Below, piece after piece: positions 1 to 64,000 of a stretch of DNA of 64,000 bases (its first letter is position 1; each line of letters opens with the position of its first letter). The position numbers and the translations under genes are program-made. The DNA is taken from assembly GCA_029975915.1 (NCBI GenBank), contig JARKOC010000138.1, positions 1 to 64,000 of the forward strand, written 5' to 3'. The stretch is from Bryobacteraceae bacterium (lineage in GTDB: Bacteria > Acidobacteriota > Terriglobia > Bryobacterales > Bryobacteraceae). The notes under the pieces are model-generated. The model was given only the letters and a program-made list of their open reading frames with translations, ran no database searches and was not told the DNA's origin.

Positions 1-135
1 TCGGCTCGCGCCTTTGCTCCGCGCTTCTTTCAGACCCCGCCTCGCGGCGACGCCCTTGCGCTTCGCTATGACTTCACCTCCATCAGGTTGTCAAAGGGAC
101 TTCCACCCTCAAGCTGTCGAACATGCTCGGCACAC
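1..135 (-). mobile_element. 5' end of a group IIC-like self-splicing intron (partial)
   Basis: Read on the minus strand, the segment begins at 135 with GTGTGCC, the GUGYG start of bacterial group II introns. It continues with a GAGGGTGGAAGTCCC block, then AAGTCATAGCGAAGCGCAAGG, then GTCTGAAAGAAGCG. These blocks, in this order, are those of domain I of class C introns such as the Oceanobacillus intron (recalled, not aligned). Class C introns insert just 3' of intrinsic terminator hairpins, and such a hairpin lies immediately upstream at 138-166. The reverse transcriptase ORF and the 3' domains would lie left of the window edge. Confidence 0.85.
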
Positions 136-137
136 AA

Positions 138-166
138 AGGACGGCCGTCCCACAGACGGCCCTCCT
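138..166 (-). terminator. Terminator hairpin downstream of the DUF1648 gene, target of the intron
   Basis: On the minus strand a 7-bp stem GGCCGTC/GACGGCC closes a 5-nt loop. After one mismatch the stem is extended by AGGA/TCCT and followed by TTT and then the intron start. It lies 28 nt past the stop of the 194-646 gene. The intron has separated it from any longer T tract. Confidence 0.7.
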
Positions 167-193
167 GCAACTTCCGAGTGACACGGATGTGGT

Positions 194-646
194 TCACCCA
201 CCGATGGCGCGGAGCAATATCGGCGCCAGCATCAGCCCTACAATCCCAAACATGACGAACATGTTCATGCCTTTAGCCTGCTCACGCGCCACCCGGATGA
301 TGGTCCAGACACAATAGCAGAGCATCGCCATCATCACCGCCTTGGTCCAGACCAAAAGGAACGCTTCGGCCGGCTTTTCCAGCGCCTCGCCTGCGAGCCA
401 CTCCTGTGTACCCGCCCCGATGCTCATCCCAACAAATGCCGCAATCGCGACAACCGGCAGAATCAGCAACTGCCAGCGGCCTCCGTACCGGTCCGGCTTG
501 CCGGTGATGCCAAAGTGCATCGGCAACTCCTCGGGCAGCGTGGACCAGCTCACCGCGATGAGTCCGATCAGGGCGGCCAGCCCCAACAAACTCAGCAATT
601 CCAGCGGCCAGCGCAGCGCATCAAGAACGGCAGGATCGATTGTCAC
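194..646 (-). CDS. DUF1648-type integral membrane protein
   Basis: A 150-residue protein with a GTG start. After a first membrane segment (residues about 15-35) it carries LPxxxPMHFGxxGxPDxYG (about 38-54), the signature of the DUF1648 domain found in SdpI-like membrane proteins. Three more hydrophobic segments follow, at about 60-78, 95-117 and 127-147. The biochemical role of the domain is not established; SdpI itself is an immunity and signalling protein for a toxin, but nothing here points to that job. The gene stands 24 nt downstream of the protease gene's stop on the same strand (gene order on the minus strand: protease, then this gene), so the two may be co-transcribed. The shared transcript would end at the hairpin at 138-166. 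Confidence 0.75.
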   Translation of the reverse strand: MTIDPAVLDALRWPLELLSLLGLAALIGLIAVSWSTLPEELPMHFGITGKPDRYGGRWQLLILPVVAIAAFVGMSIGAGTQEWLAGEALEKPAEAFLLVWTKAVMMAMLCYCVWTIIRVAREQAKGMNMFVMFGIVGLMLAPILLRAIGG

Positions 647-670
647 GATCCGATTCTATCCAAAGCCGCG

Positions 671-2218
671 TCAGCGTCTGGTGACCGTGACCGACCGCCA
701 GGCTGAGTTGCCCGCGGCATCGAAGGCGCGAATCAAGATCTGATTCACCCCCTTGGCCAGCGGGATCGCACCCGTCTTCCAGGCAGGCAATCCAGAGGCA
801 GTCCCCGATCCGCCCATCGATGTCGTCCAGGCCACCGATGTAACGCCAACATTGTCCGTCGCCGTCCCTGTTATGACAATCGATGACGCCGTGGTCAACA
901 CCGACGTCCGCGCTGGTGAGGTCAGTGAAAGCGACGGCGCAGTCGTGTCTGACGCAGGCGAGGAGGGGATCTCTGGCGTACCGGGATCGCCCGGCGTTTC
1001 CGGACCGCCGGGTGTCGTGGGCGTTTGCGGGTCGGCGGGGGTGACAGGCGTCTCAGGTTCTCCCGCGGACGGATCGGCATAAAGCGTCCGGATTGTTTCG
1101 ATGTCGCCCGCCTGCAAGCCCGTCCAGCGCCTGTAGAACGCGTACATCACATCTTTCGGATTGTCGCTGTGGCCCAGCCCCAGCGCGTGGCCCAGTTCGT
1201 GGAGCGCCACGGAATAGACATCGGTGTCCGCGCCGATCTTCCACGGCTCATTAGCGTCAAAATGAAGATCTCCGGCGATAGTTTCGGCGTTTGGAGGCGG
1301 ATAAAACGTGTGTGCCAGCACACGGCCTGGACCGTCGAACTTGAATCCGTCGCCATGGTCGCCAGCAGCGAAGAAAATGTCAATCGCCCGTTTCTGGTTG
1401 GGCCACGCCAGTCCCTTGAATGTGATTGCGGCGGCGGCGGTCCATTGTTTCATTGCCAGGAACATCTGCGCCCGCGCGTCGGATTCAGGCAGGGAACGGG
1501 TCATGACGCCCAGCCAGTAGCCGACCTCCGCGGCGTTTCGTCCTGGCCCGTCCCAGCCCTCTCCGAAGCTTTTGACGAGGTTTGCCGCAAGCGGCAGTGC
1601 GCCGGCCACAGGGCCAGCGCACGCCGCGACGGGTTCCCCACGCAACATCTCATCGGACGCTTTGAAAACCGATGCCACCGGGTCCAGCCCGGCCAGCGAC
1701 TGAATCGCTGAGAGCGGCCCGCGCATCAGCAGTTGGTGCGGGAGCAGGTCCGGATTCTCGACAACCTCCAGCCCGAATAGACCAGCCAGAACTCTCCCCC
1801 GCTCTGGTTCCACGTCGTAGTGAAACTCAGCCACAACGGTCTCCTCGCGTCCCGGATCGTCCAACACGACCGATGGGCCGAGCTTGTTTACCGCTTCGAG
1901 CATGCCCGCGTAGACAATGCCTGTCCCCTCCAGGCTGCCGATCGACGGCGTCGAGATCACATAGGCGTCGTCGGGCACGAAGGCCACCAGATGGATGCCT
2001 CGCGCCTCCAGATCCCGCATTCTCTCATCGTCCAATCCTTTCTCGAATCGCGCGAGAAGATGGATTCGCTCGGCACTCGCTCCCACCACGCTGCGGGCAT
2101 GAGCCATGCCACGCTCCAGAATATTGGCCGGCATCGGGCCGTTTCGAAGCCGGATCGTGGTCTGAGCAGACAGGTTGAATAGGGCGACTGCCAGGATCAA
2201 CCACCGGAGCTTGTACAT
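671..2218 (-). CDS. Secreted matrixin-like zinc metalloprotease with C-terminal Ig-like domain
   Basis: A 515-residue exported protein. Residues 1-19 form a Sec signal peptide ending near SAQT. The catalytic zinc motif HELGHALGLGH lies at about residue 343, followed by VMYAF, a metzincin Met-turn, and a final GLQAGDIETIRTLY helix as in matrixins (Peptidase M10 type). A Pro/Thr-rich linker of about 40 residues joins it to an Ig-like domain (about 430-515) of the kind that begins DTTAPSLSLTSP and reads TGTATDNVGV. The roughly 250 residues before the catalytic motif are not recognised and may be a propeptide. Expected role: extracellular protein degradation; the substrate is unknown. The first ATG is used, and no better start is visible. 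Confidence 0.8.
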   Translation of the reverse strand: MYKLRWLILAVALFNLSAQTTIRLRNGPMPANILERGMAHARSVVGASAERIHLLARFEKGLDDERMRDLEARGIHLVAFVPDDAYVISTPSIGSLEGTGIVYAGMLEAVNKLGPSVVLDDPGREETVVAEFHYDVEPERGRVLAGLFGLEVVENPDLLPHQLLMRGPLSAIQSLAGLDPVASVFKASDEMLRGEPVAACAGPVAGALPLAANLVKSFGEGWDGPGRNAAEVGYWLGVMTRSLPESDARAQMFLAMKQWTAAAAITFKGLAWPNQKRAIDIFFAAGDHGDGFKFDGPGRVLAHTFYPPPNAETIAGDLHFDANEPWKIGADTDVYSVALHELGHALGLGHSDNPKDVMYAFYRRWTGLQAGDIETIRTLYADPSAGEPETPVTPADPQTPTTPGGPETPGDPGTPEIPSSPASDTTAPSLSLTSPARTSVLTTASSIVITGTATDNVGVTSVAWTTSMGGSGTASGLPAWKTGAIPLAKGVNQILIRAFDAAGNSAWRSVTVTRR

Positions 2219-2295
2219 GCCGGTCTCATCGGAAGCCGTCCCTCCGGCAAGATGAAATTCCGCTCAGCAAAAGGTCATCAGGCTCGAATTAGGGC

Positions 2296-3060
2296 CTAGA
2301 TCATGTAAGCCCCACCATTCACCTCAATGGTTTGCCCTATGACATTGCCGGCGGCGGCAGAGCATAGAAACACGATCACCCGCGCCATATCTTCATTGGT
2401 CGACAGCCGGCCCTGCGGTGTCGCCTTGGCCACGCCATCGAGCACCTCGCGCGTCGAGAACTTCGCGTGAAAGTCGTTGTCCACCGTGCCGGGACTGATG
2501 GCGTTCACCCTCACCCCGGCGGGCGCAAGTTCCTTGGCCAGCCCTTTTGTCATCGCCGACACCGCACCCTTCGCCGCCGCGTAGATGGTGGATCCGTTGC
2601 CGCCGCCGTTGCGGGCCGAGATCGACGAGACGTTGACGATTGCCCCTTCACCACGCTCCACCATCCCCGGCGCCACGGCCTGTGTGATGAACCATAGGCT
2701 CTTCACGTTCAGGTTCATGACCCGGTCGAACAGTTCTGGCGTGAATTCAGCCAGCCGCGCCCGCTCGACGATCGATCCGGCGTTGTTGACCAGGTAGTCG
2801 ATCTGTCCGGCGTATGGAGCGAGAAGGGCGAGGAAAGCGTTGATGCCTTCCATGCTTTCCAGTTGCCCTTGGAGGACGACTCCCCGTGCCCCGGCGCGTT
2901 TCACCGCCTCCAGCGTCCGCTTCGCACCTTCCTCAAACGTCCCGTAGTGAATCAGAACCCTCGCGCACCCGGCTTCAGCGAGTGCGGCTGCCGCCGCCGC
3001 CCCGATGCCCCTGCTCGCGCCAGTCACCAGCGCCGTCTTGCCCGCGAACTCACTCATCAT
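2296..3060 (-). CDS. SDR-family NAD(P)-dependent oxidoreductase
   Basis: A 254-residue classical short-chain dehydrogenase. It shows the TGASRGIG dinucleotide loop near residue 13, NNAG near 91, the catalytic Ser in NVSSISA (about 143), YAAAK with catalytic Tyr and Lys (about 158-162), and the PGTVxxD segment. This is FabG-like architecture, but the length and context do not identify the substrate. Its start overlaps the end of the cyclase gene by 11 bp, making it the last gene of the 2296-5917 run. Together with the cyclase-family hydrolase and a DHDPS-like protein it could belong to a small catabolic pathway; that is inference. Confidence 0.88.
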   Translation of the reverse strand: MMSEFAGKTALVTGASRGIGAAAAAALAEAGCARVLIHYGTFEEGAKRTLEAVKRAGARGVVLQGQLESMEGINAFLALLAPYAGQIDYLVNNAGSIVERARLAEFTPELFDRVMNLNVKSLWFITQAVAPGMVERGEGAIVNVSSISARNGGGNGSTIYAAAKGAVSAMTKGLAKELAPAGVRVNAISPGTVDNDFHAKFSTREVLDGVAKATPQGRLSTNEDMARVIVFLCSAAAGNVIGQTIEVNGGAYMI

Positions 3061-3868
3061 CGTCCTCCGTCATCAACGCCAAAGGCCGGATCGGCGCCCC
3101 AGTTGCTCCTTCCAACTTCAACGGCGCGGCCAAGATTGCAAATTCATTCGAGGCGCTGCCGGCGAGTTCTTCTGACAGATCCTCCAACATCAGGTTTTCG
3201 ATAATATGAACCCCGCTGTCCACCAGCAGATGAACATGCACCTCCATTCGCGGCGATGGCAGTTTCTCAAATGCTGCCGTATCCGAACCCACCGCAAATA
3301 CGCCTCGCTCTGTCAGCCACCGCGCGCCGGCAAGCCCGACGCCCGGCATGACCAAACCATTGAGAAATCTCCTCGGATTGCGCCAGAACCGCCCCCAGCC
3401 AGTGCGAAGTAAAACCACGTCCCCGGCGTCGATGATTACGCCCGCTTCCAGTTCGGCCTCATCCAGGTGCTCGGGCAGAATCTCAAAGCCCGCATCCAGC
3501 GCTTCGCTTCCAAACAGCGCGGCAACGTCCAGCAGAATCCCACGCCTCAGAATCGGAGCGATCCGGTCTACTGGATGGACTGCAAGTCCTGATGCTTCGC
3601 TCTGCACTCTTTCCGCCTCTGCGCCGCCGTGCAAGAGCCCGTCCTTCGAAAAATGACATAACGCGTCGATGTGCGTTCCCACATGGCTGCCCATCGCGAT
3701 CGACTCGGCGGCCGACGACGCTCCTCCATCCAGCACATAGTCGCCATGCAGTTTCGTCATCGCCCGCGCAAATGGCGGGTGCGTCGGCCAGTGTGGCATG
3801 CCCTGAAAGCAGGGCTGTGACAGGTCAATGACCCGCGACGCCTTGAGATGCCGCAGCAGGTGCTGCAT
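3050..3868 (-). CDS. Cyclase-family metal-dependent hydrolase (kynurenine formamidase-like)
   Basis: A 272-residue cytosolic protein of the cyclase/KynB family. RVIDLSQP and [11 protein letters not shown] mark the N terminus, and the metal-binding motif [12 protein letters not shown] lies near residue 63. ILLRTGW and VGSDTAAFE follow as expected, and the [15 protein letters not shown] segment closes the fold. Members hydrolyse amide or lactone bonds (N-formylkynurenine, isatin, cyclic substrates); which one applies here is not visible. Its first 44 bp overlap the 3' end of the exchanger gene, an unusually long overlap, and its 3' end overlaps the SDR gene. Confidence 0.85.
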
Positions 3869-4961
3869 TCGCTACCTCCGGCAAGAAATAGAAAGAAATG
3901 CCCAGCATGACATAAACCGCTAGCAGCATCATCCCTTCCAGCCAGTTCGACTCGCCATCGCTGGCTGACTGGGCCGTGATGAATACTGCCAGCACCACCG
4001 CCAGCACCTCGGCCGGCGTAAACACAAGGTCCATCGGTCCAGGGCCGATGAAGTAGCTCACGATGACGAGCAGCGGCGCGACGAACAGCGCAACCTGGAT
4101 ACTCGAACCGATGGAGATCGAGATGCTAAGATCCATGCGGTTCTTCAGCGCAACCAGGATCGCCGTCGAGTGTTCCGCGGCATTGCCGATGATGGCCACG
4201 ACGATCACGCCGACGAAGATGCTCGTCATGCCAAAAGCGTGCGCGGCGTGCTCCACGCTTCCCACCAGCGTCTCGCTCACCCATGCGATGAAAAACGTCG
4301 CCACCGCCAAAACCACGATCGACTTGGTCAGGCTCCAGTGCGCGTGTCCCGCCTCGGTGGCCACGTCTTCACTCGACGGCAACCCCCGGAACAGTTCCTT
4401 GTGCGTAATCAGCGAGAACACCAGGCTCGCAACATAGACTGCCAGCAGGACGATGGCGACCTCCAGGCTAAGGTCCTTCTCCCTGGGCCATCCTTTGGGC
4501 CCGGCAATGTGGTGGAACGACGCCGGGATCACCAGCGCGATCGCCGCCAGCGTCAGCAGCGTCGATTGCGCCCTTGCCGCGGCCGCCTGAAATACCTGCA
4601 CACGGAATTTCAGCCCTCCAGCCAGCATCGCCAGTCCGGCCACAAGAAGGATGTTCCCGATGATCGAGCCTGTCAGCGACGCCTTCACCACTTCGTGCAG
4701 CCCTTTGCGGAGCGCTGCGATGGCGATGATCAATTCTGCCGCGTTGCCGAATGTCGCATTCAGCAGCCCGCCCACGCCTTCGCCCGTGTGGCTCGCCAGG
4801 TGCTCTGTCGCATGGCCCAGCCATCCGGCCAGCGGGAGAATCGCCAGACAGGCGCAGACGAAGATGGCCACATGCGCGTCAGGCGAGAAGTGCGGCAGCA
4901 GCAGCGTCGCTGGGACAAACACCAACAGCCAGTCAAGCGATGGTTTCAGGTATTTGGTCAT
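3825..4961 (-). CDS. Calcium/proton exchanger, CaCA superfamily
   Basis: A 378-residue polytopic membrane protein with about 11 hydrophobic segments. Both inverted alpha-repeats of the CAX family are visible: [16 protein letters not shown] near residue 73 and [17 protein letters not shown] near residue 260, each carrying the ion-liganding Glu. This is the ChaA/CAX type that exports Ca2+ (or Na+/K+) in exchange for H+. It lies inside a run of metabolic genes: its start overlaps the upstream DHDPS-like gene by 4 bp and its end overlaps the cyclase gene by 44 bp. Translational coupling is therefore likely. Ion specificity cannot be read from the sequence. Confidence 0.88.
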
Positions 4962-5917
4962 GCTCTCGGAGGAGTTGCCTCGTCCGCCGCCGCCCGCAGC
5001 GCCTTCAGCCGCTCCAGTTCCTCGTCGTTGAACTTTATATCCCGTCTACGGCAGACTGGCTCGATCGGCACGCCAGCCAGCTGCGCCAACACTTTCGCCG
5101 ATGCCGGGTACTTCTTCGCAACTGTCGGTTCGTTCGCGCGCACGAACTCCTGCAGCCGGTCCGACTTCTGTTTCAACACGGCCGACACCACGGCCGGATA
5201 GGCGTTTCCGCACACCCCGCAGAAACCGTGCCCGCCGGCGCGCACCGCATCGAGCATGATCGCCGCGTGCGCGTTGAAGATCTTAAGCGGTGTCCCGCGC
5301 ACCGCGGCCACCCGCTCCCGGATCACCTCAGTCTTTAGCGACACGTCTTTCATGAAGCAAAATCGCCCGCTTTGCCCGGCCCACCGCAGGATCTCGTTGC
5401 TGAGCAGCCGCTTGTAAGGACCAGGACGTTCATAGAAGCCCAGCCGCGTGCCCGCAACGGCTGCCATCAATGCCTCCATCCGCCCTTTCCACACCGCGTC
5501 ACTCTCCTGCTTGCCCGCCATCTGGTTGGTGATGATGACAAAGGCTTCAAGGCCGGTCTCCATCATGCGCCCGATAAACGGCTTGGCGGCATCCAATTCC
5601 CTCGACGGCATGCCACCCGCCACTACCGGAGTCTTGCCTGCCCGTTTTACCACCCTCCGCGCCACCTCTACCCGCTCGTCTGGCGTGAGCGACTCCACCT
5701 CGCTCGACGCGCAACAGGTGAACAGCCCCACTGCTCCATTTGCCAGGTACCAGTCGGTCAGCGCGTCTAAGCCATTCCAATCAATTGACTTGTCGGTCTT
5801 AAACGGCGTCAGCATCGCCGGCCAGAATCCGTCTGGCAGCGACTCTCTCTGGCCACCGAACGCCGGGACAAACGGCGCAGCCAGGGAGGTCAAGACGGCC
5901 CGGCGAGTCAACAGCAT
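4958..5917 (-). CDS. Exported dihydrodipicolinate synthase-family aldolase/lyase
   Basis: A 319-residue TIM-barrel protein of the DapA/NAL family. It begins with [15 protein letters not shown], an RR-type export signal, which is unusual for this normally cytosolic family but common for enzymes in this lineage. The family landmarks are GFYERPGP (the Tyr of the YxxP motif) and FMKDVSL (the Schiff-base Lys). The usual GGTGE motif is altered to CCASSEVES, so the substrate is probably not pyruvate plus aspartate semialdehyde. It is the first gene of the overlapping run that continues with the Ca2+/H+ exchanger, cyclase and SDR. A 168-bp gap separates it from the ATPase gene upstream. Confidence 0.8.
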
Positions 5918-6085
5918 TTCGAAATCCTCCCGCGGAGATCAGAAAATGAAACTCACACGATTATATGCGATCGGTCCTTGATCTGGTCCGGATGCCGCGG
6001 CGCCCGCTCTCCCAGGTTTGAGGACCTGCCGCAATCGCACCCCCCGGAGCCGGAAACTGGCCTGGGCGCCACCAAGGTGGCCGGT

Positions 6086-8326
6086 CTACTGCTTCGCGCG
6101 CAATAGGCGCAGTCCGTTTAATGTGACCAGAAGCGTCGCGCCCATATCGGCCATCACCGCCATCCAGAGTGTCGCCGAACCAGTGGCAGCCGCCGCCAGG
6201 AATGCAAGCTTCAATCCCAGCGCCACGGAAATGTTCTGCTTGATCACTCGCGCTGCGCGCTGCGCATGGCGCACCAGGAATGGCAACCGGTTCAAGTCGG
6301 CCGCCATCAGGACGACATCGGCTGTCTCCACGGCGAGATCCGTCGCGTGAGGACCAAGCGAGATCGCGACGCTGGCTTGCGTCATCGCCTGCGCATCGTT
6401 GTATCCGTCGCCGACCATCGCCACCGAATTGTACTTGCTCTTGTAACGTGCTACCGCCGCCGCCTTTTCGTCCGGCAGCAGTCCTGCCTGGAGTTCCTCG
6501 ATGGGCAATGTGCCCATCACAGTGCGGGCAGCAGATTCGCTATCCCCTGTCAGCACTGCAATGTGCCCGATACCGGTCTCTCTCAGTCCCGACAATGCTC
6601 CCAAGGCTTCCGGCCGGGCTTCATCCGACAGTCCGGCCAGCGCAAGAGTTTCGCGTCCTCGTCCCAACAGGACGACGGTACAGCCCTTGTGCGCCAGGTC
6701 TTCGAACACTCTCGCCCGGCCGTCCAGTTCGGCGCCTTGTAGTTCCAACATACTCAAGCCGCCCGCCCAATATGTCTCGCCGTTCAAAGTTGCCTGGACG
6801 CCTCTGCCTGGAATCGCTTCGAACTCGGTGGGCGTTTCGTACTCGATGCCCTGCCCGGCGGCGAATTCGAGAATCGCCTTGCCCAGCGGATGCTCGCTGC
6901 GGGATTCAAGCGAAGCGAGCCGTGACAGCGCCTCCCTGTGATCTCTGCCGTTGAAGGACGTGAAGTGCGTGACGCTTGGCTTGCCCGTCGTCAGCACCCC
7001 CGTCTTGTCGAAAATGATCGATTTCAGCCGTGCCGTCTCCTCCAAAAAGCCCCCGCCCTTCACAAGCACGCCTTTGCGGGCGGCGGCGGCCAAGGCCGAA
7101 ACCATCGTCACCGGCGTCGAAATCACGAGAGCGCAGGGACATGAGATCAGCAGCACCACCATCCCCTGATAGAACCAATGGCCCCACTCGCCGCCCATGA
7201 ACAGCGGCGGAATCCCGATGACCAGGAATGCGATGGCGAAAACCGCCGGAGTGTACCAGCGGACGAATCTCTCGATGAAGAGTTCGGCTTGTGTGCGGCG
7301 TTGCGTGGATTCGGTCACCATCCGGAGCATGCGGGACACGGTAGTGTCTGATGCGTCCCGTATCGCTTTCACCTCAAGGTATCCACCGGAGTTCAATGTC
7401 CCGGCAAAGACTGCGCTCCCCGCAGTCTTTGGTACAGGAACCGACTCACCCGTGATGAGCGATTGATCGACATACGATTCACCCGAGCGCACTTCGCCGT
7501 CGCACGGAATCCGCTCGCCGGGTCTGACCGCCACAAGATCACCCGCCTTCACTTTGCTCGCGGCCATCCGGTGCTCGTGACCGTCATGCAGCACCGCCGC
7601 TTCCGCCGGGGCGGCCGTGAAAAGGCCTGTGACTGCCTGCCTCGCCCGCGACGCGCTCCAACCCTCGATCTGCACCGCCAAGGCGAACAGAAAAGCCAGT
7701 GATGCCCCTTCCATCCATTCGCCCAAAATGCACGCACCGCAAATCGAAATCGCTACCAGCAGGTTCATGTCCGGCCGGGCCGCGCGCAAGGACGCCCAGG
7801 CCTTCTTCACGAAAGGCGCGAAGCCGGCAGCGATGGACAAGGCAAACAGACTCACCACACCGGCATGGGGAGTATGCTCGTGGCGTTGGTGGGCAAGAAG
7901 TTCGAGAACCGTGCCGCCGTGCAGGACCGACTGCACCGCCGCTCCAGCAGCTAGAAAAACCAGGCTAGCTGCCGCCATGGTCCGGCGCACCAGCACCTCG
8001 CGCCTAGCCCGCTCCGGTTGGTCATCGCCGATCCACGGCTCGCACTTCAGACCAACTCCGGACACCGACGCCTGAATCGCCTCCAAGCTTGTCCGGCCAG
8101 GATCGAATTCGACCCTCATCCGGGCTTGGAAAATATCGAACTGAAGTTCATAGACTCCTGCGACCTTGCTCAATTCGCGACGGAGCAATGAAACCTCTTC
8201 CGAGCAGTCCATGCCTTGGACTCGGAAGTCGGCCTGAACTCGTTTTTTTGTTGAGGGACGAATATCAATAAGGTATCGCGTCAGGGGGGAAAACCGCAAG
8301 TCGCGCCTCTTGCCGGGCTGAGTCAC
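6086..8326 (-). CDS. zntA: P1B-2-type heavy-metal ATPase (Zn2+/Cd2+/Pb2+ exporter)
   Basis: A 746-residue pump. An N-terminal HMA domain (about 31-95) has GMDCSEE instead of GMxCxxC, a variant seen in Zn/Cd exporters. The actuator motif TGES and the membrane CPC (near 395) are followed by the phosphorylated DKTG (near 440), HPLGKA, and GDGYND (near 640). The last membrane pair has the Lys (NISVALGLKLAF) and Asp (MADMG) that mark P1B-2 pumps. The GTG start sits 77 bp from the start of the divergent ArsR-type regulator. The shared region holds a palindromic operator, so zinc- or cadmium-induced derepression is expected. The symbol is by family resemblance. Confidence 0.93.
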   Translation of the reverse strand: MTQPGKRRDLRFSPLTRYLIDIRPSTKKRVQADFRVQGMDCSEEVSLLRRELSKVAGVYELQFDIFQARMRVEFDPGRTSLEAIQASVSGVGLKCEPWIGDDQPERARREVLVRRTMAAASLVFLAAGAAVQSVLHGGTVLELLAHQRHEHTPHAGVVSLFALSIAAGFAPFVKKAWASLRAARPDMNLLVAISICGACILGEWMEGASLAFLFALAVQIEGWSASRARQAVTGLFTAAPAEAAVLHDGHEHRMAASKVKAGDLVAVRPGERIPCDGEVRSGESYVDQSLITGESVPVPKTAGSAVFAGTLNSGGYLEVKAIRDASDTTVSRMLRMVTESTQRRTQAELFIERFVRWYTPAVFAIAFLVIGIPPLFMGGEWGHWFYQGMVVLLISCPCALVISTPVTMVSALAAAARKGVLVKGGGFLEETARLKSIIFDKTGVLTTGKPSVTHFTSFNGRDHREALSRLASLESRSEHPLGKAILEFAAGQGIEYETPTEFEAIPGRGVQATLNGETYWAGGLSMLELQGAELDGRARVFEDLAHKGCTVVLLGRGRETLALAGLSDEARPEALGALSGLRETGIGHIAVLTGDSESAARTVMGTLPIEELQAGLLPDEKAAAVARYKSKYNSVAMVGDGYNDAQAMTQASVAISLGPHATDLAVETADVVLMAADLNRLPFLVRHAQRAARVIKQNISVALGLKLAFLAAAATGSATLWMAVMADMGATLLVTLNGLRLLRAKQ

Positions 8327-8339
8327 CTCTGTTTTTTGC

Positions 8340-8368
8340 TTGACAAGGATGCCAAGTCAGGTCATCAT
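8340..8368 (+). promoter_or_regulatory. Putative promoter of the ArsR-type regulator
   Basis: A perfect -35 hexamer TTGACA (8340-8345) is followed after 17 nt by CATCAT (8363-8368), a 4/6 match to the -10 consensus. Transcription would start near 8375, at the edge of the operator palindrome. The TTG of this -35 box could also open the reading frame, but promoter use argues for the downstream ATG at 8404. Confidence 0.5.
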
Positions 8369-8376
8369 CAAATTAT

Positions 8377-8398
8377 CACTTGCACAGTTATGCAAGTG
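8377..8398. promoter_or_regulatory. Operator palindrome of the zinc locus
   Basis: CACTTGCA and TGCAAGTG form a perfect 8-bp inverted repeat with a 6-nt spacer, between the divergent ATPase and ArsR-type genes and just downstream of the predicted promoter. Size and position match SmtB/ArsR operators, which are inverted repeats covering the start of transcription. Binding is inferred. Confidence 0.65.
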
Positions 8399-8403
8399 TT
8401 GTA

Positions 8404-8828
8404 TGAAAGCTGACACTAAAAGCCAACTCATGAGAACGGGCGCCGAACCCGAATGTGCGGCCCACGACCACGGCTCGCCCAGCAGGTCGCTTCCCGTGAA
8501 CGCCGAATCCCTGGAGCGAGCGTCGCTCCTGTTCCGCGCCATGGGCGACACGGCGCGTCTAAGGCTGCTCGGATTGCTGGCGCAAGGCCCGGCGTGCGTA
8601 TCGGAGTTGGCAGCCATCGAGGGCGAGACCGTCTCTACCATCTCCCAGCGTCTGCGCGTGTTACGTTCCGAGCGCCTGGTGAGCCGCCGCCGCGACGGCA
8701 AACATATCAACTACGCCCTGGCCGACCAGCATGTCCTCGACCTCGTTTTCAGCGCCATGGCCCACGCCAGCGAAACACCAGCGCAGGCGCCTCCCTTTTC
8801 CGCCCATCCAGAACAGGAGCAATCATGA
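8404..8828 (+). CDS. ArsR/SmtB-family metal-sensing repressor
   Basis: A winged-helix regulator of about 141 residues from the ATG at 8404. An in-frame TTG at 8340 would give 162 residues but would translate through the promoter and operator, so it is rejected. The core reads LFRAMGDTARLRLLGLLAQG, then CVSELAAIEGETVSTISQRLRVLRSERLVSRRRDGKHINYAL, the standard ArsR recognition helix and wing. The N terminus has CAAHDHG and the C terminus adds His residues, candidate metal ligands of a Zn/Cd sensor. Its stop overlaps the start of the His-rich gene (ATGA). It is divergent from the efflux ATPase, so it probably represses both directions from the palindrome at 8377-8398. Confidence 0.88.
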
Positions 8829-9178
8829 CACATCATAAGATCCACGAAAATCATCCGCACGTCCATGGACCCGGCTGCGGCCACACTGCCATCGAACATG
8901 ACGGCCACACCGATTATCTCCACGACGGCCACCTCCATCAGCCGCATGGAGACCATTTTGACGAGCACTCCCTGCCCGTCACGGCCGCCAATCCGGACGC
9001 CTGCACTCCGGCCCACGCCTGCGCCGGCCACCCCGCCGGCCACATTCACGGCCCAGGTTGCGGGCACGAAGCCGTCCCGCATGGCGGTCATGTCGACTAT
9101 TTGGTCGGCGGCCATTTGCATCACCCGCACGACGGCCACTGCGACGACCACGGCTCAGTGAGAGCGGCTGAAAACTAG
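8825..9178 (+). CDS. Histidine-rich tandem-repeat metal-binding protein
   Basis: A 117-residue protein with about 28 His and 5 Cys. It consists of two copies of a roughly 40-residue unit built as HxHGPGCGHxAxxHxGHxDYLxxGHLHxPHxxHxDxH (first about residues 12-48, second about 74-111), joined by a short linker with two Cys. No signal peptide or membrane segment is present, so it is probably cytosolic. The ATG overlaps the ArsR stop codon, implying translational coupling and metal-responsive expression. Most likely it buffers or delivers zinc for the neighbouring ATPase. The repeat motif is one I associate with small hypothetical proteins near metal transporters; no function is established. Confidence 0.75.
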   Translation: MTHHKIHENHPHVHGPGCGHTAIEHDGHTDYLHDGHLHQPHGDHFDEHSLPVTAANPDACTPAHACAGHPAGHIHGPGCGHEAVPHGGHVDYLVGGHLHHPHDGHCDDHGSVRAAEN

Positions 9179-9215
9179 TCCAGCGGTCAACGTAGCACTC
9201 TTGGCGCCAGCGCGC

Positions 9216-9569
9216 TCAGCAGATGCGCACGAGCCCTTCCATCCACGCCCGCCGGCCGCAGACGGGGCACTTGACGTACTTGCTCGTAAGCGTTTGCGGG
9301 CTAAGGAAGTCCTCCCAGGCTGAGATCGCAAATTCCGCCCCGCAGCCGGGGCAGCGGTATCCGTTCGTGCGTGCATGCCAGCGGATCAGCAACGCGAGGA
9401 TGAGTACAACGCCTGCCAGGACTGAAAACGGGGATGTCCGCCCGAGCCAGAGAGCCAGGCCTACGACCGCCAGGCAGGCGATCGTGATGTAGACGCCTGT
9501 TCGGATCCGATCTGACTTGCGGTGCTCGCGAAATCTGGTTCCCGGCGAATTCACGCCACGATCATACAA
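9216..9569 (-). CDS. Small membrane protein with C-terminal zinc ribbon
   Basis: Up to 117 residues from a TTG start (an alternative GTG at 9554 gives 112). Two adjacent hydrophobic segments, at about 26-42 and 46-63, are followed by a treble-clef or ribbon-like pair CPGC and CPVC about 32 residues apart. The C terminus is presumably cytosolic. Function unknown. The gene begins immediately past the kor operon terminator, so it needs its own promoter or terminator read-through. It may be related to the zinc locus next door, but there is no direct sign of that. Confidence 0.55.
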   Translation of the reverse strand: MYDRGVNSPGTRFREHRKSDRIRTGVYITIACLAVVGLALWLGRTSPFSVLAGVVLILALLIRWHARTNGYRCPGCGAEFAISAWEDFLSPQTLTSKYVKCPVCGRRAWMEGLVRIC

Positions 9570-9603
9570 AAACGCGAGCCAGATGCGGGAATCCGGCTCG
9601 CGT
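9568..9603 (-). terminator. Intrinsic terminator of the 2-oxoacid oxidoreductase operon
   Basis: On the minus strand ACGCGAGCC (9603-9595) and GGCTCGCGT (9580-9572) form a perfect 9-bp GC-rich stem with a 14-nt loop, followed at once by a run of five T residues. It lies 24 nt after the stop of the gamma-subunit gene. Confidence 0.85.
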
Positions 9604-9626
9604 CCTTGCTTGCTCGTTCGTGGAGC

Positions 9627-10244
9627 CTACTTCGTTTGGTTTTCGAGTTCCAACCCCGGTATCATCTCCTCGCCGGGATGGGTCCGCTCGCCCTGGCGCG
9701 ACAGCACCTCAAGGCCGTATTCGTAGCCCTTATTGAAGGCCTTCAGGTTCAATTCAAGGAACCGCTTGGGGACTTCGTGCTCGATGCCGCCCCGGCAGGC
9801 CTCGGGCGAAACCACTTTGGTGATGGCGCAGAAAAACCCGACCATGATCACATTCAGCACCATCTTCTTGCCAAGTTCCTCGGCGAAACGCGTGGCCGGG
9901 ATGCCATAGATCTTGCACTTTGGAACATTCGCCAGAGCGTCGACCTGGACCAACTCCTCCTCCACCAGCAGGAAGCCGCCTGGTTTCACTTCCGGGCCGT
10001 AGCGCGTGTAGGCCTCTAGCGACATGGCCACAAGGATGTCGGGCTGGGTAAGGTAGGGGTAGAGCACCGGCTCGTCGCTCAGCACCAGTGCCGCGCTGGC
10101 CGCGCCGCCGCGAGCCTCGGGCCCGTAGTTCTGTGTCATCGTGGCGAAGCCCTTCTGGTGGAGAGCGACGGCCGTGCCGATGATATGGGCCGACAGAATG
10201 ACGCCCTGTCCGCCAAATCCAGCGATACGCAGTTCGGTTAGCAT
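9627..10244 (-). CDS. korC: 2-oxoacid:ferredoxin oxidoreductase, gamma subunit
   Basis: A 205-residue protein of the pyruvate/2-ketoisovalerate ferredoxin oxidoreductase gamma family. It opens with ELRIAGFGGQGVILS and continues with QNYGPEARGGAA, both diagnostic of this subunit. It is the last gene of a four-gene operon: ferredoxin, alpha, beta, gamma. Its ATG overlaps the beta-subunit stop by 7 bp. The complex oxidatively decarboxylates a 2-oxoacid, probably 2-oxoglutarate, to acyl-CoA and reduces ferredoxin. With sucCD elsewhere in the window this would supply a CoA-linked route around 2-oxoglutarate in the TCA cycle. The symbol follows the usual Kor naming; substrate choice is inferred. 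Confidence 0.88.
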   Translation of the reverse strand: MLTELRIAGFGGQGVILSAHIIGTAVALHQKGFATMTQNYGPEARGGAASAALVLSDEPVLYPYLTQPDILVAMSLEAYTRYGPEVKPGGFLLVEEELVQVDALANVPKCKIYGIPATRFAEELGKKMVLNVIMVGFFCAITKVVSPEACRGGIEHEVPKRFLELNLKAFNKGYEYGLEVLSRQGERTHPGEEMIPGLELENQTK

Positions 10245-11146
10245 GAGCAGCAGCCCTCCTTGCCCTCGCTATTATCGCCGCAGCCCAGTCCGACCGCCGA
10301 AATCTCGTGGTAGTTCGCGCCAAGCTGGGCGCGCATGAGCGTGAGATAGTCGGGCCGCTCGCGATCGACGAATTTGCCGACGATGATCGGCTGGTGCGGA
10401 ACGATGGCCACTTCCCACGTCGGCGCGCCGTTCTTGGTCTTGGTCATCTCCTTGTACTCTTTCATCTGGGCCAGGCCGTCGGCATAGCCGTTGCGCCGGC
10501 CATAGAGCGTCGGGCAGGGCGAGAGCACTTCGATAAACCGGAAGCCCTTCTTCTTGAGCGCCTCGGACATCGACCGCTCCAGTTGCTTCACATGAAACGC
10601 CGTCCAGCGGGCCACGTAGCAGGCGCCGGCGGCGTCCACCAGTTGCGGGATGTTCAACTCAGGTTCAAAACTGCCGTATGGCGTGGTGGTCGAGGTGGCC
10701 GTGCCCGGCGTGGTGGCTGCGGCCTGGCCGCCAGTCATGGCGTAGATCATGTTGTTGACGCAAACCACCATGATGTCCATGTTTCGCCGGGCGGCATGGA
10801 TCAGATGGTTCCCGCCAATGGAAGTCAGGTCGCCGTCGCCGGAATAGACGATGACGTTCAATTCAGGATTGGCCAATTTCAGGCCCGTGGCAAACGGAAT
10901 GGCGCGGCCATGAGTAGTGTGGAACGAATCAAGCTGGACATACCCGCTAACGCGCCCCGAACAGCCGATGCCAGAGACGATGGCCGTTTTCTTCAGATTG
11001 ATGCCCGAGCCCAGCAGGGCGTAGGCGAAGCTGTTCACCGTGGTGCCGAGTCCGCAACCCGGGCACCAGATGGTGGGAATGCGGTCCTTTCTCAGAACCT
11101 GCTCGACCGGATTGCATAAGGCCGTCGGTTCGATGAGCGTGCTCAT
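10238..11146 (-). CDS. korB: 2-oxoacid:ferredoxin oxidoreductase, beta (TPP-binding) subunit
   Basis: A 302-residue subunit. The ATG at 11146 overlaps the alpha stop by 4 bp (ATGA); a longer open frame upstream is only the shadow of the alpha gene. WCPGCG near residue 28 and SGDGDLTSIGGN near 102 are the beta-subunit cysteine and thiamine-diphosphate motifs. The last 14 residues contain four Cys (CGDNSEGKEGCCSC), a tail that I do not know as standard for this family. Beta binds TPP and performs decarboxylation together with alpha. Confidence 0.9.
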   Translation of the reverse strand: MSTLIEPTALCNPVEQVLRKDRIPTIWCPGCGLGTTVNSFAYALLGSGINLKKTAIVSGIGCSGRVSGYVQLDSFHTTHGRAIPFATGLKLANPELNVIVYSGDGDLTSIGGNHLIHAARRNMDIMVVCVNNMIYAMTGGQAAATTPGTATSTTTPYGSFEPELNIPQLVDAAGACYVARWTAFHVKQLERSMSEALKKKGFRFIEVLSPCPTLYGRRNGYADGLAQMKEYKEMTKTKNGAPTWEVAIVPHQPIIVGKFVDRERPDYLTLMRAQLGANYHEISAVGLGCGDNSEGKEGCCSC

Positions 11147-12300
11147 TGCGCCCCCCTCTCGATCGCGTCCAGAATCTCTTTCGGATCGTGCACTGTGCCG
11201 CCCGGATGCGGCACGCTGATCACCTTCGTCTTGCCGCCCGCGCAGCGTTCCAGTTCGATGACCACCTGGCCCATGTTCAGCTCCGGCATGATGAGCGCCT
11301 TCACCTTCGGCGCCAGCTCGCGGATCAGCTTTTCCGGGAAAGGCCAGACACAAATCAACCGGAGTGAACCGACCTTCAACCCCTTCTGCCTCGCCATATG
11401 GATCGCCCTCATGGCCACGCGTGAAGTAATGCCGTAGCTCACCACCACCACATCGGCGCCTTCAACCTGGTCGGCCTCGACGATGGTCAATTCGTCCGCC
11501 GCCCGGCTGATCTTGTTGAACAGCCTCGTAACGAGTTCACGCTGCTGCGGCGGGTTCATCAGCGGATAGCCCTTCTTGTCGTGCGTCAGGCCGGTCACAT
11601 ACAGGCCATAGCCCTCGCCGGCGTGCGCCATGTCGGGCACCAGATCATCGCCTGTCTCATAGGCTAGGTATTCTTCCGGTGGTTTGGTGGTCTTGCGCCG
11701 GGGATAGACTTCGATTTCCTCGGCCTCAGGAATCACCACCTTTTCGGTCATGTGGCCGACGCACTCGTCCATCATTAACATCACTGGGACGCGGAACTTC
11801 TCGGCCAGGTTCATCGCCGTCACCGACAGGTCAAAGCACTCCTGGGGAGAGTTCGGCACCAGCGAGATGGTCGAATAGTCGCCATGCGAGCCGAACCGCG
11901 CCTGCATCATGTCGCCCTGCGCGGGCAACGTCGGCAAACCAGTTGACGGGCCGCCCCGCTGGACGTCGACGAAAACGCACGGCGTCTCGGTCATCGCCGC
12001 GTAGCCGATATGCTCCATCATCAACGAGTAGCCGGGCCCGGAGGTCACTGTGAACGACTTCGCCCCCGCCCAGACCATCCCTTGCAGCGTAATCGAGGCC
12101 GCCAACTCGTCTTCCATCTGGATAAACAGCCCGCCGACGGTCGGGGCGCGCTGCGCAAAGCGTTCCACCACCTCGGTGGACGGTGTGATCGGGTAGCCGG
12201 CGGCGAACTTGGCGCCGGCGGCGAGCAGCCCTTCACAACAGGCCGTGTCGCCGTTGATGAAGTGGGTGCCGGTAAGAACACATTCCTTTTCGGCGTGCAT
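11143..12300 (-). CDS. korA: 2-oxoacid:ferredoxin oxidoreductase, alpha subunit
   Basis: A 385-residue alpha subunit. GYPITPSTEVVE near residue 35 is the typical KorA motif, followed by the pyrimidine-binding domain with the acidic MEDELAAS and TSGPGYSLM. The RGGPSTGLPT segment contacts the substrate, and DECVGHMTEKV leads into the transketolase C-terminal-like domain. The gamma domain is a separate gene, as in four-subunit enzymes. It starts one base after the ferredoxin gene ends and overlaps beta by 4 bp, so the operon is tightly coupled. The alternative substrates pyruvate and 2-ketoisovalerate cannot be excluded. Confidence 0.9.
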   Translation of the reverse strand: MHAEKECVLTGTHFINGDTACCEGLLAAGAKFAAGYPITPSTEVVERFAQRAPTVGGLFIQMEDELAASITLQGMVWAGAKSFTVTSGPGYSLMMEHIGYAAMTETPCVFVDVQRGGPSTGLPTLPAQGDMMQARFGSHGDYSTISLVPNSPQECFDLSVTAMNLAEKFRVPVMLMMDECVGHMTEKVVIPEAEEIEVYPRRKTTKPPEEYLAYETGDDLVPDMAHAGEGYGLYVTGLTHDKKGYPLMNPPQQRELVTRLFNKISRAADELTIVEADQVEGADVVVVSYGITSRVAMRAIHMARQKGLKVGSLRLICVWPFPEKLIRELAPKVKALIMPELNMGQVVIELERCAGGKTKVISVPHPGGTVHDPKEILDAIERGAQ

Positions 12301-12301
12301 A

Positions 12302-12571
12302 TTAGGCTTCCTTTGCCTCCATTGCCGGCTCGGCGGACGGTTTGGCGGCCTTCACTTCCGCCTGTTTGAAGCCAAAGATGGCGAAATCGGGGCAGTACAT
12401 CCCACAAAGGTTGCAGCCCGAACACTTGTCAGGATCCACCATGTGCGGCGGGTGGTATCCCTTCTTATTAAAAGCGGAAGAAAGCGCAAGGACATGCGTG
12501 GGACAGAACTCCACGCAAAAACCGCATCCCTTGCACCGCTCAGTCGTTACGATCACGGAGCCTCTAGCCAT
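12302..12571 (-). CDS. korD: 2[4Fe-4S] ferredoxin-type delta subunit
   Basis: An 89-residue electron-transfer subunit with two complete CxxCxxCxxxCP clusters, [12 protein letters not shown] (about 13-24) and [12 protein letters not shown] (about 50-61). A short Lys/Ala/Glu-rich tail follows. It is the first gene of the operon and carries a strong ribosome site AGGAGGGG 6-7 nt ahead of the ATG. It receives electrons from the TPP/alpha-beta core and passes them to free ferredoxin. Confidence 0.9.
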
Positions 12572-12601
12572 GCAGAGCCCCTCCTAACAGGACTTCATGG
12601 T

Positions 12602-12607
12602 TTTATA
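12602..12607 (-). promoter_or_regulatory. Possible -10 box of the kor operon
   Basis: TATAAA on the minus strand, 31 nt ahead of the ferredoxin ATG. No good -35 is seen 16-19 nt upstream, so this is a tentative call. Confidence 0.3.
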
Positions 12608-12744
12608 TGCAATCGTTATGCCACCAGTGACACGGCTTTAACTTGACTCATTAGTAACCTACATGGATCGTACGACTTGCAGTTGAAATCGACGGTCATG
12701 GACGGGCCACCCGGCGCCTGCCAGCTGGGGCATTTGACCCATGG

Positions 12745-13155
12745 CTAAAGCAGCATGTAGGTGACCAATCCCGTTGCCACAGCTTTGCCGTGTTCATCGT
12801 GGACATCCACCGAGATAACAGCTAGCGTCTTGCCGAGTTTGATGATCTTGGACCGGGCGCGCACCTTCCCGTCGCCAGCCGGATTCAGGTAGTTCACCTT
12901 CAGTTCAACCGTGGTCACCGCGCGCTGGCCGCCGAGTTGGCCGAAGAGCGCCACTCCCGCCGCAGCATCCACAAGCGTCGCCGTGACTCCGCCGTGCAGG
13001 GTGCCGAAGATGTTGGTCAGCTCCGGCCGCACAGCCGCTTCCATTGTGATGCCGTCCTTCCACACGCGGACCACTTTGAAGCCGAGCGTCGCATTGAACG
13101 ACGTCTCCGTCATCAGCTTGTTCAGTTTGTCTCGTTTTAGCGGTGAGGGCCTCAA
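12745..13155 (-). CDS. PaaI-type hotdog-fold acyl-CoA thioesterase
   Basis: A 136-residue protein from a TTG start. An ATG at 13113 would shorten it by 14 residues and free more space for promoters, but the extra N-terminal helix fits the family. The hotdog signature NIFGTLHGGVTATLVDAAAG (about 47-66) contains the HGG and the Asp of the PaaI subfamily, and VELKVNYLNPA follows. It hydrolyses aryl- or acyl-CoA esters. It is divergent from a beta-oxidation multienzyme gene only 26 bp away, so the two may share regulation and act on the same acyl-CoA pool. Confidence 0.85.
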   Translation of the reverse strand: MRPSPLKRDKLNKLMTETSFNATLGFKVVRVWKDGITMEAAVRPELTNIFGTLHGGVTATLVDAAAGVALFGQLGGQRAVTTVELKVNYLNPAGDGKVRARSKIIKLGKTLAVISVDVHDEHGKAVATGLVTYMLL

Positions 13156-13181
13156 ATTTGTAGTATGGCACTGGAGGGCCC

Positions 13182-15116
13182 ATGGCGTTCAAGATCACCA
13201 CATTTTGCAAGGATACGGTCGCCGTCGTTGGCATCGACAATCCGCCTGTCAACGCGCTGGCATCGGGGTTGGCGGAAGCCATCGCCGAAGCCGTTGAGAT
13301 GGCCGCCGCTTCTGAACGTATTACGGCGATCGTTGTAATCTGCGCTGGAAAGACTTTCGTCGCTGGCGCCGAAATCAAGGAGTTTGGCGAGATCGTCGCC
13401 GGACGGATGCCGCCGATTACGTTGGCTGAAGCGTTCGCCCGTATTGAGTCGTGCGCGAAGCCGGTCGTCATGGCCATCCACGGATCGGCATTGGGAGGTG
13501 GACTGGAGCTCGCCATGTCGGGCCATTACCGGATCGCTCTGGCGTCAGCAAGGGTGGGCCAGCCGGAGGTGAATCTGGGTCTGATCCCCGGCGCTGGCGG
13601 CACACAGCGACTACCCAGGCTATGCGGCGCGGCGAAGGCGTTGGAGTTGATCACAACTGGCCGCGCAATCACTGCCGCCGAGGCGTTGGAGGCGGAAATA
13701 ATTGACAAGGTTGTTGAGGAAAACCTTCTCGATGCGTCGGTGGAGTACGCCAAAACGCTCACTTCTCCGCGGCGGACCAGTGAGTTGCCCGCCCCGGCAC
13801 CCGATCCTGAAGCCTTGGCATCGGCACGCAAGGACGCGGCCAAACGAATGCGCCACCAGACTGCTCCCCTTGCCGCCGTCGACGCCGTCGAGGCCTCGAC
13901 GCGGCTGGACTTCGCCGGCGGCATGGCCGAGGAGAAACGGCTTTTCGAGAGCTGCCTGTACGGGCCACAGGCCAAGGCGCTGATCCATGCATTTTTCGCG
14001 GAACGGGAACTCGCCCGCATCCCATTCATCAGCAAAGACTTACCATTCGAACCAGTTCGTTTGGCAGCGATCCTGGGCGCCGGCACCATGGGCCGCGGCA
14101 TTGCGATGTGCTTCGCAAACGCCGGCCTCCCTGTGACGATCTCCGACCAAACGAACCAGGCGGTCGAGGCGGCGCTGGTTGCGATCCGCGCGACCTATGA
14201 GGCCGGGGTCAAGAAAGGAAAGCTGACCGCCGACGAAGTCGAGAACCGTCTGGCGCTGATCCGTCCAGGCATTGGGTTGGATGGCTTTGAAACCGCGGAT
14301 ATCGTCGTCGAGGCCGTGTTTGAGGATCTTGACACGAAACAGCGTGTTTTCACCCAGTTGGACCAAGTCGCGAAATCCGGCGCGATCCTGGCCACCAATA
14401 CTTCGACGCTCGATGTGGACGCCATCGCCGCAGTGACCAAGCGGCCCGAATGGGTCTGCGGGTTCCACTTCTTCTCGCCCGCCCACATCATGAAGCTGCT
14501 CGAAATCGTGCGCGGCAAGGCGACCGCGCCAGAGGTGCTGGCCTCGGCGATGGAACTCGGCAAGCGGCTGAAGAAAGTGGCGGTGATGGCAGGCAACTGC
14601 CCCGGCTTCATCGGCAACCGGATGTTCGCCCCTTACCGGGAAGCGGCCATCCGGTGCGTCGAGCAGGGCGCTTCGCCCTGGGCGGTTGACGAAGCACTGA
14701 CGGATTGGGGCATGGCCATGGGACCGATCCGGGTCGGCGATCTGTCGGGCATCGACATCCTGCGCGAGGTTCGTTTGGCCGCGGGCCTCGCCGAGACGGT
14801 CGAAGACCAGTTATTTACCATGGGAAGACTGGGCGAAAAGACCGGTCAAGGCTGGTACCGGTATCCCGATGGCCGGAAGGCCGAGCCTGATCCGGCCGTC
14901 GAGGCGCTGGTGCGCGAATACGCGTTGACCCACGGCATCACGCAGCGGACGTTTTCGCCGGAGGAGATCGCCGAAAGCTGCATCGGAGCGCTTCGAGCCG
15001 AGGGCGCAAAGATTCTGGCCGAAGGCATGGCGCTGCGCGGCTCGGACATCGACATGGTCTACATCCACGGCTATGGCTTTCCGGCTTGGCGCGGCGGACC
15101 GATGTTTGAGGGTTGA
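13182..15116 (+). CDS. Enoyl-CoA hydratase/3-hydroxyacyl-CoA dehydrogenase multienzyme, C-terminally short
   Basis: A 644-residue fatty-acid beta-oxidation protein of the FadB/FadJ and peroxisomal multienzyme type. Residues 1-190 are the crotonase domain: the oxyanion hole is at VAGAEIKEF and HGSALGGGLELA, and the second Glu lies in PEVNLGLIPGAGGTQR. A Rossmann domain begins with GAGTMGRG near residue 300, and HFFSPAHIMKLLEIV carries the catalytic His. The first dehydrogenase C-terminal domain is complete. The second stops at GFPAWRGGPMFEG, where relatives usually continue for another 50-70 residues. A ribosome site GGAGGG precedes the ATG by about 4 nt. Confidence 0.9.
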   Translation: MAFKITTFCKDTVAVVGIDNPPVNALASGLAEAIAEAVEMAAASERITAIVVICAGKTFVAGAEIKEFGEIVAGRMPPITLAEAFARIESCAKPVVMAIHGSALGGGLELAMSGHYRIALASARVGQPEVNLGLIPGAGGTQRLPRLCGAAKALELITTGRAITAAEALEAEIIDKVVEENLLDASVEYAKTLTSPRRTSELPAPAPDPEALASARKDAAKRMRHQTAPLAAVDAVEASTRLDFAGGMAEEKRLFESCLYGPQAKALIHAFFAERELARIPFISKDLPFEPVRLAAILGAGTMGRGIAMCFANAGLPVTISDQTNQAVEAALVAIRATYEAGVKKGKLTADEVENRLALIRPGIGLDGFETADIVVEAVFEDLDTKQRVFTQLDQVAKSGAILATNTSTLDVDAIAAVTKRPEWVCGFHFFSPAHIMKLLEIVRGKATAPEVLASAMELGKRLKKVAVMAGNCPGFIGNRMFAPYREAAIRCVEQGASPWAVDEALTDWGMAMGPIRVGDLSGIDILREVRLAAGLAETVEDQLFTMGRLGEKTGQGWYRYPDGRKAEPDPAVEALVREYALTHGITQRTFSPEEIAESCIGALRAEGAKILAEGMALRGSDIDMVYIHGYGFPAWRGGPMFEG

Positions 15117-15225
15117 TGTGGCCCCGAACCGCCCGTCCAAATGAGCGCTTCGCCCCGCGGCCCGGCCAAACTGCAATATGATGATGGGCGAACGTCTGTT
15201 CGTCAAAGGAGTCATCATCAGTACC

Positions 15226-16578
15226 ATGTCCGAAGTCAGCCGCAGACATTTCTTCTATGGATCGCTGCTCGCAGGCGCTGTGCCCACAGCCGGGTTCGGC
15301 AGCGTCCCGTCCCTGAGCGCGCTCGGCTACAAATCACCGAACGAGAAGCTGAACATTGCCGCCATCGGGTCGGGCGGCAAGGGCTATTCCGACATCAACG
15401 GATGCCTGCCCGAGAATATCGTCGCGCTGACCGACCCCGACGACAAGCGCGCCGAGCGGACCTTTAAACAGTTTCCCAATCTGCCGAAGTACAAGGACTT
15501 CCGGCGGATGTTCGACAAGCACATCAAGGAGATCGACGCCGTCCTGGTGTCGTGTCCCGACTTCATGCACGGCACGGCCGCAATGTGGGCCATGGCGCGC
15601 GGCAAACACGTTTATTGCCAGAAGCCGCTTGTGCGGACGGTTTGGGAAGCGCAGCAGTTGACCGCCGCTGCGGCCAAGTACGGCGTTGCCACGCAGATGG
15701 GCAACCAGGGCTATTCGAACGATGGTGCGCGCGAGTGCTGCGAAATCATCTGGAACGGCGATATCGGCAATGTCACCGAAGTCCATGCCTGGACCGACCG
15801 CCCCGGCAAGTACTGGCCCCAGAGCCCCGAGGTGGAACCGAAGGAAGCGCCCGTGCCGCCGCATCTCGATTGGGAAGCTTGGCTTGGATCCGCTCCGGAT
15901 ACGCCTTACAGCCCCGCCTATGCGCCGCATAACTGGCGCGGATTTCCACAGTTCGGCTGTGGCGCCATCGGCGATATGGCATGCCACATCCTGGGCACGC
16001 CCAACATGGCCATGCGGCTGTCGATGACCGGGCCGGTCAGCGTCGAATGCGTCAAGAAGGAAGGCGTGGGCAAGTACTGCTTCCCGCACCAGACCGTCAT
16101 CCGCTTCGACTTCCCGCAGCGCGGGACGATGCCGCCGTTGAAACTGTTCTGGTACGACAGCCTGAAGGATATGCCGAAGTTCGACGGCATCCCGGCGGGC
16201 CAGTTGATTGGCGATAAGGACATCAACGGCAGCCTGTTTATCGGCGACAAAGGCATGGTCACCACCGGCTGCTACGGCGAGAACACCCGTCTCATGCCCG
16301 ACGAAAAGATGAAAGATTACAAAGGCGCTCCGAAGCTGCTCACCCGCTCGCCGGGCCACTACCGCGACTGGATCCGCGCCTGCAAGGGCGGCGATCCGGC
16401 GTGCTCGAACTTCTCGGTTGCCGGACCGTTCGTCGAATGGATGCTGCTGGGCGTCATCGCCATGCGCTTTGAGGGCAAACTCGAATGGGACAACCGGAAG
16501 AAGCTGTTCACCAATAATAAGGAAGCGAATCAGTATCTGAAGCCGGTGTTCCGCAAGGGCTACAAGTTCAACGGCTAG
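15226..16578 (+). CDS. Tat-exported Gfo/Idh/MocA-family oxidoreductase
   Basis: About 450 residues from the ATG at 15226, which places SRRHFF, a twin-arginine signal, five residues from the start. A frame opening at 15178 adds 16 residues ahead of the signal and is less likely; AAAGGAG lies 14 nt before 15226. Residues about 40-160 form the Rossmann domain (IAAIGSGGKG). The usual EKP motif reads CQKPL, a variant of the exported Acidobacteria/Planctomycetes-type members. The GFO C-terminal domain includes HNWRGFPQFGCGAIGDMACH. Probably a periplasmic sugar or polyol oxidoreductase with bound NAD(P); the substrate is unknown. Confidence 0.88.
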   Translation: MSEVSRRHFFYGSLLAGAVPTAGFGSVPSLSALGYKSPNEKLNIAAIGSGGKGYSDINGCLPENIVALTDPDDKRAERTFKQFPNLPKYKDFRRMFDKHIKEIDAVLVSCPDFMHGTAAMWAMARGKHVYCQKPLVRTVWEAQQLTAAAAKYGVATQMGNQGYSNDGARECCEIIWNGDIGNVTEVHAWTDRPGKYWPQSPEVEPKEAPVPPHLDWEAWLGSAPDTPYSPAYAPHNWRGFPQFGCGAIGDMACHILGTPNMAMRLSMTGPVSVECVKKEGVGKYCFPHQTVIRFDFPQRGTMPPLKLFWYDSLKDMPKFDGIPAGQLIGDKDINGSLFIGDKGMVTTGCYGENTRLMPDEKMKDYKGAPKLLTRSPGHYRDWIRACKGGDPACSNFSVAGPFVEWMLLGVIAMRFEGKLEWDNRKKLFTNNKEANQYLKPVFRKGYKFNG

Positions 16579-16602
16579 CGGAATCGGTCAGCAGGGCCTA
16601 CC

Positions 16603-18519
16603 TCATCGCTGCTGAGACGTGGGGGAGGCTTTTCCTTTTACACTGCCGTCGTCCTTGACGTCCGGCAACGATCGTAAGTCAATGCGTAGCACTTTAATAT
16701 CCTCCATGTTTTCCGAGTGGATGATGTAGAGGAAATCGCCGTGTTCGAGCAGTTGCGGGTAATGATACCCGGCATATCCGGGCGACTTGCCCGAATAGCG
16801 GTACATGGTTGGAGCGTCGCGCAGTATCAACATCGAGCGGAACACGAATCCGTCGGGGGAAAGCGAAAGGCACATCACATCTCTCGTACCTGAAGGATTA
16901 GGGCTAGAGGCCATCGCATATGTTCGATTGCTCAAACGGAGCACGTTGAACTTGGCGGTGGCATCTGGGAAGTCCGATTGGAGCGGCTGGGACCAGGTCA
17001 TTCCATGATCGGTGCTGAGCGAGCGGTACAGGCGCCGCGAATTGCTCCCATCACGGAACGCAGCGACGAGCGTGCCGTCCGCAGTGGCCCACCAGTGTGG
17101 TTCGTCGAGATGAGCGCCGTGCTCCGGTTGAGGCAATGGCACTCTTCGCCAATCGGTGATTGAGCGAACGCCGCCGATGAGCATTGAGATCTGCATCTTG
17201 TGGTCGCGGCGCGACATGAACCATTCACCCGAAGGCAATTGGCGGGGAGGGAAGTTATTGATGGTGTCCTGGGCGATCACAATAGGCGGATCCCACCCAT
17301 TCCGGCCAGCGTTCCACTTGTAGCCGAGCAACCTGAGGTCCGCAGCGAACAACGGCCGGACGGCCTCGTCGTGGGCAGCGAGCGCGTAAAGTTCGCCGTT
17401 GCGGATCCAGAAACCGCGCGCAAAGTAGCGGTGGTTCTCCTTGTCCTCGCGCGGGGTGATCATCCCGGGCTCGGACCAGCGGATGCCGTCCTCGCTTGTC
17501 GCGAACTTCACATGCTGTCCTGCCTGGAGATCGCGGATGCGGTTCGAACTCCACATCACCCAGAACCGGCCACGGAAACGGGTGATGTAGGGGTGCATGT
17601 TGAAGCCGGCCTCGTGCTCGACGGCTCGAAACACGATGCTTATAGTGCTTTCAGCCCGCGGGAGTTTTGAAAAATCGGGGCGAGCTGTATCGAAGGCGGG
17701 GACCTCGAACATGTGCCGTGCCCGGCGCTCCCCAGTAGTGCGAATGAAGCGGTTCATCGCTTCCGCCAAGGCGGCCGGCGACTGAAGGGGCAGCGGATGC
17801 GATGCGCCAGGGATCCACTGCATTGCGATGTTGTCGCGCACGGGGATTTTCAGTTGTTCCGGCGTTGGCCGGGGGCGTCCCCGGTCGCCGTAAACCTCAA
17901 GAATCGGAATCTGCGTCGATGCCAGAAACTCTGTTCCGTCCCATTTCCGCCAAATCTGGGCGAAGGCCTTCCTCTGTTCATCGGTCCATTTGCCCGTGGC
18001 CCGGGCGCGCCCTGCGAGCCGCCGCGCCTCCTGCTCCGGCGTGAGGGTGTTCTGGTCGCTTGGACCAAAGGCGTCGCGCTGGGCATGGTAATTGGTCCAG
18101 CCCTCGATCGACAAAATCCCGAGAACCGATTCCGGCCAAGCGCGCCCGATTTCAAGAGCCACCATGCCGCCGATGCTGTGCCCTCCCACATAGAACTTGC
18201 TGATGCCCTCGGCATCGGCAATCCGTTTGACGTCGTGGGCGAACTGCTCGATGGAGCCGTTGGCCGGTGGCGGCCAGCTCTGGCCATGACCACGAAGCTC
18301 CACCAGGATGAGTGGGAGATTGGGGTCCAGTCCGGCGACGACGTCGTCCCACTGGCGGTTGTCATTAAAGCTGCCCGGAATCAGGATGAGGGGCGGACCT
18401 GTGCCGCGGCGGACCTGATAGGAGATGTGGCCCTCGTCAGTTTGGATCTGTTTGCGCGGGTAGTCGGCGGGGCTCAGCGCCGCGAGCGCGAGTAATGGGA
18501 GCAGGAAACAGGTTTTCAT
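16603..18519 (-). CDS. Exported alpha/beta hydrolase fused to a sialidase-like beta-propeller
   Basis: A 638-residue two-domain protein with a Sec signal peptide (1-18). Residues about 25-275 are an alpha/beta hydrolase: oxyanion region LILIPGSFND, nucleophile GHSIGG (Ser115), acid in VYGDRG and His in PGASHPLPL. Residues about 285-625 resemble the six-bladed BNR/sialidase propeller: VMWSSNRIRD, FATSEDGIRWSEP, STDHGMTWSQP and YHYPQLLEHGDFLYIIHS. I do not know this pairing as a common architecture. A frameshift-generated fusion is unlikely because both halves lie in one continuous frame. It may deacylate and bind or cleave a glycan; both activities are inferred. Confidence 0.78.
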   Translation of the reverse strand: MKTCFLLPLLALAALSPADYPRKQIQTDEGHISYQVRRGTGPPLILIPGSFNDNRQWDDVVAGLDPNLPLILVELRGHGQSWPPPANGSIEQFAHDVKRIADAEGISKFYVGGHSIGGMVALEIGRAWPESVLGILSIEGWTNYHAQRDAFGPSDQNTLTPEQEARRLAGRARATGKWTDEQRKAFAQIWRKWDGTEFLASTQIPILEVYGDRGRPRPTPEQLKIPVRDNIAMQWIPGASHPLPLQSPAALAEAMNRFIRTTGERRARHMFEVPAFDTARPDFSKLPRAESTISIVFRAVEHEAGFNMHPYITRFRGRFWVMWSSNRIRDLQAGQHVKFATSEDGIRWSEPGMITPREDKENHRYFARGFWIRNGELYALAAHDEAVRPLFAADLRLLGYKWNAGRNGWDPPIVIAQDTINNFPPRQLPSGEWFMSRRDHKMQISMLIGGVRSITDWRRVPLPQPEHGAHLDEPHWWATADGTLVAAFRDGSNSRRLYRSLSTDHGMTWSQPLQSDFPDATAKFNVLRLSNRTYAMASSPNPSGTRDVMCLSLSPDGFVFRSMLILRDAPTMYRYSGKSPGYAGYHYPQLLEHGDFLYIIHSENMEDIKVLRIDLRSLPDVKDDGSVKGKASPTSQQR

Positions 18520-18709
18520 GGGGTGGCCATTTCGAGCGGGTTCCCGGACTTTGTGTTCACTTCGGTCTGACGGCCGCCGCGTGGATACGGCGCGCCAAAC
18601 CCATGCAGTCTTCCCTTAGGATGCGACTTGGGACGCCGGTGCGCGCATCGCCCGCCTTGGTTCCAGTTCATCTTTGCACTTTCCATTGTGGCCGAACATT
18701 GGCGGCCGC

Positions 18710-19882
18710 TCACACCGCCTGCCGTTCCAAAGCCCGGCCGCGCTGGACGATGGCTTCGCCGTGGATTTTGCGGAGTTTGTCGATGGTGGAGGCCAGTTTC
18801 ACTTCAAACTCGCGATGCGGCGTCTGGGGCGCGAACAGGTCCATCTGCGGCGACGGGCGGTAGATGCGCTGCGCCCGCAGTGTGATGGCCCGCAACCGGA
18901 CCCGCCGCGTCCACGCCGCATCGAGCAGATTCGGCAACAAGGGCAGGATTTCGGTGTCGAGCGAGGCCGGCTCCGCCAGATCGGATTGCTTGCGCGACTC
19001 ATCGCGGTCGGTGTAGCGCAACTCCAATGCGATGCGCCGGATCTCGCTGCCCCCGGCGCGCACCTGCGCCATCAGCCGTTCGGCCATGCGCGCGAGCAGG
19101 GCGTCGATGACAGGACGGTCCCACATATCCTCCTCAAATTCGACCGTCTCCGCCCAGCCCGGCTCGGCGGCTTTCCTTTTGCCCACCGGCTCTTCCGAGA
19201 TGCCCTGCGCCCGGCGCTGAATCCGTTGCGCGCCTTTGCCCAGCAGCGACGACAGCGCATCGACGGGCGCCGTGGCGAACTGGCCGATCGAGCGGATGCC
19301 GGCTACATCCAACGCCGCCAGCGCGCCGCCCTCCAGCCCCGGCAACCAGCGCAGTGGCAACGGGGCCAGAAACGCCCGTTCATGGCCCGGCGGGACGGCG
19401 ATCTGCGCGCCGGGTTTGCGGACGCGCGCGGCGATCCGCGCCACCAGTTTGTTGGTCGAGATGCCGGCCGAGATGGTGACTTTGAGCCAGTCGCGCACGG
19501 TGGAGCGGATGAGGGCGACCGTCTCCTGCGGACCGCGTCCCAGGGCGCGGTCCAGGCCCGTCAGGTCGAGCCAGGCCGCGCCGACAGAGGCGGGTTCCAC
19601 CAGCGGCGTCGTCTCCTGGCAGAGATACAGAATCTGGTCGAAGAAGCGTTCATACAATTCGAAATGCGCCGGCATCACCACCAGCGCCGGAACGGCTCTT
19701 CGCGCCCGGCTCACCGGCCAACCCGGACGGATGCCCAGCCGCCGCGCCTCGCTGCTGGCCGACAGCACCACGCCGCGCTTCTCTCCACCAACCACCACCG
19801 GACGCCGCCGCAAACGGCTGTCAGAGGCCTGTTCGATGGAGGCAAAGAAACTATCGCCGTCCCAATGGACCACCGTTCGCAT
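18710..19882 (-). CDS. Y-family DNA polymerase homologue with lost catalytic acids (ImuB-like)
   Basis: About 390 residues from the ATG at 19882; the frame is open to 20041, but family homology begins at MRTVVHWDGDSFF. The fingers/palm motifs are present: WDGDSFFASIEQ, VLSASSEARRLGI, AGISTNKLVARIA, and the HhH region IRSIGQFA. Where active enzymes have SxDEAxLD, this protein has SVGAAWLD, so the paired Asp-Glu are Gly and Ala and the two-metal site should be dead. Near the C terminus QMDLF is a beta-clamp-binding motif. Loss of catalysis plus clamp binding is the description of ImuB, the platform of the ImuA/ImuB/DnaE2 mutasome. No imuA or dnaE2 lies next to it. Confidence 0.75.
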   Translation of the reverse strand: MRTVVHWDGDSFFASIEQASDSRLRRRPVVVGGEKRGVVLSASSEARRLGIRPGWPVSRARRAVPALVVMPAHFELYERFFDQILYLCQETTPLVEPASVGAAWLDLTGLDRALGRGPQETVALIRSTVRDWLKVTISAGISTNKLVARIAARVRKPGAQIAVPPGHERAFLAPLPLRWLPGLEGGALAALDVAGIRSIGQFATAPVDALSSLLGKGAQRIQRRAQGISEEPVGKRKAAEPGWAETVEFEEDMWDRPVIDALLARMAERLMAQVRAGGSEIRRIALELRYTDRDESRKQSDLAEPASLDTEILPLLPNLLDAAWTRRVRLRAITLRAQRIYRPSPQMDLFAPQTPHREFEVKLASTIDKLRKIHGEAIVQRGRALERQAV

Positions 19883-20511
19883 AGTATAAATTCTTACACT
19901 GTAATCCTGCCACTCTTCTCCGCCCCACGCAAGCGCCTTGTCGCCCGGTGCGAGACGGCGCGGAAGCGGAAGCATTCTGCCTGACTGCGCCAACGCGGGA
20001 ACCGGGACGGGCTGTTTGCGGATGGCGACCTTGAGGGCCAAGCGGCGCGCTTGATGGCCAGGTCCAGGAGGCGTGTCGTGGCGGCCTGCGACGCAAGGAC
20101 GTGCTTTTCATGCAGATCGCGCAGGTATTGATTGCAGGCTTGCCGGTCCGTGACGGCATTCAGAAACCCGCGGCGTTGATACTGCCAGAAGCTGCCCTTC
20201 CCTCATGCCAGAATTGCGTTGCGCCGCGGCGCGGACTGCCCCGCCAAGGGCTCGCGCCGTGAGCCGGAGGGAACCCTTGAGGGGTGGCACGCTGCGCGAG
20301 AATCGCACGCTGCGGGAAGGGCCGGCGACCGGCTGCTTCGGTGACTTTTTTCGTGACCCAACGCCCTGACTTTCAACGGCACTTCTGATGGCATAATTTT
20401 GGATAGACACAATTTAAGACCTTGATCTCTTTTTTTGTTTGTGCTAGGCTTGTTCAGTCGGGCCAGCCGGCCCCGAGGGTGGTGGAGCGGCGTAGGGGTG
20501 CGAGGGAATCA
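19883..20511. other. Long region without a confident gene, with a possible gene remnant
   Basis: About 630 bp between the ImuB-like and SagB-like genes. Immediately before the ImuB-like ATG sits an A/T-rich palindromic patch (19883-19904). On the minus strand a frame from about 20206 to 20041 reads like protein (FWQYQRRGFLNAV, then NQYLRDLHEKHVLAS) but has no ATG and is closed upstream by a TGA. It then seems to pass, with a frame change, into the open stretch preceding the polymerase-like gene. This could be the decayed end of a lost upstream gene. At 20432-20446 a T-rich run lies before the SagB-like gene. Nothing else is recognised. Confidence 0.4.
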
Positions 20512-21186
20512 ATGCCAGAACGCGGCAAATCGACATCTGCCTTAACGCGCGCAGTGGCGTGGATTCCAAGGCCCGGAGACCGGATCCAGATCCAGGCGCC
20601 AGCGGCAGGCGAGGCGGGCACGCTCAATGCATGCCTCGCGGCGCGCAGATCTGTCCGCAACTATGAACCCGCCCCTGTGACCCTAGCGCAAGTATCACAA
20701 TTGATCTGGGCGGCGCAGGGCGTCACAGGCTTGGGTGGGTTACGCACGTCGCCATCGGCGGGTGCGATTTATCCTCTGACGGCGTATCTCATCGCGTCGA
20801 ACGTCGAGGGTCTGCTTCCCGGTATCTACCGGTACGAACCCGATGCGGGCGAACTCGCGTTCATCGAAAAAGGCGAGAGGCGCAAGCGGCTGTGTGTGGC
20901 GGCCATGGGGCAGGAGTGCGTCCTTTCAAGTCCGATGGCGCTGCTCCTGGTTTCCTGGGAAAAACGCGTCCGCGCGGAGTTCGGAGACTACGCTGAAAAG
21001 CTCATCTCCATGGAATGCGGCCACGCCGCCCAGAACTTCCTGCTCGAAGCGGTATCACTCAGGCTTGGCGCGATCGGTCTCGCGAAATTCGATATCGACG
21101 CCATGCGCGCCGCCGTCCCAATCCGCAGCGACGAGAAGCCCGAGTACCTGCTGCTGGCGGGCTATCCAGCAGGCAGACAGGCATAG
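20512..21186 (+). CDS. SagB/ThcOx-type nitroreductase-family oxidoreductase
   Basis: About 224 residues from the ATG at 20512, which follows GAGG by 7-8 nt; a TTG at 20422 would add 30 unlikely residues. The fold is FMN-dependent nitroreductase: LAARRSVRNYEPAPVTL, LIWAAQGVTG, TSPSAGAIYPL, PGIYRYEPDAGEL, and GHAAQNFLLEAVSLRLGAIGLAKFD. These are hallmarks of the SagB group that oxidises azolines in peptide natural products, but stand-alone members outside such clusters are common. No YcaO or precursor peptide is nearby, so the role is open. It is convergent with trpD, with 8 bp between them. Confidence 0.82.
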   Translation: MPERGKSTSALTRAVAWIPRPGDRIQIQAPAAGEAGTLNACLAARRSVRNYEPAPVTLAQVSQLIWAAQGVTGLGGLRTSPSAGAIYPLTAYLIASNVEGLLPGIYRYEPDAGELAFIEKGERRKRLCVAAMGQECVLSSPMALLLVSWEKRVRAEFGDYAEKLISMECGHAAQNFLLEAVSLRLGAIGLAKFDIDAMRAAVPIRSDEKPEYLLLAGYPAGRQA

Positions 21187-21194
21187 CGCCTGGT

Positions 21195-22229
21195 TCACCC
21201 ATCGATACTGACGGCGTGAGAGAACTCGACGAACTGCCGGAGTTTGCCCATCGCCGCGCCTGACCGGATCGAATCCAGCGCCGCCAACACGCCATCCTTC
21301 CAGTTCCGCACCTTGCCCGCGGCGATCAGCCCCAAAGAGGCGTTCGCCAAAACGATATCGCAAGCCGGTCCTTTTTCGCCGTTCAGCACGCTCAGAGTGA
21401 TTGCCTTGTTCGTCTCGGCGTCACCGCCTCGCAATTCCGCAAGTGTCGCCGTGGGGAGTCCGAAATCGGCCGGCGATAACCGCAGGTGCTCGATAGCGCC
21501 GCCGGTAATGGAGAAGACGTCGCCGGCGCCTGTTGTTGAAAACTCATCCAAGCCGTCAGCACCATGAACCACAAAACCATGGCGGAGTCCCAGCGAAGAC
21601 AGCGTCAAGGCCATCAACTCCGCCGCCTGAACCGAGGGCGCGCCGGCAAGCTGGCAGGTCGCGCCGGCCGGATTGGTCAACGGCCCGAGAAGGTTAAAAG
21701 CAGTGCGAGTCTTCAACTCCGCTCTCGCCGGCTGAGCGTGACGCATCGCAGGGTGAAGCGCCGGGGCAAATAGGAATCCAAAACCAATTTCCCTGATCGC
21801 CCTGCCCATGTCCTCCGGGCGCATAAGGAGTTTTGCCCCGAGCGCCTCCAACAGATCGGCTGACCCGCAGAGGCTCGACATCGACCGGTTGCCGTGCTTG
21901 GCAACTTTGACCCCCGCCCCGGCCACCACGAAGGCGACCACGGTGGAGACATTGAGCGTTCCCTGGTTATCGCCGCCGGTGCCGCAGGTGTCGAGCACCG
22001 GTTCTCCGGTCACTCCATGTTCCACCTTCACCGCGCTGTCGCGCATCGCCATCGCCAATCCGCACAACTCGTCAACCGTTTCGCCTTTCATGCGAAGCGC
22101 CGTCGCAAAAGCGGCGATCTGAGCGGTGGAAGCCTCACCGGCCAGGATTGCGCCCATGGCCTGCCTGGCATCGGCGGCCGACAGGGATTCCTTGTTAATC
22201 ACACGATGCAGGAACGGGAGTAGCGACAT
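21195..22229 (-). CDS. trpD: Anthranilate phosphoribosyltransferase
   Basis: A 344-residue enzyme of tryptophan synthesis that joins anthranilate and PRPP. DTCGTGGDNQGTLNVST (about 82-98) is the PRPP-binding loop and VKVAKHGNRSMSS (about 108-120) the anthranilate/ribose region; the second metal motif lies around GADGLDEFSTTG. Length is normal for the family. No other trp gene is adjacent, so it is not part of a local trp operon. The ATG at 22229 starts MSLLPFLHRVI. Confidence 0.95.
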   Translation of the reverse strand: MSLLPFLHRVINKESLSAADARQAMGAILAGEASTAQIAAFATALRMKGETVDELCGLAMAMRDSAVKVEHGVTGEPVLDTCGTGGDNQGTLNVSTVVAFVVAGAGVKVAKHGNRSMSSLCGSADLLEALGAKLLMRPEDMGRAIREIGFGFLFAPALHPAMRHAQPARAELKTRTAFNLLGPLTNPAGATCQLAGAPSVQAAELMALTLSSLGLRHGFVVHGADGLDEFSTTGAGDVFSITGGAIEHLRLSPADFGLPTATLAELRGGDAETNKAITLSVLNGEKGPACDIVLANASLGLIAAGKVRNWKDGVLAALDSIRSGAAMGKLRQFVEFSHAVSIDG

Positions 22230-22341
22230 GGGGTAGAAGGCTGCCGGACGGGCTTCCTATGAGCCTAACATAGGCTGATCCGTACAAGCCTCCCAGGGAG
22301 CCAGGCGGCGATTCCCATCTGCGGGAAGCCAGTAGCTCCTT

Positions 22342-22369
22342 TTGTATTGATCAATTTCTGCGCTATAGT
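22342..22369 (+). promoter_or_regulatory. Putative promoter of the TPR kinase gene
   Basis: TTGTAT (22342-22347) and TATAGT (22364-22369, 5/6 match) are separated by 16 nt. This would give a 5' leader of about 90 nt ahead of the ATG at 22468. A TTGATCAA palindrome lies between the two boxes. Confidence 0.4.
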
Positions 22370-22467
22370 TTTACTACTCGAATCAGGGATGGCGCGCTCG
22401 CGCCTCCCGCGCCGCCTGGGATGCGGGGCAGATGTGGACGGATGCGTTTCTCTCTTCTTGACTGGGC

Positions 22468-25400
22468 ATGAACAACCCAACAATCGGGCATTACGAGATT
22501 CTCGGCAAACTCGGTGAAGGCGGGATGGGCGTGGTGCATCTGGCCCGGGATACGCGGCTGAACCGTCAGGTTGCGCTGAAACTCCTGCCGGAGCACCTGT
22601 CGGTCACGCCAGATGCCAAAGCGCGTTTCATCAGGGAAGCTCAGTCGGCCTCCGCCTTGAACAGTCCGCACATCGTGACCGTCTACGAAATTGGCAGCCA
22701 CGAGGGATCGGACTTCATCGCTATGGAGTACATCCGCGGAGAGACGTTGGCTGACCTCCTGCGGCGCGGACCTCTCGGCTTCGAACTGGCGCTCAACTAT
22801 TCACTTCAACTGGCCGCCGCCCTCTCCACCGCCCACGCCTCAGGTATCGTCCACCGCGACCTGAAACCGGGGAACGTCATGGTCGGCCCCGGGGGACTGC
22901 TGAAGATTCTGGACTTTGGCTTGGCCAAACCCGTCGCTTCGATCGGGAACGAACCCGATGCCCGCGCGGACCTCACCACGACTTCGCCATTGACTCAGCA
23001 TGGCCTAGCAATGGGCACGCTCGCCTACATGTCGCCGGAACAGGCGTTGGGCGCTGAAGTCGATACGCGCTCCGATATTTTCTCACTGGGCCTTGTTCTG
23101 TATGAAATGTTTACAGGCAAGCGGCCGTTCGCTGGGCCCACACCCGGCGACACGTTCCGCCGCCTCCAACTCGATGAGCCGGCGCCGCTGTCTGAAGTCA
23201 GCGCGGAACTGCCTCCCGCCCTGGATGAGATCATCCGGAAAACGCTGGCAAAAAAGCCGTGCGACCGCTACCAGACAGCCAGCGGACTGGAAACGGACCT
23301 GAGAACTCTCCTCCCGGGATCCGGACACCAAACGTCACCTTGCCAAATCATGGCACAGGAAACACAGCCAGTTCAGCGCAGGCTGGCAAAGCTAGCCAAC
23401 AGCCGCGCGTTGCAGGTTGCCGGTGTGGCACTTGCCGCCGTGGCTCTACTTGCTGTCTGGCAGCCCTGGAAACTCCTGCGTCACGAGCCTCCGCCGTCGG
23501 CCAGGCGATGGTTCGATCAAGGGGCCGCCGCCATTCTCGACGGTACGTATCACACGGCCAGTCTCGCGTTGGAACGGGCCGTGGCCGAGGATCCAGGGTA
23601 CTCGCTGGCCCATATCAGGCTGGCCGAAACCTACTTCGAACTCGACGCTCTCGACAAGGCCAAGGAACATTTGCTGCTGGCGGCCCCTGACGCTTCTGGA
23701 TCCTCGCTGGACTCACTGACCGAACTCTATCATCAGGCAGTCAGACTGACGGTTACGGGCGATTTCGATGGGGCTGCACGAGTCTATGCGCGCATCCGGG
23801 ACGCCGTTCCCTCTTCCAGCCGGCCGAGCGCCCTTGTCGATTACGGCCGGGCTCTGGAACGGGCGGAAAACCTGAAGGCGGCCATGACCGCATACGAGGA
23901 GGCATCGAGAACTCAGTCGCAATATCCGTCTGCTTTCCTCCGGCTTGGGATTCTCCATCGCCGCCGGATGGACCAGACCTTGGCCGGCAGCGCTTTTCAG
24001 CAAGCGGAAAGCCTTTACCGCAGCCTAGGCAACGTCGAGGGACTCGCTGAGGTCAACTACCAGCGAGGGGTTCTCTTGAACAGCCTGGGCAACGCGCGCG
24101 AGGCAAGGCCGATATTGGATCAAGCCTTGGATCTGGCGAGAACCGCCAGCAGCGACCAGCAGGAGATCGCCATTCTGCTCCAATTAAGCGCGGTCATGCA
24201 ACGGCTCGAAGGTCCGGACAAGGCGAGGGAGTACGCAACGACGGCGATTGACCTCGCACGTTCAAAGGGTCTCGAGCCTCTTGCTGCCAGGGGTCTCATC
24301 GACGTGGGCAACTCCTATTTCCTTGCGGGCGACCCAAGCCGGGCGAAAGATTACTTCACTCAGGCCCTCGAGTCCGCCCGCCGTAACAGATCGCGCCGGA
24401 CCGAGGCGCGGGCGCTTCTTTCGCTGGGCAGTCTTGCCATACAGCAGGGCCAATACGTGGATGGCGTCAAGCAGGTCGACTCCGCTTTGGCCTTCTACCG
24501 CGAGGGGGGATACCGTAAGGAGACATCGCAAGGGTTGTTGCTTTCCGGCCGGGCCCGCCGGTCGATGGGGGATTATGACAACGCCCTGAAAGCGTTTGAG
24601 GAACAACACCGCCGCGCACTCGAGGTCGGTGATGTCGAGCAGGTGGCGCTATCACTCGAGGCTTTGGGATCCGTGTGCCTCTTGCAGGGCCGCTTGCCCG
24701 ACGCCTTGAACTATTTTCAGGAGGCACTCTCATCGGCAGGCAGCGCTCCGAATCCGCTGGCCACGGCCTACACCACAATTAACAGTTCCACTGCCCTCTG
24801 GCGTTTAGGCCGGTACAGCGAAGCAGAAAAGCTGCTGGGCCCGCTGGATTCGGCCGAAACCGGCGGGAAGCTCAACCCGGCCATCAGGGCGGTTCTCGCC
24901 GAGTGCCGCGCCGCCATTGCTTTAAGCCGCCGCCAATTCTCCACCGCAGCCGCTCACGCCGCCCGAATCCTGAGCGAGCCAGGAGTGAATCCGGCGGTCG
25001 CATCTGGCGCGAGGTCATTGCTTGCGATGTCTCAAGCCGAATCGGGCGATCCGGCTGGGGCAATTAAGTCGGCACGGCAGGCAGTGGAAACGGCCGGTGC
25101 GGCGCGACTTCAAGATTTGTCCTCCGTCGCACTCGCCGCACAGGCCATCGCATTTCATGCCGCGGGCCGGCACAAGGAGGCTCTGGATTCAGCCAAGCAA
25201 GCGCTGGCAATGACCTCAGCCGGCAACCATGAACGGCAATGGCGCATCTTCCTGCTGGCTTCGCGCGCCGCCTCGGCCGCGGGCCAGCGTGAGGAATCTT
25301 CCAGCTATGCCGCCCGGTCGGCGGCTTCTTTACAAGAAGTGGAACGGCTTCTCGGCGCCAGCGGCTTTGCGTTCTATCTCCGCCGGCCCGACGTCCAATT

Positions 25401-25473
25401 TGACCGCATCATACTCCACTCGCTCCACAGACCCGCCTCAAACCTCGTTCAAGTGAAAGGACCAGTCAGATGA
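22468..25473 (+). CDS. Transmembrane Ser/Thr protein kinase with extracytoplasmic TPR domain
   Basis: A 1001-residue receptor-like kinase. Residues 8-270 are a complete Hanks-type kinase: GEGGMGVV, Lys38 in VALKLL, HRDLKPGN (Asp131), DFG (149-151), and GTLAYMSPEQ. A membrane segment around 312-332 separates it from about 650 residues of tetratricopeptide-like repeats (for example LAEVNYQRGVLLNSLGNAREA and ALLSLGSLAIQQGQYVDGVKQ). The TPR half is probably outside the membrane and binds proteins or peptides. Its stop overlaps the start of a small exported protein (ATGA), suggesting the pair works together. Kinases of this build are numerous in Solibacter-type acidobacteria. Confidence 0.9.
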   Translation: MNNPTIGHYEILGKLGEGGMGVVHLARDTRLNRQVALKLLPEHLSVTPDAKARFIREAQSASALNSPHIVTVYEIGSHEGSDFIAMEYIRGETLADLLRRGPLGFELALNYSLQLAAALSTAHASGIVHRDLKPGNVMVGPGGLLKILDFGLAKPVASIGNEPDARADLTTTSPLTQHGLAMGTLAYMSPEQALGAEVDTRSDIFSLGLVLYEMFTGKRPFAGPTPGDTFRRLQLDEPAPLSEVSAELPPALDEIIRKTLAKKPCDRYQTASGLETDLRTLLPGSGHQTSPCQIMAQETQPVQRRLAKLANSRALQVAGVALAAVALLAVWQPWKLLRHEPPPSARRWFDQGAAAILDGTYHTASLALERAVAEDPGYSLAHIRLAETYFELDALDKAKEHLLLAAPDASGSSLDSLTELYHQAVRLTVTGDFDGAARVYARIRDAVPSSSRPSALVDYGRALERAENLKAAMTAYEEASRTQSQYPSAFLRLGILHRRRMDQTLAGSAFQQAESLYRSLGNVEGLAEVNYQRGVLLNSLGNAREARPILDQALDLARTASSDQQEIAILLQLSAVMQRLEGPDKAREYATTAIDLARSKGLEPLAARGLIDVGNSYFLAGDPSRAKDYFTQALESARRNRSRRTEARALLSLGSLAIQQGQYVDGVKQVDSALAFYREGGYRKETSQGLLLSGRARRSMGDYDNALKAFEEQHRRALEVGDVEQVALSLEALGSVCLLQGRLPDALNYFQEALSSAGSAPNPLATAYTTINSSTALWRLGRYSEAEKLLGPLDSAETGGKLNPAIRAVLAECRAAIALSRRQFSTAAAHAARILSEPGVNPAVASGARSLLAMSQAESGDPAGAIKSARQAVETAGAARLQDLSSVALAAQAIAFHAAGRHKEALDSAKQALAMTSAGNHERQWRIFLLASRAASAAGQREESSSYAARSAASLQEVERLLGASGFAFYLRRPDVQFDRIILHSLHRPASNLVQVKGPVR

Positions 25474-25976
25474 AGAAGATCAGCCGCAAAAGGTTTCTCG
25501 CCACCGCCTCGCCGTTTCTGGCCCTCGCTGGTTCCGGCCGGCTTGCCGCACAAGCAGGAGATACCCCAATTGTCATCAGGGATGGGTCCCTAAAGATGAG
25601 ATCGGCAGTCCAGTGGGCGGACTTCGAGAGTGAAAGCGGCAGACGCCGCCGGCATCCGAACGCTGGCAAGAGTATCACCAGCGTAGTGGTCGAGTTCTCC
25701 GGGGGCCGGAACACGATTCAATTCGACCGGCAAAGATGCGAAGTCAAGGTGACCTATGCCGGTACCGATGTGCTGCTGTTCACAAACCCGTCGGGGAGGA
25801 ATCTCAAAATCGAAACCGACTGGAACGTGTTCAGTCCCGGCGCCGAATCGGTCGAGCTTGAGCATTCCAATTCGAATTCATTCATCTCGCGCGTCATCGT
25901 CAAGCGGAACGGCACAACCGTCTTCGACCAGTCGCTGGGCGGGGGAACTGCCGTCACTCTCCACTACCAAGACTGA
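25470..25976 (+). CDS. Small exported beta-rich protein coupled to the TPR kinase
   Basis: A 168-residue protein of unknown family. Residues 1-28 are an export signal, with SRKRFLATASPFLALAG resembling a Tat signal but with RKR instead of RR. The mature part is predicted to be mostly beta strand, in short alternating segments such as SITSVVVEFSG, CEVKVTYAG, SVELEHSN and SRVIVKRNG, which suggests a beta-sandwich. No catalytic motif is seen. The ATG overlaps the kinase stop codon by 4 bp, so the two are translationally coupled; it could be a ligand or partner of the kinase's TPR domain. That is inference. Confidence 0.6.
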   Translation: MKKISRKRFLATASPFLALAGSGRLAAQAGDTPIVIRDGSLKMRSAVQWADFESESGRRRRHPNAGKSITSVVVEFSGGRNTIQFDRQRCEVKVTYAGTDVLLFTNPSGRNLKIETDWNVFSPGAESVELEHSNSNSFISRVIVKRNGTTVFDQSLGGGTAVTLHYQD

Positions 25977-26002
25977 AAATCTCATCCGCTGTCCGCACAC
26001 CA

Positions 26003-26026
26003 CCGGGGCCGGATTCCAGGCCCCGG
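26003..26026 (+). terminator. GC-rich hairpin after the kinase/exported-protein pair
   Basis: CCGGGGCC and GGCCCCGG form a perfect 8-bp stem around an 8-nt loop, 26 nt past the stop at 25976 and ahead of the sucC promoter. It is followed only by a broken T-rich stretch (CTTGTCTTG), so termination is probable but not clear-cut. Confidence 0.45.
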
Positions 26027-26038
26027 CTCCGCTTGTCT

Positions 26039-26047
26039 TGCTATATT
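26039..26047 (+). promoter_or_regulatory. Extended -10 element ahead of sucC
   Basis: TGCTATATT is an extended -10 (TGn plus TATATT, 5/6). A start near 26054 would give a leader of about 37 nt before the sucC ATG. No -35 hexamer is evident, as is usual with extended -10 promoters. Confidence 0.45.
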
Positions 26048-26090
26048 GGAGGATGGCTCGTTCCGGGCCGGAAACGGCTGGCGCAATCCT

Positions 26091-27248
26091 ATGAAAATAC
26101 ATGAGTACCAGGCCAAGGAGATCTTGGCTCGATATGGTGTTGCTGTGCCCCGCGGCCATATGGCCGCAAGTGTCGATGATGCCGAGAATATCGCCCGCGA
26201 CCTCGGCGGCCGTGTCGTCGTGAAAGCGCAAATCCACGCCGGCGGACGCGGCAAAGGAGGCGGCGTCAAACTCGCCAACGGCCGCGATGAAGCCCGCGAA
26301 GCTGCTCAGAAAATCCTGGGCATGACGCTCATTACTCACCAGACCGGGCCGGAAGGCCGGCTCGTCCAGCGCCTGCTGGTTGAAGAGACCCTCCCAATTG
26401 CGCGCGAACTTTATCTGGGCATCGTGCTTGACCGGACTTCGGGGCTGCCCGTCGTCATGGCCTCGCCCGCCGGTGGCATGGACATTGAGGAGGTCGCGGC
26501 AAAGACGCCCGAACTGATCTTCAAGGAGACCTTCCAGCCTGGCACCGGACTGATGGCCTGGCAGGCTCGCAAACTGGCTTTTGCGCTGGGTCTGCCAAAC
26601 GAAGCCATCTCATCCGCAGTCAAAACGATCACCGCACTTGCCAAGGCATGGGTCGAGATGGATTGCTCGCTGGCCGAGATCAATCCGCTCGTGCTCACCG
26701 AAACCAATCAGATCGTCGCCCTCGACGCCAAGATCGGCTTCGATGACAACGCGCTGTACCGCCACAAGGATGTCGCGGAACTGCGCGACCTCGCCGAAGA
26801 AGACCCCCTGGAAGTGGAAGCTTCGAAGTTCGGACTGAACTACATCAAGCTGGACGGCAATGTCGCCTGCATGGTGAACGGCGCCGGCCTTGCCATGGCC
26901 ACCATGGACATAATCAAGTACGCCGGCGGTAGCCCCGCGAACTTCCTGGATGTCGGCGGCGGCGCGAACAAAGACCAAATCCGTAACGCCTTCCACATTC
27001 TTCTGGCCGACCCGCACGTCAAGGCGATCCTCATTAACATCTTCGGTGGCATCCTGCGCTGCGATACCCTCGCTGCCGGCGTCGTCGAGGCCGCCCGCGC
27101 GCTCGACGTCAAGGTACCCATTGTGATCCGGATGGAAGGCACCAATGTTGAAATCGGCCGCCAGATTCTGGCCGATTCCGGTTTGAACTTCACCGTCGCC
27201 CGTGACATGCGCGATGCGGCTGAGAAGGTTGTTGCGCTGGCCAGCTAA
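26091..27248 (+). CDS. sucC: Succinate-CoA ligase (ADP-forming), beta subunit
   Basis: A 385-residue enzyme from the ATG at 26091 ([17 protein letters not shown], the classic SucC start); an upstream in-frame ATG at 26046 overlaps the promoter and is rejected. The ATP-grasp domain shows [20 protein letters not shown], and EINPLVLT and [11 protein letters not shown] follow. The ligase domain has [11 protein letters not shown]. With the alpha subunit it makes ATP (or GTP) from succinyl-CoA in the TCA cycle. sucD follows 15 bp later, and ndk after that, a gene order that suits nucleotide exchange. Confidence 0.96.
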
Positions 27249-27263
27249 GGAGGCACGAATCCC

Positions 27264-28139
27264 ATGAGTATTCTGGTCAACAAAGAAACGCGCCTTCTGG
27301 TGCAGGGCTTCACGGGCCGTGAAGCCACGTTTCATTCGGAACAGATGATCGCCTACGGCGGTCAGGTGGTGGGCGGCGTCGTTCCCGGCAAGGGAGGCAC
27401 GACTCATTTGGACCGCCCCGTGTTTAACACCGTTTCTGAGGCCGTCAAAGCGACGGGCGCAAATGCCAGCGTCGTTTTCGTGCCGCCGGCTTACTCCGCG
27501 GAAGCCATCATGGAAGCTGCCGACGCCGGACTTGCCTTGGTCGTCTGCATCACTGAGGGCATCCCCGCCGTGGATATGATCCGCGCCTGGCAGTTCCTTA
27601 AATCGAAGCCAGCGACACGGCTCATTGGACCGAACTGCCCCGGCATTATCACACCCGGCGAATGCAAAATCGGGATCATGCCCGGCCATATCCATAGGCC
27701 GGGCCCGGTCGGCGTCGTGTCGCGCTCTGGAACGTTGACCTACGAAGCCGTCGGCCAGCTCACCTCACTCGGCATCGGACAGTCCACCTGCATCGGCATC
27801 GGGGGCGATCCGATCATCGGGACCAACCACACCGACGCCATCCGCCTGTTCAATGAAGATCCCAAGACCGAAGCCATCGTCATGATCGGCGAGATCGGCG
27901 GCAACGCCGAAGAGATGGCCGCCGCATATGTGAAAGAGCATGTTAAGAAGCCCGTCATCGGCTTCATCGCCGGCCAGACTGCACCGCCCGGGCGCCGTAT
28001 GGGCCACGCCGGCGCCATCATCTCGGGTGGATCGGGCAAGGCATCGGACAAGATCAAGGCGATGGAAGAGGCCGGCATCATTGTTTGCCCCACCCCCGCC
28101 GACATGGGCGACCGCGTCAAGGCCGCCCTGAAGCTGTAA
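27264..28139 (+). CDS. sucD: Succinate-CoA ligase, alpha subunit
   Basis: A 291-residue partner of SucC. The N-terminal CoA-binding Rossmann domain has [36 protein letters not shown] follows, and the phosphorylated His lies in [14 protein letters not shown]. The length and all motifs are normal. AGGAGG lies 8-13 nt before the ATG (GGAGGCACG). The next gene, ndk, begins 21 bp after the stop, so the three form one transcription unit. Confidence 0.96.
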
Positions 28140-28160
28140 AGGACCCATTCTTCAATCAAC

Positions 28161-28574
28161 ATGGAAAAAACATTCGCCATCATCAAACCTGACGCCGTCG
28201 CCGCAGGCAACGCGGGCAAGATCCTCGCCATGATCGAAGCCAACGGTTTCCGCATCGTTGCCATGCGGAAGGAGACCCTTTCGCGCGCGGTCGCCGAAGG
28301 CTTCTATGCCGTCCACAAGGGCAAAGGCTTCTTCGACGAATTGATCGAGTTCATGACAGAAGGGCCGGTCGTGCTGCTCGCCCTTGAACGCGAAAACGCT
28401 ATCGAGAAGTGGCGCGAAGTCATGGGCGCGACCAATCCGGAAAAGGCCGCCGAAGGCACCGTCCGCAAGCTGTATGGCACGAATATCGGCCGCAACGCCT
28501 CTCACGGTTCCGACGCACCAGACACCGCCGCCTTCGAACTCGCGTGGTTCTTCCGCGGTTACGAACTCCAGTAG
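28161..28574 (+). CDS. ndk: Nucleoside diphosphate kinase
   Basis: A 137-residue enzyme that balances NTP pools by phosphate transfer through a His intermediate. The protein begins [13 protein letters not shown] and has the active-site sequence NASHGSD near residue 116; [15 protein letters not shown] lies just before it. It is co-oriented with sucC and sucD and 21 bp behind them. Because succinate-CoA ligase produces ATP or GTP, this neighbour can spread that product to other nucleotides. Confidence 0.96.
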
Positions 28575-28582
28575 CACTCAAC

Positions 28583-28610
28583 GGCAGGACTGCGGCGCCG
28601 CCGTCCTGCC
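28583..28610 (+). terminator. Hairpin downstream of ndk
   Basis: GGCAGGAC and GTCCTGCC form an 8-bp stem that continues, after one mismatch, into GCGGC/GCCGC. It lies 9 nt after the ndk stop. No T tract follows, so it may be a terminator of weak type or an RNA 3'-end stabiliser. Confidence 0.45.
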
Positions 28611-28675
28611 ATCCCTCCCGATCCGCCTTCTTCCCCGCCCTTGTCTTATCGGCCGGATTGCGGTCTGATGATTTC

Positions 28676-29797
28676 ATGCGCCGCAATCGACTCATCCTGG
28701 CCGCGCTGGCCGTCACAGCCACGCTACAGGCTGCCGAACTGAAGGTCTATCTCGGCACCTACACCAACAAGGGCAGCAAGGGCATCTACCTCGCACGGCT
28801 TGATACGGCAACCGGCAAGCTCTCTGCGCCGGAACTCGCCGCCGAGATCGCCAATCCGACGTTCCTGGCCATCACGCCGTCAATGAAGTACCTGTACGCC
28901 GCTAACGAGGTCGGCAACTATAAGGGCGAACGCACGGGCTCGGTCTCGGCGTTTTCCATCGACAGCGCCACCGGCAAACTCACGCCCATCAACACGGTTT
29001 CGTCGAAAGGCGGCGGTCCTTGCCATGTCTCCACTGACGGAGAGGGCAGGTTCTGCTTCGTCGCCAATTATGGCGGCGGCACCGTTGCCTCGTATTTGAT
29101 CGGAGTCAATGGGGCGCTGTCCGAAGCCGTCACGTCGATCCAGCACATAGGGAAAGGCGCCGATCCGAAGCGCCAGGAGCGTCCGCACGCCCATTCGATC
29201 AACGTCTCGCCCGACGGCCGTTTCGCCGTCGCCGCGGACTTGGGCGCCGACGAACTGATCGTCTATGCCATTGACCAGAAGACGGGCGCAATCAGCCGCC
29301 ACTCCTCAGTCAAGACTGCACCAGGCGCCGGCCCCCGCCATTTCGACTTCCACCCCAAAGGCAACTTCGCCTATGCCATCAATGAGCTGAATTCGACTGT
29401 GACCGCTTACAAGTGGGACAAACATGCCGGCACGCTGGCGGAGATCAAAACAGTGTCTTCCCTGCCCGCCGGCGTCACAGTCACTAGCTACCCCGCCGAG
29501 GTGCGCGTTCACCCGTCGGGCCGGTTCCTCTATGGCTCGAACCGCGGCCATGACTCCATCGCCTTGTTCACGCTGGATTCCGCTGGCGTACCAACCTTCG
29601 TCGAGACCTTCCCAAGCGGCGGAGCCTGGCCTCGCAATTTCAATATGGACCCGTCAGGCCGCTGGTTGCTCTCGGCGAACCAGAACACCGGAAACGTCGT
29701 CGTCTATTCAATCGATCCCAAGACCGGCCGCCTTTCGGACACCGGCAACAAGATCGAACTGAATGGTGCGGTCTGCATCCGCTTCCTTGGAAAGTGA
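28676..29797 (+). CDS. Exported lactonase, 6-phosphogluconolactonase-like seven-bladed propeller
   Basis: A 373-residue protein from the ATG at 28676, giving a short signal peptide (MRRNRLILAALAVTATLQAA); a longer open frame upstream is not used. The family (Lactonase, PF10282) is visible as YLGTYTN, SKGIYLARLD, FLAITPSMKYLYAANE, GGGPCHVSTD, FVANYGGGTVASYLI, PHAHSINVSPDGRF and GAGPRHFDFHPKG. Cytosolic relatives hydrolyse 6-phosphogluconolactone. An exported member more probably opens other lactones in the periplasm. It precedes the gamma-glutamyltransferase gene by 3 bp, so the two are co-transcribed. Confidence 0.85.
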   Translation: MRRNRLILAALAVTATLQAAELKVYLGTYTNKGSKGIYLARLDTATGKLSAPELAAEIANPTFLAITPSMKYLYAANEVGNYKGERTGSVSAFSIDSATGKLTPINTVSSKGGGPCHVSTDGEGRFCFVANYGGGTVASYLIGVNGALSEAVTSIQHIGKGADPKRQERPHAHSINVSPDGRFAVAADLGADELIVYAIDQKTGAISRHSSVKTAPGAGPRHFDFHPKGNFAYAINELNSTVTAYKWDKHAGTLAEIKTVSSLPAGVTVTSYPAEVRVHPSGRFLYGSNRGHDSIALFTLDSAGVPTFVETFPSGGAWPRNFNMDPSGRWLLSANQNTGNVVVYSIDPKTGRLSDTGNKIELNGAVCIRFLGK

Positions 29798-29800
29798 CAA

Positions 29801-31480
29801 ATGAGAATCATTTCCGCTCTGCTGTTGACGCTTGCCATGCTTGAACCGGAATTCGCCCAGCAACGATGGAATGCCCGTTCCGAGGTTTACTCGACCAGAG
29901 GAATCGTCGCCACGTCCCAAACACTTGCCTCGGCGGCGGGCGCGCAGGTCCTCGCCCGCGGCGGCTCGGCCGTGGACGCAGCCATCGCCGCCAACATCGT
30001 CATGACGGTGGTTGAGCCGATGTCCAATGGCATCGGAGGCGATCTGTTCGCCATCGTCCGTGACGCAAAGACCGGCCGTGTCCAGGGGTTGAACGCCTCC
30101 GGTCCCGCCCCCGCCGGACTCACCATCAAGCTGCTCAAGGATGCCGGCCACACGGAGATGCCCCAGTTCAGCATCCATTCGGCCACGGTGCCAGGATGCG
30201 TCCGCGGGTGGGCTGACCTGCACGCGAAGTACGGCAAGCTCCCTTGGGCTGATCTGTTCGCCCCAGCCATCTACTACGCCGAGCAAGGCTTCCCCGTCAC
30301 CGAGTTGATCGCCCAGCACTGGTCCGGCGCACGGAAGAAACTCGCCGCCGACCCCGATGCCGCTCCGCTGTTGCCGGGCGGCCAGCCTCCTGAGATGGGT
30401 CAAGTCTACAGGAATCCGGAGTTGGCTGCAGCCCTGAAGCTCATCGCCAAGGACGGACCGGACGCCTTCTACAAGGGCGCTATCGCTCAGGCCATCCTGG
30501 CGAAGTCGCGGAAGCTTGGCGGCACGATGTCGGCCGACGATTTGGCATCGTTCCAGTCCGAGTGGGTCCAGACGATCTCGACCACCTATCGCGGCTGGAC
30601 AGTCCATGAAATCCCGCCCAACTCACAGGGCATCGCCGCGCTGTCAATGCTGAACATCATGGAGCAGTACGATCTGCCCAAGCTCGGCCACCTTACGCCC
30701 GAGGCCCTGCATATCCAGATCGAAGCGCAGAAACTCGCCTACGCCGATCTGGCCCGCTATGTCGCTGATCCGCGTGTCTCGAAAGTGCCGGCCGCGGGCC
30801 TGCTGTCAAAGGAGTACGCCAAACGCCGGGCGGCATTAATCGATCCGGCTAAGGCCAACTGTTCACCCGCCGAAGGTGAACCGCTTCAGTCCGAAGGCGA
30901 TACGATCTATCTGTCCGTTGTTGATTCCGAAGGCAATCTGGTGTCCCTGATCCAGAGCCTCTATCAAGGCTTTGGCACCGGTATCGCCGTGCCGGGATAC
31001 GGTTTCCACCTGCACAACCGCGGAGGATTGTTCACTCTCGACGAATCCCATCCTAACGCCTTGGCGCCGGGAAAGCGGCCCTTCCACACCATCATCCCGG
31101 CGCTCATGGAAAAAGGTGACCGCCACATTTCGTTCGGCATCATGGGCGGCCTGAACCAGGCGCAGGCGCATGCGCAGTTTGTTTCGCGCATCGCCGACCA
31201 CGGCATGAACCTTCAACAGGCGCTTGAAGCTCCGCGCTTCACGCGGGAGAAGTTCACCTCAGCCTGCGAAGTTCTGCTGGAAAACCGGTTCCCGGAGGCA
31301 ACCGTTACAAAACTGGTTGTCCGCGGACACCAGGTGCGAACCATGGGGCCATACTCGCTCAACATGGGCGGCGGCCAAGCCACGGAATTCAACTCATCCA
31401 CCAAGGTGAAGTCCGCCGGCTCGTCGCCGCGTAAGGACGGTGCGGCTGTACCCGAAACCCCAGACTATTGGAAACCCTGA
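29801..31480 (+). CDS. ggt: Gamma-glutamyltransferase, periplasmic
   Basis: A 559-residue N-terminal-nucleophile hydrolase with a signal peptide (about 1-19). GGSAVDAAIAANIVMTVVEPMSNGIGGD is the N-terminal glutamate-binding part (quoted here as family position, residues about 52-80). The autoprocessing site is GDTIYLSVVD, where the Thr becomes the nucleophile of the small subunit, followed by GFGTGIAVPGYGFHLHNRGG. The family releases glutamate from glutathione and gamma-glutamyl compounds. The usual GSPGG motif near the end of the small subunit is replaced by IMGGLNQAQAH, as in some exported bacterial members. It starts 3 bp after the lactonase gene. Confidence 0.9.
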   Translation: MRIISALLLTLAMLEPEFAQQRWNARSEVYSTRGIVATSQTLASAAGAQVLARGGSAVDAAIAANIVMTVVEPMSNGIGGDLFAIVRDAKTGRVQGLNASGPAPAGLTIKLLKDAGHTEMPQFSIHSATVPGCVRGWADLHAKYGKLPWADLFAPAIYYAEQGFPVTELIAQHWSGARKKLAADPDAAPLLPGGQPPEMGQVYRNPELAAALKLIAKDGPDAFYKGAIAQAILAKSRKLGGTMSADDLASFQSEWVQTISTTYRGWTVHEIPPNSQGIAALSMLNIMEQYDLPKLGHLTPEALHIQIEAQKLAYADLARYVADPRVSKVPAAGLLSKEYAKRRAALIDPAKANCSPAEGEPLQSEGDTIYLSVVDSEGNLVSLIQSLYQGFGTGIAVPGYGFHLHNRGGLFTLDESHPNALAPGKRPFHTIIPALMEKGDRHISFGIMGGLNQAQAHAQFVSRIADHGMNLQQALEAPRFTREKFTSACEVLLENRFPEATVTKLVVRGHQVRTMGPYSLNMGGGQATEFNSSTKVKSAGSSPRKDGAAVPETPDYWKP

Positions 31481-31523
31481 GGGGGCCATTGCCAGCGAAG
31501 CTGCCGCGATGCGTGGCCACGAA

Positions 31524-31982
31524 TCAGGTCCGCTCGTACTTTCCCATCACACTGGTTTCCTCGATGACGTGGCCCCAGAGTGCGCGTTCGAACTCAGCGC
31601 GCCTGGCGCCGTGCATGAGGGGAATCCGCTTCATGTCCAGGGCATAGACCTTGAAGATGTAACGGTGCGGCCCGTGGCCTTTTGGCGGTAGCGGACCGCC
31701 GTAGCCCTCTTCTCCGAAATCATTCAAACCAGTGATGCCGATCCGGCCGGGAATGAACCCCTCGGCCACGCTGGTTGCATCGCCAGGGATGTCCCAGATC
31801 ATCCAGTGGGTGAACACACCACTGGGAGCGTCGGGATCCTCGCACAACAGCGCAAAGCTGCGCGTGCCTGAGGGCGGCTCGGACCACTCGATCGCCGGCG
31901 CCACATTCTCGCCCTCCTTACTGTGGCGGAGCGGGATCATTCCACCGTCGTCAAAAGCGGTGGACCAGGCTTTGAATGCCAT
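31524..31982 (-). CDS. YbhB/YbcL-family PEBP-like protein
   Basis: A 152-residue cytosolic protein of the phosphatidylethanolamine-binding/Raf kinase inhibitor-like family. The two signature stretches are CEDPDAPSGVFTHWMIWDIP near residue 47 (DPDxP...HW) and GPLPPKGHGPHRYIFKVYALD near residue 94, which together line the anion-binding pocket. The biological role of bacterial members is poorly known. It follows the RraA-like gene on the same strand by 13 bp and so probably shares its transcript. Confidence 0.9.
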   Translation of the reverse strand: MAFKAWSTAFDDGGMIPLRHSKEGENVAPAIEWSEPPSGTRSFALLCEDPDAPSGVFTHWMIWDIPGDATSVAEGFIPGRIGITGLNDFGEEGYGGPLPPKGHGPHRYIFKVYALDMKRIPLMHGARRAEFERALWGHVIEETSVMGKYERT

Positions 31983-31995
31983 TGTGCCATTCTCC

Positions 31996-32820
31996 TTACT
32001 GCTTCACTGTGAAATCGGGCTGGCGTCCTAGTCTCTCATACAATCGCATCCGACCTTTCTTGTCATCGTCCTGAATCTTCTTGGCCGCCGCAGCGACGGC
32101 CCGGGCCTTGTCTCTGGGCACCGCCACGACGCCTTCGGCGTCGGCCACTATGATGTCGCCGGGCAGAACGGTGACACCGCCTACATTTACCGGCTGGTTG
32201 AAGCTCTCAATCATCACCCGGCCCGGTATGATGCCGCGAGTCGAACTTCTCTGGTAGATCGGAATCCGCTGCAAAATGTTCTCGTCCGAATCGCGGCAAC
32301 CTCCATCGGTGACGATGCCGCGCATCCCGCCGGCAAACCAGCCAAGCGCATTGTTCGATCCGCAGAATCCGACGTCCTTGGTGCGCGACGCGTCGATGAC
32401 GAGAATCGTCCCCGGCGTCAACCACCTTGCGAACTCTGTCGGGCTTTTCTCGCTATACCAGCGGCCTTCCCACTTGGCGAACTCCTCGTGCGTGGCGAAG
32501 TTCGGAGCGCGTTCCCGAGGCGGAACGATGCGCAAGGTGACGGCTACCCCATAGATGCGGTGGGCAAACGTCTTTTCGTCGCGCCAGAGCGGAACGATGC
32601 CCGCGTCCATGATGGTGATGTCCTGTAGGCCAACGACATCCAGGCCATCCACGACGTCAGTGACGCGCATCCCGTCGAAGAGCTTCACCAGTTCAGCATT
32701 CTCCTTATCGTCCCAGGGCGCCACGGGGATGTACTGCCTCGTGAAAGGCGATTGCCGGACCTGGGCGGCCAGAATGCAACACGATACGGCGGTCAGTGCG
32801 ATGAGTCGTGCCGCGCGCAT
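31996..32820 (-). CDS. Exported RraA-like protein (HMG/CHA aldolase family)
   Basis: A 274-residue protein with a signal peptide (MRAARLIALTAVSCCILAAQ). The RraA fold is recognised by GGMRGIVTDGGCRDSDE, where the GG and RD motif binds divalent metal and oxyanion, and by LPGDIIVADAEGVVAVPRDKA. Cytosolic homologues are 4-hydroxy-4-methyl-2-oxoglutarate aldolases or RNase E regulators; export makes the latter unlikely. An insertion before the metal motif (YSEKSPTEFARWLTPG) enlarges it over the usual 160-230 residues. Substrate unknown. Confidence 0.82.
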   Translation of the reverse strand: MRAARLIALTAVSCCILAAQVRQSPFTRQYIPVAPWDDKENAELVKLFDGMRVTDVVDGLDVVGLQDITIMDAGIVPLWRDEKTFAHRIYGVAVTLRIVPPRERAPNFATHEEFAKWEGRWYSEKSPTEFARWLTPGTILVIDASRTKDVGFCGSNNALGWFAGGMRGIVTDGGCRDSDENILQRIPIYQRSSTRGIIPGRVMIESFNQPVNVGGVTVLPGDIIVADAEGVVAVPRDKARAVAAAAKKIQDDDKKGRMRLYERLGRQPDFTVKQ

Positions 32821-32979
32821 ATTTTCTCCTCAGGTGAGTGTATATCAAGCCGTTGCCAAGTGATAGAGCAAGGTGGTGTCGATGGAGTCAGTGCGCAAAA
32901 GTCGGCCCCGGGGGTTGTCCGGGGCCGGGAGAGGATTTGTTGGAAATGGAATGAGAGGTGAAGATAATCCGTCAGACGA

Positions 32980-33348
32980 TCACAGAGTCAAACCATGCGC
33001 TCCCATGGTTCGAAATTCGTACTGCTGGATCTCCACCGCCGCACGCCCGTTCTCGCAGCGTACGATCCGGCCCCGCGCCAGCAGCTTCAGTGGACATTTG
33101 GCATCGAGTTGCGCCGGCCAACTAATGGCCATTTCGATCTTCTTGCCGGGGATCAGCATCTGTTCCGTGGTGAATAGAATGCCCCCGCTGGAGAAATTGA
33201 CGGTCCGTCCGGTTCCGGACTCGTTGCCGCTGCGCTTGCTTACGACCTTGTAGCGCAGTTCCCGTTCAATGGGGAAGCGGTCCGTTGATCTGCGTTCACC
33301 GGGAAGCAGCCGTTCGAGTTCCATGTTGATGCCACTGTCGAATGCCAT
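32980..33348 (-). CDS. PilZ-domain protein
   Basis: A 122-residue protein that consists essentially of one PilZ domain. The c-di-GMP-binding RxxxR is represented by RRSTDRF near residue 20, and the second motif (D/N)xSxxG by NFSSGGILF near residue 70. In this lineage PilZ modules often lack strict motif residues; here both are recognisable, so c-di-GMP binding is plausible. No neighbour suggests the output. The gene is monocistronic, with 159 bp upstream to the RraA-like gene on its 3' side. Confidence 0.82.
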   Translation of the reverse strand: MAFDSGINMELERLLPGERRSTDRFPIERELRYKVVSKRSGNESGTGRTVNFSSGGILFTTEQMLIPGKKIEMAISWPAQLDAKCPLKLLARGRIVRCENGRAAVEIQQYEFRTMGAHGLTL

Positions 33349-33477
33349 TGTTTTCTTCCTGTCTACAGCCTGAGTATCTGCAATGAGCTCGTTCCTCCCA
33401 ATAGAACGCAGGTTGTGATCTTTATGGTACCGGCTGGAGATCCCTTTGGTACCAGAATGTCGGCTAAAATGGCGCTC

Positions 33478-33951
33478 ATGTGGAACCTTCGTACTCCCTT
33501 CCTTGTGGCGCTAGCGACCTTTGCCCTCTTTGGCGCCGATAAGAAGCCGGTTCATCCTGCCGGCGCCGTCCTGGGCGGCCCTTACTCACCTGGCATCCTG
33601 GCCGGCGACACACTCTACGTGGCCGGACAGGTTGGCCGCACACCTGGCACCAACTCCTATCCTGAATCGTTCGAGGACGAGGTGAAGTACACTCTCGACA
33701 ATGTCGGCGCGATCCTCAAGGAAGCCGGCTACAGCTTCGATGATGCCGTCGCGGTCCAGGTGTACCTCACTGACATCGAACTGTTCCAGCGGATGAACGC
33801 CGTTTACATGAAATACTTCCCTGAGCCGCGCCCGGCGCGCACGACGGTCGGCATCGCCAAATTGGTTGGGCCGGCGCGGATCGAGATCACCGTCACCGCT
33901 TACAAGAAGGGCGGCGGGGCAAAGGCGGCGGTTAGACCCGCCAAGAAGTGA
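33478..33951 (+). CDS. Exported RidA-family protein
   Basis: About 157 residues from the ATG at 33478, which opens a signal peptide (MWNLRTPFLVALATFALFGA). An ATG at 33469 would serve equally, and the frame is open from 33415. RidA (YjgF/UK114) features are YSPGILAGDTLYVAGQVG, AVQVYLTDIELFQRMNAVY, and PARTTVGIAKLVGPARIEI with the conserved Arg. Cytosolic RidA deaminates reactive enamine/imine intermediates; the exported form's substrate is unknown. TAAAAT (33465-33470) lies 7 nt before the ATG, so the transcript may be leaderless. A Lys/Ala-rich tail ends the protein. Confidence 0.85.
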   Translation: MWNLRTPFLVALATFALFGADKKPVHPAGAVLGGPYSPGILAGDTLYVAGQVGRTPGTNSYPESFEDEVKYTLDNVGAILKEAGYSFDDAVAVQVYLTDIELFQRMNAVYMKYFPEPRPARTTVGIAKLVGPARIEITVTAYKKGGGAKAAVRPAKK

Positions 33952-33966
33952 TAGGAGCCGATTGAA

Positions 33967-34746
33967 ATGCGGTTGTTTGCCCTGCTGGCCGTCTTTAGTC
34001 TGCCTGCTGTTCCTCAGCAAACCGTCAGGGTTTTGAGTTACAACATCCACCACGGCGAGGGACTGGATGGAAGGATCGACCTGTCGCGCATCGCGGGAGT
34101 GATCAAGTCTGTGGATCCAGACGTCGTCGCGTTGCAGGAGGTCGACATCCGGACCGGGCGGAGCGGAGAAGTTGACCAGTTACTGGAATTGGCCCGGTTG
34201 ACTGGGATGCAGCCCGTCTTCGGCCAAACGATTCCGCATCAGGGAGGCCTGTATGGTAACGCTGTTCTCGCCCGGCTTCCAGTGGCCGGATTCGCAAACC
34301 ACGCATTGGCTGGACGTGAACCGCGCGGCGTGATTGATGCCCTAGTGTCGCCTCCGCCGGGAACAAAGGGCAAAACGTCGTTCCATTTCCTGGCGACACA
34401 CTTGGATTTGAACGAACCCGACCGCCTGGCTGCCGCCGCGCGGATCGAACAGGTGGTGAACACCTGGCCTCCGGGGACACCTGCTATCCTGGCCGGCGAC
34501 ATGAATGCCGTGCCGGGGTCAAAACCCATCCAGGCATTGGACCGGATCTGGACGGAGGCCAAAGGCCAGCGACCGCTGCTCACGTCGCCGGCCCAGACGC
34601 CTAAGCGGCAGATCGACTACATCTTTGTTCGCCCGGCCGTCCGTTGGCGTGTAATCGAAGCGCGCGTGTTGGATGAAGCTGTGGCCAGCGACCACAGGCC
34701 GTTGTTCGCGGTGGTGGAACTCCTCGAGGTTGCCGGATCGCGCTAG
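33967..34746 (+). CDS. Exported endonuclease/exonuclease/phosphatase-family protein
   Basis: A 259-residue metal-dependent phosphodiesterase-fold protein with a signal peptide (about 1-17). The family motifs are all present: VLSYNIHHGEG, DVVALQEVD, TGNA-like YGNAVLARLP, FLATHLDLNE, LAGDMNAVPGS, QIDYIFV and ASDHRPLFAVVEL. Members cleave nucleic acids, sphingomyelin or phosphoinositides; this compact version resembles the secreted EEP proteins of soil bacteria. It starts 15 bp after the RidA gene and is probably co-transcribed with it. Confidence 0.9.
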   Translation: MRLFALLAVFSLPAVPQQTVRVLSYNIHHGEGLDGRIDLSRIAGVIKSVDPDVVALQEVDIRTGRSGEVDQLLELARLTGMQPVFGQTIPHQGGLYGNAVLARLPVAGFANHALAGREPRGVIDALVSPPPGTKGKTSFHFLATHLDLNEPDRLAAAARIEQVVNTWPPGTPAILAGDMNAVPGSKPIQALDRIWTEAKGQRPLLTSPAQTPKRQIDYIFVRPAVRWRVIEARVLDEAVASDHRPLFAVVELLEVAGSR

Positions 34747-34935
34747 CAGGCGCCTGTTGAATCACGTCAGTGCAGGGAGTCCGCCGGCTCCGTCGCCCCG
34801 CGCAGCCGGCCAATAGCAAGTTTGGGACTCGCTCTCACTATTCGTGGACTTCGTTCGCGGACCAGGCCAGACTGGCCGCGCTGACCCTGTCCTCCGGCGA
34901 TACCGGCGATTCCAGTATCATGTTCGGGAAAGCTC

Positions 34936-34941
34936 TCTAAT
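34936..34941 (+). promoter_or_regulatory. Possible -10 box of the aldolase/BMC pair
   Basis: TCTAAT is a 5/6 match to the -10 consensus and lies 15 nt before the ATG at 34957. It would give a leader of about 9 nt without a Shine-Dalgarno sequence. No clear -35 is visible. Confidence 0.3.
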
Positions 34942-34956
34942 CCGCACTACTCTGTC

Positions 34957-35979
34957 ATGGCCGGAAAAATCGAAGGCATCCTCACACCGACCCTGGTCCC
35001 GCTCGACGAATCCGGGCAGATCAACGAGGCCGAATACCGCCGGTTCCTGAACTGGCTGATCGAACGCGGCGTCCACGGCCTTTACCCGAACGGTTCAACA
35101 GGTGAATTCACCCGCCTCACCGCCGAGGAACGGCGCCGCATCGCCCGAATCACTTGCGAGGAGGCCCGCGGGCGCGTCCCTGTTCTGGCCGGCGCCGCCG
35201 AAGCCAACACGCGCGAAACCATCAAGGCTTGCGAAGCCTATCACGAGTTCGGCGCGCGCGCCGTCGCCATCGTCTCGCCGATCTACTACCGCCTCGCACC
35301 CGATTCCGTCTACGCCTACTTCGCAGAGATCGCCCGGAACGTCCCCATCGACGTGACGCTCTACAATATTCCGCTGTTTGCCAGCCCCATCGACCTGGCC
35401 ACGATCACCCGGCTGGCGAATGACTTCCCGCGCATCGTCGGCATCAAGGACTCCTCGGGCGACGTCGCCTTCATGCTCCGAATGATAGCCGCCATTCGCC
35501 CTTCCCGGCCCGACTTTTCGTTCCTCACCGGCTGGGATGTCGTCCTGACTCCCATGATGCTCACCGGTTGCGACGGCGGCACCAATGCCACGTCGAACGT
35601 CGTTCCCGAACTCACCCGCAAGCTGTACGACCTGAACCGCGCCGGCCGCCTCGATGAGGCGATGAAACTGCAATACCGCATCCAGGAACTCTTCGACCAC
35701 ATGCTGTTCCAATACGAGTTCCCGGACGGCTTCCGGCTGGGCGCCGAGCTGCGCGGCTTCAAGATGGGCCATGGGCGGCAGCCGCTCACTCCTAAGCAGG
35801 AAGCGGCGAAAGAGTCCCTGGCTGGCATCCTTCAGTGTCTGTTGTCGTCCAACGATCTGGTTGCGCCGCCCTCCGGAGGATGCGCTCCGAAGTCGATCGG
35901 CAAAGACGACCTGGACGCCATCGTTTCCAAGGTATTGGATGAACTTGAACGCAAGGGAGACCTGTGGAAGACGCGGTAG
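34957..35979 (+). CDS. DHDPS/NAL-family aldolase with putative encapsulation-peptide tail
   Basis: A 340-residue cytosolic TIM-barrel lyase. GSTGE (46-50), LYNIP (Tyr136) and VGIKDSSGD (Schiff-base Lys164) are intact, so it should be an active class I aldolase of the DapA/N-acetylneuraminate lyase family. The barrel ends near 295. It is followed by a Pro/Gly linker ([12 protein letters not shown], 302-313) and a predicted amphipathic helix [20 protein letters not shown] (315-334). Linker plus helix of this type is how cargo enzymes are targeted to bacterial microcompartments. The gene overlaps the next one, a BMC shell protein, by 16 bp. Substrate unknown. Confidence 0.87.
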
Positions 35980-36596
35980 TCTTTGTCGAGGTCGGCGGCT
36001 GGTCTCCGGCCATGGTCATCCTCGATGCCATGGAGAAGACGGCCGGGGTGCGCGTGCTTCAAGCCGAATTGAACGACCAGCCGGGCGTTTGCATCAAGAT
36101 GCACGGTTCACTCGGCGATGCGCGGGCTGCCGCTGAATCCGCCGCACAGATTGCACGGCAGATGCAGGTGGCTTGCGTGGTCGACGTGATCCCGTCGCCG
36201 GCGCCGGGGTCGGAGTCTGCGTTCAATCCGCCGCCCGATTACAACGTGCTGTTCGAGCAGGCCACGGTCCACGTGCCTCCGCCAGCCCCCAAGCGAAAGG
36301 AAAAAGTGAAAACCGTGTCCATGAACTCTGAATTCGCCGTCGGCCTGATTGAAACCCAGGGCTTCACCGCCGTTTTCGAGGCGATCGACACGGCGCTGAA
36401 AACCGCCGCCGTCGAAGTGCTGGCCCGCGAAAAGCTGGGCGGCGGCTACATCACCGTGGTCATCAAGGGCGACGTCGCCGCCGTCTCCGCCGCTGTCGAT
36501 GCAGCCAAAGCGAAGGTGGACGGCTTGGGCAGACTCATCGCCGCCCACGTCATCGCCAACCCTTCGCCCGGCGTGCTGACGCTTTTGCCTAAATAG
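35964..36596 (+). CDS. Tandem-domain bacterial microcompartment shell protein (BMC-T-like)
   Basis: 210 residues from a GTG start preceded by AAGGGAG at 5 nt. Residues 122-207 are a canonical BMC domain: [42 protein letters not shown] and [12 protein letters not shown]. Residues 4-79 follow the same pattern in diverged form: [19 protein letters not shown], then [16 protein letters not shown], then [10 protein letters not shown]. The two are joined by a 40-residue Pro-rich and Lys-rich linker. Such proteins form pseudohexameric trimers in microcompartment shells. No hexamer-only (BMC-H) or pentamer (BMC-P) gene is seen nearby. Translation is coupled to the aldolase upstream. An internal GTG at 36306 could also make the second domain alone. 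Confidence 0.85.
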
Positions 36597-36805
36597 CCCG
36601 AGCGGCCCGCACCGGCGCCAGTTGGAAATCAGCGCGGCAAGCGGGGCCCTTTTGTTCTGTTGACGCAATGCCCTCGTCAGAGCACAGGTTTCGCCCGCAC
36701 CACTCTTGCTAGTCTCCGCCCGCGCTCCGTATTGAAGTGTCCACTCGCATATGCTGAATACTGTCCAAGGATGATCCGAATCCCGAACTCTGGAGAACCC
36801 AATCC

Positions 36806-37267
36806 ATGAAACAGAACACCGCAAAGCGTAGAGAATTCATGACCTCGGCCACGGCCCTCGGCGGCTTGGCCGCACTGCCCATGATGGCCGCCGCCGCTGA
36901 AGGCGGACCGCGCGCCAAAGCGCCAGGCGGCGTCCGCGTCGGCAACCTCTATTTCAGCTTCGGTCTCACCGGCGAACGCGAGGAGGCCCGAAAGGATCCG
37001 CTGACCTTCGGCGGCGACGTCAAGGAACAGACCGAACGCATCATGAAGATGCACAAGGCCAATCTCGAAGCCATGGGCTCGTCGCTTGAAAACGTCATCA
37101 AAGTCACCGTTTTCATGGCCGACGTCAAGACCGAGAAGCGCGCCATGAACGCCGCCTACGCGCCATTCTTTCCCAAGGACGCGCCGGCGCGCTCGTGTGT
37201 CGGCGTCGAATTTCCGGACGTTGCCACTCGCGTCGAAATCGAACTGGTGGCTTACATTCCTTCGTAG
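36806..37267 (+). CDS. Tat-exported RidA-family protein
   Basis: A 153-residue protein. KRREFMTSATALGGLAALPM is a twin-arginine signal. The mature part is a RidA/YjgF domain: VRVGNLYFSFGLTG, LENVIKVTVFMADVKTEKRAMNAAY and PARSCVGVEFPD, with the catalytic-type Arg, ending VEIELVAYIPS with the conserved Glu. It lies 209 bp after the BMC gene and has its own untranslated region, so it need not be part of that unit. Export also argues against a role inside a microcompartment. Confidence 0.87.
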   Translation: MKQNTAKRREFMTSATALGGLAALPMMAAAAEGGPRAKAPGGVRVGNLYFSFGLTGEREEARKDPLTFGGDVKEQTERIMKMHKANLEAMGSSLENVIKVTVFMADVKTEKRAMNAAYAPFFPKDAPARSCVGVEFPDVATRVEIELVAYIPS

Positions 37268-37293
37268 AGACTGATCTGTCTCCCGGCGCCCGG

Positions 37294-38943
37294 CTAATAC
37301 AACTCCCACGGCGCCCGTTTGAAGCCCGGCGCCATCTCGCGGCCAAACCTCAGCGGCGGGCGGCCATTCTCGAACGCGCCGATGTCCGGCGCCACCCCGC
37401 CGAAATCGTCGTTGAAGCCGGGCAGACGCACACCCGTGTCAAGCGCCGGGTTGGGCGCCTGCTCCAACGGATCAGTAATGGCTACAGTCTTGCCGCCGCG
37501 ATTGTACTCGATGCGTCCCCACCGGATCCTGTTCATCCCAGGCGCCAGGTACCACTCCAGTACCTCGCTGGGCAGGAACATGGATGCGACGAATCCTCCA
37601 CCCAGATATCCGCCTGTGAGATCATTTTTGAAATCGTTTGGCGGCCCGGGCTGCTCCCGCGGGTAGGTCCGGCCCCGCGAGTAGAAAATATTGTTCCGCG
37701 TCACCGCGTTGTGCAGTTCATGGCCGCTGAAGACATCCAGCGCACCGCCCGGCTGTAACGCCGTGTTGTGGAAGATGAAGCGGTGACCGAGCAGTGTTGA
37801 AACCTTCTCGCCGTTGACCACCGCCTCGCGCCCGCCGGTCTTGATCATCGTCCCGCCCGACGGGTCCTGGTGCGTAATGCGGCTCGATCCGAAGACGTTC
37901 CGGAAGACGTAAAGCGGACCCATCGCCGTCGACGCCGTCGCCACATGCGTGAATGTGTGGTGGATGTAGTTGCTCCAGATGCGAACGTTCGCGTTCGCGC
38001 CTTCGCTCTCGATGGCATCGTCCCAGCAGTGCGAAATGATGTTCCCGTAGATATCGGAGTCGCGGTTCGGGCTACCCTCGAAGCTGAAGTTCGACCCGCC
38101 GCCGATGCCGTCGTTGTACCCATGGTCTTCGGTGGACCGGATCGTGTTGTACCGGATCACGTTTCCGCCGCTCGAATTGATCAGGCTGATCCCCTGCGGC
38201 CCGTTCGGATGGCCAGACTCCCAGTCGTTCGACCCGCCCCTCGGATGCTCAATCAGGTTCCTTTGGATGACCAGCCGGCCCGCGCCAGCCTGCGCGTAGA
38301 TAGCGCTGTCCGAACCGCTTAGAACGCCCCAAACCCGCGCCCCGCCGATCCGCCCCCAGCCCGTAATGTGGCAGTCTTCAATAACGACGTTCTGCACGCC
38401 CGGCTTGATCAGGATCGCATCCTGCGCAGCGCCTTTGAGCTCAAGTCCGCGAAGAATGACGTACCCAGCCTCGATGACTATGTTGTTCTGCGCCAGGTTA
38501 AAGACGTCGCTCACCCATTTCTTGCCTGGCTCAGGGGTGATCACACGCCAGCCCTGCTCCGTGCCGCCCTCGCGGATGGTCAGAGTCTCTCCGGCCACGC
38601 CGCCCTGCAGGTACGTTGTAGTCCCGACCGGGAACACTTCGCTCCTCGTCCTGGAATTCAACTCCATGCTCTGGCCCCCGGCTTCCAACCGGATCTCGTA
38701 CAGCGTGTCAGGCCTCAACCCGACGATCGATCCGCGATACTCCTTCAGCCTTGGATCGTAAACAGGCGGATATCCATCACGCCATTCGCCGCTGTCCGCC
38801 TCGCGGTAGCGCACAGCCGCCACGCCCGTGTTTGCCGTGCTCCAGTAAATTCCTATCGACTCGAACGTCGCCACCGATTTCCCCGGACTATCCGAGCCTT
38901 GGATCGCCAGCGCCGTCACGGCCATTAGAAGGAGTTGCCTCAT
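37294..38943 (-). CDS. Secreted right-handed parallel beta-helix protein
   Basis: About 549 residues from the ATG at 38943, chosen for the GGGAGGAG ribosome site 8 nt upstream and the signal peptide [16 protein letters not shown]. An N-terminal fibronectin-like domain (about 20-100, [14 protein letters not shown] and [16 protein letters not shown]) leads to a long beta-helix with repeated rungs such as [52 protein letters not shown] and [15 protein letters not shown]. This is the fold of pectate lyases, chondroitinase B and mannuronan epimerases; no lyase-specific catalytic triad could be fixed by eye. Probably acts on polysaccharide outside the cell. Confidence 0.82.
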
Positions 38944-38986
38944 GCCGATTTCTCCTCCCAAGACTCTATCGCGGATCTTGGATGTC

Positions 38987-40159
38987 TTAGTCGCCGTCGG
39001 AGGAGGTGAGAAATTGGTACAGCACGGCGTTGAGCTCGGCGGCGTGAATCGGCTTCTCGATAAATGCGTTCATCCCGGCGTCGCGGCACTTCCCGCGCAC
39101 CAGGTCGGACACGTCGGCCGTCAAGGCGAGTACCGGAGTCCCGGCATACCCCTCGAGCTGTCTCAGCTTGGCCGTGGTCTCCAATCCGTCCATGCCAGGC
39201 ATTTGAAGGTCCATGAGGACGAGTTGGTACGCAGTCTTCGACGCCGCATCCAGCGCCGCCATCCCATCTGAAGCGGTGTCGAACTGCCAGCCCCCCTTGG
39301 CAAGCAGCGCTCCAATCACCTGTTGAGAGATCCGATTGTCGTCTACAACCAGGATTCTCGGCGGGCGTGACCTCCGGCCTGCGTCTTTTGACGCCAGGAG
39401 CGGGCCTCGGCTTTGCGACTTCCCCAGCGGAAGATGGACGCCAAGCCGGTAGCCTCCTGTAGCTTCATCGAACTGCTGTTCCACCCGGCCGCCGAGCAAC
39501 TTCACTAATCCATCCACAACAGCGTGGGCGAGGCCAGCCCCGCTGGTCACCGCGCCTGCGTATGGGGCCATGGATTCGCAGCTCACCGAGAATGCCAGTT
39601 CAGGTCCGCTCGCTTCCGCTTCCGGCTCTATGTACGCCTCGACTTCGATCCAATCGCTACCGCCATACCGGATCAGCGAATTGAGGACCTGCATCATCAC
39701 TTGTCTGACGCGATGGGCGTCGGCAGTGAAGACCAGCCCTAACTCATCCGACAGACGTGTCCGCATCTCCATGCCGCGCGCATCGGCCCGTACTCTGGCT
39801 TCGTTCAGCACCCCTTCAAGCAGATCGGCTGGCCTGAACTCCGACGTCTCAACCCGGATGCAGCCGGCCTGCAGCGAGGAGTACTCCAGCGTTGCGTTGA
39901 GCAGATCGAACAATGCTTCGGCGCACCCGCGCGCCGCTGAAACGTATTCCTTCTGCTCGTCGCTGAGCCCGGTTTCCAGCAGCAGGTCAGTCATGCCCAG
40001 GATGCCGCTCAGCGGAGTCCGGATCTCGTGGTTCAGACTCGCGAGCAGCCGCAGGTTCTGAGCTGCCACCGTCTGATCTTTGTGCCCCGCGCGCACCGCT
40101 CCCGTGCCGTTCTCAGGCCAAACCTTCGCCGCCGTGTCTTCACGCTCAAAGACCGACAT
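38987..40159 (-). CDS. Hybrid histidine kinase with degenerate ATPase domain and REC domain
   Basis: A 390-residue soluble protein without sensor domain. HisKA has LNHEIRTPLSGILGM with His44. The HATPase-like region keeps an N-box (VLNSLIRYGG), but the G1 box DxGxG is absent (SCESMAPYAGAVTSG) and only GAGLAHAVV resembles G2, so ATP binding is doubtful. The C-terminal receiver domain is complete: VVDDNR, phospho-acceptor Asp in LVLMDLQMPGMDG (about residue 315), ALTAD and EKPI. It may therefore act as a phosphotransfer or dimerising REC protein rather than an autokinase. No partner gene lies adjacent. Confidence 0.82.
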   Translation of the reverse strand: MSVFEREDTAAKVWPENGTGAVRAGHKDQTVAAQNLRLLASLNHEIRTPLSGILGMTDLLLETGLSDEQKEYVSAARGCAEALFDLLNATLEYSSLQAGCIRVETSEFRPADLLEGVLNEARVRADARGMEMRTRLSDELGLVFTADAHRVRQVMMQVLNSLIRYGGSDWIEVEAYIEPEAEASGPELAFSVSCESMAPYAGAVTSGAGLAHAVVDGLVKLLGGRVEQQFDEATGGYRLGVHLPLGKSQSRGPLLASKDAGRRSRPPRILVVDDNRISQQVIGALLAKGGWQFDTASDGMAALDAASKTAYQLVLMDLQMPGMDGLETTAKLRQLEGYAGTPVLALTADVSDLVRGKCRDAGMNAFIEKPIHAAELNAVLYQFLTSSDGD

Positions 40160-40278
40160 TCGTATTCCTGCCTAGTTCATCGGCAGTCATCCGGCATCGC
40201 TTTAGGGGAACATCCCGGTCCTCTAGGCTTCCTCCAGTAGAGGGACTAGGGGCTTCGACTGAATGGGCGTGGCGGCGG

Positions 40279-41142
40279 TCAATCTTCGCTTCTCAGGAAT
40301 CCACCCAGGCTTTCAAGCGGGCCCCGCTCGTCGCCGCCCGCTCGCCCAGGCGCCAGTTCCCTCCGCAGTTTTTCGAGCGTCATCGACTGGACCAGCACCC
40401 GGCCCGGCCCCCGAAGTGTCGTCAGGAACAGGCCCTCACCGCCGAACAGCGCCGTCTTGATGCCTCCGGCGAGTTGCACATCGTAATCTACTGATTCGTC
40501 GAACCCAACCACGCACCCAGTGTCGACCTGCAACACTTCACCAGGGCTGAGCGTGAACTCCACGAAATCGCCGCCGCCATGAATGAATACCGTCCCTGGT
40601 CCGGTGAGCTTCTCCAGGATGAAGCCTTCGCCGCCAAACAGTCCCCCGCCGATCTTCTTCACCAGCGCAATATTGAGCGTCACACTCGACTGGGCGCAGA
40701 TAAAGCTGTCACGCTGCACCATGAAGGATTGGCCTGCCTTGAGATCGAGGCTCTGAATCCGGCCCGGATAATCGCCCGCAAAGCCGACTTCACCGCCAGC
40801 CTGGGTCCGGAAGTAGGTGAGGAACAATGATTCCCCCGCCAGCTTCCGCTTCAATGCGCCCCAGATCTTTTCGCCCAGCGTTTCTCCGGTCATGCGTGTT
40901 TCCCAGGACACGCTGGCATGCTTGTAGACCATCTTGCCGGCCTCGGCGTATAGCTCCTGGCCCGGCGCTAGGCGGATCCGTGCAACCTGCAAGTTGTCGC
41001 CGTGAATGGTGTAATCCAGTGGGGTGGGCGCCGCCGAATACGACTGAACCGTAGCCGAGGCCGTCCCTACCTGTGAACCGCAGGCAGGGCAGAACTTCGA
41101 CTGATCTCCAACCTGGTTCCCGCAATTGGTGCAGAATGGCAT
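40279..41142 (-). CDS. AIM24/TIGR00266-type protein with N-terminal zinc ribbon
   Basis: A 287-residue protein. Residues 1-30 are a zinc ribbon (FCTNCG and FCPACG). From about residue 45 follows the AIM24 beta-barrel domain: LAPGQELYAEAGKMVYKH, GFAGDYPGRIQSLDL, SFICAQSSVTLNIAL, GGLFGGEGFILEKLTGPGTVFIHGGGDFVEF, and a second FGGEGLFLTTLRGPGRVLVQSM. Bacterial members have no firm function, and the mitochondrial homologue affects membrane organisation. It is divergent from the secreted peptidase-like gene, with 65 bp between them. Confidence 0.87.
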   Translation of the reverse strand: MPFCTNCGNQVGDQSKFCPACGSQVGTASATVQSYSAAPTPLDYTIHGDNLQVARIRLAPGQELYAEAGKMVYKHASVSWETRMTGETLGEKIWGALKRKLAGESLFLTYFRTQAGGEVGFAGDYPGRIQSLDLKAGQSFMVQRDSFICAQSSVTLNIALVKKIGGGLFGGEGFILEKLTGPGTVFIHGGGDFVEFTLSPGEVLQVDTGCVVGFDESVDYDVQLAGGIKTALFGGEGLFLTTLRGPGRVLVQSMTLEKLRRELAPGRAGGDERGPLESLGGFLRSED

Positions 41143-41207
41143 GAAACCTGATCCCTCCTCAGAACCATCAGTATCTTACAGTGGTAGGTGTGGGTCACCT
41201 TCTTCAT

Positions 41208-43469
41208 ATGAAACGGCTTTTCGCTTGTCTTTGTTCGATCTGGTTCGCCCTGCTTCCGGTCTATGCGGCCGACGCGCCGACGCTTTGCTCCACGCACCGC
41301 ACCAACCTCACCGAACAGATCCACCTTCACCGCCAGTCCAAGCGGACAATCGAGCGTAACCGGCAGCTTCGAGCCTTTTCGGCCCGCCCGGAACGGGCCG
41401 CCTTCGCCGCCGACTTCGGCGATATCGCAGTGATGGATGCCTCCGGCGGCGTTCTGGCCGAACCAAATCCATTCAACCTGGACGGACGCAACTTAATGTT
41501 CCAGCGGGAGACTCGGGGGCTGCGGCTTGTCGAGTCGCCCAACGCCTTCAGCCGTGCTGAGGCGGAAGCTGGAAGAGCGCTGCCGCTCGGCGACGACGAT
41601 GCCGCGCTGGTCAGTCTCAATCAGTTCTATCCATTTTTCGCTCCTTACGACTACATTTGGGTCCATAGCGACGGCAACATCACCTTCTGGGAACCCGATG
41701 CCGCTACGGCCGCCCGCAGCTTGGGACGCCTCGCCGGCGGTCCTCCCCGCATCGCTCCGCTATTCGCCGACCTTGACCCTTCCGCTGGCGGCTCTGTTCG
41801 CGTCTTTCACGCTGAGAACTACGTCACCGTCACTTGGCTCGACGTGCCTCAATATTCTTCTTCGGGATTCGGCCCGAAACAGAGGTTCCAACTCCGGCTT
41901 CATAATTCAGGCTCGATCGAGTTTCTCTACGATAGCGTCACACTCAGTGATGCCGTCGTCGGAATCTCCCCCGGCAGGCTTACCAGCCCCTTGGAGGTTG
42001 TACCTCTCGCCGACTCCATTGGCGTTCTGTTCGTCAGCGGAGTCGCAGAGCGCTTCGGATCTTCCAGCGCCATTGACATCGTCAGGACCGCCCAGCGCTT
42101 CTATGAGACCCACGACGACGCCTACGACTACCTGGTGATCTTCAACACCATGGGCGTGGCTGTGGCGCCTGGAGCCTTGGCCAACATGACGCCAGTCCGG
42201 ACGCGCGCCAGAGGCATCGGCGACGAATTGATGGATGCCGGCGCCGAATTTGGATCCCGCTACCGCCTGCAAGCCGTCCTGAACATGGGCCCGGCCAGCA
42301 CCTATCCGGCCGATCCCTACTCGCCGGTCGGCTTCCGCGGCCGCATCACCGGCGACAACACGATGACGCTGCTCGGCCACGAAGCTGGACATCTCTTCCT
42401 CGCTCTGGCCAGCGTCCGCGACGGCGATTCACGGCCGATGCTCGGCTCGCAGAATGCGCACTGGAGCTTCAATTTCAACTCTGAGGCCTCGCTGCTGGAA
42501 GGCAACCGCATCGAGGACCGGGGTGCTGACAATGAATTCCGGTTCCTCACCACCGGCACCGTGGAGGGATATTCTCCGCTGGACCAGTACCTGATGGGCC
42601 TGCGCGCCCCTGAAGAGGTCGGGCCTATGTTTGCAGTCCATCCCAGCCAGATGAACCCCACGCGTCTTCCTCAGAGGGGTGTCCTATTCAATGGCTCGCG
42701 CATGGACATCCACATCAACGATTTGATCGCCGCCGAGGGTCGCCGCACGCCCGACCACACCGTCGCCCAGTCCCGCTTCCGTTTCGCCTTCATCGTTATC
42801 ACCCCCGAGGGCGGCGAGCCGCCGGCTTCCGTGATTGAGCAGATTGACGCCTATCGCGCCGAGTTCGAACCCTACTTCAACCGCGCCTCAGGCGGCCGGG
42901 CGTGGGCCGACACTACTCTGCGCCACATGCTGAAGCTTTCGGCCTGGCCCGCCATGGGCGCTGTCGCGGGCCAGCAGGCAGAAATTCAACTCGAATTGGC
43001 GCGCCCGTTGGACTACGACCTGTTCGTCGGACTGCACACGACTCATGGCCACATTGAGGCCCCGACGCCGGTCGTTATTCCCGCAGGAGAAACCCGTCTC
43101 ACAACAGCCGTGAAGGGCCTATCCGGCGGTGTATCGGACCTGGTTGCCGAGGCATGGAACGGCAGCTTTGAACCGGTTTTCGCCCGCATCGCCGTCCAGC
43201 CATCACTCGAATCGCTCAGGCTGATCAAGCACTATGTGGACGGGCCTGTCGTCCTGCGAGTCTCCGACGAAAACGATCTCCGCTACACGGGAATTCGCAT
43301 CAAAGTAACCGCTGCCGGGGCGACGCGCTTCGTCGATGGCTACAACCGCGACTTTGTCACCGGCGCTGACGGCCTGATGTGGCTCTGGTGGGACGATGCG
43401 GGCCCCGGCTCAGTTCTTGAGGCTGAAATCGAGGGTGTTCCGGCATCGCGCATCAGCATTGAGCGTTAG
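41208..43469 (+). CDS. Secreted protein with nidogen-like and HExxH metallopeptidase-like regions
   Basis: About 753 residues from the ATG at 41208, which opens a signal peptide (MKRLFACLCSIWFALLPVYA). Residues about 130-280 look like a nidogen-type (NIDO) domain: FFAPYDYIWVHSDGNITFWEP, IAPLFADLDPS, YVTVTWLDVPQY and LHNSGSIEFLYD. At about residue 390 LLGHEAGHLFLAL supplies an HExxH motif, followed by a region with NAHWSFNFNSEASLLEGN and YSPLDQYLMGL. The remaining C-terminal part appears beta-rich. Probably a large extracellular metallopeptidase of a family I cannot name. Confidence 0.7.
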   Translation: MKRLFACLCSIWFALLPVYAADAPTLCSTHRTNLTEQIHLHRQSKRTIERNRQLRAFSARPERAAFAADFGDIAVMDASGGVLAEPNPFNLDGRNLMFQRETRGLRLVESPNAFSRAEAEAGRALPLGDDDAALVSLNQFYPFFAPYDYIWVHSDGNITFWEPDAATAARSLGRLAGGPPRIAPLFADLDPSAGGSVRVFHAENYVTVTWLDVPQYSSSGFGPKQRFQLRLHNSGSIEFLYDSVTLSDAVVGISPGRLTSPLEVVPLADSIGVLFVSGVAERFGSSSAIDIVRTAQRFYETHDDAYDYLVIFNTMGVAVAPGALANMTPVRTRARGIGDELMDAGAEFGSRYRLQAVLNMGPASTYPADPYSPVGFRGRITGDNTMTLLGHEAGHLFLALASVRDGDSRPMLGSQNAHWSFNFNSEASLLEGNRIEDRGADNEFRFLTTGTVEGYSPLDQYLMGLRAPEEVGPMFAVHPSQMNPTRLPQRGVLFNGSRMDIHINDLIAAEGRRTPDHTVAQSRFRFAFIVITPEGGEPPASVIEQIDAYRAEFEPYFNRASGGRAWADTTLRHMLKLSAWPAMGAVAGQQAEIQLELARPLDYDLFVGLHTTHGHIEAPTPVVIPAGETRLTTAVKGLSGGVSDLVAEAWNGSFEPVFARIAVQPSLESLRLIKHYVDGPVVLRVSDENDLRYTGIRIKVTAAGATRFVDGYNRDFVTGADGLMWLWWDDAGPGSVLEAEIEGVPASRISIER

Positions 43470-43744
43470 CAGGGCGGCGAGAGCCGGTTCTCACCCACTT
43501 CATCTGGCGCACCCTGCCGTTCCGATTCGACCGCGGCGCCCAACTGACCCAGACCACAAACGTTTACAGGCTTCGGAAGACTGGCTTGCAACGCCTCCAG
43601 TTTTGACCGTACCTGCGCTAATTCCTGGCTTGTTGCTTCCAAGGCATTTGAGAGGTTTCTGATCCGGTGGTCCGCAATTAGCGCCGCCCAAACTGCCACC
43701 AATGCTCCGAACACGAGCCATCCCGCGTTGATGGTTACGTCCAC
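43466..43744 (-). CDS. Small membrane-anchored coiled-coil protein
   Basis: A 92-residue protein from a GTG start with AGGTGA 4-5 nt upstream. One membrane segment (WLVFGALVAVWAALIA, about 9-24) is followed by a heptad-like helix (RIRNLSNALEATSQELAQVRSKLEALQ quoted only as residues 27-53). Its 3' end overlaps the end of the convergent secreted-protein gene by 4 bp. Overlapping open frames on the same strand lack a credible composition. Function unknown. Confidence 0.5.
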   Translation of the reverse strand: MDVTINAGWLVFGALVAVWAALIADHRIRNLSNALEATSQELAQVRSKLEALQASLPKPVNVCGLGQLGAAVESERQGAPDEVGENRLSPPC

Positions 43745-43812
43745 GATTCACCTGGCATCTAAACCACGCCTCACTAAATTTGTGGCGCGGCTCCGAAAAG
43801 ATTCTCACACCA

Positions 43813-44610
43813 TTACGATAGAATTTCAAGTATTAAGTTTCCGTGACCCCAGACTGTTTGCCGGCCCACGCCCGTGTAAGCGCCGGCGCGCAAGAATGGC
43901 ATGAACTCGCCGAGATCCCCTTGATACTCCACCCAGCCGGTAATGCCGCCGAGCGGATGCGTCTGGCCCGTCCGGCTGCTGGTGCGATGCGCCCGGCGCC
44001 TTTTCAGTTCACCGCCCACGGACATCACTTGCCCGGCCCTCTCGCCGAAGCCAGCGAAGTCCATATCCAGCGCCCCCCTGCCATAGAGCGCGCGCAGAGC
44101 GCTGATCCTATCGCGTAGACGCCGCATCAACACGCCAAACGGCGGCAATCCGGCCCCGTCCCAGCCTTTGAGTTCCGTTGGCGTTTCGAAATGGACTCGG
44201 ATCAACGATGCCGGTTCAACTTCGTCTAAACGAATTCCAACATGCCGGGAATCCCAATTCAGAAGTCGAAGCGGAGTCCTTGATGGTCCGATTCCGGTTG
44301 CGGCGAGGCGTACAAAAGCCTCGCGAAAGGTGGATTCAAGGTCCGGAGCGAAGAGGATCAGATCAAAACCAAACGAACTGTTTTTGATCGATCTTCCGTC
44401 TAATTCCTTTGTTTGCAATACAAATGGGCGCGGAGGATCGGCAAGCCCGCTTGGGCCACCATGCTGCTTCGGGCGAAAGATCCTCTCATGTAGTTGGTAC
44501 CCTAGCGCTCCTCGGAAGAGGTTTGACGCCGGCGTCGGGAACTGCACTTCCCCCTCAACGAAAAAAGAAAGACGGCAGGTCAGCAACTCCAGGTTGAGAC
44601 CTGCCGTCAT
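43813..44610 (-). CDS. Orphan Cas6-like RAMP endoribonuclease
   Basis: A 265-residue protein of the Cas6 type. The N-terminal RAMP half begins with LTCRLSFFVEGEVQF and SNLFRGALGYQLHERIF. The C-terminal half ends with the Cas6 signature GGITGWVEYQGDLGEFMPFLRAGAYTGVGRQTVWGHGN, given here as residues about 220-258, whose GVGRQTVWGHG is the glycine-rich loop. Cas6 enzymes cut CRISPR precursor RNA at repeat hairpins using His or Tyr residues; the catalytic residue cannot be fixed by eye. No repeats, Cas1/2 or interference genes are near. The ATG sits on the terminator hairpin of the upstream NHL gene. Confidence 0.8.
   Translation of the reverse strand: MTAGLNLELLTCRLSFFVEGEVQFPTPASNLFRGALGYQLHERIFRPKQHGGPSGLADPPRPFVLQTKELDGRSIKNSSFGFDLILFAPDLESTFREAFVRLAATGIGPSRTPLRLLNWDSRHVGIRLDEVEPASLIRVHFETPTELKGWDGAGLPPFGVLMRRLRDRISALRALYGRGALDMDFAGFGERAGQVMSVGGELKRRRAHRTSSRTGQTHPLGGITGWVEYQGDLGEFMPFLRAGAYTGVGRQTVWGHGNLILEILS
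44561..44608 (-). terminator. Intrinsic terminator of the NHL gene, overlapping the Cas6-like start
   Basis: On the minus strand GACGGCAGGTC (44608-44598) and GACCTGCCGTC (44581-44571) form a perfect 11-bp stem; the loop can add a CAAC/GTTG stem. TTTCTTTTTT follows immediately. It begins 21 nt past the NHL-protein stop. The first G of the stem is the G of the Cas6-like ATG, so codons 1-14 of that gene lie within the hairpin. Confidence 0.85.
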
Positions 44611-44628
44611 GATAGTGATTTCCCGTTC

Positions 44629-47600
44629 TTATGGTTTGATGGCGATGGAAGTTGTGAGCCTGACCGTCGTGCTGTTCAGCACGTACTGGTTCGTCAGCAT
44701 GTCGCGGTAAATCATCGCCAGGGCCACTTGGTAGTTGTTGGCGGCCGTCCCGACGATATTGGCGGGCAACCGGGTCTGTATTCTCCATATCCCTGGCCGG
44801 CCGGGATCAAGCCTGGAGGCAAGGATGGGAACTTCCACTCCTCCGATGACCAAAATTCCGTCCATTGGGACTTCGACTTCCGCCGAGGTTCCGTCTTCCG
44901 GAGCGCCATCAATGCGGCCATAGCCGACCAGGTAAAGCGTCACTTCCGTGCCGCGAACCGCTGGATTGGCCGCCGAGTTCATCGTCCCATCTGAGTTATA
45001 GGCGATCACCTGCCCGCCGCCGGGCGGGCTGCTGACCATGAAGGCGGGCGATGCCGTGGAGAAATTCTGAATCTGGCTGGCCAGAATTTCGCCGGTCTCC
45101 GGTCTTTGGATGACGATCTCGGCAGAACCGGTGACCGGAGCCGCGGCCGGGATCTGGATCTTGGCCACTCCCGTACCCGCATCATTGGATACGCTGAACA
45201 TTGGGGCAGGCAGGCCGTTGACCAAGACTTCAAGGCCGGCCAGTTCCTTCGGCAGCGCGCCCTCCGGCGCGGTAACGGACTCGCCCGTCAGACTCACCCC
45301 CGGAACCAGTACACGCGTAATGAGCCCTGGAGCCAGACGGTAGAATCCGTTCTCCCAATTCGTCGCGAACAACTGGGGATAGTGCATCGTCAGCCGGTTG
45401 GCCGAGTCCACCACCATGAGGTTGCCGTTGGCGTCCAGCGTGACGTTGCGGGGGCCATAGGCGGTCATTTCGAAGTTCGGCGTGATGTTGCCCGACAGCA
45501 TGAGCGTGGCATAGCGCTGGAACCGCCTCACCCTGTTGCCGCTCTGGTCGGCGACGAAGATCTCGCCAGTGTTCTGATTGACGGCGACCGAGGTAGGTTG
45601 CATGGATCCCGACGACAGCCGGATAGGATCGCCCGCGCTTACGCCGATCTCGGTGGCCTGGTTGGCGCGCGAGAAGATGGCAACTCGCCGGTTGTTGGCA
45701 TCGGCGACATAGAGGCGGTCGTCGGTGTCGACAGCCAGTCCCAGAGGATAGTTCAATCGGCCGATTTCGCTGCCTGTGGTGATGGTAGTGAAGTCAGGCT
45801 GGCCGAAGACCATGCTGGCCTCCATGCCATTCGAGAATGGGGGATCAAATCGCAGGACCCGGTGGTAGAGCAGGTCGCTGACGTAGAGTTGCCCGTCGAG
45901 CGAGAACGCCAGGCCCGACGGGAAACCAAGCGTCGCTGCGGTGGGATTGAACGTCGCCACCGAGGTCATGCTGTCGCGGCCGATCACGAGATCGGGCAAC
46001 TGCTGTTTGCCTGGATCGTCAAACGGACGGGGATAGCGGAGCACCCGGCTGTTGCCGGTGTCGGCGACCCAAAGGTTGCCTTCCGCGTCCACGGTCACCA
46101 CCGATGGCAGGAACAATCCTGTCTCACTCGGACTGTTCGCATCGCTGTAAGGGGAGTTCACCAGCGCCCGGTAGAAATCCACCTGCCCAATGACAATGTC
46201 GGCGAAATCGCCCCCCTGGGCGCGCCGGGTATCCGACCAGCCGAGCACGCGGTTGTTGCCGGGATCGGCGACGTAGAGCCTCGGCGGATCAGAAGTCGCG
46301 TCAACAGCCACATGCGGATAGAGCGTCGTGGTCAGCAGCGTCCCGGCGCTGAATTCCCGCCCTTGAATGAAGTTCGGCGCCCGGTATTCGTAGGCGACCT
46401 GGCCCAGCAGACGAACGGCGGTGGCAGCGTCGCCAGCCTCCAGGAAGTTCGGAAAGACGGTAACCCGGTTATTGTCGGTGTCGGCCACCCAGACTTCATT
46501 GGCGGCGAAGACCGCGGTGGATGGATTCCGGAAACTCGAGGAATTTGGCTCCCAGTGAGAGTAGTGGTTTGGCTGCCCGCTGTTGAAATCGAACTGGCCG
46601 ATCACGCCTTTGGCCCTGGGAGAGAACTCAGTCGTCTCGGCGGGCCACTCTGAGGGCGGGTCGAATCGCAGAATACGGCTGTTCAGGCTGTCAACGACGA
46701 ACGGGACATCGCCGATGCAGAAGATGCCGCGGGCGCCCTCCCCGTAACGTGTTGAGTCGGAACTGGATGGAGCGAAACCGAACATGACGTCGTTGACGGC
46801 TGTCTGAACCGGCGCCGATGGCACGCCGAGTATCCGCTCGGCCGGTTTGCCGTCGTACTCACCGGGATTCCGGTAGAAGAGCACACGCGCCAGGTTGTCG
46901 GAGACATACAGGTTTCCCGCCGTGTCGAAGGCGAGGGCGGCCGGTTCGCGGAGCAGAACCTTGTTGATCTTGTCATTGATGTTGTTGATCCTGGCCTGAT
47001 TGGGCACGGCCAGTTGCATGCCGGCCTGGCCCAAGACCCGATTGGCGGCGATCTGCGGCTCCACCTCGCCGTTGCCCTGAATGTTGCCCGGCCCGTTCAC
47101 ATCGGATGCCGCAAAGCGCAGGACGCGGTGGTTGCCCGCGTCGGTCGCCCATAGATTTCCTTCTGGATCAAAGGCAAGCGAGGAGAGGTAGGTGGTCAGG
47201 CGGGAGGCGGTAGTCTGGCTGCTCTTCAGCGTTAATGCTGTAGGCAGAGCGGTGCTGGAAGTGGACTGATTCGGGTTGCGTGCGGTCCGCGTTGGCTGGC
47301 CGATTACCATGTCGGCGTTCTGTGCCGCGTTGGCCGGGTCAAAGGGGCTCGGAAACCGCAGGATCCGGTTGTTCCCTGCGTCATACACGAACAGATTTCC
47401 GCCGGGACCGACCACCATCGCCGCCGGCAAGGTTAGGGCGCTGTGAAAGGAGGTGGTAGGCGCGTAAGCTGCGCTGGAATGGAAGTTCTTCTGGCCGATG
47501 ACAATGTCGGCCATGGCGCCGTTCTCAAACTGAGCGGCATTTCTCCAGCCGAGTACCCGGTTGTTTTTGGTATCCGAGACATAAACCGCTGGCGGGTCCA

Positions 47601-47838
47601 GTGAGGTGTCCAACGTAACCGCCACAGGCCCAAATAGCTCCCGGCCTTCGAGCAGGTTTGGCGTCACCCCCGCCGGATTCACGGTCTCGTTGTAAGTGGC
47701 TGGACGGGTCAACTGACCTAACACACGCCCCGGAACCGGATTTGGAGTCACCTGCGCCAGCAGGCTGGGGACTGCTCCCGCCAACAGCCCAAGTACCAGA
47801 TGTAAGTATCTTTTTTTCAATTGCTTATCAACAACCAT
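44629..47838 (-). CDS. Large secreted NHL-repeat protein with Solibacter-type C-terminal domain
   Basis: A 1069-residue exported protein: signal peptide at about 10-29, then many NHL-like repeats, each about 50-70 residues, with motifs such as PPAVYVSDTKNNRVLGW, GNLWATDAGNHRVLRF, GNLYVSDNLARVLFY, RLYVADPGNNRVLGW and GQLYVSDLLYHRVLRF. From about 930 to the end runs a domain I associate with TIGR03437, common in Candidatus Solibacter: GGGQVIAYNSDGTMNSAANPA, then VTLYLVGYGRIDG and VEVPILASRLDPG. A probable cell-surface or secreted binding protein of unknown ligand. GGAGGCGGGGG precedes the ATG, and a strong intrinsic terminator follows the stop. Confidence 0.88.
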   Translation of the reverse strand: MVVDKQLKKRYLHLVLGLLAGAVPSLLAQVTPNPVPGRVLGQLTRPATYNETVNPAGVTPNLLEGRELFGPVAVTLDTSLDPPAVYVSDTKNNRVLGWRNAAQFENGAMADIVIGQKNFHSSAAYAPTTSFHSALTLPAAMVVGPGGNLFVYDAGNNRILRFPSPFDPANAAQNADMVIGQPTRTARNPNQSTSSTALPTALTLKSSQTTASRLTTYLSSLAFDPEGNLWATDAGNHRVLRFAASDVNGPGNIQGNGEVEPQIAANRVLGQAGMQLAVPNQARINNINDKINKVLLREPAALAFDTAGNLYVSDNLARVLFYRNPGEYDGKPAERILGVPSAPVQTAVNDVMFGFAPSSSDSTRYGEGARGIFCIGDVPFVVDSLNSRILRFDPPSEWPAETTEFSPRAKGVIGQFDFNSGQPNHYSHWEPNSSSFRNPSTAVFAANEVWVADTDNNRVTVFPNFLEAGDAATAVRLLGQVAYEYRAPNFIQGREFSAGTLLTTTLYPHVAVDATSDPPRLYVADPGNNRVLGWSDTRRAQGGDFADIVIGQVDFYRALVNSPYSDANSPSETGLFLPSVVTVDAEGNLWVADTGNSRVLRYPRPFDDPGKQQLPDLVIGRDSMTSVATFNPTAATLGFPSGLAFSLDGQLYVSDLLYHRVLRFDPPFSNGMEASMVFGQPDFTTITTGSEIGRLNYPLGLAVDTDDRLYVADANNRRVAIFSRANQATEIGVSAGDPIRLSSGSMQPTSVAVNQNTGEIFVADQSGNRVRRFQRYATLMLSGNITPNFEMTAYGPRNVTLDANGNLMVVDSANRLTMHYPQLFATNWENGFYRLAPGLITRVLVPGVSLTGESVTAPEGALPKELAGLEVLVNGLPAPMFSVSNDAGTGVAKIQIPAAAPVTGSAEIVIQRPETGEILASQIQNFSTASPAFMVSSPPGGGQVIAYNSDGTMNSAANPAVRGTEVTLYLVGYGRIDGAPEDGTSAEVEVPMDGILVIGGVEVPILASRLDPGRPGIWRIQTRLPANIVGTAANNYQVALAMIYRDMLTNQYVLNSTTVRLTTSIAIKP

Positions 47839-47900
47839 CCCCCGCCTCCTACTCTCTAAACCTTAACATGCCGTTTGTGGCCATTCCAGTACTCTTCGTT

Positions 47901-47942
47901 CCGGTTCGGTGGTACTAAGGCCGCACGCAGAGACCGAACCGG
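47901..47942. promoter_or_regulatory. Ten-base inverted repeat between the NHL and mqnA genes
   Basis: CCGGTTCGGT (47901-47910) and ACCGAACCGG (47933-47942) are perfect inverted copies with 22 nt between them; their centres are 32 nt apart, about three helical turns. The position in a divergent intergenic region suits a regulator binding as two dimers or a looped site. A hairpin is the alternative. It lies just upstream of the mqnA start region. Confidence 0.4.
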
Positions 47943-47966
47943 CCAAAATGGTACACTCAAGTTTCG

Positions 47967-48773
47967 ATGCCACTGACCGAACGCCGTCCACGCGTCTGCG
48001 CCGTGAGTTATCTCAATACCGTGCCACTCGTTTATGGCGCGCTCAATGGCCCCCAGCAGGGATCCATCGACCTCACGTTCGCCATCCCGTCGATCTGCGC
48101 GGCACGCGTCGATGAAGGCATCGCCGATGCTGGTGTTGTACCCGTCATCGAAGCGGCCAGGCTGGGCCTCGATTCGGTTCCCGATCTCGGTATCGCCTGC
48201 ACCGGCAGGGTCCGTAGCATCCTGCTCATTTCAAAGATCCCATTCGACCAGATCCGTTCCCTGGCCACGGACACAGGCTCCCGCACTTCGGTACAGCTTG
48301 CCCGTATCGTCCTCGCCCGCAAATTTGGGGCCGAACCAAGGCTGTTTTCGGCGGCTCCGAACCTGAACGAGATGCTGCGCACGGCCGATGCCGCCCTGCT
48401 CATCGGCGATGCGGCTTTGTCCGTTGATCCTGAAGGACTTAACTACTTCTGCCTGGATCTCGGCCAGGAATGGTTTGATCTCACTGGCCTGCCTATGGTG
48501 TTTGCGCTCTGGGCCGGACGGCCCGGCGCGCTGACTCCGCGATTGGTCGATCTGCTACACGAGTCGTGTCAATTTGGCCTGGCCAACCTTGACCGGATCG
48601 CGTCGGAGGAGTCCGGTCCTCGCGGTTTTACCCACCACCTTGTCGACTCCTATCTCCGCGAAAACGTCGAGTTTGAACTCGACAGCCGGCACCACGAAGG
48701 CCTCCAGACTTTCCTTGACCTTGCCCGCCATCTGAACGATCCGGTGCTCACGGAGGCTTCGGTCCTGAGATGA
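47967..48773 (+). CDS. mqnA: Chorismate dehydratase, futalosine menaquinone pathway
   Basis: A 268-residue member of the MqnA/MqnD periplasmic-binding-protein-like family. It begins RRPRVCAVSYLNTVPLVYG, the typical MqnA opening, and shows the CAARVDEGIADAGVVPVIE, TSVQLARIVLARKFG and ALLIGDAALS segments. MqnA converts chorismate to 3-enolpyruvyl-benzoate, the first step of the futalosine route. Its stop overlaps the mqnC-type gene by 4 bp. TACACT (47952-47957), 9 nt before the ATG, may be the -10 of a nearly leaderless transcript. The other enzymes (MqnE, MqnB, MqnD) are not in the window. Confidence 0.92.
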   Translation: MPLTERRPRVCAVSYLNTVPLVYGALNGPQQGSIDLTFAIPSICAARVDEGIADAGVVPVIEAARLGLDSVPDLGIACTGRVRSILLISKIPFDQIRSLATDTGSRTSVQLARIVLARKFGAEPRLFSAAPNLNEMLRTADAALLIGDAALSVDPEGLNYFCLDLGQEWFDLTGLPMVFALWAGRPGALTPRLVDLLHESCQFGLANLDRIASEESGPRGFTHHLVDSYLRENVEFELDSRHHEGLQTFLDLARHLNDPVLTEASVLR

Positions 48774-49807
48774 TGAGCCCGCGCGAAGCCGTTGATCTGT
48801 TTCGCGACAATGATCTGGTTGGAATCGGCATGGCGGCGGACGCGCTGCGCCGGAAGCACCACCCGCATGGGGTGGTCTCCTATATCATCGACCGGAACAT
48901 CAACTACACCAACGTTTGCACCGAGTATTGCTCGTTCTGCGCGTTCTATCGCCCGATCGGCCATCAGGAGAGCTACGTTCATCCGCGTGAGGTCATCTTC
49001 GAAAAGATCCAGGAGACGCTGGACCTGGGCGGCACAGGCGTCCTGATGCAGGGTGGGCTGCACCCGGAGCTGAAGATCGAATGGTATGAAGAGATGCTCA
49101 GCGCCATCCGCGCGCGCTTCGGACGCCGCATCTGGCTGCATTGCTTCTCGGCTCCTGAGATCCAAAACATCGCCAAACTGAGCGGACTGTCGCTCACTGA
49201 CACCATCGCGCGCCTGCGCGACGCGGGGCTGGATTCAATCCCCGGCGGCGGGGCCGAAATTCTGGATGACGAGGTCCGGCAGCGCATCAGCCGGCTGAAG
49301 TGCGACACGCAGGAGTGGATCGACGTCCATCTGGCCGCGCACCGTCTGGGAATGAGGACAACGGCCACCATGATGTTCGGTTGCGGGGAGACGATCGAGC
49401 AGAGGGTCAATCACCTTGAAGTGGTGCGCAGGATTCAGGAGGAGACGGGCGGATTCACGGCATTTATTCCATGGTCGTTCCAGCGCGAGAACACCTCGCT
49501 GGGCCGCTCGGTGAAGGAAGAAGCCACGGGCGTCGAGTACCTGAAGACGCTGGCCATTTCGCGGCTCTATTTGGAGAACATCGTCAATATCCAGTCCTCC
49601 TGGGTGACGCAGGGGCTCAAGACGTGCCAGGTTGGTTTGCGTTTCGGCGGCAACGACGTTGGCTCGATCATGATTGAAGAAAACGTGGTCTCGTCGGCAG
49701 GCGCGCGCAACAAGGCATCCGAAGAGGAGTTGCGCCGGTTGATCCGCGACGCCGGATTCATCCCTAAACAGCGTGATTCGCTCTACCAGACCTACTTCCT
49801 GAACTGA
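48770..49807 (+). CDS. mqnC: Cyclic dehypoxanthinyl futalosine synthase, radical SAM
   Basis: A 345-residue radical SAM enzyme. The cluster motif is NVCTEYCSFCAFY with Cys50, Cys54 and Cys57. GGTGVLMQGGLHPELKIEWYEEML, LHCFSAPEI, DSIPGGGAEIL, TTATMMFGCGET and GGFTAFIPWSFQ follow the MqnC pattern more closely than MqnE. It cyclises dehypoxanthine futalosine during menaquinone synthesis. The ATG overlaps the mqnA stop (ATGA), so both are translated from one message. A short hairpin (49799-49817) covers its 3' end. Confidence 0.92.
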   Translation: MMSPREAVDLFRDNDLVGIGMAADALRRKHHPHGVVSYIIDRNINYTNVCTEYCSFCAFYRPIGHQESYVHPREVIFEKIQETLDLGGTGVLMQGGLHPELKIEWYEEMLSAIRARFGRRIWLHCFSAPEIQNIAKLSGLSLTDTIARLRDAGLDSIPGGGAEILDDEVRQRISRLKCDTQEWIDVHLAAHRLGMRTTATMMFGCGETIEQRVNHLEVVRRIQEETGGFTAFIPWSFQRENTSLGRSVKEEATGVEYLKTLAISRLYLENIVNIQSSWVTQGLKTCQVGLRFGGNDVGSIMIEENVVSSAGARNKASEEELRRLIRDAGFIPKQRDSLYQTYFLN

Positions 49808-49817
49808 TCGAGTTCAG
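49799..49817. terminator. Small hairpin between convergent genes
   Basis: CTGAACT and AGTTCAG pair around a 5-nt loop across the junction of the convergent mqnC and alcohol dehydrogenase genes. It has no T tract on either strand; a weak bidirectional terminator at best. Confidence 0.3.
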
Positions 49818-50905
49818 TAGGCCGAATGGAGGATCGCCTCAACCTGTGATTGGCTGAGAGCCGCCGGATTGGCCTTCATGCTGGACGCCTGAAGAGCTTT
49901 TTCCGCAATCAGGCGGAACTCGGATTCCTTGACGCCATAGGCCCGCAGCCCTGGGATTCCTGCCCTTCTCACCAGGCCGGGCACGTCCACCCATTGAGCG
50001 ATCAGGCGGTACCGGGACTGCGCCGGATGGTCCGGAGCCAAGGCCGCGCGGTTGGCTGCAATTACGTGTTCGAGAAGCGCCGCGCATACCGCGCCGTGCG
50101 GCGCGCGGTACATGCCTCCGATGGGCGCCGCCAGACCATGCACGGCGCCAAGGCCGGCGTTGGCCAGACAGATCCCGCCAAACAGGCTGGCCAGGCTCAT
50201 CATCGTTCTGGCGGTTGCATCCGCGCCGTCCTTGAAGAGCCGCGGCAGCGCCCGGGCAGCGAGTTGGATTCCTTCGGCGCATAAGGTGTCGGTCCATGAC
50301 TGAGCCTTGCGGCTGACAAATGGTTCGATGAGTTGCGTCAGCGCATCCAGGCCAGTGGAGGCAGTCACTCCGGGCGGCGCGCTCAGTGTGAGATCGGGGT
50401 CGACCAGAGCCACAGCGGGCGTCATCGACTCATGCCGTAAACTGGCCTTCACCTGGCTTGCTTCATCGTGCAGGACGGCGTTGCGCGTCGCCTCGCTGCC
50501 TGTTCCGGCCGTGGTCGGGATGGCGATGGAGGGCAGGGCCGGACGCTCGAGCGGTTGCCCTCGCCCGGCAACTTCGAGGTAATCCATTACGTCGCCCGGG
50601 TTTGCCGCCAGTGCCGCAACAGCCTTTCCGAGATCGAGAGCCGAACCGCCGCCGCAAGCCACAACGGCGTCGCAGCCGGCTTCTCTCGCCGCGGCAGCAG
50701 CACGGCGGGCCTGCTCGACCGTCGGCTCGCCGGAGACCCTGAACACGGCCGCCACATCGATGGCATCTTCCAGCCATGCGAAGCGCCCGGCGGCGCCGGT
50801 CACGAGAAACGGCCGCCGGCCCAGTCCTGCCGCGAGCGAGGCGGCCTGCCTCGATACGCCGCGCCCGAACACGATGCGCTGGTTTGTGGTGATGTCAATG
50901 GGCAC
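49814..50905 (-). CDS. Iron-containing (type III) alcohol dehydrogenase
   Basis: A 363-residue NAD(P)-dependent dehydrogenase. The nucleotide loop CGGGSALDLGKAVAA lies near residue 84, PTTAGTGSEATRNAVL near 131, and the iron-binding His residues in GLGAVHGLAAPIGG and APHGAVCA near 250-275. The protein is shorter than the 380-390 residues of many relatives but complete at both ends. Primary alcohols, lactaldehyde or maleylacetate are known substrates of the family; none can be chosen here. The ABM monooxygenase gene lies 15 bp upstream on the same strand, so they may be one unit. Confidence 0.9.
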   Translation of the reverse strand: MPIDITTNQRIVFGRGVSRQAASLAAGLGRRPFLVTGAAGRFAWLEDAIDVAAVFRVSGEPTVEQARRAAAAAREAGCDAVVACGGGSALDLGKAVAALAANPGDVMDYLEVAGRGQPLERPALPSIAIPTTAGTGSEATRNAVLHDEASQVKASLRHESMTPAVALVDPDLTLSAPPGVTASTGLDALTQLIEPFVSRKAQSWTDTLCAEGIQLAARALPRLFKDGADATARTMMSLASLFGGICLANAGLGAVHGLAAPIGGMYRAPHGAVCAALLEHVIAANRAALAPDHPAQSRYRLIAQWVDVPGLVRRAGIPGLRAYGVKESEFRLIAEKALQASSMKANPAALSQSQVEAILHSAY

Positions 50906-50920
50906 GCCGCTGCTCCAGGC

Positions 50921-51232
50921 TTACCAGCCGGCGTCACCGGGAAACAGATTCGAATACTTGACGCTGGTGCGGGGCGCGGCCATCATCTCCGCCACGGTAT
51001 CGCGCCACTTGGCGTAGTGCGCTGTTTCCTTGTGCGCCGCCGGAGCCTCAGTGGTCCGGTAGACCTCCACAAGCACGAAGCGCGTGGGATCGTCGTTCTG
51101 CTGGGCAAAGTCGAACCGGGCGATGCCCGGCTCCTGTACGCTGTTTCGCGCGTTCTCCTCAGTCGCCGCGATAAACGCCTTGATGAACTCCGGCTTTACC
51201 TGAACATGAACATGGACGATCAACATAGACAC
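50921..51232 (-). CDS. Antibiotic biosynthesis monooxygenase (ABM) domain protein
   Basis: A 103-residue dimeric alpha+beta barrel protein. The ABM pattern is clear: [66 protein letters not shown] (residues about 30-73) and [13 protein letters not shown]. Members act as cofactor-free quinol monooxygenases or, as LsrG, in signal breakdown. It is divergent from truA with only 11 bp between the starts, and upstream of the iron-type alcohol dehydrogenase, with which it may share a message. Confidence 0.85.
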
Positions 51233-51243
51233 CCCGGACCATT

Positions 51244-52008
51244 ATGCTCAAAAGAGTGAACTGCTGGAAACTGACAATCGAATACGACGGCTCGCGTTAC
51301 TCCGGCTGGGCCGAGCAGACCAATGCCCGCACCGTCATGGGCGAGTTGCGCAAGGCCGTGGAATTGTTGCTCGGCGCGAGGGCCGAGATTGCCGGATCGG
51401 GCCGGACCGACGCCGGCGTCCACGCCGCGGCGCAGGTGGCCCACGTTAAGGCGGAGGTGAAGCGCAGCATTGCGCCGGAACAGTTCATGCGGAAGCTCAA
51501 CGACGAGCTGCCTTATGACATCGCCGTTTTGTCGCTCGAACCCGCCGCGGCCGCCTTCCATGCCCGCCACGATGCGATAGCCCGCCGGTACGTGTATCAG
51601 ATCTCCACCCGGAAGGATGCCTTCTCGAAAAAGTTCGTTTGGTGGATCAAGGAGCCGCTGGATGTGGAGGCAATGAAACAGGCCGCGGCTCTGGTCGCCG
51701 GGCGTCACAATTTCGCCCGTTTCAGGGCCAAGGATGATGCCCGGCCAAACGAATCCACCATCGTCGAAGTCTATTCATCGGAGATCGTCGTCCAGGATTC
51801 GCTGATTCTCTACAGAATTGAGGGATCGCACTTCCTTTGGAGAATGGTCCGGCGTTTGGCCGGTTGCCTGGTCAAGGTCGGGCGCGGCGAACTGGCGGTT
51901 GAGCAGTTCAGGCAGCTTCTCGCCAACCGTGGCGGAGCCCTGGACGTCGCCGCCTGGACGGCGCCGGCATCGGGATTGTTTTTGGAAGCGGTGACGTATC
52001 CGGACTAA
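51244..52008 (+). CDS. truA: tRNA pseudouridine(38-40) synthase
   Basis: A 254-residue RNA-modifying enzyme. IEYDGSRYSGWAEQTNARTV starts the fold; the catalytic Asp lies in GSGRTDAGVHA (about residue 56). FHARHDAIARRYVYQI and GSHFLWRMVRRLAGCLVKVG are the remaining family motifs. It modifies uridines in the anticodon arm. The 3' end overlaps that of the convergent VWFA gene by 4 bp. Confidence 0.95.
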   Translation: MLKRVNCWKLTIEYDGSRYSGWAEQTNARTVMGELRKAVELLLGARAEIAGSGRTDAGVHAAAQVAHVKAEVKRSIAPEQFMRKLNDELPYDIAVLSLEPAAAAFHARHDAIARRYVYQISTRKDAFSKKFVWWIKEPLDVEAMKQAAALVAGRHNFARFRAKDDARPNESTIVEVYSSEIVVQDSLILYRIEGSHFLWRMVRRLAGCLVKVGRGELAVEQFRQLLANRGGALDVAAWTAPASGLFLEAVTYPD

Positions 52009-53237
52009 TCCGGGACGCCAGCCATCCAGTAGCCCGGACGCGTCGACACCTTGAGCCCCTGGCGTTTCACCTCGACACGGATCTTGTGGAATCCGCCTTC
52101 GAGCTTATTGTTCGGGACATAGCTGAGGACATACTGGCTGCGGATCTCGGTGCCGATGCGGGAGATCGCCCGCTCCAGGTCCTTCTGGGTGATGAAGCTG
52201 TATTCGCGGCCGCCGGTGAAGTCGGTGAACAGCTCAGCCGGATTCCGGACGAACAACCCGTAGACGCCGCGGAACATTTCCACGAATGCGGGGATGGCAT
52301 CGCCGCCGTAGCCCTGCGCGCCGGTGATCTGGTTCTGCGATGTGGGGTCCGGCGGCGCCACTCCCACGCGCGGACGGGCTCCCGGCGGCAGATGGTCCGG
52401 ACGCGGAACTTCCTTGCGTTCGGTCAACCGCGTGACGATGCGGCTGATGTTCAGGGTATAGACCTCGATGTTGTGCAACTGGAGGTTGGTGGCCACTTCC
52501 CTGGGCTTCGCTTCGCTGGAACGGTCGAGTGTCTCCGAGATCAGCAGGATCACCTTCCGCCGGTCCTTTTTATGGCGCAGCATATACGTGGCCTGGTTCA
52601 CAGCGTCCACGACGCGGTTATTCATGCCGCCCGGTTTGAGTTTATCGAGCGCGGCATCGATCTTGTCCAGGTCGCGAGTGAAGTCCTGAAGCACTTCAAC
52701 GCGGTGGTCGAAGCTGATGACAGCCGCTTCGCCGTCCTGACCAACCAGGAGGTCGCTGATGATGGACCCGGTCTTCTTGATCATCGGCAGGATCTTCTCG
52801 ACATTGGAAGAACGCTGAATGCCGATGACGAACGAGAGCGGCAGGATCGTCACGTCCCGGTTGATCTTTTGCACCTTGTCGTTGTCGTACAGAATAAAAT
52901 CCTCAGGCATCAGCCCGTTGACCGTTTCGCCGCGCTTGTCAACGACCGTTGTGGGCACGAGGACGACCTGGATGCCCCCGCGAAACGTCGGAGTCATGTC
53001 CAGTTCCTCAGCGGGCGCCGAAGGCGGCTGCTGGGGTGTTGCCGCGGGGATTTCGGCTGGTCGCGCGGAGGCCGCCTTTGGCTGTGTTGTGGCGGGAGCC
53101 TGCCCCGGAGCCGTCGCCAAGGGGATGGATGGTTTGGCAGCCTGAGGGTTGGCCATGGGGATGGCGGGCTGCTGCGCGATCACAAACGGCAGGGCCGCAA
53201 ACGCGGCCAGCAGGACCAGGTGAACCAGTTGACGCAT
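52005..53237 (-). CDS. Exported VWFA-domain protein of the acidobacterial type
   Basis: A 410-residue protein with a signal peptide (about 1-22) and a Pro/Ala/Gln-rich spacer up to about residue 80. The VWFA domain of the acidobacterial kind (TIGR03436 as recalled) shows VVLVPTTVVDKRGETVNGLMPEDF, then an altered MIDAS (QRSSNVEKI where DxSxS is usual), and VDAVNQATYMLRHKKDRRKVILLISE. It ends QYVLSYVPNN, GGFHKIRVEVKRQGLKVSTRPGY. Function is not known; such proteins are abundant in Acidobacteria. Adhesion or surface assembly is a reasonable guess. Confidence 0.88.
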   Translation of the reverse strand: MRQLVHLVLLAAFAALPFVIAQQPAIPMANPQAAKPSIPLATAPGQAPATTQPKAASARPAEIPAATPQQPPSAPAEELDMTPTFRGGIQVVLVPTTVVDKRGETVNGLMPEDFILYDNDKVQKINRDVTILPLSFVIGIQRSSNVEKILPMIKKTGSIISDLLVGQDGEAAVISFDHRVEVLQDFTRDLDKIDAALDKLKPGGMNNRVVDAVNQATYMLRHKKDRRKVILLISETLDRSSEAKPREVATNLQLHNIEVYTLNISRIVTRLTERKEVPRPDHLPPGARPRVGVAPPDPTSQNQITGAQGYGGDAIPAFVEMFRGVYGLFVRNPAELFTDFTGGREYSFITQKDLERAISRIGTEIRSQYVLSYVPNNKLEGGFHKIRVEVKRQGLKVSTRPGYWMAGVPD

Positions 53238-53280
53238 GAGGGGCTAAGTCTCTATACCAGTCTAATGGACGCGCTGTGGA

Positions 53281-53784
53281 TCAGGAGCGTTGCGAAGTCT
53301 CGTCATGCGCTGTGCGCCCGCTGGCCAGATCGACAATGTGCGGAATCAGACCGGAGACCGCATCGAATGATTCGACCGCGCCTTTAGGCGAGCCGGGCAG
53401 GTTCACCACGAGGACCCTGCCAATCAGGCCGGCGACGGCGCGCGAAAGTATGGCGCGAGGCGTCTTGGTCTGTCCCACTCTGCGCATCGTTTCGCCGATG
53501 CCGGGGATTTCGCGGTCGATCGCCGCCCTGGTCGCTTCTGGGGTGACGTCTCGGGGCGCGACGCCGGTTCCCCCCGTCGTGAGAATCAGCTCTACATCCC
53601 CATCTGCGGCAAGTTCTCGCAGGGCGCCCTCGATGAGCGCGGCCTCGTCGGGCAGGATGCGCGTGATTCGCACGTTCCAGCCAAGCTCTTCAACCTTCGC
53701 CCGGATCGCAGGCCCCGAAAGGTCCTCCCGCTCACCCCGGTAGGTTGAATCGGAAATGGTAATGACGGCTGTCCTGACCCTCAT
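53281..53784 (-). CDS. mogA: Molybdopterin adenylyltransferase MogA/MoaB family
   Basis: About 167 residues from the ATG at 53784 (MRVRTAVITISDST), preceded by GGAG at 8 nt; the frame is open 33 nt further. TTGGTGVAPRDVTPEAT is the MPT-binding signature, and LPGSPKGAVESFDAV closes the domain. It adenylylates molybdopterin before metal insertion by MoeA. Gene order on the minus strand is tex, moeA, moaC, mogA, with little or no spacing, so molybdenum cofactor synthesis is grouped here. moaA and moaD/E are not in the window. Confidence 0.9.
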   Translation of the reverse strand: MRVRTAVITISDSTYRGEREDLSGPAIRAKVEELGWNVRITRILPDEAALIEGALRELAADGDVELILTTGGTGVAPRDVTPEATRAAIDREIPGIGETMRRVGQTKTPRAILSRAVAGLIGRVLVVNLPGSPKGAVESFDAVSGLIPHIVDLASGRTAHDETSQRS

Positions 53785-53786
53785 CC

Positions 53787-54272
53787 CTACTTCTCCACTG
53801 CCTTGGATCGACGCCATTCACCGCTCTTGCCGCCGGTCTTCTCCTCAAGGCGGATGGACTCGATGACGATACCCTTGTCGAGCGCCTTGGTCATGTCGTA
53901 AACAGTCAACGCGGCGATCGAAGCGGCGGTGAGGGCCTCCATCTCAACGCCAGTTTGCCCGTTTGTGGTGACGCTGGAGCGGATCTCGACGCCCTGCTTG
54001 CCCACTTTCATCTGGACATCGACATGTGTCAATAGGAGCGGATGGCACATCGGGATGAGGTCATGAGTTCGTTTGGCCGCCATGATTCCGGCGACGCGAG
54101 CGACTTCGAGCGGGTCGCCTTTGGGATTATCTGGTAATGCTTTCAATACATTACGCGACAACCGAACGAACGCGGCAGCCGTGGCGGTTCGTTTGGTTCC
54201 GGCTTTCTCGGAGACGTCCACCATGCGCGCCTTGCCGGCTTCGTCGTAGTGAGACAGTCGCGTTTTCGCCAT
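53787..54272 (-). CDS. moaC: Cyclic pyranopterin monophosphate synthase
   Basis: About 161 residues from the ATG at 54272, chosen because AGGGGGT lies 7 nt upstream; an earlier in-frame start at 54290 would overlap moeA. The family is unmistakable: MVDVSEKAGTKRTATA, GIMAAKRTHDLIPMCHPLLLTHV, and VEMEALTAASIAALTVYDMTKALDKG with the catalytic region. It forms cPMP from 3',8-cyclo-GTP, the first committed step of molybdenum cofactor synthesis. Confidence 0.95.
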   Translation of the reverse strand: MAKTRLSHYDEAGKARMVDVSEKAGTKRTATAAAFVRLSRNVLKALPDNPKGDPLEVARVAGIMAAKRTHDLIPMCHPLLLTHVDVQMKVGKQGVEIRSSVTTNGQTGVEMEALTAASIAALTVYDMTKALDKGIVIESIRLEEKTGGKSGEWRRSKAVEK

Positions 54273-54276
54273 TTTT

Positions 54277-55479
54277 TTACCCCCTGACAAGCACTTTGAT
54301 CAAATCGCCTTCCGCATACTCGGGGTGGTCAGGGTCGGCGACCAGCCAGCAATTCGCCCGCGCCATGGCTCCGATATCGCCGGACCCGGCCCAGTCGATG
54401 GGCGTGAGCCGTCCGGCTCCGTCGAGGATCGCCGGAAGAAACCGGGTGAGGCCTGGCCGGTGCCGGTACGGTCGTGCCAGGCGGGCCAGCGTCACCGGCA
54501 GACTTGTCGCATGAGCACCCGACAGCAGTTCCAGGGCCGCCCTCGCAAACACTTCAAAACAGACCATCGTCGAGGCTGGGTTGCCCGGCAGTCCAAAGAA
54601 GAACTTGCCGCGGGCGCGGCCAAACACCAGGGGCTGGCCAGGTTGGATCAAGACCCGGTCGAAAAAGAACTCGGCTCCTGCGCATTCGAGCGCCTGTTCG
54701 ACAACGTCATACTTGCCGGCTGAGACACCGCCTGAGAGGAGTAGAAGATCGGACTCCAGCCCTCGCTCGACGAGCGCGATGGTTTCCTTCAACCGGTCCG
54801 GCGCGACAGGCAGGACGATAGGTTCGCCTCCCGCGGCCCGGACCTGGGCGGCCAGTGTATAAGAGTTCGAGTTGCGGATCTGATGGGGCAGCGGCCGCGC
54901 GCCGTCCGGAACAATTTCATCGCCGGTGGCAAGGATCGCCACGCTTGGTCTCCGGTAGACACTAATTACACTCGCGCCCACCGACGCCAATAACCCCACG
55001 GCGGCGGGCGTAACCCTCGTCCCGCCGGCCAAGACCACAGACCCGCGCCGCGACTCGCAGCCCATCGGCGAGATGTGATCTCCAGCCGAGTAATGTCGGT
55101 CCACTGAGACGGCTTGGCCTTCGCGGCGGGTGTGCTCGACCATGACAACGCAGTCGGCGCCATCGGGCACAGGCGCGCCGGTCATGATCTCGACCGCTTC
55201 GCCCTGCCCTACGCTGCCTGGGAAAACGCCGCCGGCCCGGACTTCGCCGATCACCTTGAGCGGACCGGGCAGATCCCCGGCGCGAACAGCGAATCCATCG
55301 CGGACGCTGCGGTTGAATGGCGGATAGTCCCGGTCAGCGACGATATCTTCCGCCAGAACGCGGCCAGGGGCCTGCTCCAGGGGTGTATGTTCGACAACCG
55401 GCGGGCAGCTGGCCTCCGCAACCCGCTCGATGACCATTCGCCGCGCTTGTTCGAATTCCAGTGCCGCCACGCCGCCCAT
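54277..55479 (-). CDS. moeA: Molybdopterin molybdotransferase
   Basis: About 400 residues from the ATG at 55479 (MGGVAALEFEQARRMV); a GTG at 55512 would overlap the tex stop and add 11 residues, and cannot be ruled out. MoeA domains follow in order: EQAPGRVLAEDIVADRDYPPFNRSVRDGFAVRA (residues about 35-67), the EIMTGAPVPDGADCVVMVEHT segment, the MoCF domain with LLLSGGVSAGKYDVVEQAL, FGLPGNPASTMVCFEVF, and a C-terminal beta barrel. It inserts molybdate into adenylylated molybdopterin. Confidence 0.93.
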   Translation of the reverse strand: MGGVAALEFEQARRMVIERVAEASCPPVVEHTPLEQAPGRVLAEDIVADRDYPPFNRSVRDGFAVRAGDLPGPLKVIGEVRAGGVFPGSVGQGEAVEIMTGAPVPDGADCVVMVEHTRREGQAVSVDRHYSAGDHISPMGCESRRGSVVLAGGTRVTPAAVGLLASVGASVISVYRRPSVAILATGDEIVPDGARPLPHQIRNSNSYTLAAQVRAAGGEPIVLPVAPDRLKETIALVERGLESDLLLLSGGVSAGKYDVVEQALECAGAEFFFDRVLIQPGQPLVFGRARGKFFFGLPGNPASTMVCFEVFARAALELLSGAHATSLPVTLARLARPYRHRPGLTRFLPAILDGAGRLTPIDWAGSGDIGAMARANCWLVADPDHPEYAEGDLIKVLVRG

Positions 55480-55496
55480 TCTAACAGCCGGAACGG

Positions 55497-57752
55497 TTAT
55501 CTCACCTTCCACTTTGAGGACAAGGCCGCCAACTTGTCGTCTACCGATGGCGCCGGCCGCTGCTCTGGACGGCGCGGAGGACGCGGCGCCGGACTCATCA
55601 ACGCCTTCATCGAAAGAGCGATCCGTTTAGCCTTCAGATCGACGTTCATCACCTGGACTTTGACAATCTGTCCGACCTTGACCACCTCGGCCGGCTCGCG
55701 GATGAAACGGTTCGCCAGTTCGCTGACATGAACCAGCCCGTCCTGATGGACGCCGACATCGACGAAAGCGCCGAACTTGGTCACGTTGGTGACCACTCCT
55801 TCCAGCGTCATGCCCGGCTGCAAGTCCGACAACTCGTTGACGCCCTCCTTGAAAGCGGGCGCGACGAACGTTTCGCGCGGATCGCGGCCCGGCTTTTTGA
55901 GTTCCTCGAGGATGTCATTCAGCGTATAGACGCCGACCTCCAGGTCGTCCTTCTTGAACTGGGCGAGCAGTTCCGGTTGGGCGATGAGCGCATCGACGCC
56001 AACGCCCAGTTTGCCGGCGATCTTCTCAACCACTGGATACGACTCAGGATGTACGGCGGTCATGTCCAGCGGGTTGCCGCCGCCGCGGATCCGCAGGAAT
56101 CCGGCCGCCTGCTCAAAAGTCTTTGGACCAACGCCGCTTACCGCGTTCAACTGAACGCGCGACCGGAAGCCGCCGTGCTCGTTGCGATATTCGACGATCT
56201 TCTGCGCCGTCCGCTCGGTGATGCCGGCGACGTAGCGCAACAGCGCCCATGACGCCGTGTTCAGATCCACACCGACACGGTTGACGCAACTTTCGATAAC
56301 GGCGCCGAGCGATTCATGCAACTGCTTCTGATCGACGTCGTGCTGGTACTGGCCGACGCCGATCGATTTCGGGTCGATCTTGACGAGTTCGGCCAGCGGA
56401 TCCTGCAAACGGCGGGCGATCGAGATCGCTCCGCGCACAGTCAGATCCAGGTCCGGAAACTCCTGGCGGGCGATGTCGGAAGCCGAGTAGACCGACGCGC
56501 CAGATTCGTTTACCATCACGCTGAAGATCTTGGAAAGTCCCGACGTTTTCAGAAACTCCCGCACGAAGGCGTCGGTTTCACGCGATGCCGTGCCGTTGCC
56601 GATGGCGATCGCCTTCACGTTGTGTCGCTCGATGAGCGTTTTCAGAATCCGCGCTGCGCCGATCGTGTCGTTCTTGGGCACGTGCGGGTAGATGACGTCA
56701 TGCGTCAGAAACTTGCCCGTTTCGTCGACCACGGCCACTTTGCAGCCGGTGCGGATACCAGGGTCAATGCCGAGAACGCCGATCTGGCCGGCGGGCGCGG
56801 AGAGCAACAGGTTCTCGAGATTGTCCTTGAAGACACGGATCGCTTCGGCGTCGCTGCGCTTCTTCAATTCGAGCCTGACCTCTGTCTGGATCGATGAATT
56901 CAGCAGGCGTTGCCAGCAGTCTTCGATGGCGAGTTCAAGTTGCGGCGTCCAGTCGCCGGGCTCGCGCAGGATCTGAGACTTGAGCCATGTCACCGGCCGC
57001 AGCGGTTCGAGCTCGATGGTGAAGTAAAGGACGTTTTCGCTCTCGCCGCGGCGGATGGCGAGCATCCGGTGCGACGGGATCTTCGCCGCCGGCTCGCGGT
57101 AGTCGTAGTACATTCTGAACTTTTCCTGCTCGTCGACGGCATCCATCGCCTTGCGGCTGACCACGACGCCTTCGTCGTGCATCATTGTCCGCAGACCCTT
57201 GCGATAGTCGGCCGTTTCGCTGATCATCTCGGCGACAATGTGCCGCGCGCCTTCGAGAGCGGCTTCAACCGTCTCGACGCCCTTCTCCGCGTTGATGAAC
57301 GTGGCCGCAAGATCGCGCAAGCATAACGTGCCCTGCGTCTGGTTCCAGAGGTACATCGCCAGCGGTTCCAAGCCCTTCTCGCGGGCGATGGTCGCTTTGG
57401 TCCGGCGCTTCGGTTTGTAGGGAAGATAGAGGTCTTCGAGTTCGCTCTTTTCAAGTGCCGCTTCAATGCGGACACGGAGTTCCGAAGTGAGTTTGCCCTG
57501 TTCCTCGATCGAGGCCAGCACGGCCGAGCGGCGCTGTTCGAGTTCGCGGAAGTAGGCCAGTTTTTCTTCGATTCCGCGGATCTGGACCTCGTCGAGATTA
57601 CCGGTGGCTTCCTTGCGGTAACGTGCGATAAACGGAACGGTGCCGCCTTCGTCGAGCAGTTCGATCACCGAGGTCATGCCCCGGAGGGGGACATTCAGCA
57701 TCCCCGCCATGTGGACGAGGATCGGGGTGGGCAGTGGGTTCTGTACTGACAT
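55497..57752 (-). CDS. tex: Tex-family S1 RNA-binding transcription accessory protein
   Basis: A 751-residue protein with the full Tex architecture: N-terminal helix-rich region, the YqgF-like RNase H domain (LGIDPGIRTGCKVAVVDETGKF, about residue 326), helix-hairpin-helix repeats (TASWALLRYVAGITERTAQKIVEYR and LNAVSGVGPKTFEQAAGFLRI), and a C-terminal S1 domain (GMTLEGVVTNVTKFGAFVDVGVHQDGLVHVSEL). It associates with RNA polymerase and nucleic acids. Length is normal. It lies directly upstream of moeA on the same strand, 17 bp from the preferred moeA start. Confidence 0.95.
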   Translation of the reverse strand: MSVQNPLPTPILVHMAGMLNVPLRGMTSVIELLDEGGTVPFIARYRKEATGNLDEVQIRGIEEKLAYFRELEQRRSAVLASIEEQGKLTSELRVRIEAALEKSELEDLYLPYKPKRRTKATIAREKGLEPLAMYLWNQTQGTLCLRDLAATFINAEKGVETVEAALEGARHIVAEMISETADYRKGLRTMMHDEGVVVSRKAMDAVDEQEKFRMYYDYREPAAKIPSHRMLAIRRGESENVLYFTIELEPLRPVTWLKSQILREPGDWTPQLELAIEDCWQRLLNSSIQTEVRLELKKRSDAEAIRVFKDNLENLLLSAPAGQIGVLGIDPGIRTGCKVAVVDETGKFLTHDVIYPHVPKNDTIGAARILKTLIERHNVKAIAIGNGTASRETDAFVREFLKTSGLSKIFSVMVNESGASVYSASDIARQEFPDLDLTVRGAISIARRLQDPLAELVKIDPKSIGVGQYQHDVDQKQLHESLGAVIESCVNRVGVDLNTASWALLRYVAGITERTAQKIVEYRNEHGGFRSRVQLNAVSGVGPKTFEQAAGFLRIRGGGNPLDMTAVHPESYPVVEKIAGKLGVGVDALIAQPELLAQFKKDDLEVGVYTLNDILEELKKPGRDPRETFVAPAFKEGVNELSDLQPGMTLEGVVTNVTKFGAFVDVGVHQDGLVHVSELANRFIREPAEVVKVGQIVKVQVMNVDLKAKRIALSMKALMSPAPRPPRRPEQRPAPSVDDKLAALSSKWKVR

Positions 57753-57841
57753 GCGTGAAGACTCCCATGGTAGCCGCCACGCAACGCCGCGCGGCCTGCT
57801 ACAATCTCCTGGTCTTCTGTTTCCGGCGCGCGGCCGGCCAG

Positions 57842-58693
57842 TCAGAACTCATCGTCTTTACAGACGTAGAGACACACCCAGCCTTCCATCTCCTGCCGTC
57901 CGGCAACGCCAAACCCCTTGGCGGCCATGGCGCGCGTCACGCGCGGCTCGTCTCTGACCTCATAGCCCGAAACGATGGCCGCCCGCCGCGACACCCGGGC
58001 GTATTCGCCGGCAAGCATGGCGTGCGTTTCGGCGTTGATGTTAGCCACCAGCAGATCCACGGCGCCGTCGCGGACCGAACGCAGTGACCCGGTGAAGAGC
58101 CGTGGCGCTAATCCTCCCGCAATGAGATTGCGGTGAGCGATCGAGACCGCATCGCCGTCGATGTCGCATCCGATCGCGCATCCGGCTCCTAGCAGCAAGG
58201 CCGCTTCGGCAAGGATGCCCGAACCGGTGCCGACATCCAGGACGCTTTCGCCCGGCTGGATAAATTCCTCCAGCGCCATCAGCGCCAATTGGGTGGCCGG
58301 ATGCGCGCCTGTTCCGAGCGCAAGGCCGGGATGCACCGTCAGCCGCCGCCGGCCGGCAGGCGCGGGCGACTCATCCCATTCCGGCGCGAGATACAGCTTC
58401 TTGCCTACGCAGAATGGCTGCCACGCTTGGCGCGATTCCATCTCCCAGTCTCGCTCAACCTCTTCCTCGATCGCCGGCGCAAGGTGGCTGAAGCGTTCGA
58501 TAAGCCCGGCGGCATCATCAAACCAGGCGCGCAAACGAATGCGGCCGGACGCCGCCGTTTCCTCCAGGATCCCGGTGGCGCCGCATTCCCATAGTTCGGC
58601 CGACAGGATTTCAGCTTCTGCCTCGCGGCACTCGATGGTCAAAACGTACATGGTTCTCTTTCGCGCCGGCGCCGCGGCTTGCGCTTCGGACAT
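57842..58693 (-). CDS. prmA: Ribosomal protein L11 methyltransferase
   Basis: A 283-residue SAM-dependent methyltransferase. The N-terminal substrate-binding domain (MYVLTIECREAEAEILSAEL) precedes HPGLALGTGAHPATQLAL and motif I VLDVGTGSGILAEAALLLGA. LLVANINAETHAMLA corresponds to the NxxA motif and GYEVRDEPRV to the final strand. It trimethylates L11. An internal ATG at residue 15 is an alternative start. Confidence 0.92.
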   Translation of the reverse strand: MSEAQAAAPARKRTMYVLTIECREAEAEILSAELWECGATGILEETAASGRIRLRAWFDDAAGLIERFSHLAPAIEEEVERDWEMESRQAWQPFCVGKKLYLAPEWDESPAPAGRRRLTVHPGLALGTGAHPATQLALMALEEFIQPGESVLDVGTGSGILAEAALLLGAGCAIGCDIDGDAVSIAHRNLIAGGLAPRLFTGSLRSVRDGAVDLLVANINAETHAMLAGEYARVSRRAAIVSGYEVRDEPRVTRAMAAKGFGVAGRQEMEGWVCLYVCKDDEF

Positions 58694-58740
58694 GGTGCGA
58701 TTCTATACCGCCAGCTACTTCCGCGTCGATGTTAAGGTCT

Positions 58741-58746
58741 TATAAT
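58741..58746 (+). promoter_or_regulatory. Consensus -10 box of the DinB-family gene
   Basis: A perfect TATAAT lies 6 nt before the ATG at 58753. A start point 7 nt after the box coincides with the ATG, so a leaderless transcript is predicted; no Shine-Dalgarno sequence is present. The -35 region is not conserved. Confidence 0.55.
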
Positions 58747-58752
58747 CGGACA

Positions 58753-59256
58753 ATGCCCATCAGCCAAGCGCTTCTGCCGGAGTTCGACATCGAGATCGCC
58801 AACACCCGCAAAACGCTCGACCGCATCACGGACGAGATCCTCGACTACAAGCCGCATGAGAAGTCGCCCACCCTTGGCTGGCTGGCCGGACACTTGGCCA
58901 ACATCCCCCACTGGGCCACCATGGCGATCTCGACTTCGTCGCTCGACATTGGCGGCAGCCCGCGCACGCCTAAACTCGAAACCAAGCGCGACATCCTTTT
59001 TGCGTTTGATTCGAACGTCGAGACAGCGCGCGAGTCGATTGAGTCGGCCTCGGACGAATGCCTGACCGGCGCCTGGACTCTGCTGCACGATGGCACAATG
59101 ATCTTCTCATTGCCTCGGGTGGCCGTGCTGCGCAGCTTCGTCATGAACCACATCATCCACCACCGGGCGCAGCTTTGCGTGTATCTGCGGATGAACAACA
59201 TTCCGGTGCCGGCTCTGTACGGCCCCTCGGCTGACGAAAACAACATGCCGAGGTAG
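58753..59256 (+). CDS. DinB-superfamily four-helix metalloprotein
   Basis: A 167-residue protein from the ATG at 58753 (MPISQALLPEFDIEIANT). The DinB/YfiT helical bundle is recognised by TLDRITDEILDYKPHEKSPTLGW, LAGHLANIPHW and the HIIHHRAQLCVYLRMNN helix; the His in the second segment and the two in the last are the usual metal triad. Roles in the superfamily range from thiol transfer (bacillithiol, mycothiol) to unknown stress functions. It should not be confused with DinB polymerase IV. Confidence 0.87.
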   Translation: MPISQALLPEFDIEIANTRKTLDRITDEILDYKPHEKSPTLGWLAGHLANIPHWATMAISTSSLDIGGSPRTPKLETKRDILFAFDSNVETARESIESASDECLTGAWTLLHDGTMIFSLPRVAVLRSFVMNHIIHHRAQLCVYLRMNNIPVPALYGPSADENNMPR

Positions 59257-59405
59257 ATCCAGGCCTCTCAGCTTGGTTCCCGCGGACAGTGGCGGAATCT
59301 GGCGTTGTTTGCGGCGGCGTATCTCTGGTAAACCATTGCGAAGGGCGCTTCTCCGGCGTAGACTCATCCAAGAATAAAGCAGGCCTGAAACTCCGGAGAA
59401 GCGCT

Positions 59406-62024
59406 ATGACCGGACAGCGGTTGCTGCACTACAAGGTCATCGAGAAGCTCGGCGAAGGCGGCATGGGCGTCGTGTACAAGGCCCGCGACACGCATCTGGA
59501 CCGCTTTGTGGCGATCAAGGTCCTGCCGCCGGAGAAGGTGTCCGACCCCACGCGGAAAGCCCGGTTCATCCAGGAGGCCAAGGCTGCTTCGGCGCTGAAT
59601 CATCCGAATATCATCACCGTCCACGACATCTCGAGCGAGAACGGCATCGATTTCATGGTCATGGAGTATGTGGATGGCAAGACCCTTGATCAACTCATCC
59701 CACGCAAGGGCATGCGGCTGAACGAGGCGCTGAAGGTCGCCATCCAGATCGCCGATGCGCTCGCCCGCGCACATGCGGCGGGCATCATCCACCGCGACCT
59801 GAAGCCCGCCAACATCATGGTGGACGCGCACGGGCAGGTGAAGGTCCTGGATTTTGGGCTGGCGAAGCTGACGGAGCAAGGTGATCCGGCAGAGGCTTCC
59901 ACGGCCACCGCCGCCGTGAAGACTGAGGAGGGCGCGATTGCCGGCACGGCGGCCTACATGTCGCCCGAGCAGGCGGAAGGCAAACCGCTGGACGCCCGCT
60001 CCGACATCTTCAGCTTCGGTGCGGTGCTCTACGAAATGCTCACGGGCGGCCGCGCATTCCAGGGCGACTCGAAGGTGTCCACCCTCGCCGCGATCCTCCA
60101 CCACGAGCCTCCGGAACTGGGCGCCGAAATACCGGCTGATCTCAAAAAGATCGTCGCCCGCTGCCTACGTAAGGACTCCGCGAAACGCTTCCAACACGTG
60201 GGCGATATTCGGATGGAAATCGATGAGATGAGAGAGGAGTCCGAGTCGGGCCGGCTGGCCGCTCCGGCCGCGAGCCATTCCCGCCGCTGGTCCGTTTGGA
60301 TTTCCGCGTTGGCTGCGCTGCTTCTCGCCGTGGCCGGTTGGTTCGGCTGGCAGCGGCTTAACGCTCCCGCACAGCCCCCGCGTCTCGTCACTCTTACTGC
60401 CTACCCCGGAATTGAGCAGTACCCGGCCATTTCCCCGGATGGCCGCCAAGTGGCCTTCAGTTGGAACGGCGAGAAGCAGGATAACGAGGACATTTACATT
60501 CAGTTGGTGGGCTCCGCTGCGCCGCCGCTGCGGCTCACCTCCGACCCGGCGCCGGACCGCGCGCCGGTCTGGTCGCCCGACGGTGCCCAAATCGCGTTCG
60601 TTCGGCATCAGGAGGGACGGGCCGCAGTGTACGTTTCGCCCGCCCTCGGGGGACGAGAACGCAAAGTGACCGACTTCCGCCCTCTGCCCCGGCTTTACAG
60701 CCTGATGACACCCACAATCTCCTGGTCGCCCGATGGCAAGTGGCTGGCAGTACCGCAAGTCTGGTCCGGCCAGACGAGCTCGATCTTGTTAGTGCCGTTG
60801 GAGAACGGCGAATCGCGGATCCTTATCTCGAAGCCAGTCGCCGAGGGCCGATTCTACTGGCCAGCTTTTTCGCCCAAAGGCGATTACCTGGCTTACTCCC
60901 TTCGGCAGGGAAGTCGAGAATGTGACGTGTATCTCCTGGAACTCGACCGGGGGTACGTCCCCAAAGGCCAGCCGCGACGGTTGACCCACCATGGCGCGGT
61001 AATCGAGGGAATCGCCTGGACGCCGGAGGGCAAGTCACTGATTTTCACGGCGATACCCGCACTGGGTGCCGGCTATCACCTCTGGCGGCTGCCGGTTTCT
61101 GGCGCCGCAGAACCGGAACGGCTGGAGTTGACGGGCGACCGCGCGGCGCATCCGGCGCTTTCGAAAACCGGGAATCGTTTGATCTACGCCCGGTCCGAAT
61201 ACGAATCCGATGTCTGGAAGCTCGAAGCCGGCTCACCCCCGCAACGCTTCATTTCCTCCACTCGTTTCGATTGGGAACCCGAGTTCTCGCCGGACGGCAA
61301 GCGCATTGCCTTCGTTACGGACCGGGCGGGCGGCGCCCCCGAACTGTGGGTCGCGGATCGTGACGGGACCAACCTCGCCAGATTGGCCAAGGGAACGGGC
61401 GGGCTTCTTGGATACCCGCGTTGGTCTCCGGATGGCAAGTGGATTGCGTTCCACGCGCACGAGGTAAGCGCGCCTTGGGACATCTTCGCGATCGATTCCG
61501 CCGGCGGCCAGCCGCGCCGCCTGACCTCCGACCCGTCCGCCGACCAAAGGCCCAGTTGGTCGTGGGATGGCAAGTGGGTCTATTTCTGTTCGGATCGCAG
61601 CGGCCGCAACGAAGTCTACCGGATCCCCGCGGCAGGTGGGGATCCGGTGCAGGTTACGCATGGAGGCGGCGCCTCGCCGATCGAATCGAGAGACGGCAAG
61701 ACTCTGTACTTCGAAAGGGGTGGGATGCTCGTGGCGCTGAAGCTGGCCAGCGGCGAGGAGCGGGTTGCTTTGGAGTCCTATGTCTATGGGGGATGGTTCG
61801 TGTTGGACGATGGCATCTATCACGTTGTGCGTCGGGGCGGGTGGGACGCTCTCGGCTTCGAGATCCGGTTCCTGAATTTCGCCACGGGAAAGGACGACCT
61901 GCTGCACCGCTCCGAACTCCAGTTTGGGTTGGGGCTGACGGTTACGCCGGACCGAAAGACGATCGTCTTCACCGCCGGGCGTGGTCAATTCTCTGACTTG
62001 ATGCTCGTGGAGAACTTCAGATGA
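59406..62024 (+). CDS. Transmembrane Ser/Thr protein kinase with TolB-like propeller (first of a tandem pair)
   Basis: 872 residues from the ATG at 59406, preceded by GGAGAAG at 5 nt; the frame is open further upstream but without kinase homology. Kinase domain 8-270: GEGGMGVVYKA, Lys38, HRDLKPAN (Asp131), DFG (149-151) and GTAAYMSPEQAEG. A membrane segment lies at about 297-316. The extracytoplasmic half (about 330-872) contains WD40-like/TolB repeats: AISPDGRQVAFSWNG, PVWSPDGAQIAFV, PTISWSPDGKWLAVP, PEFSPDGKRIAFVTD and PRWSPDGKWIAFHA. Its stop overlaps the start of a second kinase (ATGA), and the kinase domains of the two are nearly identical. Confidence 0.93.
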   Translation: MTGQRLLHYKVIEKLGEGGMGVVYKARDTHLDRFVAIKVLPPEKVSDPTRKARFIQEAKAASALNHPNIITVHDISSENGIDFMVMEYVDGKTLDQLIPRKGMRLNEALKVAIQIADALARAHAAGIIHRDLKPANIMVDAHGQVKVLDFGLAKLTEQGDPAEASTATAAVKTEEGAIAGTAAYMSPEQAEGKPLDARSDIFSFGAVLYEMLTGGRAFQGDSKVSTLAAILHHEPPELGAEIPADLKKIVARCLRKDSAKRFQHVGDIRMEIDEMREESESGRLAAPAASHSRRWSVWISALAALLLAVAGWFGWQRLNAPAQPPRLVTLTAYPGIEQYPAISPDGRQVAFSWNGEKQDNEDIYIQLVGSAAPPLRLTSDPAPDRAPVWSPDGAQIAFVRHQEGRAAVYVSPALGGRERKVTDFRPLPRLYSLMTPTISWSPDGKWLAVPQVWSGQTSSILLVPLENGESRILISKPVAEGRFYWPAFSPKGDYLAYSLRQGSRECDVYLLELDRGYVPKGQPRRLTHHGAVIEGIAWTPEGKSLIFTAIPALGAGYHLWRLPVSGAAEPERLELTGDRAAHPALSKTGNRLIYARSEYESDVWKLEAGSPPQRFISSTRFDWEPEFSPDGKRIAFVTDRAGGAPELWVADRDGTNLARLAKGTGGLLGYPRWSPDGKWIAFHAHEVSAPWDIFAIDSAGGQPRRLTSDPSADQRPSWSWDGKWVYFCSDRSGRNEVYRIPAAGGDPVQVTHGGGASPIESRDGKTLYFERGGMLVALKLASGEERVALESYVYGGWFVLDDGIYHVVRRGGWDALGFEIRFLNFATGKDDLLHRSELQFGLGLTVTPDRKTIVFTAGRGQFSDLMLVENFR

Positions 62025-64000
62025 CCGGCCAACGCCTTCTCCACTACCAGATCATCGAGAAGCTTGGCGAAGGCGGGATGGGCGTCGTCTACAAGGCGCG
62101 CGACACGCATCTGGACCGATTTGTGGCGATCAAGGTCCTGCCGCCGGAGAAGATCTCCGATCCCACGCGCAAGGCGCGGTTCATTCAAGAGGCCAAAGCC
62201 GCGTCGGCGCTGAACCATCCGAACATCATCACCATCTACGACATCTCGAGCGACAACGGCGTCGACTTCATCGTCATGGAGTACGTGGATGGCAAGACCC
62301 TGGATCAACTGATCCCTCGCAAGGGCATGCGGCTCAACGAGGCCCTGAAGATCGCCGTCCAGATTGCGGATGCCCTCGCCCGCGCCCATGCGGAGGGCAT
62401 CATCCACCGCGACTTGAAGCCCGCCAACATCATGGTGGACGGGCACGGACAGGTGAAGGTCCTGGATTTCGGCCTCGCCAAGCTGAGCGAACAAGGCGAT
62501 TCCTCCGAAGCCTCCACCGCCACGGCCGCCGTAAAGACCGAAGAAGGCACGATCGCCGGCACTGCCGCCTACATGTCGCCCGAGCAGGCCGAAGGAAAGC
62601 CGCTGGACCCACGGAGCGATATCTTCAGCTTCGGCGCTGTGCTTTACGAAATGCTTACGGGCCAGCGTGCGTTCCAGGGCGACTCGAGGATGTCCACGCT
62701 TTCGGCAGTCCTCCAGAAGGAACCTGAGTCGCTCGATCGCATCGAATCTCCAGACCTGCGGAAACTGGTTTCACGCTGCATCCGGAAGAACGCGGAGCGC
62801 CGATTTCAACACATCGATGATGTCAAGGTCGCTCTCGAAGAGTTACGGCTGGAATCGGAATCCGGCACGCTCCTGCCAGCTCACAAAGACTCAGCCGGGC
62901 GCCGTTGGATATGGCCAGGCTTGGGCGCGGCCGGTGTGCTGATTCTGGGATTTGGGGCGTTATATCTGCTCTTGCGCTCACCGCGCACCCCGCCCCAATC
63001 GCCTCGCAACGCCCAGCCCATCACCTCGTACCCGGGCTTCGAGCGGCAACCGTCGTTCTCGCCCGACGGCAACGAAATCGCCTTCTCCTGGAACGGCGCA
63101 AAGCAGGAAAACTTCGACATCTACCGCAAACTCATCGGGACGGAAGATCCTTTGCGTCTCACCAGCGACCCGGCCCCTGATTATTGCCCAGCGTGGTCTC
63201 CCGATGGCCGCCAGATCGCTTATCTGCACAGCCCGCCTCAGGGGAAGAGCCTGCTCCGCATCATCCCTGCTCTTGGTGGCGCCGCGCGTACCTTGAACGA
63301 GATCTCCGCGCCGCCCTGGCGCCGGTCCGCCTGGGACTCCTGCCTCGCCTGGACTGCCGATGGCAAGTGGCTGATCGGGCCCAACCTTCAGATCGTCTCG
63401 GTCGAATCGGGAGAGATCCGCCTTCTCGCCCCGAGGACCGGCGTCAGTGGGTGGGACCTGAGCCCGGCCCTCTCCCCCGACGGCCGCACGCTGGCCTTCG
63501 TCCGCCGCCTGGACTACGGCGTCTGCGACATCTACCTTCTCTCTCTCGCGTCCGGCTACCAGTCGTCGGGGGAGCCGCGGCGCGTCACCTACGAAGCCAG
63601 GGAAGTCGGGGGCCCTGTCTGGATCGCCGCAGGAAAGGAGATCGCCTATGCTTCTGGAAACATCTACTCCGAGCGCCGCCTCTTCCGGGTCCCCGCCCGG
63701 CCGCCGGCGGAGCCGCGGGACTACCGGCCCGACCCGCTGCCGGGCGGCGACGGAGCTTACACCATGGCCCTCTCTCGCGACGGTCGCCGCCTGGCGTATG
63801 TGCGCGAGGTCTGGGACAGTGATGTTTATCGCTTTCCCCTCGACGGTCGGCCGGATTCCTCCCGTACCCCCGAAAAACTCCTGGCCTCCACGGGACTTGA
63901 TCTCGACGCCGAGTATTCTCCCGACGGCCGGCAAATCGCCTTCAGTTCCACGCGCAGCGGCTCCCAGGAAATCTGGATAGCGGAGGCCGACGGGACCCGG
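62021..64000 (+). CDS. Transmembrane Ser/Thr protein kinase with TolB-like propeller (second of the pair, partial)
   Basis: 660 codons are visible and the frame is open at the window's right edge. The ATG overlaps the previous kinase's TGA. Kinase motifs have the same positions as in its neighbour: Lys38, HRDLKPAN (Asp131), DFG at 149-151 and GTAAYMSPEQAEG. The membrane segment is at about 296-316 (GLGAAGVLILGFGALYLLL), and propeller repeats follow (SFSPDGNEIAFSWNG, AWSPDGRQIAYL, ALSPDGRTLAFV, EYSPDGRQIAFSS). Up to the juxtamembrane part the two genes agree almost base for base; beyond the membrane they diverge strongly. A recent tandem duplication or gene conversion is likely. Confidence 0.92.
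   Translation, partial: MTGQRLLHYQIIEKLGEGGMGVVYKARDTHLDRFVAIKVLPPEKISDPTRKARFIQEAKAASALNHPNIITIYDISSDNGVDFIVMEYVDGKTLDQLIPRKGMRLNEALKIAVQIADALARAHAEGIIHRDLKPANIMVDGHGQVKVLDFGLAKLSEQGDSSEASTATAAVKTEEGTIAGTAAYMSPEQAEGKPLDPRSDIFSFGAVLYEMLTGQRAFQGDSRMSTLSAVLQKEPESLDRIESPDLRKLVSRCIRKNAERRFQHIDDVKVALEELRLESESGTLLPAHKDSAGRRWIWPGLGAAGVLILGFGALYLLLRSPRTPPQSPRNAQPITSYPGFERQPSFSPDGNEIAFSWNGAKQENFDIYRKLIGTEDPLRLTSDPAPDYCPAWSPDGRQIAYLHSPPQGKSLLRIIPALGGAARTLNEISAPPWRRSAWDSCLAWTADGKWLIGPNLQIVSVESGEIRLLAPRTGVSGWDLSPALSPDGRTLAFVRRLDYGVCDIYLLSLASGYQSSGEPRRVTYEAREVGGPVWIAAGKEIAYASGNIYSERRLFRVPARPPAEPRDYRPDPLPGGDGAYTMALSRDGRRLAYVREVWDSDVYRFPLDGRPDSSRTPEKLLASTGLDLDAEYSPDGRQIAFSSTRSGSQEIWIAEADGTR

Follow-up and report, generated by a model that had tools for sequence, protein, structure and literature searches.

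A tailed class I aldolase paired with a tandem-domain shell protein: a probable satellite of a fragmented bacterial microcompartment

In a 64-kb stretch of Bryobacteraceae DNA (hereafter the window), a class I aldolase gene of the DHDPS/NAL superfamily runs into a gene for a tandem-domain shell protein (BMC-T) of bacterial microcompartments (BMCs). We regard this pair as probably a satellite of a fragmented BMC, in which the aldolase would be targeted by its C-terminal tail, the BMC-T would serve as a pore tile, and the aldolase would act as a second signature enzyme of the compartment, in some lineages as a replacement. The satellite is real, conserved and of a known organelle kind, and its cargo enzyme was not found described for BMCs within the limited literature covered. 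In close relatives the other parts of a protein microcompartment are encoded at other sites in the genome, and the aldolase is therefore likely to be cargo of that compartment, as a second and in some lineages perhaps the sole enzyme that makes its aldehyde.

Results and discussion

The locus and its shell protein

Both open reading frames lie on the + strand with an overlap of 16 nt (Table 1), and the reading frames, Pfam matches, AlphaFold2 models and alignments bear out the first-pass annotation of an aldolase overlapped by a protein with two BMC domains. That annotation had called one domain canonical and one diverged; the first is indeed the more diverged, and the wording is amended here in that both domains are recognised. 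The BMC-T carries two PF00936 stretches, its domains are non-permuted, and a single-chain AlphaFold2 model (pLDDT 89.5) contains both of them. Its closest structure is the synthetic BMC-H tandem 6ner (TM 0.75-0.77), and natural tandem shell proteins reach TM values of at most 0.40 over the whole chain. Beyond the BMC-T, no homologue of other shell genes, BMC-H and BMC-P included, was found in the window, which with one BMC-T gene and one enzyme shows the local layout expected of a BMC satellite. The window also encodes, at 4958-5917 (- strand), a distant further member of the DHDPS family that lacks the tail; its best model is DapA (50 bits), and it is at most 23% identical to the tailed family.

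Table 1. Features of the aldolase/BMC-T pair, in window coordinates
Feature	Position	Strand	Basis
DHDPS/NAL-superfamily class I aldolase gene with C-terminal extension	34957..35979	+	340 aa, ATG; PF00701 E 1e-62; K164 and Y136 invariant (38 homologues)
Aldolase catalytic barrel, residues 1-294	34957..35838	+	Pfam match 5-293; AlphaFold2 model; best solved fold YagE 2v8z
Aldolase Pro/Gly/Cys linker, residues 295-316	35839..35904	+	lowest model confidence; P305, G308 and C309 kept in 97-98% of 60 rows
Predicted encapsulation-type helix [18 protein letters not shown], residues 317-334	35905..35958	+	AlphaFold2 helix 316-332; residue conservation; amphipathicity
Tandem-domain BMC-T shell protein gene	35964..36596	+	210 aa, GTG; PF00936 in two stretches, E 5.7e-33; AlphaFold2: two BMC folds
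First BMC domain, residues about 3-77, more diverged	35970..36194	+	model secondary structure; conserved ND at residues 37-38
Second BMC domain, residues 125-200, canonical	36336..36563	+	best Pfam stretch; invariant EKLGGG at 156-161 (alignment, 30 homologues)

Conservation of the pair

When species genomes were scanned for the BMC-T, 93 relatives came up, and 80 of their loci were retained. The aldolase lies directly upstream of the BMC-T on the same strand in 62 of the 80 (the linked loci), and because of this conservation the pairing is more than chance. By the chosen starts, the intergenic gap ranges from -16 to +108 bp in 61 of the linked loci, the remaining one (L080) being disrupted. 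One further locus, L004, starts near a contig edge, and in its genome the aldolase lies close to where a different contig ends. The remaining 17 loci, planctomycete or verrucomicrobial by record title, have a solitary BMC-T; the tailed aldolase occurs elsewhere in 15 of these genomes with 56-65% identity, and G360 and G374 are without it. Two records deserve a remark. The pair copy with disrupted reading frames in L080 (8990-10614) comes, to judge by the titles, from an isolate that also has an intact pair (L028), and L032, a record titled Arcobacter, is probably a mis-assigned contig since its aldolase nests with that of Bryobacteraceae L035.

The flanks are otherwise variable, with the widest flank cluster recurring in 11 of 62 linked loci by crude gene calls; flanking genes were rejected as operon partners for want of a conserved flank or pathway. 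At the set cut-off, L001 and L002 are the only loci that share the window's RidA-, EEP- and PEBP-type neighbours, apart from one weak RidA match. Further neighbour tests covered the 47 linked loci longer than 9 kb, and the RraA-type and second RidA-type neighbours were found in none of them. In the window two RidA-family proteins (33415-33951 and 36806-37267) flank the pair on its strand; of these, the upstream protein has counterparts in L001 and L002 only.

The linker and the C-terminal helix

In the AlphaFold2 model of the aldolase (38-row alignment, mean pLDDT 90), a barrel leads through a poorly ordered linker to a helix that stands apart (residues 316-332); linker residues 311-320 have a mean pLDDT of 53, and residues 313-316 fall below 50. 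In an alignment of 60 rows, comprising the window and 59 of the 62 linked loci (L006 and L034 were left out as too short, L080 as broken), V326 and L330 are conserved in 95% and G334 in 100%. The helix of the window is amphipathic, with a hydrophobic moment of 0.52 against a shuffle mean of 0.25 (p 0.027), and four other aldolase tails, tested singly, gave p values of 0.03, 0.12, 0.09 and 0.06; the amphipathicity is modest, and the tail of a class II aldolase in L141 is not amphipathic by the same measure (p 0.48). A tail pattern, written after the tails were seen, matches 58 of 61 linked homologues (61 of the 62 linked rows) versus 0 of 10 tail-less DHDPS relatives, the latter being those that passed the ORF filter among 29 loci offered.

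The helix was expected from the first-pass annotation to be retained in homologues beside the BMC gene; it is retained there, and also where both genes lie apart. Among unlinked planctomycete aldolases it is present in every copy readable to its end (12 of 15 from the solitary-BMC-T genomes and 10 of 12 from a draw of genomes, one gene being common to the two sets), and no BMC gene adjoining these copies was seen in the stretches read. In a tree of the aldolases, from which one row (L227) was left out for a frame error, the 73 tail-bearing rows group in a single clade (100/98) that leaves out the four tail-less proteins and the paralogue of the window. The tailed form is found in G017 only, among the matches listed for 149 genomes of the acidobacterial phylum; none of the other DHDPS-family matches listed there exceeds 37% identity, and only one of them extends past residue 315.

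Encapsulation peptides are described in the catalogue of Sutter 2021 (PMC8217296, main text) as terminal amphipathic helices of 15-20 residues on a flexible linker, and the aldolase tail has this form in sequence, in model and in helical moment. The tail resembles a cargo-targeting peptide and is predicted, as the likely case, to carry the enzyme into a shell. Another explanation would be a cytosolic aldolase that stands by chance beside a shell gene and uses its helix for oligomer contacts, not for encapsulation. In its favour, DHDPS-family enzymes are common (at least one in 101 of the 149 phylum genomes); however, the linkage together with co-occurrence in two phyla, the retention of the tail in unlinked copies, and the low-confidence linker that precedes it in the model make this explanation improbable.

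The rest of the compartment in relatives

For other shell genes we searched 30 genomes with the BMC-T, 29 with the pair in place and the 30th (that of L004) with the pair genes on two contigs. Further BMC-domain matches occur in 30 of 30, BMC-P genes in 29 of 30, and three BMC-P in 28. Closed BMC shells need pentamers. A self-contained mini compartment or scaffold built from the BMC-T by itself would agree with the window, where no other shell-gene homologue is found, but these counts and the need for pentamers speak so clearly against it that it is the least credible of the explanations considered, and it was rejected on the shell genes of the relatives. Of the two possibilities left by the first-pass annotation, the satellite of a shell encoded elsewhere is upheld, and the small compartment or scaffold is not supported because the relatives do not rely on the BMC-T alone. 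The presence of shell genes in the window's own genome is inferred from these relatives. Genome G013 (that of L018) has the pair and five BMC-domain matches with no BMC-P match; either its assembly is incomplete or its shell lacks recognised pentamers.

The nearest relatives illustrate what such a compartment would contain. G001 shares 86% identity with the window in the aldolase and 83% in the BMC-T. On the contig of its pair, about 94 kb away, lie a C-terminally tailed class II aldolase (PF00596), a BMC-H and three BMC-P genes; another contig carries a BMC-H adjoining an aldehyde dehydrogenase, for which the best model is the CoA-acylating acetaldehyde type, below cut-off; and a third contig carries a PduT-like tandem BMC protein, the counterpart of which in G017 lies beside an RnfC/PduS-like protein. 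The PVM/ACI-type set of class II aldolase, BMC-H, BMC-P triplet and aldehyde dehydrogenase is present in both G001 and G002. The planctomycete loci read look like PVM loci, with a DeoR-type regulator, PTAC, aldehyde dehydrogenase and class II aldolase, scanned in some and judged by eye in the rest.

Two side observations concern the BMC aldehyde dehydrogenase. A protein of about 163 aa follows its gene in several genomes (L142 6331-6825 and L151 7482-7970, both on the - strand), and no Pfam family was found for the L142 copy. The aldehyde dehydrogenase of L142 itself (6848-8779, - strand) has a long C-terminal extension, the end of which resembles, by eye, a separate PVM-locus protein (L155 9912-10613).

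Co-occurrence with shell genes in two phyla

Among 200 genomes of the class of G017, the tailed aldolase occurs in 14, and the orthologous BMC-T occurs in the same 14, adjacent in each. BMC-P genes are found in 77 of the 200, that is, in 13 of the 14 aldolase genomes versus 64 of the 186 others (Fisher p 2e-5, relatedness uncorrected); the exception, G310, has the pair and no BMC-P match, and 64 of the 77 BMC-P genomes are without the aldolase/BMC-T module. In Planctomycetota (199 genomes) the tailed aldolase occurs in 12 and BMC-P in 74, with BMC-P in 12 of 12 aldolase genomes versus 62 of 187 others (Fisher p 4e-6, relatedness uncorrected). The BMC-T is found at E <= 1e-25 in 1 of the 199, and a tandem BMC protein of any kind is absent from 10 of the 12 planctomycetes with the tailed aldolase and present in two. 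There the aldolase therefore follows the compartment, not the tile, and a dedicated pore is not general. The tie between aldolase and BMC-T drawn at first holds in the acidobacterial class (14 of 14 adjacent) and is looser in Planctomycetota, so strict coupling was rejected.

Coexistence with the class II aldolase, or its replacement

To compare gene content, the class II aldolase was scored within 8 kb of BMC-P in the BMC-P genomes of the class draw, of which the module-negative ones with a listed position numbered 59. It stands beside BMC-P in 58 of these 59; in G212, the one that differs, it lies near a contig edge. Of the 13 module-bearing genomes, 6 (G017, G020, G251, G269, G311 and G353) lack it next to the shell genes, versus 1 of the 59 module-negative ones (p 7e-5), and the other seven (G002, G012, G021, G022, G026, G220 and G346) have it there; when the 5 position-less module-negative genomes are all scored as lacking it, the contrast becomes 6 of 13 versus 6 of 64 (p 0.004). 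In G017, G020, G251, G269 and G311 the BMC-H, the BMC-P and the usual upstream neighbour, which we take to be a DUF2911-type gene, are in place with the class II aldolase missing between them; in G353 it is missing with both upstream neighbours in place. Outside the draw, it is also absent from the stretches read in G009 and G024. Five of the six genomes that lack it share one gene arrangement and may represent one event.

The contrast of 6 of 13 with 1 of 59 hints that one aldolase can replace the other. At the same time, 18 of the 30 module genomes, among them the window's closest kin G001 and G002, retain the class II aldolase within the short BMC locus; coexistence is therefore the rule, and replacement a minority outcome of perhaps few events. 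In G220 two different BMC loci were observed on contigs C315 and C11 (L249, L250), one with and one without the class II aldolase, plus a satellite pair.

Comparison with catalogued compartments

Among catalogued compartments, the gene sets of the relatives fit the PVM type, the ACI type and the fragmented compartments that have a BMC-P triplet. PVM and PVM-like BMCs are associated with L-fucose and L-rhamnose and with a class II aldolase (Axen 2014, PMC4207490; Sutter 2021, PMC8217296, in the passages on these types). Class II aldolase, aldehyde dehydrogenase, BMC-H and three BMC-P are likewise found in relatives carrying the tailed aldolase; the differences are that neither source mentions a class I aldolase in its PVM passages and that the class I gene here lies outside the main locus. 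As described in the main text of PMC8217296, the ACI BMC has a tailed class II aldolase, a BMC-P triplet, a BMC-H and a satellite aldehyde dehydrogenase, which is the set of the nearest relatives; however, it is mainly from Acidobacteria subdivisions 4 and 6, whereas the genomes here are titled Solibacter/Bryobacterales, and no DHDPS-family enzyme is named for it in that text. The FRAG BMCs of the same text share with the relatives here scattered shell loci, a BMC-P triplet and an aldehyde dehydrogenase near one shell gene, but in the genomes studied here a class II aldolase is usually beside the BMC-P genes. The EUT module satellites of that text, like our pair, combine a signature enzyme with one tandem shell protein as a functional add-on to a main BMC; they consist of EutA/B/C and an EutL-type BMC-T, in contrast to the class I aldolase and the tile with two non-permuted domains here.

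According to the main text of PMC8217296, ACI, FRAG1-7, HO, MIC2-7 and MUF2-3 have an aldehyde dehydrogenase but no obvious aldehyde-making enzyme. The terms dihydrodipicolinate, DHDPS and pfam00701 do not occur in that main text, and dihydrodipicolinate was not found in the passages of PMC4207490. No description of a tailed class I aldolase as BMC cargo was found in the literature searched; supplementary tables might list one.

Identity and candidate chemistry of the aldolase

K164, Y136, G46, S47, G49 and E50 show no variation across 38 aligned homologues. The closest solved fold is YagE (2v8z; TM 0.80 by query length, 30% identity), by PDB title a probable 2-keto-3-deoxygalactonate aldolase. 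Fold and Schiff-base lysine are shared with YagE, NAL and DapA; however, the fold matches listed are at most 30% identical, GW[D/E] in the family of the window stands against GYD in YagE and GDD in DapA, and the alignments with solved members stop near residue 294, without the linker or helix. PF00701 membership, and DapA and NAL models that match below their cut-offs, would be compatible with a housekeeping DapA or N-acetylneuraminate lyase. Against these identities, the enzyme scores 164 versus a cut-off of 206 bits for DapA, and 141 versus 382 and 149 versus 281 bits for NAL, Phe141 aligns with the substrate arginine of the DapA YN-P segment, and G017 has three further DHDPS-family genes; they are very improbable, and both were rejected on the curated-model scores. 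The archaeal KDG-aldolase model (128 versus a cut-off of 390 bits) and KdgD also leave it below cut-off. The sub-cut-off scores, Phe141 and GW[D/E] would suit a pyruvate-forming aldolase acting on a polyhydroxy 2-keto acid.

Our best guess for the candidate substrate is a 2-keto-3-deoxy sugar acid split to pyruvate and lactaldehyde. Lactaldehyde comes first on grounds of economy, which is not a demonstration: the compartment's class II aldolase belongs to the type that is assigned to fucose/rhamnose BMCs. With the same satellite and targeting, the substrate might instead be KDG, 2-keto-3-deoxygalactonate or -pentonate, giving pyruvate and glyceraldehyde or glycolaldehyde, and the compartment would therefore serve a different sugar from the class II aldolase. 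YagE as the best fold match points this way, as does a KDG-kinase-like gene directly upstream in L026; but such a neighbour turned up just once among the 47 linked loci, and an enolase-superfamily sugar-acid dehydratase-like neighbour (9 of 47) and a fuconolactonase-like one (5 of 47), both mostly in related genomes, are commoner. Together with the fucose/rhamnose tie of the class II aldolase, this leaves the other-aldehyde chemistry rather unlikely, though it deserves consideration. All three kinds of neighbour were missing from 20 other BMC loci and from 13 unlinked BMC-T loci, and in the subset of loci that have them they hint at sugar-acid pathways.

Conclusions

In the satellite reading that we prefer, the C-terminal helix of the aldolase would bind the shell interior as known encapsulation peptides do, and the enclosed enzyme would cleave a 2-keto-3-deoxy sugar acid to give pyruvate plus an aldehyde, lactaldehyde at best guess, which the aldehyde dehydrogenase of the compartment would oxidise before leakage. 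The class I aldolase would then be a second signature enzyme of a compartment also fed by the class II aldolase, or in some lineages its replacement, and the BMC-T may be a dedicated tile or pore for substrate entry or pyruvate exit.

We propose more tentatively, and at somewhat less than even chance, that the tailed DHDPS-superfamily aldolase is an overlooked signature enzyme of fucose/rhamnose BMCs across phyla and has displaced the class II aldolase in several acidobacterial lineages. If so, two routes to the same aldehyde, a sugar-phosphate one and a non-phosphorylating one by way of 2-keto-3-deoxy sugar acids, would share one shell, and signature enzymes would have been swapped within a conserved shell. 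Whether its gene lies at a satellite or stands by itself, where searches around shell genes would not find it, the tailed aldolase is a candidate for the aldehyde-making enzyme in this group of compartments. It would mean, if true, that a shell can gain or exchange a signature enzyme while its core stays, and it would provide a new C-terminal targeting peptide plus, in Acidobacteria, a matching tile.
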